Positions 1 to 37,695 of a stretch of DNA of 37,695 nucleotides are shown here, piece by piece (the stretch's first letter is position 1; each line of letters starts with the position of its first letter). This DNA is from Candidatus Giovannonibacteria bacterium RIFCSPHIGHO2_02_FULL_45_13. GTDB taxonomy: Bacteria > Patescibacteriota > Minisyncoccia > UBA11713 > 2-01-FULL-45-33. Below the pieces are notes generated by a model. That model was not told the DNA's origin, ran no database searches, and was given only the letters and a program-made list of their open reading frames with translations. The DNA lies in the NCBI GenBank assembly GCA_001778635.1, contig MFHO01000003.1:1-37695 (forward strand). Direction: 5' to 3'. The position numbers and the translations under genes are program-made.

Positions 1-1
1 T

Positions 2-376
2 CAGATGATTCCTACTGGCAATATTGCGCACGGAGATTTGATTTACGACGCCGGACCGAAAACCGTCAAAGCGCTGGCGGCTTTGGCGAAAGAGGCGAAA
101 TTTGTTTTGTGGAACGGCACTCTCGGTATTTGCGAAACCGGATTCGCGTATGGCACAAAAACCTTGGCGAAAGAGTTGGGCAAGTCAAAAGCATTCAAAG
201 TTATTGGCGGAGGAGATACCGTTGCGGCAATTCGAAAATTCAAACTGGAAAAAAACTTTGACTTCATCTCCACCGGCGGCGGCGCAATGTTGGAGTTTCT
301 GGCGAAAGGAACGCTTCCGGGAATTGCCGCCCTTGGCGAGCCTCGCCTCTGGCGGGAGGCATTGAAGAAAAAATAA
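2..376 (+). CDS. pgk: Phosphoglycerate kinase, C-terminal part (5' truncated by window edge)
   Basis: Translation has Pgk C-terminal motifs VLWNGTLGICE, KVIGGGDTVAAI, FISTGGGAMLEFLAKGTLPGI; ends TAA at 374-376. Confidence 0.95.
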   Translation, partial: QMIPTGNIAHGDLIYDAGPKTVKALAALAKEAKFVLWNGTLGICETGFAYGTKTLAKELGKSKAFKVIGGGDTVAAIRKFKLEKNFDFISTGGGAMLEFLAKGTLPGIAALGEPRLWREALKKK

Positions 377-405
377 AGCCGACCCCTCGGCTTTTTAATT
401 TTTTA
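377..405 (+). terminator. Rho-independent terminator after pgk
   Basis: aaGCCGAcccCTCGGCttttt followed by a T-rich tract. Confidence 0.75.
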
Positions 406-409
406 TTTG

Positions 410-449
410 ATATTACACTTTTGTAACGGTCGTGAACAAAGTGTAATAT
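410..449. repeat. 12-bp perfect inverted repeat ATATTACACTTT-N16-AAAGTGTAATAT
   Basis: Arms read directly at 410-421 and 438-449. Confidence 0.85.
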
Positions 450-505
450 TGGCATTGCTGGGAAAGTAGTAGTGTGCTAGGGATAAGTTGTTCTTTGACA
501 GATAA

Positions 506-583
506 GCCCTTTCTCTGTAGAAGCAAAGGGCAAGTCGCTTGCGCAGTAATGCGCGAGCAAAAACTGACAGCCGCACCGGCTGT
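506..583 (+). promoter_or_regulatory. Structured leader of the unknown 330-aa gene (serial hairpins)
   Basis: GCCCTTT/AAAGGGC (506-531), GCGC/GCGC (541-554), ACAGCCG-CAC-CGGCTGT (567-583), directly before the RBS-like AGAAAGAGG and ATG at 599. Confidence 0.5.
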
Positions 584-598
584 AGAAAGAGGTGTTTT

Positions 599-1588
599 AT
601 GGAACTGATGGGTTCGCTTCCCGCGAGCTCTGTGGCGGAGACGGAGCATATTCCTTATCTCCTTACGGAAAAAGGAAGTTTGGTTTTTACTATCGGACCA
701 AACGGCCATGTTTGGGGGCATAGAATAGAGGAAGGCGGCACAAAACGAGATATTGAGCTTGAAGTCTACGCGCCAGTCGAGGATGGATACACTTTGAGGC
801 GAAAGAACGAGCACGCTTCATCTGGGTGGGCTTTACACAGTGATTTAACAGAAAGCCAGAAAAGGGCAATTAGATTTATTTTAGCGCAGAAGGCCCTGCC
901 TACTATTTTGGGATCTTTGGTTTTGTCTCAAGACTTGGGGTGCGATTTCCGAGCACATTATAGAAAGTTTAATCCGCCTTCTTTGTCATATGGAGAGCTT
1001 TGCAACGTATTGAATTTAACAAAAAGCTATTTTAAAAATGTAAGGCTTGTAGATTGCTTGTCGCAGAATAAAGTGAGCAAGACCGGGCTTTTTAATGTCG
1101 AATATCACGACGAGAAATTCCTTTTTACTATTGGGCAGGCGTATTTTAGTTGTGCTGGAGGCGCTTCAGTAGCAAATGTGCATTATGGCAAACTTGGAGA
1201 TATATCCCCTAGGACAGATTTTAGCCCACTACCTTTCACTGATTTGACTGGGATGTATAAATACGGCTACAGGTTGTTTGAGCGCGGCACAGAAGGCGAC
1301 TTTCCTTACTATGTTTTATCAGCGGCGCAGGCCAGAAACAAAAAATTTTCTGTCGGTTCTTTTCCGGCGTGTGTTGAGCGCAAGCTCATACCAAACGAGA
1401 TAACTGTTTTGTACGATACAGAAAATCTTTTTGACGTTTTTGAAATAGACGATGCCTTGCTGCTTTTGGAAGAAAAAAGAATTTCGGAAGAGCAGTCAGA
1501 GCTTTATTGGACCGTTGCAGTTGCCGATAACCAAATTACCAGAGAACATAAGCGTTTGTTTTCCAACAATCCCAATTTATACAAATAA
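599..1588 (+). CDS. Hypothetical protein, ~330 aa, no recognised domain
   Basis: Long ORF; start at 599 preferred over 539 because of the purine-rich RBS upstream; terminator downstream. Confidence 0.75.
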   Translation: MELMGSLPASSVAETEHIPYLLTEKGSLVFTIGPNGHVWGHRIEEGGTKRDIELEVYAPVEDGYTLRRKNEHASSGWALHSDLTESQKRAIRFILAQKALPTILGSLVLSQDLGCDFRAHYRKFNPPSLSYGELCNVLNLTKSYFKNVRLVDCLSQNKVSKTGLFNVEYHDEKFLFTIGQAYFSCAGGASVANVHYGKLGDISPRTDFSPLPFTDLTGMYKYGYRLFERGTEGDFPYYVLSAAQARNKKFSVGSFPACVERKLIPNEITVLYDTENLFDVFEIDDALLLLEEKRISEEQSELYWTVAVADNQITREHKRLFSNNPNLYK

Positions 1589-1590
1589 TA

Positions 1591-1622
1591 TTTGCCCCGC
1601 CACGGCGGGGTTTTTCCTTTTT
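1591..1622 (+). terminator. Rho-independent terminator
   Basis: gCCCCGCCacGGCGGGGtttttccttttt. Confidence 0.85.
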
Positions 1623-1634
1623 GTGCCTCGGTTC

Positions 1635-1658
1635 AACTTTCCGCGATCGCGGAAAGTT
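1635..1658. repeat. 24-bp perfect palindrome AACTTTCCGCGATCGCGGAAAGTT
   Basis: Read directly; abuts the start of the duplicated pgk 3' end. Confidence 0.9.
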
Positions 1659-1659
1659 G

Positions 1660-1761
1660 GGCGGCGCTATGCTGGAATTTCTGGCAAAAGGAACGCTTCC
1701 GGGCATTGCCGCCCTCAGGGGCGAGCCTCGCCTCTGGCGGGAGGCATTGAAGAAAAAATGA
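1660..1761 (+). pseudogene. Second, diverged copy of the pgk 3' end (GGAMLEFLAKGTLPGIAALRGEPRLWREALKKK*)
   Basis: Nearly identical to 278-376; the differences are synonymous third-position or TTG/CTG changes plus one inserted codon; no upstream pgk sequence. Confidence 0.9.
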
Positions 1762-1803
1762 TTGTGTGTTAAGTTTGAGAAAGAAAGATTTTTGGAGGTT
1801 GTT

Positions 1804-2202
1804 GTGAAAAAATCAAAAAGCCCAGTTGAGAAAATTATTAAAAATTTGATCAAGTTAACTACGGTTCCGATTGAGAAGTCTGTAATTAAGTGGCGGATGG
1901 ATAAGGTTTTCGGCCAGTATCGTTTTGAGGCAAAATACAAAGATAAAATTTATGTTTTTGACGGCAGACACTTCATTGTTTGCAATAAGCAAGACCCAGA
2001 TCTTTTGCTGAATATCAAAATCAACGTGGCGCCAAAATTGTTGGGTGAACTCTGGATGCTTATATGCGGCCAGCATGACAAAGAGCTTGCCGAAGATCAA
2101 GCTGCGCGTGAGCGAGAAGTCAAAATCTCGAAACAAACACAAGAGGCGGAGCGCAAACATGTTCTTGAAAATACAGAAAGGATTCTTAAGGATTTCAAGT
2201 GA
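1804..2202 (+). CDS. Hypothetical protein, ~132 aa
   Basis: ORF; GTG start at 1804 preceded by GGAGG at 1794-1798; the track start at 1762 lies directly behind the pgk fragment. Confidence 0.65.
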   Translation: MKKSKSPVEKIIKNLIKLTTVPIEKSVIKWRMDKVFGQYRFEAKYKDKIYVFDGRHFIVCNKQDPDLLLNIKINVAPKLLGELWMLICGQHDKELAEDQAAREREVKISKQTQEAERKHVLENTERILKDFK

Positions 2203-2213
2203 AAAAAAGATTT

Positions 2214-2245
2214 TTAAGCGGCTCGAGCGGGCCGCTTTTTTCTTT
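2214..2245 (+). terminator. Rho-independent terminator
   Basis: aaGCGGCtcgagcggGCCGCttttttctttt. Confidence 0.8.
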
Positions 2246-2273
2246 TATCATGATAAGCTATACTAATTTAATC

Positions 2274-3080
2274 ATGGCTTGGTTTAAAGACGCGGAGCAT
2301 TTTAAGTCGGTTTGCGGTTATGAGATAAACGGCGGATGGTACCCGAGAGTAACGCAGATTTTGTCTATTAAAGCAAAACCGGCGCTTGAATTTTTTTTAA
2401 AAGAAGTCGGGTCTTACGCCGCGGCGGATGAGATAAAAACAAAATCGGCGGAGGAGGGGACGCTGGTGCATGAAACCATTCAAAAGCTGGCTGTTGGCGA
2501 GGAGATAGCGATTCCAAAAGAAGTCCAGCCGGCCGCGGCGGCCTTCGTGGAATTTCAGAAGAAAAATCAGATTTTTTTTCATCCGGAATACGTGGAAAGC
2601 AGAATTTGGTCTAATCTTCATCGTTACGCCGGCACCGTTGACGCTCTTGCAACAATTGGCGGAAAATTCGGCGTTTTGGATATAAAAACTTCAACCGGAT
2701 TTTATCCGGAATACAATTTGCAGACAGCTGCTTACGTTTTGGCTTTGCAAGAATTGGATTTGAAGCGCGCGCTGAAATTGCCTGGCGAAATAGCGACTCG
2801 ATGGATTTTGAGGGTTGATCAGCAGAGACAGTGTCTTCGTTGTGGCGCTAGCTTGCGCGAGAAGGGCGGGAGAAATAAAGTTCGGCAAGCCAAGAGCGGC
2901 AATGGCACGGAGCATTGCGGCTCTTCGCATGAAGACCACTACTGGGGGCCAGTTGAGGGAATAGTTGAAATGCGTGAGTCCCCATATTATTTCAAAGACA
3001 TAAAAGCTTTCCTCGCTGCCAAAACCCTCTGGGAATGGGAAAACGATTATTGGCTCAAACAGGTCGGGTATTTAAGATAA
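2274..3080 (+). CDS. PD-(D/E)XK nuclease superfamily protein (RecB/Cas4-like fold)
   Basis: EGTLVHETIQKL, YAGTVDALATIGGKFGVLDIKTS, LQTAAYVLALQEL motifs; a CxxC plus C/H-rich insert near the C-terminus. Confidence 0.75.
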   Translation: MAWFKDAEHFKSVCGYEINGGWYPRVTQILSIKAKPALEFFLKEVGSYAAADEIKTKSAEEGTLVHETIQKLAVGEEIAIPKEVQPAAAAFVEFQKKNQIFFHPEYVESRIWSNLHRYAGTVDALATIGGKFGVLDIKTSTGFYPEYNLQTAAYVLALQELDLKRALKLPGEIATRWILRVDQQRQCLRCGASLREKGGRNKVRQAKSGNGTEHCGSSHEDHYWGPVEGIVEMRESPYYFKDIKAFLAAKTLWEWENDYWLKQVGYLR

Positions 3081-3081
3081 T

Positions 3082-4077
3082 ATGCCAGAAAAACCGCCAC
3101 AAAATTTAGAAAATATTGGAGAACCAAAAACTCCCGAATCCGAACTTTCTCCGGAGGTTTTGGAAAAGGTGATGGCCAAAGTGCAGGATGTCAATGAAAA
3201 AAACACGGCAGTGCATTCAATTAGGCAGCATAAAGTAGCAAACAAAAAAGAATTTACTGCCAGGCTTGATGACTTAAAAAAAATATTACAAGAGGGTCTA
3301 CTCGGCCAACCATATAGAGAAAAGGACACCATCACAAAAAAAGAATGGGCTGAATATGCCAGAAAACGCGGAGATGCTTTTGTCTTTTTTAATAAAGTTG
3401 GCTATGACATAGATAAATTAGAAGATAGTGATTGGATTGCGGGACAACACGAAAATCCGTTGGCAATCATTTTTAATGTCGAGCAATTCAAATCCAACGA
3501 AGAATCAGAAGCTGATTATACTAGGAATACTGAACCCTTTAAAACCAAGACTTATGGCATAAACTCTGAAGGCCGTATAATATATAAAGCAGACCCCGAG
3601 CCTAGTGACAGAAAAAGAACAGTAGTTCCATTCCCCGAAATGGGTTACGCTCTTACTTTTCGTGTCGCCCCGCGTTTTTTTAACGGTATTGTTTTGAGAG
3701 CGGATAGAGAGCGTACGGATGAAGAATTAGCGAAAATAAAGAGTAAGAATCGTGAAAAAAGATTACATGAGAATATTGAAAGAGGGTTATCTGCTGATGA
3801 AGCTTCGCGATACTACAAAACTACATCGCAATTCTACGACGCAGACATAAGTGATCTTAGAAAGAGATATAAATATATAGAACAGGCCGACGAAGAAGCG
3901 ATTCAGAAAAGAGTTGGCGATATTGTTTCTATAATGAGGAACGCAAATCCAGAAAACGAAAAGTTGTTTTTGCCTATTTACGATATTCGCGGCAATCTTT
4001 GGTGGCCGAAGAAGATGAGCCACGAGGAGGTTAAAAAATTTGTGGAGGAGAGGGATAAGAATAAAAAAGAAAAATGA
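3082..4077 (+). CDS. Hypothetical protein, 331 aa
   Basis: Long ORF; stop overlaps the start of the next gene. Confidence 0.75.
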   Translation: MPEKPPQNLENIGEPKTPESELSPEVLEKVMAKVQDVNEKNTAVHSIRQHKVANKKEFTARLDDLKKILQEGLLGQPYREKDTITKKEWAEYARKRGDAFVFFNKVGYDIDKLEDSDWIAGQHENPLAIIFNVEQFKSNEESEADYTRNTEPFKTKTYGINSEGRIIYKADPEPSDRKRTVVPFPEMGYALTFRVAPRFFNGIVLRADRERTDEELAKIKSKNREKRLHENIERGLSADEASRYYKTTSQFYDADISDLRKRYKYIEQADEEAIQKRVGDIVSIMRNANPENEKLFLPIYDIRGNLWWPKKMSHEEVKKFVEERDKNKKEK

Positions 4078-4583
4078 TAAGTCAATTTATAAAAGGCAGA
4101 GTATATGTATTCATTGATGCGGAGAATCTGTTTTATTCTCAGCGCACTTTGGGTTGGCGAATTTCTTATGAAAAACTGATGAAATATTTTAAAGAAGAAT
4201 GCGGCAAAGAAACTAAATGCTTTATCTACAAAGGAGTAGATGAGCATAATTTAGATCAGAAAAAATTTTTGGATATGCTGGACATAAATGGCTATATTGT
4301 ACGAACAAGAGTTGTGAAGAAAATTAAAGATCACAAGGGCGGATACAAGTGGAAAAACAATCTTGACATGGAGTTGGCATTTGAAATGGATGATGCAAAA
4401 GACAAATACGATACTGCAGTTTTAATTTCCGGAGACAGCGATTTCTATGTACCAATTGATAGAATTAAGAAAGCCGGTAAGCGCATTATTGTTATGTCAA
4501 CCAGGGGTCATATTGCCAAAGAATTACTCGAACGAGCTAAATATATTGATTTACGAAAAATTAAACATGAAATATCTCAATAA
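4074..4583 (+). CDS. NYN domain (LabA/DUF88-like, PIN-fold) putative RNase
   Basis: VYVFIDAENLFYSQ, VLISGDSDFYVPIDRIKKAGKRIIVMS, LLERAKYIDLRKI. Confidence 0.85.
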   Translation: MISQFIKGRVYVFIDAENLFYSQRTLGWRISYEKLMKYFKEECGKETKCFIYKGVDEHNLDQKKFLDMLDINGYIVRTRVVKKIKDHKGGYKWKNNLDMELAFEMDDAKDKYDTAVLISGDSDFYVPIDRIKKAGKRIIVMSTRGHIAKELLERAKYIDLRKIKHEISQ

Positions 4584-4681
4584 AAATCTGGCGCTATCCG
4601 AAGATACGCCAGAGTGTCATCACATTGTAAGCATAGCAACCCCATTATTAATGTCAATAGCTAAATGTGGATAACTAAAAT

Positions 4682-5650
4682 ATGCGTTACGACATTTATT
4701 TTCATGGTGGGTGTTTTGACGGAGCGGCATCGGCGGCGATGCTGCTTTATTTTTTAAGATTGCGCGGGGATGATTACGGAAAATTTATCCCGCTTACTCA
4801 TCCAATAAATAAAAAATGGTGGAAAAAATTAAAGCCCAAAAATCAGATGGCGATTGTTGACATAATTTATCATCCTAAGGCCGCAATCTGGTTTGATCAT
4901 CACCCCACTACTTTTATTGATAAAAAATGGGAGAAGAATTTCAAAAACGACAAAAATCATGTTCTAAATGACGGGAGTCCGTCATGCACCGGCCTGATTT
5001 ACAGGCATTTTACGAAAAAATTTCCGCCCAAGGCGGATCAGCCTCTGGCTGAAAAAATAGGCCCGCCGAAACGCATTAAAAATTTAGCTCATTGGGCGGA
5101 TATTATTGATCGGGCGCGGTTTGGATCAGCCAAAGAGGCAATGGGGTTTGGATCGGCAGCGCTAAGAATCGCTAAATCATTTGTTGATAAAAAGCCGTCG
5201 CTTGATTACGCGAAGTTGCTTATAAAAGCGCTTAGCGAGAAACCTCTTGCTTTTGTTGAAAAATTCAAGCCCGTTAGGACAAGATTTTTAAAACACAAAA
5301 GAGATTTGAAAAAATCTTTGCCGGAAATTAAAAAGCGACTGGTTTTGCGCGGGAAAGTAGTCGTACTTTATGGGATGGAGAAGCGCCTGGCTGGCGCGAG
5401 ATTCGCTTCTTATTATTTTTATCCGCAAGCAAAATATTCCGTGAGAATTTTAAAAAGAGACAATAATTACGTTTTAAGCGTCGGCCAAAATCCTTGGAAT
5501 CCTCCCAAGCGCCCAATGATCGGCCAATATTTAGAGAAGAAATACGGCGGCGGCGGGCATTCCGTCGCTGGGAGCGCGGCTTTTACAAAAAAAAGCGACG
5601 CTTTGCGCGAGGCATTGAATATTGCAGATTATTTAAACAAACATGTCTAA
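4682..5650 (+). CDS. DHH-family phosphoesterase
   Basis: MRYDIYFHGGCFDGAASAAML, AIWFDHHPTTF, C-terminal GGGGHSVAGSAAF (DHHA1). Confidence 0.85.
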   Translation: MRYDIYFHGGCFDGAASAAMLLYFLRLRGDDYGKFIPLTHPINKKWWKKLKPKNQMAIVDIIYHPKAAIWFDHHPTTFIDKKWEKNFKNDKNHVLNDGSPSCTGLIYRHFTKKFPPKADQPLAEKIGPPKRIKNLAHWADIIDRARFGSAKEAMGFGSAALRIAKSFVDKKPSLDYAKLLIKALSEKPLAFVEKFKPVRTRFLKHKRDLKKSLPEIKKRLVLRGKVVVLYGMEKRLAGARFASYYFYPQAKYSVRILKRDNNYVLSVGQNPWNPPKRPMIGQYLEKKYGGGGHSVAGSAAFTKKSDALREALNIADYLNKHV

Positions 5651-6104
5651 AAGCTTGCCCGCTGTTGGGCGGGAAAAACTAATTGTTTATACGGACGGGG
5701 GGTCGCGAGGGAATCCCGGGGAAGCGGCGATTGGGGTAGTTATTTGTGACGGCGAGGGGAGGATGATTAAGGAGTACGGAGAAAAGATTGGGGTAAAAAC
5801 AAACAACGAGGCCGAATACGCGGCGGTAATTTTCGCGCTGAAAAAAACAAAGGCGCTTTTTGGGAAGGAAAAAACTAGAAAAATGGAGGTAGAAATGCGG
5901 ATGGATTCGGAGCTTGTCGCAAGCCAGCTTAATGGAGAATACAAAATTGAGGAAGAAAGAATGTTCCCGCTTTTTATTTCAGTTTGGAACTTAAAGATGG
6001 ATTTTGCCAAGGTTACTTTCAGCCATGTTCGGAGGGAGCAAAATAAAGAGGCGGACAGGTTGGTAAATATGGCGCTTGATAGTGAGCAAGGCAGGTTGCT
6101 ATAG
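5643..6104 (+). CDS. RNase H family protein (RNase HI-like)
   Basis: LIVYTDGGSRGNPGEAAIG, KTNNEAEYAAVIFAL, RMDSELVASQLNG, HVRREQNKEADRLVN. Confidence 0.9.
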   Translation: MSKSLPAVGREKLIVYTDGGSRGNPGEAAIGVVICDGEGRMIKEYGEKIGVKTNNEAEYAAVIFALKKTKALFGKEKTRKMEVEMRMDSELVASQLNGEYKIEEERMFPLFISVWNLKMDFAKVTFSHVRREQNKEADRLVNMALDSEQGRLL

Positions 6105-6115
6105 TCAAGCTTAGC

Positions 6116-7612
6116 TTGATGGCAAAACTAACACCGTATTTTTTGGTCGCGTTTTTGGCGGGAGTCGGCATCCGTTCGTTTTTTAATGTGCCGGAAAAGT
6201 GGATATTCGGTTTTTTGGGGTTGGCGATTGGATTTTTAATTATTTTGTTTTTTAGCACAAGACCGATACCTCACCCCCCAACCCCCTCTCCTTCACAAGG
6301 AGAGGGGGAGAGAAAAGAGACACCAGTCTCTTTTCTGGGGGTGAGGTTTGTCTCTGCGTCATTTTTGCTTATCTTTTTCCTCCTCGGCATGCTGCGCTTT
6401 TCGATTTTTGAAAATAACATTGTAGATGACCGACTCCATAACTACTACGGCCAGACCATGACTTTGCAAGGCACAGTTATTTCAAGCGAAACACAACAAA
6501 ACTCATCGCGCTTGGTTTTAGAAACCGATTTCGGGAGGCTTTTGGTCGTATCGCGCATTTATCCGCAATATAAATATGGGGAGAAATTAGAAGTGGCGGG
6601 TGAGATATTAGAGCCGGAAAATTATGCAGGTTTTGACACGAAGCAATATTTGGCAAAGAGCGGGATTTATTCTCAGATGGTTTTTCCAGAAATTAAGGAG
6701 AGACCCTACCCCCTAACCCCCTCCCCTTACGAAGGGGAGGGGGGAAAGAAAGAGATACCATCTCTTTCTTGGGGGAGAGGTGTTCTGGCGCTGACAAAGA
6801 ACAAAGTTTTGGTTTCTCTTTTCCGCGTGCGTGAAAAATTTGAAGCAAACCTGAAAAATATTTTGCCGGAACCGCATGCGTCTTTGGCCAACGGTATGCT
6901 TTTGGGAGAAGAAGGCGTTTTGCCGGAGAATTTACTAGACGCTTTCAGAAAAACCAGCACCATCCATATTTTAGTGCTTTCCGGCTACAATATTACAATT
7001 GTTGGCACATTTCTTCTCGCGTTTTTCGGTTTTATTTTGCCATACGCATTCGCGTGGGTTTTGTCTATTTTCGGCATAATTCTTTTTACTTTAATGACGG
7101 GGGCGGAGCCAGCGGCGGTGCGCGCGGCAATTATGGCCGTAATCGGCCTTTTGGCTTTGAGATCCGGAAGGCTGCGCGCGCCCTTGCTTTCGCTTTTATT
7201 TGCCGCGGCCCTCATGGTTTTTATAAACCCGATGTATTTGAGGTTTGACCGCGGTTTTCAACTTTCTTTCGCGGCAACTCTGGGGCTGATTTTGCTTGCA
7301 TCGCGCTTCCAAAAAGCTTTTTGGTTTTTTCCGAAGTTGTTGGGTGTGCGCGAAGCGGCGGCGGCTTCAGCCGCGGCACAGCTTTTTGTTTTGCCGCTTT
7401 TGATTTTTTGGGGAAATCCGGTTTCAATTTTTACTTTGCCAGCGAATATTTTGGTTGTTACCGCCGTCCCGGCGGTAATGTTTTTTAGTTTTTTGGGCAG
7501 CATGGCGGTTTTTTTGTCTCGGGCGCTAGGCGCCGCGTTAGCATCGGCAAGCTACATTTTAATAACTTATCAAATTTATGTCGTTGAATTTTTCACAAAG
7601 CTCAATATATAA
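6116..7612 (+). CDS. comEC: ComEC/Rec2 competence membrane protein, channel part
   Basis: HILVLSGYNITIV, TGAEPAAVRAAIMA, RFDRGFQLSFAATLGLI motifs, multiple TM stretches. Confidence 0.9.
   Translation: MMAKLTPYFLVAFLAGVGIRSFFNVPEKWIFGFLGLAIGFLIILFFSTRPIPHPPTPSPSQGEGERKETPVSFLGVRFVSASFLLIFFLLGMLRFSIFENNIVDDRLHNYYGQTMTLQGTVISSETQQNSSRLVLETDFGRLLVVSRIYPQYKYGEKLEVAGEILEPENYAGFDTKQYLAKSGIYSQMVFPEIKERPYPLTPSPYEGEGGKKEIPSLSWGRGVLALTKNKVLVSLFRVREKFEANLKNILPEPHASLANGMLLGEEGVLPENLLDAFRKTSTIHILVLSGYNITIVGTFLLAFFGFILPYAFAWVLSIFGIILFTLMTGAEPAAVRAAIMAVIGLLALRSGRLRAPLLSLLFAAALMVFINPMYLRFDRGFQLSFAATLGLILLASRFQKAFWFFPKLLGVREAAAASAAAQLFVLPLLIFWGNPVSIFTLPANILVVTAVPAVMFFSFLGSMAVFLSRALGAALASASYILITYQIYVVEFFTKLNI
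6268..6347. repeat. In-frame palindromic element 1 in comEC
   Basis: Outer stem ACCTCACCCCC/GGGGGTGAGGT enclosing CCCCCTCTCC-TTCACAA-GGAGAGGGGG and AGAAAAGAGAC-ACCA-GTCTCTTTTCT. Confidence 0.9.
6702..6781. repeat. In-frame palindromic element 2 in comEC
   Basis: Same architecture: CCCCCTCCCCTT-ACG-AAGGGGAGGGGG and AAGAAAGAGAT-ACC-ATCTCTTTCTT inside a degenerate outer stem. Confidence 0.9.
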
Positions 7613-8483
7613 ATTTTATAAAATCCATCAAAGAAAAATATTCGGCGGAGCCGCGCTTTTGCTTTTGGCTTTATTTTTTTTGGTTGGGCAGTTGGTTTTT
7701 GATTACATTAAAAAACCGGAGCTGGAAGTTTCGTTTTTTGATGTAGGGCAAGGTGACGCGATTTTTATTGAATCAAAAGACGGAACGCAAATTTTGATTG
7801 ACGGCGGCCCGCCGAATAAAATTTTGCCGCAGTTGGGAAGCAAGATGAGATTTTTTGACAGATTTATTGACGTTGTAGCGCTTACTCATCCTCACGCCGA
7901 CCATGTTTCGGGGCTCATTGAGGTTTTGGAAAGATACAATGTGGGCATGATAATTGAAAGCGGAGTTGATTATCACACGGCGGAGGCAAAAATTTTTGAA
8001 AGTTTGATTGCGGAGAAAAAATTGAAAAAGGTCACGGTTGACCACCCAATTAATTTAAATTTTGCGAACGGCGCGGCTTTGAAATTTATTTATCCAGAAG
8101 AATCTTTTTCTGGGATGACGCTAAAAAACGTGCACGATTCGGCTTTGGTCAGCGAATTGGATTTTGAAGATAAAAAAATTCTCCTGATGTCCGATGCGGA
8201 GAAAAATTTGGAAAAGCGTTTGGTTGCGGAAGGCAGGGTTGGAGATGTTGATGTTTTAAAAACCGGCCACCACGGTTCAAAAACCTCCAGCAACGATTTT
8301 TTCTTGCGGGTGACAAAGCCGGAATACGCGATAATCTCTTCCGGCGCGCGCAATCGCTATGGGCACCCGGCGCCGGAAGTTCTTTCGCGCCTTGCTGCCG
8401 CCGGCGCCAAAATTTTCCGCACAGATTTGGACGGCACAATAACTCTGGAAATCCGCGACGGCAACTTAATTTGGAAAAAATAA
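7578..8483 (+). CDS. ComEC C-terminal metallo-beta-lactamase domain as a separate ORF
   Basis: ELEVSFFDVGQGDAIFIESKDGTQILIDGG, LTHPHADHVSGLIEVL, LKTGHHGSKTSS; overlaps the upstream ORF by 35 nt. Confidence 0.9.
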   Translation: MSLNFSQSSIYKFYKIHQRKIFGGAALLLLALFFLVGQLVFDYIKKPELEVSFFDVGQGDAIFIESKDGTQILIDGGPPNKILPQLGSKMRFFDRFIDVVALTHPHADHVSGLIEVLERYNVGMIIESGVDYHTAEAKIFESLIAEKKLKKVTVDHPINLNFANGAALKFIYPEESFSGMTLKNVHDSALVSELDFEDKKILLMSDAEKNLEKRLVAEGRVGDVDVLKTGHHGSKTSSNDFFLRVTKPEYAIISSGARNRYGHPAPEVLSRLAAAGAKIFRTDLDGTITLEIRDGNLIWKK

Positions 8484-8516
8484 AAAAGCCGGCTTAATTT
8501 GCCGACTTCATTTTGA
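8480..8516. terminator. Bidirectional terminator between convergent genes
   Basis: aaaaaAGCCGGCttaattTGCCGACTtcatttt. Confidence 0.65.
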
Positions 8517-8897
8517 TTTTAGCCAGAGTTCGTAGCCGTATGGGTCGTTTCCTTTTAGATAATTTTCAACGGTATCTACGTTCCAAACGCGCTCCAAAAG
8601 ATCGTTTTCTCGTGCTATTTTTCTATCTCTTGTAACTCCCTCGGAAAACGCCATCCCGTCTTCGAGAACCCAGATTTCTTTGCATTCTTTTAATCTTTCT
8701 TGGCCTCTTTCTATACCCCATTCGCGCTCTTTTTGATCAAAATCATTCATAAATTGGCAATAGTAAATTCCGGTGGCTTCCGGTTCGTATCCTTGCAAAA
8801 GCGCGAATCTCGCGAACGCTTTCATTCTGTTTAAATTTTTCTCAAACTGCTTTTTGGTTTTCGCTCCGATCCGCGACGCGATGAAGACTTTAGTCAT
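8508..8897 (-). CDS. Small nucleoside 2-deoxyribosyltransferase-like / DUF4406-like protein
   Basis: MTKVFIASRIGAKTKKQFEKN...; start at 8897 supported by AAAAAGGAGAAAGAAAATG on the minus strand; family assignment tentative. Confidence 0.6.
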   Translation of the reverse strand: MTKVFIASRIGAKTKKQFEKNLNRMKAFARFALLQGYEPEATGIYYCQFMNDFDQKEREWGIERGQERLKECKEIWVLEDGMAFSEGVTRDRKIARENDLLERVWNVDTVENYLKGNDPYGYELWLKSK

Positions 8898-8972
8898 TTT
8901 CTTTCTCCTTTTTCCCGATTCACAAATCTTCCTTGAAGCTAGCAAGGCGATTTGTTATTGTCAATATATATT

Positions 8973-9452
8973 ATGCAACAGCAGAAAGAAGAAAAAACTT
9001 TAGTGATTATTAAGCCGGATGCTTTGCAGAGGAATCTGCTTGGCGAAATTTTGCGCAGGCTGGAAAGAAAAGGTCTTAAAATAATAGGGCTAAAAATGAT
9101 GCGTTTAGACGATTTGCTTTTGGGGGAGCACTACGCGCACCACAAAGACAAACCTTTTTTTGAGGGTTTGAAAAAATTTATGAAATCCGCGCCGGTGATC
9201 GTAGCCGCGCTCTCGGGGTTTAATGCTGTAAAAGCCGTTCGCTTGATTGCGGGGCCGACATATGGCGCGGAGGCCGACGCAGGCACGATAAGAGGAGATT
9301 TTTCCATGTCCACGCAAACCAATATTGTGCATGCATCGGATTCTGTTGAAACCGCGGAAACGGAAATCGAAAGGTTTTTTAAGCCGGAAGAGCTTTTTGA
9401 CTACAAAAAAGTAGATTTCGAATTTATTTACGGTGAAGAAGAAAGAGCATGA
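8973..9452 (+). CDS. ndk: Nucleoside diphosphate kinase
   Basis: EKTLVIIKPDALQRNLLGEIL, IAGPTYGAEADAGTIRGDFS, NIVHASDSVETAETEIERFF. Confidence 0.95.
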   Translation: MQQQKEEKTLVIIKPDALQRNLLGEILRRLERKGLKIIGLKMMRLDDLLLGEHYAHHKDKPFFEGLKKFMKSAPVIVAALSGFNAVKAVRLIAGPTYGAEADAGTIRGDFSMSTQTNIVHASDSVETAETEIERFFKPEELFDYKKVDFEFIYGEEERA

Positions 9453-9838
9453 AATCTCTGCTTGAATCTCGAGTGTCCCTTTTTATATTTTTAGTTTTTA
9501 TTTTACTAATCCACGGTTTGGCCATCTGGTTTAAGTTATACTATCTTTTTTGGTGGCTGGATACGGCGCTCCATTTTTTTGGCGGGGTTTGGATAGTGTT
9601 ATTTTTTAATTTTTTCATAAAACATTTCGGTTTAAACTTAACCGGCGCGCGCGCGCGGCCGGTTTTTTTTATGATTTTTTTGGGCCTTACCGCGCTTACC
9701 GGAATTTTATGGGAATTTTTTGAGTTCGGCTTTAACCGTTATATAACGCACATCGGTTTTTTAACCTACGAAGACACCTTGTCCGACTTGTTTTTTGATT
9801 TGCTCGGCGGCATAATCGGGCTTCTTCTGGTTTTATGA
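9449..9838 (+). CDS. Small integral membrane protein
   Basis: Hydrophobic 129-aa ORF; overlaps both neighbours by 4 nt. Confidence 0.75.
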   Translation: MKSLLESRVSLFIFLVFILLIHGLAIWFKLYYLFWWLDTALHFFGGVWIVLFFNFFIKHFGLNLTGARARPVFFMIFLGLTALTGILWEFFEFGFNRYITHIGFLTYEDTLSDLFFDLLGGIIGLLLVL

Positions 9839-11145
9839 CAAAGCTCTCTTTTTACGGCGCGGCACAGGAAGTTACAGGAAGCTGTTTTTTGCTTGAATCG
9901 GAATCAAGTAAGATTTTGGTGGACTGCGGGCTTTTTCAGTGCCCGCGTTTTTGCGATATTAGGAGCCGCGAGCCATTCCAGTTTGACCCGAGAGAAATTG
10001 ACGCGCTTTTTGTCACTCATGCGCACATTGATCACACAGGCAGAATCCCCAAGCTGATAAAAGAGGGTTTTCGCGGAAAAATTTATTCAAGCCCTGCGAC
10101 AAGGGAACTCGCGGAGATTATGCTTAAAGACAGCACCGGGGTTCTTACCAAAGAGGCAACAAAAGAACGCGAGCCGGTTATTTATACGGAATCCGATGTT
10201 GATGAGGCGATGAGATTGTGGGAGGCCAAAAAGATGCACGAAGAAATACAGATAGGCGGATTCGCAGTTTCTTTTTATGACGCCGGGCACATACTTGGTT
10301 CGGCGATGATTGCGGTTGATGTTGGCGGAGAGCGCATTGTATTCAGCGGGGATATCGGAAATTCCGGAAGCGTTTTGCAGAAAACAACGGAGACGGTTGC
10401 GAAGCCAACCTATTTTGTCATGGAATCCACATACGGGGATCGCGTTCACGAAAATGAACAAAGAGTTTTGATGCTTGAAAGAGTCATTGAGCGGACAGTA
10501 AAACGAGGCGGCACGCTTATGATTCCTGCATTCGCGCTTGAACGGACGCAGGAACTTCTGTCGGTAATATCCAAAATGATGGAAGAAAAGCAGATCCCAA
10601 AAATCCCCGTGTATTTGGACAGCCCCCTTTCAATTAAAGCAACTTCGATTTATGAAAAATATCTTAAAATCCCGTTTTTTAAATTTCCCAACGTTAATTT
10701 CTCTTTAACTACAGAGGAATCAAAAAAAATCAATGATGTGCCGCCGCCAAAAATAATTATTGCGGGAAGCGGTATGTCAACGGGCGGAAGGATTTTGCAT
10801 CACGAACGGAGATATTTGCCGGACGAAAAAAGCGCGCTTTTAATCGTAAGCTATCAGGCGCCCGGTTCGTTGGGCCGGCGCATAGAGGATGGAGCAAAAA
10901 GCGTTTCGCTTTTCGGCGAAGAGGTGCCAGTGAAATGCCGCATTGAAACAATTTCCGGATACTCTGCTCACGCGGACGGCGAAACGCTTTTTGAATTTGT
11001 ACGCGCGCACTCTGACACTTTAAAAAAAGCATTTTTAGTCCACGGCGAACCAAAAGCATCTTTGGCCCTCGCCCAAAAAATCCGCGACTATCTCGGCATT
11101 GAGGCTTTCGCTCCCAAATACGGCGAGAGCGTGGAGATAAGTTGA
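9835..11145 (+). CDS. MBL-fold / beta-CASP RNA-processing nuclease-like protein
   Basis: TKLSFYGAAQEVTGSCFLLES, FVTHAHIDHTGRIPKL, FSGDIGNSG, IIAGSGMSTGGRILHH, SGYSAHADGETL. Confidence 0.93.
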   Translation: MTKLSFYGAAQEVTGSCFLLESESSKILVDCGLFQCPRFCDIRSREPFQFDPREIDALFVTHAHIDHTGRIPKLIKEGFRGKIYSSPATRELAEIMLKDSTGVLTKEATKEREPVIYTESDVDEAMRLWEAKKMHEEIQIGGFAVSFYDAGHILGSAMIAVDVGGERIVFSGDIGNSGSVLQKTTETVAKPTYFVMESTYGDRVHENEQRVLMLERVIERTVKRGGTLMIPAFALERTQELLSVISKMMEEKQIPKIPVYLDSPLSIKATSIYEKYLKIPFFKFPNVNFSLTTEESKKINDVPPPKIIIAGSGMSTGGRILHHERRYLPDEKSALLIVSYQAPGSLGRRIEDGAKSVSLFGEEVPVKCRIETISGYSAHADGETLFEFVRAHSDTLKKAFLVHGEPKASLALAQKIRDYLGIEAFAPKYGESVEIS

Positions 11146-11182
11146 CGCTGTTTTTTTTGTATGATAAACTTTTTCTACATAT

Positions 11183-11596
11183 ATGCCCACTATCAATCAG
11201 CTTATTAAAAAAGGCAGAAAAAAGATGGAGTATAAGGCAAAGTCAGTTGCGCTTGCCAAGAGCTTTAATGTTCTTCAAAACAGGCCCCGGTTTTACCCAT
11301 CGCCCTTTAAACGCGGAGTTTGCCTTGCCGTAAAAACGGTGACGCCCAAAAAACCGAACTCTGCTTTGCGCAAAGTTGCGCGAGTCCGGCTGACCAACGG
11401 TATGGAGGTGACGGCCTATATTCCCGGTGAGGGGCATCAGCTTCAGGAGCACTCGGTTGTTGTGATACGCGGCGGGCGCGTAAAAGACCTGCCGGGTGTG
11501 CAGTATCATATTGTGCGCGGGGTTTTAGATACAACCGGCGTGGAAAAACGAAAACAACAGCGAAGCAAATACGGTACTAAAAAGCCAAAAGTATGA
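11183..11596 (+). CDS. rpsL: 30S ribosomal protein S12
   Basis: [66 protein letters not shown]. Confidence 0.98.
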
Positions 11597-12066
11597 GGCG
11601 CAAAAAAAAAGAAAAAAGAGAATTAGTGCCGGACCCGGTTTATGATTCTGCGTTGGTTGCCAAGCTAACCAATTATTTGATGTTTTCCGGAAAAAAATCT
11701 ACGGCGCAAAAAGTAATATGGGGAGCGCTTGAAGAAATAAAAAAAATAGAAAAAAAGGGGGAAACTCCGGTGATTATTTTAGAGCGTGCGATAAAAAATA
11801 TTACTCCGCTGGTTGAAATCCGCCCTAGACGGATCGGAGGGGCAACGTATCAAGTGCCTCGCGAGGTGCAGCCGGATCGAGGATTTGCTTTGGCGGCGCG
11901 TTGGCTTATTGGCGCGGCGCGGGCAAAAAAGGGAAAACCCATGGCCAAAAAATTAGCAGAGGAAGTTCTTTTTGCGGCCAAAAACGAAGGCGCCGCAATC
12001 AAGAAAAAACTGGACACCCACCGCATGGCCGAAGCTAACCGCGCCTTCGCGCATTTTGCGTGGTAA
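11593..12066 (+). CDS. rpsG: 30S ribosomal protein S7
   Basis: [33 protein letters not shown]-like motif, [22 protein letters not shown]. Confidence 0.97.
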
Positions 12067-12108
12067 GGTATACTTGTAATTTAGGTTTATTTTTGATAAT
12101 ATTGAAAC

Positions 12109-12318
12109 ATGGCCACTTTAACCATAGAAATCCCAAAAGAAGTTTTACGGCGCGCCAACGGTCGCAGGCTTTTGGTTGTTGATCCAAAAGAATTTGCAGA
12201 CGAATTGAAAAGACATTGGGAAGTGGACGACGCTGTGGGTGCGCTCAAGATTGCTCGGCAAGAGCAAAGATCGGGCAAGCTCAAAGAGCTTAAAAGTTTG
12301 CGGCAGTTGATGAAATAA
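12109..12318 (+). CDS. Putative antitoxin
   Basis: Small 69-aa ORF whose stop overlaps the start of a RelE/ParE-like toxin. Confidence 0.6.
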   Translation: MATLTIEIPKEVLRRANGRRLLVVDPKEFADELKRHWEVDDAVGALKIARQEQRSGKLKELKSLRQLMK

Positions 12319-12593
12319 TGCCGCGCCTTGTCAGTAAAATTGTATACTCATCTCGTTTTGAGAAAAATTTTAGCCGTCTTCCCTCAAGGATTCAACAGTT
12401 GGCTCTCAAAAAAGATAAATTATTTCGGAAAAATCTATTTCACTCTTCATTAAAAACACACAAGCTCGGTGGCAAATTCGAGGGCACTTGGGCTTATTCG
12501 ATCAATAAGGATTTTAGAGTTCATTTTTATTTTTTGAGCGATAGCGTGGTGGCCTATGTCAACGTTGGTACACACGAGATTTATAAAAAATAA
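12318..12593 (+). CDS. RelE/ParE-superfamily toxin
   Basis: KIVYSSRFEKNFSRLPSRIQQLALKK...DFRVHFYFLSDSVVAYVNVGTHEIYK. Confidence 0.75.
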   Translation: MPRLVSKIVYSSRFEKNFSRLPSRIQQLALKKDKLFRKNLFHSSLKTHKLGGKFEGTWAYSINKDFRVHFYFLSDSVVAYVNVGTHEIYKK

Positions 12594-12598
12594 AATTT

Positions 12599-12991
12599 AT
12601 GGAAAATCCAGAAAAAATAGATTCAAAAAAAGAAGCTGTCAAACAAATTGATCATTTGTTGAATGACTACGGAGAATACCCGGATGTCAGACTTACTGAT
12701 GCGGAGAAAGTTGATAAGGACGGAATATTGTCTAAAGCCGACCCAACTTTGCTCAAGAGGCGAGAACAATGGACGCAAAATAAATACGCCGTAACGTGGC
12801 TTACGGCCGTGGTAGGCTTTACTGAACAATTTATTAATTTAGTGCCGAATGATGAAGAACGACAGGCCCTTTTGAAAACTTGGGAATTTTTATTGAGAAA
12901 AGTTAAGGAAGAGCAACAGGATAAAATTTCCAAGGAAACAGTGGATTTCGCAAATAAATTCCTTCATGATTTAAAAAACTCGCTTAAATAA
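12599..12991 (+). CDS. Hypothetical protein
   Basis: 130-aa ORF between the TA module and fusA. Confidence 0.65.
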   Translation: MENPEKIDSKKEAVKQIDHLLNDYGEYPDVRLTDAEKVDKDGILSKADPTLLKRREQWTQNKYAVTWLTAVVGFTEQFINLVPNDEERQALLKTWEFLLRKVKEEQQDKISKETVDFANKFLHDLKNSLK

Positions 12992-12997
12992 ATTTTT

Positions 12998-15118
12998 ATG
13001 GCACGGGAATATCCAATTGAAAGGACGCGCGATATCGGGATTATCGCTCATATTGACGCGGGGAAGACGACCGTAACCGAGCGGGTGCTTTTTTATACCG
13101 GGGTTTCGCATAAAATCGGCGAGGTGCACGAGGGTGAAGCTGTGATGGATTGGATGGAGCAGGAGAGAGAGCGCGGCATAACAATTACTTCTGCTGCTAC
13201 AACATGTTTTTGGGCCCCGTCATACTTGCCTCGCCAGAACGATAGTGGGGCGGGCGGCGGGGAAAAACATCGCATAAATATTATTGACACGCCGGGGCAC
13301 GTGGATTTCACCGTTGAGGTGGAGCGCTCGTTGAGGGTGCTGGACGGCGGAGTTGTTGTTTTTGACGGGGTTGCCGGAGTTGAGCCGCAGTCGGAAACTG
13401 TCTGGCGGCAGGCCGACAAATACAAAGTTCCGCGGATTTGTTTTATTAACAAGCTCGATCGTATGGGCGCTTCTTTTACCAATAGCTTTAATTCTATTTT
13501 AGAGCGTTTAACGCCAAACGCAGTGGCAGTAAATATCCCGGTCGGCCTGGAAAGCGAGTTCGCCGGCATAATAGATCTTATGAGGATGAAGTTTGTGCAA
13601 TTTGACGGTGAACACGGAGAAAAAATTATTGAAGAAGAAATTCCGGCCAATAAAAAATCCGAAGCGGGGGAGTGGCGGCATAAAATGGTTGAGCGCATCG
13701 CGGGAGAAGACGACGCGCTGACGGAAAAATATTTGGAAGGGAAAGAAATTTCAGTAGACGAATTAATGGCGGTTTTAAGAAAAGCGACTTTGGAATATAA
13801 GTTGGTGCCGGTTTTTTGCGGTTCCGCTTTGAAAAACAAAGGAGTGCAGATGATGCTCGACGGCGTTGTGGATTATCTGCCTTCCCCGGCGGATCTCCCT
13901 CCGGTTAAGGGGCATCACCCAAAGACCAAGGAAGAAATTACACGCGAACCCAAGGATGACGCTCCGTTTACGGCTCTTGCTTTTAAATTGCAGACGGACC
14001 CGTATGTCGGCCAGCTTACTTATTTTAGAGTTTACGCAGGCATACTTTCCGCCGGCTCTTATGTTTTAAACGCGCGCACTGGCGACAAAGAGCGCGTCGG
14101 AAGGATTTTGCGGATGCACGCAAATCATCGGGAGGAAACAAAAGAAATGCAGGCCGGCGAGATCGGAGCAATAGTTGGCTTGAAAAATACAAAAACCGGA
14201 GATACGCTGTGCGACCCAGAACATCTTATCGTTTTGGAATCCATTGTATTTCCGGAACCCGTGGTTTCTTTGCGCATTGAACCCAAGACCAAAGCCGACC
14301 AAGAGAAAATGGGGTTGGCGTTGCGGAGGCTTTCGGAAGAAGATCCAACATTCAGAATCAAAGGAGATGAAGAGACAATGGAGACGATTATTTCCGGAAT
14401 GGGAGAACTTCATCTGGAAATTTTGGTGGACCGCATGAAGCGGGAATTTAAAGTTGAAGCCAATGTCGGGCGCCCGCAGGTCGCTTACAAAGAAACCGTT
14501 AAAAAAACAGCGGAGGCCGAAGGAAAATATATCAGACAGTCAGGAGGACGTGGGCAATATGGGCATGTTTGGCTGCGAGCGGAACCCAACGAGCGCGGGA
14601 AAGGATTTGAATTTATTAATGAAATTAAAGGAGGCATTATTCCGCAGGAATTTATTCTGGCGGTGGAAAAGGGAATAAAAGAGGCGATGGAGAAAGGGGT
14701 GGTGGCCGGATTTCCTTTGGTTGATATGCAAGTAGCGCTTTACGACGGTTCTTACCACGACGTGGACTCGTCCGAAGCGGCGTTTAAGATTGCTGGATCT
14801 ATTGCTTTGCAGGAGGCCGCCAAACGTGCTGGCGCGATTCTTTTGGAGCCGATTATGAAAGTTGAGGTTGTGACTCCAGAACAATTTTTGGGAGACGTTA
14901 CAGGAGATCTTTCTTCCAAACGCGCCAAAATCGAGCGGATGTCTGAAAGGGGCATGGCTAAAGTGGTTGACGCGAAAGTCCCGCTTTCCGAAATGTTCGG
15001 ATATGTTACAAAATTGCGATCAATGACCGAGGGCCGCGCCTCCTACACAATGGAGTTTGATCATTACGAAGAAGTCCCGAATAATATTGCGGAGTTGATT
15101 AAAGATGGGAAAAAATAA
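12998..15118 (+). CDS. fusA: Elongation factor G
   Basis: [66 protein letters not shown], full-length EF-G domains. Confidence 0.98.
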
Positions 15119-15120
15119 TT

Positions 15121-15210
15121 ATGGAAGAGGAGCAAGAAAAAATTCTATCCGACGATTTGCTTGCCGAAGATTTGGATTCAGAGCCATCTCTTGACGACTT
15201 GCCGGTTTAG
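15121..15210 (+). CDS. 29-aa acidic ORF (MEEEQEKILSDDLLAEDLDSEPSLDDLPV)
   Basis: Starts 2 nt after fusA stop; ends inside the first copy of a 21-bp direct repeat. Confidence 0.35.
   Translation: MEEEQEKILSDDLLAEDLDSEPSLDDLPV
15190..15210. repeat. 21-bp direct repeat, copy 1 (CTTGACGACTTGCCGGTTTAG)
   Basis: Identical to 15903-15923. Confidence 0.95.
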
Positions 15211-15246
15211 GCGTTAGTCTAAGATTTAGACAGGGAGCGGACGAAA

Positions 15247-15420
15247 ATGAAATTCATCGTTGGCTTTTTCGGCTTCATTTTGATGGTAATTTATCAAACG
15301 GTTGTTCCACAAAGATTTTGGCGGGAGGCACATCTGAGTTGGATTAGTGCGATTTCTCCGGTGTTGTCTATATTGTTGGTGGCTTATGTCTTGTTCCTCA
15401 TTTTTAAATTAATAATATAG
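15247..15420 (+). CDS. 57-aa membrane protein (MKFIVGFFGFILMVIYQTVVPQRFWREAHLSWISAISPVLSILLVAYVLFLIFKLII)
   Basis: ORF below track threshold with GGGAGCGGACGAAA upstream; two hydrophobic segments. Confidence 0.55.
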   Translation: MKFIVGFFGFILMVIYQTVVPQRFWREAHLSWISAISPVLSILLVAYVLFLIFKLII

Positions 15421-15482
15421 ATGCGCTTGACGATATCCTGATGTATATTGACGGCTGCTTTTAATTTTGCTAGACTAAAAGC

Positions 15483-15725
15483 ATGAAAAATAATAAAAGT
15501 CAATTCACGGCGGTTTATAAAAAACACGGCAAGTTGTATGTGGGATGGATTGAGGAAGTGCCCGGCGTAAATACGCAAGGAAAGACTATTAAGTCCGTTA
15601 AACAGAATCTCAGAGAGGCTCTAGGACTCGTTCTTGCTGCTAATCGCGAAATAGCAAAGCGGGAGTTCGAAGAGGAATTCAGCTGCCACGTGTTTAAAGA
15701 GAAAATTCTCGTGCCGACCGCATGA
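15483..15725 (+). CDS. hicB: HicB-family antitoxin
   Basis: FTAVYKKHGKLYVGWIEEVPGVNTQGKTIKSVKQNLREAL. Confidence 0.85.
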   Translation: MKNNKSQFTAVYKKHGKLYVGWIEEVPGVNTQGKTIKSVKQNLREALGLVLAANREIAKREFEEEFSCHVFKEKILVPTA

Positions 15726-15907
15726 AACATGTTGATTTAGAGCGGCATTTGCGCAAACATTATTGCGTATTATATCGCGAGGGCGGCAATCACGGCGTTT
15801 TTAGAAATCTTCGCAACAATAAAACCTCAAGCGTTCCACGTCATCGAGAAATCGATGACTTTTTGGTTCAGAAAATCTGTCGCGATCTAGGTGTTCCAAA
15901 ACCTTGA
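15722..15907 (+). CDS. hicA: HicA-family toxin
   Basis: DLERHLRKHYCVLYREGGNHGVFRN...VPRHREIDDFLVQKICRDLGV; overlaps hicB by 4 nt. Confidence 0.85.
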   Translation: MKHVDLERHLRKHYCVLYREGGNHGVFRNLRNNKTSSVPRHREIDDFLVQKICRDLGVPKP

Positions 15908-15923
15908 CGACTTGCCGGTTTAG
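15903..15923. repeat. 21-bp direct repeat, copy 2
   Basis: Identical to 15190-15210; contains the hicA stop codon. Confidence 0.95.
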
Positions 15924-15952
15924 TGATAAGCTTTGATGGGAGGTGAACTGCG

Positions 15953-16177
15953 ATGCTCATTAAAAAATCCGTTCTTTATTGTTTGTCTTTAATTGGCCAT
16001 GCCGTTTTCACGGTTATTACGGCCGCTGGCGTTTCCAGCACTTTTTGGTGGTTGATAAACGGCAAAGCGCTTTTTGGCCTATCAACTGCGCTGATTATGA
16101 CTTGGGTCGGCATAGGAGGCATCATGTTGTTTTTTGCCATTTTTAAAAACCGCATTCGAGAAGGTGGCGAAAGATGA
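15953..16177 (+). CDS. Small membrane protein, 74 aa
   Basis: ORF with GGGAGGTGAACTGCG upstream; two TM segments. Confidence 0.65.
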   Translation: MLIKKSVLYCLSLIGHAVFTVITAAGVSSTFWWLINGKALFGLSTALIMTWVGIGGIMLFFAIFKNRIREGGER

Positions 16178-16344
16178 AAAGGCTGTTTCTTGCGACATTT
16201 TTATCTATGTTCTTTGCGTCTGGTTGCGCAACGATGTATATGCGGGATTGCGCCAAAGCGCCGCAGGAGCAAAAAGCCGAGTGCGAGCGATATAATAACG
16301 CTGCTATTGCGATAGACGCCTTGAATCTTTTCTTTTTGTTTTAA
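16174..16344 (+). CDS. 56-aa putative lipoprotein (MKRLFLATFLSMFFASGCATMYMRDC...)
   Basis: ATG overlaps the upstream stop; signal sequence with a lipobox-like ASGC; below track threshold. Confidence 0.55.
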   Translation: MKRLFLATFLSMFFASGCATMYMRDCAKAPQEQKAECERYNNAAIAIDALNLFFLF

Positions 16345-16362
16345 ACACATTTTGTGTTTTGT

Positions 16363-16393
16363 GGCCATCCGTTATGCTCGATGGCCTTTTTTA
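16363..16393 (+). terminator. Rho-independent terminator
   Basis: GGCCATCcgttatgctcGATGGCCtttttt. Confidence 0.85.
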
Positions 16394-16421
16394 TACGCGC
16401 GGATGTAGTATACTAAATAAT

Positions 16422-17231
16422 ATGCAATTGCAAAAAATCCTCGCGACATTTTTGATTTTTGCAGTTTCTTTGTCTTTTTTTTATCCCTTTTCTGAAGTAA
16501 AAGCCGCCATTCCTCCAATCCAACCCCTAACTAAACCGTTCGGTGGCAAAATCACCAAGATTCAGGCATGCATGAGCCCCTCGGGTTTTATTTTGTATAT
16601 CGGTCCTCCTGTTGGCGGCAAATTCTTTTTAAACCCCGCAACGAGTCAGATTAAATCTTATGGAGTAATCAGGCCTGGCATATGTACTTTAGGCTATGCT
16701 TCGCCGGCGCCAATCAACTGCGACAAGGGCAACCCAAGCGGCATTGGCGGATTTAGCATAGGTGGTCTTTTGGGCAGCGCAGTTGCGGGCGGTTTGGTGG
16801 ATGCAAACGTCGTGACTATGGAGATGATCGAACCAGGAAACATATTCGGATCACAAATAATGGGAGTAGAACTCGTTGGACCCGGCGGGGCGCTTTTTGT
16901 AGGCGGCGATTTGGGCATACAATTAGCCGGCCTTGCTGAAGGATTGGGCGGATTGCTGCCCGGCATAAATATTATAAGCTCGCTCGCCAGCGGAAATTTT
17001 CTAGGCGCAGGCCTTAGCCTCGCCGGTATCTTTGTCCCGGTTATAGGGCCCGCAATTAGCATAGCTTCTTTCATTTTTAGCGCCTTAGGCATAAATTTTG
17101 GCAAAAAACCGCCATCTTTGGGGTCAGCTTACCCAATAATCCAGATAGGAACGACTCAAAAACCAGTTCCACCCGGTATATGTCCCCAAATCCCATTTCT
17201 TGAACCAGCTCATGCCATATCCACACCCTGA
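16422..17231 (+). CDS. Secreted/membrane Gly-rich protein, first gene of the T4SS-like operon
   Basis: Signal peptide MQLQKILATFLIFAVSLSFFYPFSEVKA; start at 16422 because the track start 16359 precedes the terminator. Confidence 0.65.
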   Translation: MQLQKILATFLIFAVSLSFFYPFSEVKAAIPPIQPLTKPFGGKITKIQACMSPSGFILYIGPPVGGKFFLNPATSQIKSYGVIRPGICTLGYASPAPINCDKGNPSGIGGFSIGGLLGSAVAGGLVDANVVTMEMIEPGNIFGSQIMGVELVGPGGALFVGGDLGIQLAGLAEGLGGLLPGINIISSLASGNFLGAGLSLAGIFVPVIGPAISIASFIFSALGINFGKKPPSLGSAYPIIQIGTTQKPVPPGICPQIPFLEPAHAISTP

Positions 17232-17266
17232 TTGCGCTGTAAAAATGGTATAATTAAGGAGGTGAA

Positions 17267-18226
17267 ATGGGTTATTTGCCATCAAAAAACTTCATAACCC
17301 TTGTTTTTGCCGCCCTCGTTGTTTTATTCGTGGGCTGGTTTGTGATTTACATAGCCTCCAGCAACCGGCAACCAGCTGCCGGCCAGAAGCTTGGAGCCGG
17401 AAGCGGGCAGCTAGGATTCCTCGCCGCCTATCAGGACGCCAACCGCGACAGCGATGGCGACGGACTTAAAGATTGGGAAGAAATTCTTTGGAAAACCGAT
17501 GCGAACAAAGCCGATACGGATGGAGACGGAACCAGCGATGCGGATGAGATAAAAAACGGAAGAGACCCGATTTTAGCGGGGCCGAATGACAAGTTAAAAA
17601 AACCGGAAGAGATTGGCAAGCAAGCCACAACAACGCCGAGAACTTTGACCGACAAAATAGCCCGGGAGTTCGCCTCCAATTATCTCACAGCCGCGGGATC
17701 TTCGGAGGGCTCAATTGACATGTTTCAGCAAAAAGCGATCTCCGAGTCTTTGATAGAGTCATTAAGCCGCGACGCGCTCTTGTATAAAGATTCATTTTCG
17801 TCAGCCAATGTTCGTGTAGAACAAAGTTCTTCATCTGACGGAATAAAAATATATTTAAACAGAGCGGGAGATTTTTTGAATAAAACATTTGCAAATCTGC
17901 AAAAGCCGGAGATAGAGATTGTGAACGAGATTTTGGCGGCCGAGCGCTACGAAGATCTGAAAAAGTTGGTCGCTTACGTTGCGGCTTACCAAAAAACGGT
18001 TGAATTTTTAAAACAAGAAAATGTTCCGGCGTCTTACGCATCTTTGCATCTTGAGCTTATGAACATTATGCAAAATACTGCCGCGGCCGACAGTTTTATG
18101 ATGGTTACCGACAAAGATCCGGCGCGCGGGCTTGCGGGACTCGCTCTTTATTTAAAACAGGTAGAGAGATTAGAGCAATTTTATAAATCCGGAGGCAATA
18201 TTTATTTTGCAAAACGAACTCAATGA
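17267..18226 (+). CDS. Membrane-anchored protein with EF-hand/thrombospondin-type-3-like Ca-binding repeats
   Basis: N-terminal TM; DANRDSDGDGLKDWEEI...DANKADTDGDGTSDADEIKNGRDP. Confidence 0.75.
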   Translation: MGYLPSKNFITLVFAALVVLFVGWFVIYIASSNRQPAAGQKLGAGSGQLGFLAAYQDANRDSDGDGLKDWEEILWKTDANKADTDGDGTSDADEIKNGRDPILAGPNDKLKKPEEIGKQATTTPRTLTDKIAREFASNYLTAAGSSEGSIDMFQQKAISESLIESLSRDALLYKDSFSSANVRVEQSSSSDGIKIYLNRAGDFLNKTFANLQKPEIEIVNEILAAERYEDLKKLVAYVAAYQKTVEFLKQENVPASYASLHLELMNIMQNTAAADSFMMVTDKDPARGLAGLALYLKQVERLEQFYKSGGNIYFAKRTQ

Positions 18227-19716
18227 TGTTGAAAAAAAATGTAATTAAATTATTTTCCGCAACGATACTGGGACTAAGTTTAATTTTGCCTTCTTTCGCG
18301 TTCGCGTTGGAAGATGAAGGTTTTAATTTAGGAGAGCTCCAAGAGATAGAAGCACAAACACAAGGCGGAGGCGGCATCTTGTCTGGCTTGGACAGCATTT
18401 TTGGACTAATATCCGGAGAAACAAGAGCAAATTCCGTGCCTATAGCCAAAGTGCAGGATACGCCGGGAACTTTTAGAGATATGGTTGATAAGGCGGCTTG
18501 GAGCGTCGCAAAGCTTTTGGTTCATCGAATTACGCAAGATATCGTAAATCTGATTCGCACCGGAGGGCAAGGCGGGACGCCGCTTTTTGTGCAGGATTGG
18601 CAGGGATTTCTGCTTGACGCGGCCGATCAGGCAAGCGGAGTATTTTTAAAAGAATTGAAACTAACCCAGCTTTGCGAACCTTTCGGGCCAAGGCTTCGGC
18701 TTATTTTCGCCGGAGGCAGGCGGCCGCTGCAGGAAAGATTCAGGTGCACGGTTTCTGCGATAGCCGGCAATTTACAAAACTTTTTTAATGATTTTAACAA
18801 TGGCGGGTGGCAAAGATGGATTGAGCTGACACAAGTAAATAACAATCCATACGGCCAATATCTAGGGCTTTTGGAAGAGAAAGAAAAAAGAGAGGCGATT
18901 GCCGCGCAAGCAAAACTTAACGAGGCGGTATCCGGCAGCGGATTTTTAGGGATAGAAGATTGTGAAAAAGTAGATCTTAGAACAACAGACGTGGATGATA
19001 TTAATATTGTGGGAGAAGAAACTCCTGAATCAGTCACCGTAGAGCGCTGCAAAACCGTAAGCCCCGGTAAATATCTGGAAAATCGGCTGGCAAAAGCCAC
19101 TAATTCTGATATTGAGCAATTAAACATCGCCGATTCTTTTAATGAAATAATGATTGCCGCGTTTCAGTCTTTGATTAACGGCATTTTCTTCTCGCCCGGC
19201 GGGCTTTATAGCTCCAACATTTATTCAACAACAATTACGAACCAATTGCAGGAGGAATTGGATAGTCTCAAGCGAAGCGGGATTCAGCTTTCAGGAATTG
19301 ATCCGGCGATAAATGTTACGCAATCAATAATTAATAAAAAAGAAAATTCGCTGGCGCAAACAAAAGACGAGATTAAAACATTGGGAGATCTCAAAACCTG
19401 CAAACTTAATCACAATAAGCCGATTGCTGCAGTAGACAACAGGATTCAGGTGGCGACCACAACCAAGGCGGCGCTGGAAGGCGATATCGTTGAGCAGGTT
19501 ATTTTGCTTGAATTGCTGAAAGATGATCGCGTCGCTCTTTTGCTTACCAAAACAGTTGAAGAATTTAATGCTGCGCTAAACAAAATTAACGGAGACGTCG
19601 CGAAAGTCGGGTCGCTTGCCGCGGCTGTTTCCCAAAACGAGCAAATTGCGGCCGATAAGGCGAAAGCCGAAGAAGATTTACAAAATTGTTTGAATCCGCC
19701 GCAGAGCGAGGATTAG
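18223..19716 (+). CDS. Secreted hypothetical protein of the T4SS-like operon
   Basis: Signal peptide; 497 aa; start overlaps the upstream stop. Confidence 0.65.
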   Translation: MMLKKNVIKLFSATILGLSLILPSFAFALEDEGFNLGELQEIEAQTQGGGGILSGLDSIFGLISGETRANSVPIAKVQDTPGTFRDMVDKAAWSVAKLLVHRITQDIVNLIRTGGQGGTPLFVQDWQGFLLDAADQASGVFLKELKLTQLCEPFGPRLRLIFAGGRRPLQERFRCTVSAIAGNLQNFFNDFNNGGWQRWIELTQVNNNPYGQYLGLLEEKEKREAIAAQAKLNEAVSGSGFLGIEDCEKVDLRTTDVDDINIVGEETPESVTVERCKTVSPGKYLENRLAKATNSDIEQLNIADSFNEIMIAAFQSLINGIFFSPGGLYSSNIYSTTITNQLQEELDSLKRSGIQLSGIDPAINVTQSIINKKENSLAQTKDEIKTLGDLKTCKLNHNKPIAAVDNRIQVATTTKAALEGDIVEQVILLELLKDDRVALLLTKTVEEFNAALNKINGDVAKVGSLAAAVSQNEQIAADKAKAEEDLQNCLNPPQSED

Positions 19717-19732
19717 AAGTGAGAAGTTAGAA

Positions 19733-22582
19733 ATGAGAAAAAAAAATAAAAAATTTCAAATCCCAATCGCCTCAATAATTCTTTTGAGTTTGGTTTTGAG
19801 TTTTTCCGCCATCGGCTCTGCATACGCAGTCGGCGAAATAATAACACCGCCAAAATCGGCGTCTACCAACAGCATTCTAGCCGGAGCGGGCAAAACAATT
19901 GCGCAATATGCAGTTGGCGCATTGGGCGCAGTAGGCGCCGCCCTAATCGGGATTATGGCGCATTTAACAAATTTAGGCGGGGCATTTTTCGATCTCTCAT
20001 TAAACTACAATCTAGATCTTCGGGATAAACTTGTTTCTGTTTACAGTGGATGGATTGTCTCTCGCGACATAGCTAATTTGTTGTTCATACTGATTTTGTT
20101 GGGCATATCTATAGCAACCATCTTGCGTATTTCTACTCATCAAGCAAAATCGCTGCTCCCTCGGCTTATTATCATCGCATTGCTTATCAACTTCAGTTTT
20201 TCTATTGGGCTTGTGGTTATTGACTTCACTAACATTTTGGGCAAGCAATTTTATGATGTCATTACGGAAAACGGCGCAAAAAGAGTTTCAGAAATTATTA
20301 TGCAGAAAACAAAAGTGCAGGCGGTTTTCGACGATCGGGACGCCGACTTGGCTGCGCAAAATACTTGGCTTCAAAGGATGTTTAAAACACTAGTACGACA
20401 AGATGCGTTTGGGCCAATAGGCCAGCTTTGGTTGCAATTAACCAACGCAGCGGGAAATGATCTAGACCAAGCATTGATATTCGCGAAAATCTCCTGGGGC
20501 AACTTAATCATTCTTGCGGTTATTACATTTGTCTTTTTCGTAGGAGGCATTATTTTGCTTATCAGGCCAGTTATATTGGCCTTACTTTTGACGCTTGCCC
20601 CAATCGCCTTCCTGTTTTACATTTTACCGGATACAGAAAGCTATTGGAAAAAATGGTGGTCAACTTTAATAAGCCATTCATTTTTTCTGCCAGCGTTTTT
20701 GTTCCTTTTATACGTGGCCATTCTTCTTATAACCAGTGTTTCTGCGGGATTGCCGTCTGGTAGCGCGCTAAACAATGCTCCTTTGGTTTTTAATTATATT
20801 TTAAGCATCATCCTTTTACTCGCGGCTTTAATTTTAGGCAAATCAATGGGAGTTTACGGCGCAGACACCGCGATGGCTTGGTCCACAGCGGGTAGAAAAT
20901 GGCTCACGGGGGCGGTAGGTGGATTGGCGGCGAGGTACACGACAGGATTGTTGGGGACGGCGATTACGCCAGTGGCGGCGAAATTCCAAGAAACGCGCTT
21001 CGGACAAGTTTTTGGCACTGCTCCAACTAAGTTCGCCGGTTGGCTGAAGGGCCTTGGAGGAGCCGAAACAAGGGCGGGCGCGATGGCGGATTTTGCCAAA
21101 CAATTAACACCGGAGCGGCAGGCGAAGTATTTTGCAGGACTTAACGCACAGGAAAAAGTTGCTCTGCTTGGCAAAATGACTCCGGAACAGCAGGCGGAGA
21201 TGACGGAATTCATGTCGCCAGCGGATCGTATGCTTGCAGAAGGCATAATCAAGAGGCAGATGCCTCTGGTCGCTGCCGCGAAATTTGATCTTGAATCGTG
21301 GAAGAGGCTTTCGCCGCCGGAACAAACTGCTCAATTCGGCAATTATTCTCCGGAAGCCCAGGCGCAAATTTTGCGGAGCTTCCCTGATGACGAAAAGAGG
21401 GCGGAATTTGTGCTCAAAAAACTTTCGGGCGCGGCTCAATCTTCCGCAAAGAACATCTTGGCTTCTCCGGCCTTCATTACTGCAGAGCAATTAAGCTACA
21501 ACAAAGCCGAGAAACGGCAGGAGATGCGCAATGCCGAGCTTCAAGGAGGCACTGCTTTTGAAGACTTTATAAATTCTAAAACAGAGGAAGAACAAAAAAC
21601 CTACTTCAAAGCGACCGAAGACCGTCAACGCATACTATGGCTGGAAAAGAAGCACGCAGACGCCGCAGCTTTAGGCCAATACCAAAAGTTTGTACAATTA
21701 GAGCTTAATCCGGAAGAGCAAGCTAAATTTCACAGCGAAGTTCTGCGGCGCGTATCAACTCCGGCAGTTACTTCATACATCGGCGCCCTTCCTCAAGCTG
21801 AAGCGGAAAAGGTTGTTGTCACGCTTTCCGCTGATCAGCAAGCTGCGCTTTATATCCAGTGGGCTAAAGATAAGCCGCGGCTTTCCGTTGTTGAAAAAGC
21901 AACAGGGGCATTGTCAGCCGACCAGAAAAAGAATTTCTATGTTTCTTTGGCTCAGCAAGTTGGGCAAAAAAACGCCGGGGAAATCGCGGACATTCTCATT
22001 TCTTTGCCTCCGGAAGCTCAAAATATTGTTATTCAACGTAATCCGCAAAAAATTATATCCGTTGTTGATTATGTTAAAGGAGCCAATCCCGATGTGCATG
22101 CGCGCATTGCAAGCATTGCAATAAAACAAGGAGGCATGAAACGTGACACCATAAAAACCATCATCACTCCGGAAATTATCAAACATCCGGAAATGATAGA
22201 AACAATAATAAGCTCCGGCAGCATGGGCAGTGTTGAGGCAATTACTGGCAGAGACAAAGCAAAAATCGAAGCGCTGCAGGGCGCCATATCAAACTCTCTT
22301 GCCCAAGCGGCAAAAGATATCGGAAAGATTGCCCATACCAAAACTAAACTGAGAGCGTCTAAACCGTTCCAAGACTTAAAAGCCGCGAGCGGAGGTGTAA
22401 TTAGCGATGAGGACGCTTTCGAAGAGGTGCTAAAAACAGAAAAAGAATTTAGAGCCGAGGCTTTGGCAGAAACGATGGAAGAAAAAAATAATCGCCTTAT
22501 GGCTAAGCAAATCAGAGATACGCTTGCGGGCATTGCTTCGGCGGCGCATCAAGAAATATTAGATAGGTTATTAGGAACATAA
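19733..22582 (+). CDS. VirB6/TrbL-like polytopic protein with a ~500-aa helical C-terminal extension
   Basis: Multiple TM segments in the N-terminal half, then repeated LTPEQQAE/LPPEAQ-type helical units. Confidence 0.7.
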   Translation: MRKKNKKFQIPIASIILLSLVLSFSAIGSAYAVGEIITPPKSASTNSILAGAGKTIAQYAVGALGAVGAALIGIMAHLTNLGGAFFDLSLNYNLDLRDKLVSVYSGWIVSRDIANLLFILILLGISIATILRISTHQAKSLLPRLIIIALLINFSFSIGLVVIDFTNILGKQFYDVITENGAKRVSEIIMQKTKVQAVFDDRDADLAAQNTWLQRMFKTLVRQDAFGPIGQLWLQLTNAAGNDLDQALIFAKISWGNLIILAVITFVFFVGGIILLIRPVILALLLTLAPIAFLFYILPDTESYWKKWWSTLISHSFFLPAFLFLLYVAILLITSVSAGLPSGSALNNAPLVFNYILSIILLLAALILGKSMGVYGADTAMAWSTAGRKWLTGAVGGLAARYTTGLLGTAITPVAAKFQETRFGQVFGTAPTKFAGWLKGLGGAETRAGAMADFAKQLTPERQAKYFAGLNAQEKVALLGKMTPEQQAEMTEFMSPADRMLAEGIIKRQMPLVAAAKFDLESWKRLSPPEQTAQFGNYSPEAQAQILRSFPDDEKRAEFVLKKLSGAAQSSAKNILASPAFITAEQLSYNKAEKRQEMRNAELQGGTAFEDFINSKTEEEQKTYFKATEDRQRILWLEKKHADAAALGQYQKFVQLELNPEEQAKFHSEVLRRVSTPAVTSYIGALPQAEAEKVVVTLSADQQAALYIQWAKDKPRLSVVEKATGALSADQKKNFYVSLAQQVGQKNAGEIADILISLPPEAQNIVIQRNPQKIISVVDYVKGANPDVHARIASIAIKQGGMKRDTIKTIITPEIIKHPEMIETIISSGSMGSVEAITGRDKAKIEALQGAISNSLAQAAKDIGKIAHTKTKLRASKPFQDLKAASGGVISDEDAFEEVLKTEKEFRAEALAETMEEKNNRLMAKQIRDTLAGIASAAHQEILDRLLGT

Positions 22583-22586
22583 AAAC

Positions 22587-23231
22587 ATGATAGCTGTAGA
22601 CAATAAAAAACGACAAGCTATTTCCGAAGCCTTGGAAAAATTACCGGAAGATTTGCATAAGGCTTTGTTCGCGCCAGAAACCACCGATTCTGTCCAGGCG
22701 GTTGGCAAAAATGCCGGACTCATGATTGACAAAATCGGGGAGTTTGCTGATGAAACTGGGCTGGTGATGCTTGGAATCACTCCGCCATCGGATTACGTGA
22801 AAAATCTGACGCGAAGGCTTGGTGTGGAGCAGGAAAAAGCAAAAGCGATAGCGGAAGAGATTAATCAACAAATTTTTAAGCCGGTGAGAGAGTCATTGAA
22901 GAGGATTCATGGGTTGGCTCCTACTGAAACCGTCGGCGCAAAAGCGCCGACCGCCCTGCCCTCCTCAACCTCGCCTCGCGGGAAAACACTCGGTGTTTTT
23001 GGGGATTCAACACCGAGTGTTGAGGAGCGAGGCGGGGTTTTCCCGGGCGGGACGGAACAAAAACCCCTCCCGACCCGTGAAGATATTAGGCCGGCCACAC
23101 CTTCTATGCCGCAACCTCTCATTATTGAGCCCGCGCCATCAGCGGGAAAAAAGGAGGAGGCGAAAATTATCCCGCCGATCTTTGTCAAAACTTATCAGAG
23201 CACTGACCCATACAGAGAACCAATGGAATAA
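22587..23231 (+). CDS. Hypothetical T4SS-operon protein
   Basis: 214-aa ORF; N-terminal acidic helical domain, low-complexity C-terminal half containing a palindromic insert. Confidence 0.65.
   Translation: MIAVDNKKRQAISEALEKLPEDLHKALFAPETTDSVQAVGKNAGLMIDKIGEFADETGLVMLGITPPSDYVKNLTRRLGVEQEKAKAIAEEINQQIFKPVRESLKRIHGLAPTETVGAKAPTALPSSTSPRGKTLGVFGDSTPSVEERGGVFPGGTEQKPLPTREDIRPATPSMPQPLIIEPAPSAGKKEEAKIIPPIFVKTYQSTDPYREPME
22932..23051. repeat. In-frame palindromic element in T4SS accessory gene
   Basis: GTCGGCGC-AAAA-GCGCCGAC (22932-22951) and AACACTCGGTGTT-N11-AACACCGAGTGTT (22985-23021) with flanking CTCCTCAAC/GTTGAGGAG. Confidence 0.85.
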
Positions 23232-23236
23232 TCACA

Positions 23237-23692
23237 ATGCAGCACCAAGTTCCACAATTTATAGACGTAGAAGACAAGATATTCGGCCCTCTGACCGCAA
23301 AGCAATTTTTTTATTTGTTGGGCGGAGGCGCGGTTATTTTCATAATGTATGTTTATTTTCAGCTTTGGTTTGTGATTGTGCTTGGAGCGCCTATAGCCGC
23401 GTTTGCAGCTTCGCTCGCCTTTTTAAAAATTAACGGCCGGCCGTTTATTAATGTACTCGCGGCCGCATTGAGTTATTCGTCTTCGGCAAGATTGTATTTG
23501 TGGAGAAAAGCCCCGCTCGGCTCCTCGAAACTGCCCGACGGGAAGAAACCTGGTTTTTCGGGGGTCTCAAAACCAGGTTTCGAGGAGTCGGGCAGTTTCT
23601 TCCCGCCGGGCGGGGCAACTCCAAAGCTCACCCAAAGCAAATTACAGGATCTATCCTGGTCGCTGGATATACAACAAAAACTAAAACGCTAA
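23237..23692 (+). CDS. PrgI family protein (T4SS inner-membrane component)
   Basis: QVPQFIDVEDKIFGPLTAKQFFYLLGGGAVIF, LAFLKINGRPFINVLAAALSY. Confidence 0.8.
   Translation: MQHQVPQFIDVEDKIFGPLTAKQFFYLLGGGAVIFIMYVYFQLWFVIVLGAPIAAFAASLAFLKINGRPFINVLAAALSYSSSARLYLWRKAPLGSSKLPDGKKPGFSGVSKPGFEESGSFFPPGGATPKLTQSKLQDLSWSLDIQQKLKR
23511..23615. repeat. In-frame palindromic element in prgI
   Basis: GAAACCTGGTTTT/AAAACCAGGTTTC core, nested in CTCCTCGAAACTGCCCGAC...CGAGGAGTCGGGCAGTTTCTTCCCGCCGGGCGGGG. Confidence 0.9.
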
Positions 23693-23694
23693 AC

Positions 23695-24357
23695 ATGGTT
23701 ACTGCACTGCCATCGCAAAATATTCTGCAGATAGAGGAAATACGGGACGGTGTTTTGATATTGAAAGACAAATCTTTGCGCGCCGTAATGATGGCTTCGT
23801 CTTTAAATTTTGCGCTAAAAAGCGCGGATGAGCAGACTGCGGTTATTATGCAATACCAGAATTTTTTGAACTCTTTGGATTTTTCCATTCAGTTTTTTAT
23901 CCAGTCGCGCAGATTAAACATCGAGCCGTATCTGGAAACATTAAAAAACGCGGAAGCAAAGCAGACCAACGAGCTTCTAAAAATACAAATCGCGGAATAC
24001 ATGGAATTTGTTCGCACATTCGTTCGCGCGGCCAATATCGTAAGCAAAAATTTTTACATCGTTGTGCCGTTTACCCCGTCCATTTTCGCAACTCCGCAGG
24101 AAGGCGCTGCAAGTATTTTAAAAGGAATCAGCGGTATTTTTTTGGGAAAATCGATTCAAAAAGGGGCGGGATTAACCCGGGAAAAATTTGAGGAATATAA
24201 AAACCAGCTTTGGCAGAGAGCCGACTCCGTAATACAAGGGCTCGTGCGTTCCGGCGTGCGCGCCGTGCCGTTAAATACCGAGGAACTGATAGAATTATTT
24301 TATGGTCTTTACAACCCGGGAGAATTAGAAAAAGGAAAACCCCCGGCTTTACAATAA
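23695..24357 (+). CDS. TraC/VirB4 N-terminal-domain-like protein
   Basis: LPSQNILQIEEIRDGVLILKDKSLRAVMMASSLNFALKSADEQTAVIMQYQNFLNSLDFSIQFFIQSR; ATG at 23695 chosen over the track start inside prgI. Confidence 0.75.
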   Translation: MVTALPSQNILQIEEIRDGVLILKDKSLRAVMMASSLNFALKSADEQTAVIMQYQNFLNSLDFSIQFFIQSRRLNIEPYLETLKNAEAKQTNELLKIQIAEYMEFVRTFVRAANIVSKNFYIVVPFTPSIFATPQEGAASILKGISGIFLGKSIQKGAGLTREKFEEYKNQLWQRADSVIQGLVRSGVRAVPLNTEELIELFYGLYNPGELEKGKPPALQ

Positions 24358-24358
24358 T

Positions 24359-26173
24359 ATGGCACTATTAGACATTTTTAGAAAAAAGAAAAAGGAAGAA
24401 GCGGAAATCATTCCTGTTTTTCCGGAGGAAATTTACCGCGCGGGAGTTTTGGAGTTAAGGGACATAATTGCCCCGGCCGCGCTTGAGATTACCGCTAACC
24501 ATGTCAGGTTGGGCGAAAAGCTTGCGCGCGTGATTTTTGTGTTTTCTTTGCCGCGCTTTTTATCCTCAAACTGGTTTAGTCCAATTATAAATTTGGATAA
24601 AGTTTTTGATGTTTCAATCTTTATCCATCCGGTGGATACCGCAACCGTCCTGAAAAAACTTCAGAGAAAAGTTGCCGAGGTGCAGTCGCAAATCGCGATA
24701 AGGCAACAAAAGGGCTTAGTCCGCGATCCGATTTTAGATACGGCCTTTCAAGATTTGGAAGCTTTGAGAGACAAACTCCAACAGGCGCAGGAAAGACTTT
24801 TTAATTTCGGACTTTACATCGCAATCTACGGCAACACCATCGAAGAATTGGATAAGGCGGAAGCGGAAATAAAATCAATGCTGGAGTCGCGGCTTGTTTA
24901 CGCCAAGCCAGCGCTTTTTCAACAAAAAGAAGGATTGGATTCCGTCTTTCCGCAATCATACGACGCGCTTTTGGTGAACAATTATTTAAATTCTTCCCCG
25001 GCCTCCAGTGTTTTCCCGTTCGTTTCTTTTGATCTCACTTCAAATAAAGGCATTTTATACGGCATCAACTCACACAATAATTCGCTAATACTTTTTGATC
25101 GATTTAGCTTGGAAAATTACAATTCCGTGATTTTTGCCAAAGCGGGCGCCGGAAAATCTTACGCGACAAAACTGGAAATCTTGCGCTCCTTGATGTTTGA
25201 TACGGACGTTATAGTAATTGACCCGGAGCGCGAATATGAATATCTTGCCGAAGCAACCGGCGGGAGATATTTTAATATTTCTTTAACTTCGCATCATCAT
25301 ATTAATCCTTTCGATCTTCCTACGCCGCGCGAAGACGAATCTCCATCGGATGTTTTGAGGTCGCACATAATAAATCTGGTTGGACTTTTTAGAATAATGC
25401 TTGGCGGTCTGACTCCGGAAGAAGATTCTATCATAGACCGCGCGATTTCCGAAACTTACGCTTCACGGGATATCACGCCTGATTCGGATTTTTCAAAAGC
25501 CATTCCACCGATACTTTCGGATCTCGAATTGGTTCTTGCCAACATGGAGGGAGGTGAATCGCTCGCGCAGCGGCTGCGCAAATTTACAAAAGGCACGTGG
25601 GCCGGGTTTATCAACCAGCCGACCAATGTTGATATAAATCAAAAATTTGTCGTGTTTTCAGTGCGTGACATGGAAGAAGAGTTGCGGCCGGTGGCAATGT
25701 ATTTGATTATTAACTACATCTGGAGCGCGATTCGCGCGGAGATCAAAAAAAGGATTTTGGTGGTGGATGAAGCGTGGTGGATTATGAAAAACCAGGACGG
25801 AGCATCGTTTCTTTACGGGATCGCCAAGCGCGCGAGAAAATATTATTTAGGAGTTGCCACAATAACGCAGGATGTTGGAGATTTCTTAAACTCTCCGTAC
25901 GGAAAGCCGCTGATCACCAACTCATCAATTCAAATGCTTTTGCGTCAATCCCCGGCAGCAATTGATGCGCTTAAAGAAACTTTTAATTTAACGGATGAAG
26001 AAAAATTCTTGCTTTTAGAGTCAGACGTGGGGGAGGGATTATTTTTTGCCGGACTGAAGCACGTTGCAATCAAGATTTTAGCGTCTTACACGGAGGACCA
26101 ATTGATAACTTCCGATCCTGCACAATTGTTGGCAATTAAAAAAGCAAAGGAGGAATTTGGGCAGCAAACATGA
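24359..26173 (+). CDS. VirB4-type secretion ATPase
   Basis: Walker A FAKAGAGKSYATKLEIL, IDPEREYEYL, Walker B RILVVDEAWWIM, ITQDVGDFL. Confidence 0.92.
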   Translation: MALLDIFRKKKKEEAEIIPVFPEEIYRAGVLELRDIIAPAALEITANHVRLGEKLARVIFVFSLPRFLSSNWFSPIINLDKVFDVSIFIHPVDTATVLKKLQRKVAEVQSQIAIRQQKGLVRDPILDTAFQDLEALRDKLQQAQERLFNFGLYIAIYGNTIEELDKAEAEIKSMLESRLVYAKPALFQQKEGLDSVFPQSYDALLVNNYLNSSPASSVFPFVSFDLTSNKGILYGINSHNNSLILFDRFSLENYNSVIFAKAGAGKSYATKLEILRSLMFDTDVIVIDPEREYEYLAEATGGRYFNISLTSHHHINPFDLPTPREDESPSDVLRSHIINLVGLFRIMLGGLTPEEDSIIDRAISETYASRDITPDSDFSKAIPPILSDLELVLANMEGGESLAQRLRKFTKGTWAGFINQPTNVDINQKFVVFSVRDMEEELRPVAMYLIINYIWSAIRAEIKKRILVVDEAWWIMKNQDGASFLYGIAKRARKYYLGVATITQDVGDFLNSPYGKPLITNSSIQMLLRQSPAAIDALKETFNLTDEEKFLLLESDVGEGLFFAGLKHVAIKILASYTEDQLITSDPAQLLAIKKAKEEFGQQT

Positions 26174-26188
26174 TAAAATAAAATTAAA

Positions 26189-27178
26189 ATGAGTAAGCTT
26201 TACAAAAATTTAATAATATTTACCGCGCTGTTTTTGGCCTTAAACGCATCTGCGCTTATTCTGACTTCTCCGAACGATTTGGTTTTGAGCGTATCTCCGG
26301 CTTCTCCGAGAGCCGGGCAGGTTGTAACCGTTACTGCTAAGTCTTTCGCGTTTGACGCCCCACGCACGAATTTTAGATGGACCTTAAACGGCAAGGAAAT
26401 TGCTTCCGGCGTCGGCTTGGTTGAACAAACATTCACGGCCGGCGCGCTTGGATCGGTTATGAATATTACTGTTCGCGCGGTATCTGCGGACGGACTGCCT
26501 TACGAAGCCGGTGTCTCCGTCTCAATCGCTGATATTGATTTTGTGGTTCATTCAGCAACTTACGTTCCGCAATTTTATCGCGGGGCCGCGCTGCCCACGC
26601 CGGGCAGTGTTGTTGAAGTGATTGCTGTGCCGCATTTGTTTAGAGGCGGCTCAAGAATTTCTCAGCAAAACTTGATTTACGAGTGGTCTTTGGATGGCAA
26701 GCCGGTTCTTTCTCAATCTGGTGGTGGAAGAAATAAACTTGCGCTTAAATTAGCGGACGTCGGTGGCAGCAGTTATCTTGTGACTTTGAAAATAAACACG
26801 CTGGACGGCGTGGTATTCACGCAAAAAAGCGCGCGCATAAAAACTTACGAGCCGGAAATTTTATTTTACGAAACAAACGCGCTTACCGGCCTCAAGCCGC
26901 AAGCAATACTCTCGTTTTTTGGGCTGGCCGGAAGCTCTTTTTCAATCTTAGCCGAGCCGTTTTTCTTTGATTTAAACTCTTTAAAACGCTCCGAAGTACG
27001 CTGGAGCGCGAATGGAGAAAAAATTGCTTTGACAGCCGAGCCGAAAAACCCGCGACTTTTGGAGCTCACTGCGCCGTCAGGCGCGGAATCGCAGACAAAT
27101 TTTTCTCTAAAAATTGAGGACAAAGAGCACATTTTTCAAAGCGCGGAGGCGGGATTAATGGTAAAGGCTAGCCAATAA
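26189..27178 (+). CDS. Secreted Ig/PKD-like protein of the T4SS-like operon
   Basis: Signal peptide, then RAGQVVTVTAKSF...RWTLNGKEI and IYEWSLDGKPVL-type beta repeats. Confidence 0.6.
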   Translation: MSKLYKNLIIFTALFLALNASALILTSPNDLVLSVSPASPRAGQVVTVTAKSFAFDAPRTNFRWTLNGKEIASGVGLVEQTFTAGALGSVMNITVRAVSADGLPYEAGVSVSIADIDFVVHSATYVPQFYRGAALPTPGSVVEVIAVPHLFRGGSRISQQNLIYEWSLDGKPVLSQSGGGRNKLALKLADVGGSSYLVTLKINTLDGVVFTQKSARIKTYEPEILFYETNALTGLKPQAILSFFGLAGSSFSILAEPFFFDLNSLKRSEVRWSANGEKIALTAEPKNPRLLELTAPSGAESQTNFSLKIEDKEHIFQSAEAGLMVKASQ

Positions 27179-27183
27179 ATTAA

Positions 27184-27292
27184 AATGTCAAAGCTCAAAT
27201 TTCAAATCAAATCCAAAATCAAAAATCCAAAAATTTTGACATTTGGGCTTTTGGTTTTATTTGGCATTTGGATTTTGTCATTTGGTTTTTTT
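27184..27292. repeat. AT-rich imperfect inverted repeat forming the signal-peptide coding region
   Basis: AAATGTCAAAGCTCAAATTTCAAATCAAATCCAAAATC... resembles the reverse complement of ...GACATTTGGGCTTTTGGTTTTATTTGGCATTTGGATTTTGTCATTTGG. Confidence 0.65.
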
Positions 27293-27658
27293 GCTGTGGC
27301 GGGTGACGGCGTTCAATATAATCTTCTCCAACCCTTGCCAAGTGTTGGCAAACAAGTCAGTTCCTTCCCACAATATATTCAAGGACTTATTCCTTTCATC
27401 TTAAGCCTAGCCGCCGTGCTCGCGGTGGTGATGATTGTAATCGGCGGGATTCAATACGCAATCTCCGAAGCAGTTGATGCAAAAGCGGATGCCAGAGACC
27501 GCATCACGCAGGCAATTTTCGGATTGCTTCTCGCGCTTTTGTCTTACTTGATTCTTTGGACCATAAATCCTCAACTTGTTAATTTGAAATTGGATATTAA
27601 ATCTTTGCAACAAACCACAAACACCGGCGGAGGAAGCGGCACTACTGGCAGTTTTTAA
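27185..27658 (+). CDS. VirB2/TrbC-like pilin candidate
   Basis: Signal region, then two TM helices (LIPFILSLAAVLAVVMIVIGGIQYAISEAVDAKADARDRITQAIFGLLLALLSYLIL). Confidence 0.65.
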   Translation: MSKLKFQIKSKIKNPKILTFGLLVLFGIWILSFGFFAVAGDGVQYNLLQPLPSVGKQVSSFPQYIQGLIPFILSLAAVLAVVMIVIGGIQYAISEAVDAKADARDRITQAIFGLLLALLSYLILWTINPQLVNLKLDIKSLQQTTNTGGGSGTTGSF

Positions 27659-27667
27659 TTTTCAAAC

Positions 27668-28948
27668 ATGGAAAACTTATTAACAAAAAGAAATATAATA
27701 ATCGCTGGGGTGGTGATTGTAATAATCATCGGAGCTTTGGTTTGGTTTGGGTTGAAAAATGGGACTGGAACGGAAGACGGAGGATTTTTTGGGTTGTTTC
27801 CTTGGGCTCCGCCCGGCTCCTCGAAACCTGGTTTTGAGACTTCCCAAAAACCAGGTTTCTTCCCGCCGGGCGGCGTTTCCCCGGGCGGCGAACAGCCTTT
27901 TACTCCGGAGGCAGCACAAAACCTCCCAGTCGGCACATTAATCCGCTTAAGTTCAGACAACATCTCTTCGCTAGTCGGCGTCGGAACAACGAGTGTTAAA
28001 TATCACAAAAATATTCCTGAAAATTTAGGGCATCTTTTTGAGCGAAGAGCTGATGGAACAAATGAAGAAAAAAGGATTTCCAATTTCACAATACCGCAGG
28101 TTTTGCGCGTTGTCTGGGCTCCGGATGGCAAGAAAGCAGTTGTTTTTTACAATTTAGATAATCAGATAAGAAAACTGCTGATTGATTATGCGACAACAAC
28201 GCCGAAAACCAGCTTTTTACCCGATTCAATATCAGATATTGCTTTCTCACCAGATTCCAAATCCCTTGTGTTTATAAACAATCTGCCTGCCTCGCCGAGT
28301 CAAGGCGGGGGAGATAGTCAGAATATTTTCGCATCCACCGCTGACTTTAAAAACCAAAGAAAAATTTTTGATAACAATGTCCCGGGCTTTGAAATCTCGT
28401 GGCCCGCCGCCAATACAATCGCGCTAAAAACCAAATCTTCCTACGGCGCGCGCGGATTTATTTACGCGTTAAATGCATCAACCGGCGCGCCTGCCTCGCC
28501 GAGTCAAGGCGGGTTTAACAAAGTTGCGGAGGGCCTTGGGCTGGATGCCATTTGGAACTCCGACGGCTCCGGTACGCTTTACTCGGTTTCGGACGCGGAC
28601 GGTAATTTGCTAAACTTAAAATTTGTTGATGCCAAAACCGGAGCAACAAAAGAATTTAGTGTAAAAACCATTGCCGAAAAATGCGCATTTTCAAAAACCC
28701 GGAAAAATTTAGTTTATTGCGCTGTGCCAGATAACCCACAGCAAGCAAAGTATCCGGACGCGTGGTGGCAGGGGAAGGTGACATTTCGCGATGATTTTGT
28801 TTCGATTGATGTTTCTTCCGGCCAAACTTCCGTTTTGGTTTCCGCAAAAGCGGACGCAACTCAACCGAGAGTGTTAAGCGACGATTCGTGGCTTTTATTC
28901 CGCGACAAGTCCTCCGGCAACCTATGGAGCTTGAAACTTAAACTGTAA
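27668..28948 (+). CDS. TolB/WD40-like beta-propeller protein with N-terminal TM anchor
   Basis: VVWAPDGKKAVVFYNLD, DIAFSPDSKSLVFINNL, ALDAIWNSDGSGTLY-type blades. Confidence 0.7.
   Translation: MENLLTKRNIIIAGVVIVIIIGALVWFGLKNGTGTEDGGFFGLFPWAPPGSSKPGFETSQKPGFFPPGGVSPGGEQPFTPEAAQNLPVGTLIRLSSDNISSLVGVGTTSVKYHKNIPENLGHLFERRADGTNEEKRISNFTIPQVLRVVWAPDGKKAVVFYNLDNQIRKLLIDYATTTPKTSFLPDSISDIAFSPDSKSLVFINNLPASPSQGGGDSQNIFASTADFKNQRKIFDNNVPGFEISWPAANTIALKTKSSYGARGFIYALNASTGAPASPSQGGFNKVAEGLGLDAIWNSDGSGTLYSVSDADGNLLNLKFVDAKTGATKEFSVKTIAEKCAFSKTRKNLVYCAVPDNPQQAKYPDAWWQGKVTFRDDFVSIDVSSGQTSVLVSAKADATQPRVLSDDSWLLFRDKSSGNLWSLKLKL
27809..27873. repeat. In-frame palindromic element in the beta-propeller gene
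   Basis: CCGCCCGGC/GCCGGGCGG outer and GAAACCTGGTTTT/AAAACCAGGTTTC inner stems; reverse complement of the core of 23511-23615. Confidence 0.92.
28285..28309. repeat. Short in-frame repeat copy 1 (GCCTGCCTCGCCGAGTCAAGGCGGG)
   Basis: 25 bp identical to 28489-28513; codes PASPSQGG. Confidence 0.9.
28489..28513. repeat. Short in-frame repeat copy 2
   Basis: 25 bp identical to 28285-28309, same reading frame. Confidence 0.9.
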
Positions 28949-28980
28949 AAAATCAGAGGCCTACCGTTCTTGATAGACCT
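28945..28980. terminator. Bidirectional terminator
   Basis: GAGGCCTAccgttcttgaTAGACCTCctttttg on plus; GAGGTCTA...TAGGCCTCtgatttttt on minus. Confidence 0.75.
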
Positions 28981-29092
28981 CCTTTTTGAAATGCTGTTTT
29001 TCGCGCTTGCGGTCGTAGCCTCGCTTGCCTTTCTTCGTCCCCTGCGCGCCGCCCTTTTGGCGGGGCAGAGGAATGCGGCCCAGCTTTTTCAT
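28961..29092 (-). CDS. 43-aa very basic small protein (MKKLGRIPLPRQKGGAQGTKKGKRGYDRKREKQHFKKEVYQER)
   Basis: ORF below track threshold; strong RBS AAAAGGAGAGAAAAATG; downstream of tRNA-Pro. Confidence 0.7.
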   Translation of the reverse strand: MKKLGRIPLPRQKGGAQGTKKGKRGYDRKREKQHFKKEVYQER

Positions 29093-29118
29093 TTTTCTCT
29101 CCTTTTCAAAAAGTTTGA

Positions 29119-29192
29119 TCAGGGCGGCAGGATTTGAACCTACGATCTCCTAGTTCCGGGCTAGGTGCTCTATCAAACCGAGCTACACCATG
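29119..29192 (-). tRNA. tRNA-Pro(CGG), CCA not encoded
   Basis: Reverse complement folds as a cloverleaf: D-arm GCTC...GAGC, anticodon stem-loop CCTAG-CCCGGAA-CTAGG, T-arm GTAGG-TTCAAAT-CCTGC, acceptor CATGGTG/CGCCCTG with one mismatch. Confidence 0.85.
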
Positions 29193-29224
29193 ACAAAAAT
29201 TTGGTGTATTTATATAAATGGGAG

Positions 29225-29620
29225 GGGAATGAAGAGGGGCCAGTCGGTATGACATTTTCAGCCGCGACTTCTTTGAAACTTTAACGCAGTTCTTGCGATG
29301 CGCTCGGCTGGATAATTACTTACCCAACTCCGCGGTTTAAGGACGCCATTCCCCGTTGCGCCCCAAGGGATTTCCCCTTTTTGATTTTTTCAAAACATCG
29401 CTTAGCAATCGGATTGTTAAGTGATTCCTTGGGAGGCCGAAGGACGGGGACCCATGAACACCCAGGCCTTTGGTCTCCCAAGGACCCGCCTAGACTCGCT
29501 AGGCGAGGCTGGTGGACCACCCATGTTTACCTATTAAACTTCGGGATAATCCGCCGGCCGGGGCTATTATTTTGGTTTATGCCCTCGATACCGCGTTATC
29601 CCTGCATTAAGCTTAACTAT
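29225..29620 (-). ncRNA. Unidentified large structured RNA (~400 nt) upstream of tRNA-Pro
   Basis: Canonical promoter on minus strand; hairpins CGCCTAG-ACTCG-CTAGGCG, CCTTGGGAG...CTCCCAAGG, CTTAGCAAT-CGG-ATTGTTAAG; no convincing ORF. Confidence 0.6.
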
Positions 29621-29624
29621 CACC

Positions 29625-29652
29625 ATTATACTCCTATTAAAAAATTTGTCAA
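29625..29652 (-). promoter_or_regulatory. Sigma70-type promoter for the unidentified RNA
   Basis: Minus strand TTGACA-N16-TATAAT; the -35 overlaps the inverted repeat ATTTGTCA-AGCCCCCC-TGACAAAT (29644-29667). Confidence 0.85.
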
Positions 29653-29745
29653 GCCCCCCTGACAAATCTGCTAATTTGGGCTTATTTTGCGTGTTTTGAC
29701 ACTATAACAAGTGCGCCTCACCATAATTTATGATATAATTGTTCT

Positions 29746-30525
29746 ATGTTAGACGAGCTTAAAAAAATTGGGCTTTCGGAAAATGAGGCAAGGGTGTATC
29801 TTGCGCTTTTGGAGTTGGGATCTGAAACGGCGCAGGAGATTGCCAAAAAAGCAGGTGTAAAGCGCGCGACTACTTACGTGCAACTTGATGCTCTTATGAA
29901 AATGGGATTAGTAACCTCGTTTGAAAAAGGTCTGCCTGCCGGCAAGGCAAAGAAAAAAAGCTATTTCCGCGCGGAAGACCCTGAACATTTAATTAAAATC
30001 GCCGAGCGCGAAAAAAAAGTTGCCAGAGAGCGCGAAAGCGCGTTGGAAGAAATCCTGCCGGGCCTCGGCAAACTTTATCTCTCCGCCGGCGAACGTCCAA
30101 GGGTGAGATTTTTTGATGGGGTGGAGGGGCTTAAAACAATGCAGGCGGAATTCCTAAAATCCGGCGCTGAACTTGTTGAATCTTTTTCATCGGCTGACGA
30201 TGTCGCAAAAATTTTTCCGAAATTCGGCGAAGAATACGAGCCCCAAAAAATCAAAAGAAAAATTCAATCCAAGGTAATATACACGAGCGCCAACGGCTCA
30301 TTTCTTAAAGAAGTTGATATGATAGCGTTGAGGGAATCGCGATATATTCCGCCGGACGAGTTTCCGGTGTCATGCGACATATCAATTTACAAAAATACAG
30401 TCTCAATATCTGTTCTGCGTGGCAAAATCTTCGGAATTTTAGTTGAAGGCGAAGAGATAGCAAAATCCATGCGCTCGTTTTTTAAGCTTGCTTGGGAAGC
30501 GGCCGAGAAATATAAAAAAATCTAG
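29746..30525 (+). CDS. TrmB-family transcriptional regulator
   Basis: MLDELKKIGLSENEARVYLALLELGSETAQEIAKKAGVKRATTYVQLDALMKMGLV. Confidence 0.85.
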   Translation: MLDELKKIGLSENEARVYLALLELGSETAQEIAKKAGVKRATTYVQLDALMKMGLVTSFEKGLPAGKAKKKSYFRAEDPEHLIKIAEREKKVARERESALEEILPGLGKLYLSAGERPRVRFFDGVEGLKTMQAEFLKSGAELVESFSSADDVAKIFPKFGEEYEPQKIKRKIQSKVIYTSANGSFLKEVDMIALRESRYIPPDEFPVSCDISIYKNTVSISVLRGKIFGILVEGEEIAKSMRSFFKLAWEAAEKYKKI

Positions 30526-30555
30526 GGGGCACGCGCGTCGCGGCCCCCTTGGGTT
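30522..30555. terminator. Bidirectional terminator
   Basis: GGGGGCacgcgcgtcgcgGCCCCC; T-run after the stem on the minus strand (TAGATTTTTTT). Confidence 0.75.
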
Positions 30556-30824
30556 ACTGCCATTTTTATTTGTTTCTTCCGGGTTTGCCGAGAATTTTTT
30601 ATCCGCGAAGCCCTGATTCGGCGTTTTTTATACTAAGGCTTCGGAGAAAACGCTTTCAAAAACTGAAAAACCATTCTCCCACTGCTCAACCAGTGGTGTT
30701 CACAAATCCAAGCTGCAAATCAAACCTCAAGACCAAGCCACAAACCGAAAGCTTTACTTACCCGTACAATCCCATTCAGCCTCCTCCCTTGCCCGCCTAA
30801 ATGCGAAGCTTTTGGCGGGTTCTG
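30525..30824 (-). ncRNA. Second unidentified RNA (~300 nt), promoter and terminator bounded
   Basis: Minus-strand promoter, hairpins CCCGCC...GGCGGG, CCACTG-GTTGAG-CAGTGG, CGAAGCC...GGCTTCG, terminator at the end, no ORF of note. Confidence 0.5.
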
Positions 30825-30830
30825 CCCCCA

Positions 30831-30858
30831 TTATAGCAAATCTACAGGTTTTGTCAAC
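30831..30858 (-). promoter_or_regulatory. Sigma70-type promoter for the second unidentified RNA
   Basis: Minus strand TTGACA-N16-TATAAT. Confidence 0.8.
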
Positions 30859-30860
30859 CC

Positions 30861-32630
30861 CTATTCCGTTGTCACTCTAAATACCTCTTCAATCGTCGTA
30901 AAGCCTTGTATAACTTTCATTATGCCGTCTTCTACCATAGTCATCATTCCTTCTTTTTTTGCCTGTTCTTCTATTTGGTCCGAAGTGGCGCTTTGCATCA
31001 AAAGATTTTTAATGGTCGGCGTCATCTCCAGCACTTCGTGAATACCCAACCGGTTAGAATAGCCGTCGGGGCATTCCTGAGTTGCTTTCGGCTTATAAAA
31101 CGGAATATCTTTCCAGACGGCTTTCGGAGAAACAATTTTTTCTTTTTTTAAAAAATCTAAAACTCTTTCCAAATTCACATTCTCGCCTAATTTTTTAAGT
31201 TCGGCGTCGGTGAGCTTGTATGCCTCCCTTTCTTTGCAGAGGCGCCTGACCAATCTTTGGGCGATAATGGCGTCTGTGGTGGAAGCGATTAAAAAAGGCT
31301 CAACCTTCATGTCCAAAAGCCGCGGCAAAGATCCAGCGGCAGAGTTTGTGTGAAGAGTTGAAAGCACAAGATGGCCTGTAAGCGCGGCGTTAACCGCCAA
31401 AGATGCCGTTTCATTATCTCTTATTTCGCCCACCATAATAATATCCGGGTCCTGACGGACGAGCGAGCGCAGACCATTGGCGAATGTAAAGCCGATGTCC
31501 GGGCGCACCTGTGTTTGGTTGACTCGCGGCATGCGGTATTCTATCGGATCTTCAACTGTTGAAATGTTTACTCCGGGCTGGTTTAGCAAAGATAAAATTG
31601 TGTAAAGCGTGGTTGTTTTTCCTGATCCTGTCGGACCAGTGGCTAAAATCATCCCCAAAGGCTTTTTTATATTTTTATACAAAATTTCGAGGGCCTCTCC
31701 ATGAAAACCCAAATCTTCCAAAGTAAAGCCTTTCGCCGATTCAGGCAAGAGGCGCATTACAACTTTTTCTCCGTCAAAAACCGGCAGTACAGACACGCGG
31801 AAAGAAAATTTATAATCCGCCGTTTCAATTTTAAACCTTCCGTCTTGTGGGAGCCGGTGTTCGTCTAATTTTAAACTTGCAAGCACTTTGATTCTTGCTA
31901 CGATTCCCGAAGCAACTTGTTTTGGGAGAACCATGGCATTATGCAAAATACCATCGATGCGGTATCTGACCAAAACCTCTTTTTCCATCGGTTCAATGTG
32001 AATATCCGAAGAACGCTGTAAAATAGCATGGCGAATCAAGGTATCCACTATGCGCACGATCGGCAAATCTTCCGCGGCTTTTTTCAAATCTTCTAAATCG
32101 GCGCTTTCTGTGCCAGGCAAACCAGCTGTTTCGGAAATGGTTGCCAGCGCTTCTGATGAAACCTCGTTTTTGATTATTTCTCCGAACTCGGCCTCCAAGC
32201 TTTTTTGGTATTGAGAAAGCACGTATTTTATGGAGGCCGCGTTTGTGAGCCTTGGCAGGATTTTTAAGTCTGATTTTTTCTTGATGAACTCGATTGTTTC
32301 CAGATCTTCCGGATCCAACATGGCCACTTCGAGGCTTGCGCCGCTTTTTCTAAACGAAACTATGTTGTGTTTTTTTGCAATTGGCTCCGGAATTATTGAA
32401 AGCACTTTGGAGTCAATCTTTTCTCCTTCCAGATTTACAAACGGAACCCCCAAAATATAGGCTTTGAGCCGAGCCAATTCTTCTTCGGTGATTTTGCCCA
32501 AAGCCAAAAGAATGTCTTCTATTTTCTTGCCGGTTTTTTTTGATTCCGCCTCTGCTTTATCAACCTCGTCTTTTTTCACCAGCTCTGAATCCAACAAAAA
32601 AGCTTTAAGCTGTTGTTGTTCAATGCGCAT
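30861..32630 (-). CDS. pilB: Type IV pilus assembly / type II secretion ATPase (PilB/GspE)
   Basis: ATGPTGSGKTTTLYTIL, VEDPIEYRMPRVNQTQV, RQDPDIIMVGEIRDNETA, LVLSTLHTNSA; N-terminal MshEN-like domain. Confidence 0.92.
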   Translation of the reverse strand: MRIEQQQLKAFLLDSELVKKDEVDKAEAESKKTGKKIEDILLALGKITEEELARLKAYILGVPFVNLEGEKIDSKVLSIIPEPIAKKHNIVSFRKSGASLEVAMLDPEDLETIEFIKKKSDLKILPRLTNAASIKYVLSQYQKSLEAEFGEIIKNEVSSEALATISETAGLPGTESADLEDLKKAAEDLPIVRIVDTLIRHAILQRSSDIHIEPMEKEVLVRYRIDGILHNAMVLPKQVASGIVARIKVLASLKLDEHRLPQDGRFKIETADYKFSFRVSVLPVFDGEKVVMRLLPESAKGFTLEDLGFHGEALEILYKNIKKPLGMILATGPTGSGKTTTLYTILSLLNQPGVNISTVEDPIEYRMPRVNQTQVRPDIGFTFANGLRSLVRQDPDIIMVGEIRDNETASLAVNAALTGHLVLSTLHTNSAAGSLPRLLDMKVEPFLIASTTDAIIAQRLVRRLCKEREAYKLTDAELKKLGENVNLERVLDFLKKEKIVSPKAVWKDIPFYKPKATQECPDGYSNRLGIHEVLEMTPTIKNLLMQSATSDQIEEQAKKEGMMTMVEDGIMKVIQGFTTIEEVFRVTTE

Positions 32631-32994
32631 GGTTGAGCACTATCTCGATTTTGGTCAAAAGCTCATCCAGTTTGTAGTTGGCTTTAACCAAATATGTGGT
32701 TGCGCCCAATGAAAGCGCGCGTTCAACCTCCGCGCTTCCCTCGAGATTTGTGAGCACGATGACAGGAATATTTTTGGTTGCCGGGTCGTTTTTCAGCTCT
32801 TCTAAAACCTCAAACCCGTTTTTTTTGGGCAGTATCAAATCCAGCAGGATCAGATCCGGCATTTCTTTTTGCGCAACTTTCAAGCCAATTTCTCCATCCA
32901 AAGCTTTCAGTACGTTATAATTATGCTGTTCCAGCATTTTGCCCATTGCTTGTTGCAGGGCCTCTTCGTCTTCAACAAATAAAATTTTTTTCAT
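32620..32994 (-). CDS. CheY-like response regulator
   Basis: KKILFVEDEEALQQAM, PDLILLDLILPKKNGFEVLEEL, PVIVLTNL; overlaps pilB start. Confidence 0.92.
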   Translation of the reverse strand: MKKILFVEDEEALQQAMGKMLEQHNYNVLKALDGEIGLKVAQKEMPDLILLDLILPKKNGFEVLEELKNDPATKNIPVIVLTNLEGSAEVERALSLGATTYLVKANYKLDELLTKIEIVLNHAH

Positions 32995-32997
32995 GGA

Positions 32998-33921
32998 TTA
33001 TTTTTTAATTGGTAATGAAAACCAAAATGTCGACCCTTTGTTCGGAAGCGAGGAAAAACCTATATCGCCTCCTGATTTTATAATAATCGCCTTAGCGATG
33101 AAAAGGCCCACGCCGGCGCCTTCGGTTTGGTAGCGAAGCGCCTGGTTTGACCTGAAAAACTTATCAAAAACACGCTTTTGATCATCCGCCGGTATGCCGG
33201 CTCCGTGATCAGTGATTTTCCAAATCAGCTTGTTCCCTTTGGCTGAAATATTAATAACTACGTTACCGCCGCCAACGCTGTATCTGACCGCATTATCAAT
33301 AAGATGTCCGATGACGTGTTTAATGCGCTCGCCGTCCACGAGCATTTTAGGAATATTTTCTTCTGCTTCAATTTCGATTCCGACGTTACTGGCGGCGGCA
33401 AAATTTTTATACTCGTTTGCAACTTGTTGTGTCATCTCTTTTATCAAAGACGGGGCTGGGCGCAAAATTAAATCATTGTCTTCAATGCGATTAACCTCCA
33501 GAAGATCATTAACCGATTGTATCATCCGCTCGTTCTGCGCGTATATTGTCTCTAAGGGGTTTTGTTGATTCCCGGTGAGCAGTAAATCGAGCTGCCATTT
33601 TATGGCGGAAAGCGGGCTTCTAAGCTGGTGCGACATGATGCTTATAAATTCCGATTTTGAGCGGGCCGCGAGGGCCACCGTCTCAAACGCGCGAACTATT
33701 AGATTCCCGATTGTGAATAAAATTGCTGTCAGCGCAAGCACGGTTATCGCCGCAAATTCAGGCTCTTGGTAGCGGCTGGCTACAATATAAGTTACCAAGA
33801 TCGCTAGTATAATTATAATGCCCATTATCAAAAATAAAAACTGCGGGCATTGCCAAAGCCCAACCCGATACTCCCAACAAACCTTTTTAAGATTTAAGCT
33901 CCTCGTCCACTTCGCCATCAT
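32998..33921 (-). CDS. Membrane sensor histidine kinase
   Basis: Two TM segments, H-box FISIMSHQLRSPLSAIKWQLD, N/G boxes HLIDNAVRYS, DHGAGIPADDQ, GVGLFIAKAI. Confidence 0.92.
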   Translation of the reverse strand: MMAKWTRSLNLKKVCWEYRVGLWQCPQFLFLIMGIIIILAILVTYIVASRYQEPEFAAITVLALTAILFTIGNLIVRAFETVALAARSKSEFISIMSHQLRSPLSAIKWQLDLLLTGNQQNPLETIYAQNERMIQSVNDLLEVNRIEDNDLILRPAPSLIKEMTQQVANEYKNFAAASNVGIEIEAEENIPKMLVDGERIKHVIGHLIDNAVRYSVGGGNVVINISAKGNKLIWKITDHGAGIPADDQKRVFDKFFRSNQALRYQTEGAGVGLFIAKAIIIKSGGDIGFSSLPNKGSTFWFSLPIKK

Positions 33922-33978
33922 ATACGCAAGTATAGCATAAAAATTGCTTTTTATTTTGAGTTTGCTAGATTGGCGAAT

Positions 33979-35505
33979 ATGGCAATAAAGCTTCATGCGG
34001 CGGAGGTCGTCGGGCTTTCGGGGAAGATTATTGATGTTGAGATTGATCTTTCCCCGGGGCTTTTTAGTTTTGCGATTGTCGGTTTGGCGGACAAAGCGGT
34101 CGCCGAATCAAAAGAAAGGATTTCCGCAGCGATAAAAAATCTGGGCGCGAAAAGTCCGCAGAAAAAAAATCAGCGCGTAGTTATTGCTTTGGCTCCGGCC
34201 GACCTCAAAAAAGAGGGGCCGGTTTTTGATCTGGCGATTGCGCTTTCGTATCTCTTGGCTTCTAAACAAGCCGAATTTGATCCGAAAGGAAAAATTTTTC
34301 TTGGTGAATTGGCTTTGGACGGCGCGTTGCGGCCCATAAAAGGTGTTTTGGCGCTTGCCGAAGAAGCCAAGCGCGCGGGGTTTTCGGAAATTTACGTGCC
34401 CGAGGGCAACGGCGCTGAGGCGGCGCTGGTGGACGGCGTTAAAGTTTTTGAAGCGCAGTCTTTGGAAAATATTTTAGAGCATCTGGAAGAAAAAAATTTA
34501 ATTAAAGAATGTCCGAAAACAAAATTTAATCTTACCGAAGTCGGGACGCTGCTTGATTTTTACGATGTCCGCGGACAGGAGTCCGCCAAGAGGGGGTTGG
34601 AAATAGCAGCGGCCGGCGCGCATAATGCTCTAATGATCGGGCCACCAGGAACCGGAAAGACAATGCTTGCGCGGGCGTTTGCTTCAATTTTGCCGCCGCT
34701 CTCCCGCGAGGAGGCTTTGGAGGTCACAAAAATTCATTCCATCGCTGGCGCGCTAAAAGACGACGAATTTATTTTGAAGCACCGCCCTTTCAGAAACCCG
34801 CATCACACCTCTTCTTACGTTTCGTTGGTTGGCGGCGGAGCATACCCCAAACCAGGAGAAATTACTTTGGCTCACAGAGGCGTTTTATTTCTGGACGAAT
34901 TTCCGGAATTTGAGCGGAGAGTAATTGAGGTTTTAAGACAGCCGTTGGAAGACAAGACTGTAACAATCTCGCGCGCGAAAGCCACGTTAAATTTTCCAGC
35001 GCAGATCAGCATGATACTTGCCATGAATCCATGCCCTTGCGGCAATCTCGGATCTCCAAAGGCGTGCATTTGCAACCCCGCGTCTATAAGCCGCTACCAA
35101 AGAAAAATTTCAGGGCCTATCGTAGACCGCATTGACCTTTGGCTTGGGGTTTACGGAATCGAGCATAGAAAATTGGAAGATGATGTTGCCGATGGCCGCG
35201 AATCTTCTTTTCAGATCAGAAAAAGAGTAGAGAGGGCGCGGGAGATCCAAAAGAGACGTTTTGGTGATTCAAAAATACTGACCAACTCCGAAATGTCCGT
35301 CAGAGACATAAAAAAATACTGCGTACTTGACGACGAATCAAAATCAATCCTTCAGCAAGCCGCTGCGCGGCTTGACCTTTCTCCGCGCAGCTACCACCGC
35401 GTCATCAAACTCGCTCGTACCATTGCTGACCTCGCGGGCGAGCCCAACATAAAAAGCCCCCATATTCTGGAGGCTCTGCAATACAGGCCGAAAGCATTGA
35501 TTTAA
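33979..35505 (+). CDS. comM: ComM / YifB-like Mg-chelatase family AAA+ ATPase
   Basis: FAIVGLADKAVAESKERISAAI, MIGPPGTGKTMLARAFASILPPLS, FRNPHHTSSYVSLVGGG, AMNPCPCG. Confidence 0.93.
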   Translation: MAIKLHAAEVVGLSGKIIDVEIDLSPGLFSFAIVGLADKAVAESKERISAAIKNLGAKSPQKKNQRVVIALAPADLKKEGPVFDLAIALSYLLASKQAEFDPKGKIFLGELALDGALRPIKGVLALAEEAKRAGFSEIYVPEGNGAEAALVDGVKVFEAQSLENILEHLEEKNLIKECPKTKFNLTEVGTLLDFYDVRGQESAKRGLEIAAAGAHNALMIGPPGTGKTMLARAFASILPPLSREEALEVTKIHSIAGALKDDEFILKHRPFRNPHHTSSYVSLVGGGAYPKPGEITLAHRGVLFLDEFPEFERRVIEVLRQPLEDKTVTISRAKATLNFPAQISMILAMNPCPCGNLGSPKACICNPASISRYQRKISGPIVDRIDLWLGVYGIEHRKLEDDVADGRESSFQIRKRVERAREIQKRRFGDSKILTNSEMSVRDIKKYCVLDDESKSILQQAAARLDLSPRSYHRVIKLARTIADLAGEPNIKSPHILEALQYRPKALI

Positions 35506-35510
35506 ACTCA

Positions 35511-36605
35511 TCACATTTTGATCACGTCCATAACCGCGTCAAATTTCGCGTCAACCACAATCGGATTTTTGGTGAAAACTCTCTCGGCAGTAACAGGATC
35601 TTTTAATCCGTGTCCCGTCAGGACGCAGACAGCAATGTAAGATTTATCAAAATACAGCCTACGCATTTTCACATCTTTTATAAGCCCGGCCACTGAAGCT
35701 GCCGAAGCTGGCTCGCAAAAAATCTGTTCAAGCCGCGGAAGAAGAGCATAAGCTTCTAAAATTTCTTCATCCGTTACGCTGTCAATAATACCTACAGATT
35801 CTCTTCTTGCGGTTTTTGCGTCTTCCCAGCGCGCGGGATTTCCAATACGTATGGCGCTGGCCACGGTTTCGGGACTCTCAACGATACGATTCAAAACAAT
35901 CGGAGCGGCTCCGGCAGCTTGATATCCGCGCATCGCAGGCCTGTTAAAGGGCTGGATCTTCCCAATTTCGATATATTTTTTATACCCCCACCAATAAGCC
36001 GTGATATTGCCAGCATTGCCAACAGGAATGTAGTGATAAGTTGGCGCTCTGCCAAGCTTATCGCAAATCTCGTATGCTCCGGTCATCTGGCCGGGCATTC
36101 TATTTGGATTTAGCGAATTTAAAAGGCCGATGTCCGGATTTTTTGCTACAATCTCTTTTACAATCCGAAATGCTTCATCAAAATTTCCGCGTACCTGGAT
36201 TACTTCCGCGCCACAGGCGAACGCTTGGCTTATTTTGCCAAGCGCTACCTTGCCATCAGGAAGAAGCCCGAAAAGTTTTATGCCGGCCCGCGCACAGAAC
36301 GTGGCTGCTGCGGCTAAAGTGTTTCCAGTTGAAGCGCAAATTTCAGCCTTTCTGCCTAAAAATTTTTCATAACTGACGGCCGTAGTCATTCCTCTGTCTT
36401 TAAAAGATCCTGTAGGATAATTTTTTCCTTCGTCCTTTAAATAAATATCGGATTCAAATCTTCCATATTTTTCATTCAGATATTCTTTTAGGCGATCCGC
36501 CCGCCAAAGCGGAGTCGAACCCTCGCCCAAAGTAACAATATTTTCTTTGGGTATTGCCTGAATTTCCGGAGGCATAAGATCCAGATATTTTTCGATAAGG
36601 CCCAT
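35511..36605 (-). CDS. thrC: Threonine synthase
   Basis: VTLGEGSTPLWRADRL, YPTGSFKDRGMTTAVS, CASTGNTLAAAATFCARAGI, YHYIPVGNAGNITAYWWG. Confidence 0.9.
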   Translation of the reverse strand: MGLIEKYLDLMPPEIQAIPKENIVTLGEGSTPLWRADRLKEYLNEKYGRFESDIYLKDEGKNYPTGSFKDRGMTTAVSYEKFLGRKAEICASTGNTLAAAATFCARAGIKLFGLLPDGKVALGKISQAFACGAEVIQVRGNFDEAFRIVKEIVAKNPDIGLLNSLNPNRMPGQMTGAYEICDKLGRAPTYHYIPVGNAGNITAYWWGYKKYIEIGKIQPFNRPAMRGYQAAGAAPIVLNRIVESPETVASAIRIGNPARWEDAKTARRESVGIIDSVTDEEILEAYALLPRLEQIFCEPASAASVAGLIKDVKMRRLYFDKSYIAVCVLTGHGLKDPVTAERVFTKNPIVVDAKFDAVMDVIKM

Positions 36606-36699
36606 TTTATTCTCAAATCTGGCTTTACTGTAGCATCAAAGAAACAATAATGTCAAAACCCAATTTTTCGGTGCGTGGTCAAAATGTTACACTAACAAC

Positions 36700-37146
36700 A
36701 TGAGCGTTTTGGCAGAAAACAGGAAAGCGCGATTTGAATTTGAGATACTCGAAACATTTGAAGCTGGCATCGAGCTTTTTGGATTTGAGGTGAAAGCCGC
36801 GAGAAATCACAAAATGAGTCTTGAAGGCTCGTATGTTTTTCTAAGGCACGGGGAGTTTTATTTGGTTGGGGCGACCATCGCGCCATATCAACCCAAAAAT
36901 ACCCCTAAAGATTATGAGCCGGCGCGAGAGAGGAAACTTTTGCTTCACAAAAAAGAAATCAATTATTTAATCGGCAAAGCCGCGACGCGCGGGTTGACAA
37001 TCCTCCCGCTCAAGGTGTATACTAAAGGCGCGCGGATAAAATTGGAAATCGCAAGCGCGCGGCGGCTCAAAAAACACGATAGGCGAGAGCGCATAAAAGA
37101 ACGCGAAGATAAAAGAAAAATTGAAAGAACATTGAAAGAATTATAA
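36700..37146 (+). CDS. smpB: SsrA-binding protein SmpB
   Basis: LAENRKARFEFEILETFEAGIELFGFEVKAARNHKMSLEGSYVFLR, PKNTPKDYEPARERKLLLHKKEI. Confidence 0.96.
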   Translation: MSVLAENRKARFEFEILETFEAGIELFGFEVKAARNHKMSLEGSYVFLRHGEFYLVGATIAPYQPKNTPKDYEPARERKLLLHKKEINYLIGKAATRGLTILPLKVYTKGARIKLEIASARRLKKHDRRERIKEREDKRKIERTLKEL

Positions 37147-37163
37147 AATGAAAGTGGGGTTTA

Positions 37164-37205
37164 CCCCCACACCAAATCGGTTCACAAAGTGATTTGGTGT
37201 GGGGG
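37164..37205 (+). promoter_or_regulatory. 15-bp perfect hairpin spanning the ssrA 5' end
   Basis: CCCCCACACCAAATC-N12-GATTTGGTGTGGGGG. Confidence 0.8.
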
Positions 37206-37558
37206 TGAATTGGATTCGAGGAAGAATAAATTATCATGCGCTCAGGCAGAGTATGTGAAGTATGCTCTTGAAATTTTCTTCACAAACCAATAAGTGCAAA
37301 CTTATTTTCTAAAGTAGCGGCTGTTTTTGGCTCTTTACGGCCAATGCAGCTTGCCACTTCTTACGCTTAATTTAGTGTGAGCATTGGTCCTTGATTCTCG
37401 CTAGAGGGTTGCCAGTGTTATAAGCGGGACGGCATTGATAAAAGCTCCGCATCAATGCAAGCAAACAGGGGTAAAATTTTCCGCCAAAGGCGGATAAAAA
37501 GCTTGTCAACCGCAGATTATGAGTTCTTCCGACCCGGGTTCAACTCCCGGCATCTCCA
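37201..37558 (+). ncRNA. ssrA: Transfer-messenger RNA (tmRNA)
   Basis: 5' GGGGGTGAATTGGATTCGA and 3' GACCCGGGTTCAACTCCCGGCATCTCCA; acceptor GGGGGTG/CATCTCC; resume codon candidate GCA at 37296; directly downstream of smpB. Confidence 0.92.
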
Positions 37559-37612
37559 CATAACAATACTTCCGCCTTTTTCAGAGAGGATTGCCTCGGG
37601 GCTTCGCCCCTC

Positions 37613-37645
37613 GGCTTGGTGGCTTTGCGCAAGGCGCAAAGCCAC
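37613..37645. repeat. 12-bp perfect hairpin downstream of ssrA
   Basis: GTGGCTTTGCGC-AAG-GCGCAAAGCCAC. Confidence 0.8.
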
Positions 37646-37695
37646 ATAATCCCACGGCTCGGAAAAAGAAAAGGAAGCGGATTTGTCCAAAAGTT

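Follow-up and report, generated by a model that had tools for sequence, protein, structure and literature searches.

A conserved structured RNA absent from Rfam and putative 5′ leader of a TrmB-controlled transcript in a Patescibacteria genome

Judged from comparison with related genomes, a core of ~200 nt on the minus strand of the window (about 29624-29424) is a conserved structured RNA that is absent from Rfam. The window is the whole stretch of 37,695 nucleotides analyzed here and corresponds to contig C3 of an 834-kb genome (G000). On the available sequence evidence we lean toward the reading that this core is the structured 5′ leader of a TrmB-controlled transcript, and that leader and boxA elements may together protect a poorly translated RNA.

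The transcript was delineated from its signals. A perfect sigma-70 type promoter, TTGACA-N16-TATAAT, is present at 29652-29625 on the minus strand with 12 of 12 matches, as the initial annotation had stated, and it is aligned and conserved in the genomes G001 and G007. Placed from the promoter sequence, transcription would start near 29618. The leader is followed by a variable spacer of ~230 nt, by tRNA-Pro(CGG) as cargo (29117-29193; ARAGORN and Rfam), by an ORF for a basic protein of 43 aa (28961-29092) and by an intrinsic terminator recognized from its sequence (28982-28955), which overlaps the end of the ORF; all are encoded on the minus strand. The earlier succession of tRNA, small ORF and terminator was thus recovered element by element, and the tmRNA was confirmed elsewhere in the window (37201-37559). 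No intrinsic terminator was found at the end of the core, between the core and tRNA-Pro. BLAST searches of seven family genomes yielded no comparable tRNA-Pro, and the coupling of leader and tRNA-Pro is specific to the window genome.

Conservation is higher in the core than in the genes around it. The core shares 92.8% identity with the sister genome G001, compared with DNA identities of 71.7% for the TrmB gene, 72.8% for the PD40 gene and 78.7% for VirB4. The boundary at its 3′ side is sharp: the next 229 nt (29195-29423) are essentially unalignable to G001, with 58% identity. This non-conserved 3′ stretch (29194-29423, minus strand; fold z −2.0) could be spacer or cargo of the transcript. 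Single-base indels relative to G001 shift the frame and disrupt any ORF through the core, in agreement with the earlier view that the stretch holds no plausible ORF.

The fold of the region 29195-29630 outscored all of 100 dinucleotide shuffles (z −3.1), and that of the leader in G009, another genome of the family, reached z −6.6. The leader comprises two parts, both on the minus strand. The 5′ domain (29525-29622) contains a GGGATAA/TTATCCC hairpin, and the model built for it, R1, finds G000, G001 and G007. The second part (29424-29525) contains a first CATGGGT motif, the CGCCTAG palindrome and the GGGAGACC/GGCCTCCC hairpin, whose loop carries CATGGGT again; the model of this part, R2, finds G000, G001, G007 and G009. 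Promoter and 5′ domain are retained at 75% in G007, which belongs to a second genus, and G009 retains the second hairpin. Because the pairs of the 5′ domain are invariant across three genomes, variation neither supports nor contradicts them. In the GGGAGACC/GGCCTCCC hairpin, double-sided changes were found at 4 of 14 pairs, compared with at most one in slid controls, and the covariation score was reached by 3 of 500 shuffles. The compensatory changes among the four sequences provide good but not overwhelming support for this hairpin. CATGGGT is invariant in its loop in all four genomes, and the second copy of the motif lies upstream of the hairpin.

The dense hairpins described in the initial annotation are present, but two of the three cited contain dispersed palindromic repeats. 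The CTTAGCAAT-CGG-ATTGTTAAG hairpin (palindrome CTTAGCAATCGGATTGTTAAG) belongs to a dispersed repeat with copies in 7 of the 10 genomes of the family; the reversed control gave 0 matches. The CGCCTAG hairpin occurs at the same place in G001, yet it also matches scattered sites in several genomes. Copies of the palindrome TTAGCAATCSGATTGCTAA were noted in the window at 29401-29421, within the non-conserved 3′ stretch, in G009 at C10:34631-34649, where the copy sits within the loop of another hairpin, and in G000 at C35:47505 and C35:48264. The two copies on contig C35 are 0.75 kb apart, have near-identical flanks and resemble a small mobile repeat. Dispersed palindromes inside the stretch would fit a decayed or mobile island of phage or plasmid type, made of palindromic repeats and leftovers and giving an RNA without function, as would the hypervariable cargo and the inverted position relative to the relatives. 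A core that is constrained more than protein genes and has compensatory pairs, a conserved promoter and operator and the absence of significant PHROG matches in the tested cargo speak against it. We regard such an origin as very improbable for the locus, and for the core it is already strongly disfavored.

The core was compared with known RNA families. Over 28950-29760, only the tRNA passed the gathering threshold in a search of Rfam 15, which included 6S, SRP, group I/II introns, T-box, GOLLD, ROOL, OLE and raiA, and a search of the stretch with a permissive E-value returned nothing credible. In the arrays of the relatives, likewise, only tRNAs passed. The covariance search that the initial annotation had proposed as a check on novelty was therefore negative at the stretch, and 6S and the other Rfam families were discarded as identities. 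The initial annotation had also reported the RNase P signatures as missing. No RNase P match indeed exists here, but RNase P itself is not missing: RF00010 matched with 135.6 bits on another contig (G000:C26:8454-8906), which excludes the idea of a missing rnpB and with it the window RNA as RNase P. For the core, RNase P, a known Rfam RNA and chance structure are excluded as explanations. The locus also recalls GOLLD and ROOL, in which a long structured RNA lies beside a tRNA. Neither covariance model matched, and in contrast to these RNAs the window RNA is without any Rfam match, is conserved over only ~200 nt and has a tRNA neighbor that varies between genomes.

A homologous leader was found in three other genomes of the family, G001, G007 and G009. 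In each of them it lies downstream of a TrmB-family gene and is followed by different cargo, namely a long non-coding stretch plus tRNA-Tyr in G001 and small-ORF arrays in G007 and G009. As the same leader stands before different cargo in the three relatives, its behavior is that of a 5′ leader to an operon of variable content. The window leader is inverted relative to these loci: it lies between the PD40 gene and the TrmB gene and is divergent from the latter, whereas in the relatives it is downstream. Thus, of the novel ~400-nt structured RNA gene put forward initially, the structured RNA stands, being Rfam-negative, better conserved than its neighbors, supported by compensatory changes and served by a conserved promoter. 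A separate gene of ~400 nt does not, since only about half of that length is conserved, no terminator precedes the tRNA and the cargo varies in three relatives.

Wider searches were performed with both models and with a degenerate pattern. R1 gave one further match in 188 genomes, which lay inside a protein gene and was rejected (G045, E 0.017). R2 gave two further weak matches in 384 genomes; one was inside a protein gene and was rejected (G327), and the second had an E-value of 0.045 (G343). The degenerate pattern, applied to all GTDB r220 genomes, found three family contigs and one chance match in Streptomyces, and it found none in IMG/VR. The CATCAAAGTT hairpin was dropped as a mark of a widespread cassette, as the exact pattern occurs only in G007 and G009. 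Between families, clear homology of the leader sequences was not seen (z 2-3 at best), and homology of the family f1 and f7 leaders is only suggestive. The minus-strand leaders L084, L085 and L111 of family f7 have a conserved structure of their own with several compensatory pairs, together with the same operator and TrmB, and are weakly similar to the window leader.

The conserved core could also act by itself, as a stand-alone trans-acting small RNA that is cut or ends near 29420, acts for instance via its two CATGGGT motifs and has only incidental cargo. The drop in conservation downstream of the core, which itself outconserves the flanking genes, and the invariant CATGGGT in the loop of four genomes with its repeat upstream of the hairpin would suit such an RNA. 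We nevertheless consider it unlikely, as the core end lacks an intrinsic terminator, an ORF with a ribosome site begins ~20 nt behind the hairpin in G009, and the context of operator, TrmB and array is common to families with different leaders. Another possibility is a regulatory leader in the narrower sense (riboswitch, attenuator or protein-binding element), which would respond to a ligand or to a product of the array, e.g. the small basic protein, and regulate the first cargo via read-through or translation. The conserved hairpin with its invariant loop, the basic, RNA-binding-like character of the terminal protein and the one-gene distance in G009 point in this direction. However, neither an alternative terminator nor sequestration of a ribosome site is visible, and the first cargo, a tRNA in the window, differs in every genome, so that a sensing function appears quite unlikely. 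The reading as a 5′ leader of a TrmB-controlled transcript is retained in what follows.

The regulator gene lies next to the promoter at 29746-30525 on the plus strand. Its product was assigned to the TrmB-family transcriptional regulators (PF01978, E 1.7e-17, 63.4 bits at a cut-off of 25.6), with the Pfam match covering the N-terminal domain only, and it is the candidate binder of an operator. The candidate operator, TGTCA-N8-TGACA (29647-29664, minus strand), was recognized from its sequence, its position over the −35 box, its enrichment and its closeness to TrmB genes. All leader promoters examined share it or a near match, with the right half within the −35 box. In the window genome it is the only exact instance. 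The combined pattern TGTCA-N7-TTGACA plus TATAAT gave 42 matches in 28 of 384 genomes of the class, compared with 2 for the scrambled pentamer TCTGA. A TrmB gene was present in 17 of 30 operator loci fetched at 3 kb, or in 12 of 25 when the five previously known loci were left out; the loci with TrmB cover eight families in all and are not all independent. In G212 the TrmB gene lies just beyond the 3-kb locus. In the comparison set of promoter loci fetched for other reasons, TrmB was found in 2 of 19. Several operator matches have no TrmB gene within 1.5 kb. In family f40 the site is directly before TrmB itself, as expected of autoregulation. From this proximity we infer that TrmB may bind the palindrome. 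The arrangement resembles archaeal and bacterial TrmB systems in its HTH regulator and in a palindromic site near promoters that it possibly controls, its own included. It differs in that structured RNA and arrays of small ORFs, not sugar transport genes, would be its targets. No literature linking TrmB and Patescibacteria was found.

Further features adjoin the regulator gene. A companion transcript (30520-30857, minus strand) starts from a promoter with 12 of 12 matches (30857-30830), ends with a terminator that abuts the TrmB stop codon and is 78% identical in G001. Within its ~300 nt it carries an ORF of 5 codons, MGLYG (30775-30758, minus strand), behind a strong ribosome site. Promoters in the same direction occur at the companion position in other genomes, and mini-ORFs behind strong ribosome sites were noted at this position in other families. 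Genes for a VirB4-like conjugal ATPase, a pilin-like protein and a PD40 protein adjoin the locus at 24359-28948 of the window, a neighborhood common only within the family. A link to conjugation-type genes was rejected, as the PD40 and VirB4 neighbors are absent beside the arrays of other families.

One order of elements recurs in the families f1, f7, f10, f31 and f53. A TrmB gene is followed by a strong promoter, a structured leader and small ORFs with structured spacers between them, and then by a small basic protein. Such loci often include this protein, which was found in five families. The 43-aa protein of the window belongs to this small-protein family. Direct search found relatives in G007 and in genomes of four additional families of the class, and G358 and G329 of family f7 also encode one. 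In an alignment of six relatives the residues R, P, GGA, KG, Y, R and K do not vary (pattern RxP...GGA...KG...Y.R...K), and the 43-aa protein had no match in Pfam, PHROG or NCBIfam. Among the cargo, the ORF MAWYC... is common to G007 and G088, which belong to different families. The tested cargo ORFs matched no Pfam family, and their PHROG matches were insignificant and to entries of unknown function. A structured spacer module of ~170 nt (GTGCCGTGGGGTTTAGGCAAAGATTACCCACG...) was observed between small ORFs twice in G007 (L046:4000-4200 and 4870-5050) and once in G009 (L047:4430-4630). The G007 array also contains a motif resembling a type III hammerhead (L004:2209-2263, plus strand, equal to G007:C2:3337-3391). 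It scored 38.4 bits against RF00008 (E 1.5e-5), below the gathering score of 48.5 bits, and its core CUGAUGA has C for U; no literature on CPR hammerheads was found. The arrangement of leader and small-ORF array was found in no database or paper, and the TrmB-linked small-ORF array is apparently a locus type without earlier description. By its gene content, the window locus would apparently be a minimal or reduced member of it, with tRNA-Pro and the small basic protein.

In ten arrays the heptamer GTTCTTT occurred 22 times in sense and 0 times in antisense orientation, which made it the most strand-biased heptamer, ahead of Shine-Dalgarno heptamers. The control, long ORFs on those contigs, had 18 sense and 35 antisense copies. 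GTTCTTT is often located after a hairpin and before a ribosome site. It matches the core GYTCTTT of the gamma-proteobacterial boxA consensus GYTCTTTAANA (PMC5725501). GTTCTTT could not be linked to the rRNA leaders of the present genomes: the 16S gene was located in just 2 of 8 genomes, and the sole full 16S leader carries AACTTTGAAAA. As a separate observation, the 16S rRNA gene of G001 (L061, G001:C9:69345-70329, minus strand) is seemingly interrupted by an insertion with a small ORF (MRKIKKRPKRKMRQ...), perhaps an intron. In rRNA operons the order is boxB, boxA, boxC, with boxA as the key element (PMC10250234), and BoxA keeps Rho from terminating transcription of a long non-coding 5′ stretch (PMC4807359). 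The related array spacers resemble such NusB/NusE-dependent antitermination leaders in having a hairpin followed by GTTCTTT on the transcribed strand, and the transcript, like that of an rRNA operon, is long, structured, little translated and also carries a tRNA. In contrast to rRNA antitermination, boxA is repeated before individual small ORFs in the arrays, rRNA is absent and the operator is of the TrmB type. The boxA core was found 0 times on the transcribed strand of the window copy, and GTTCTTT is also absent from the G105 and G018 arrays. Antitermination therefore rests on the relatives.

Short structured 5′ leaders before long variable operons are also known from phage-type processive antitermination RNAs (nut, put) and from the EAR and LoaP leader hairpins. 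Compared with these, no dedicated antiterminator gene, no sequence match and no Rfam match were found here.

A mechanism can be proposed for the TrmB-controlled transcript. TrmB would bind the palindrome and repress the promoter until a signal releases it, a role suggested by the overlap of the palindrome with the −35 box. RNA polymerase would then make a long, mostly structured and poorly translated transcript, the 5′ end of which may be capped and stabilized by the leader hairpins. In the longer relatives, boxA-like elements would bring in NusB/S10 and thereby keep Rho from ending the transcript. RNase P would cut out the tRNA, and the small proteins would be translated and act together. The window copy would be a reduced array without boxA, in which only the leader and the control by the operator are left. 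More tentatively, these loci may form a distinct Patescibacteria locus type, a dedicated antiterminated small-protein operon. In it, a TrmB-controlled leader and many spacer boxA elements would drive long arrays that encode rapidly changing tiny proteins along with tRNAs and small RNA modules. The conserved basic protein would stand at the end of an array or go along with it, and the window would hold a minimal member.

Patescibacteria are abundant, have few regulators and are for the most part uncultured, yet at this locus a regulator, its likely DNA site, a leader RNA and a small protein can be named together. If the proposed reading is true, it would provide a first testable regulon for TrmB proteins in Patescibacteria and would suggest that boxA serves to protect untranslated transcripts far beyond rRNA operons. 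It would also explain a class of long, gene-poor structured regions that annotation has left blank in these genomes.
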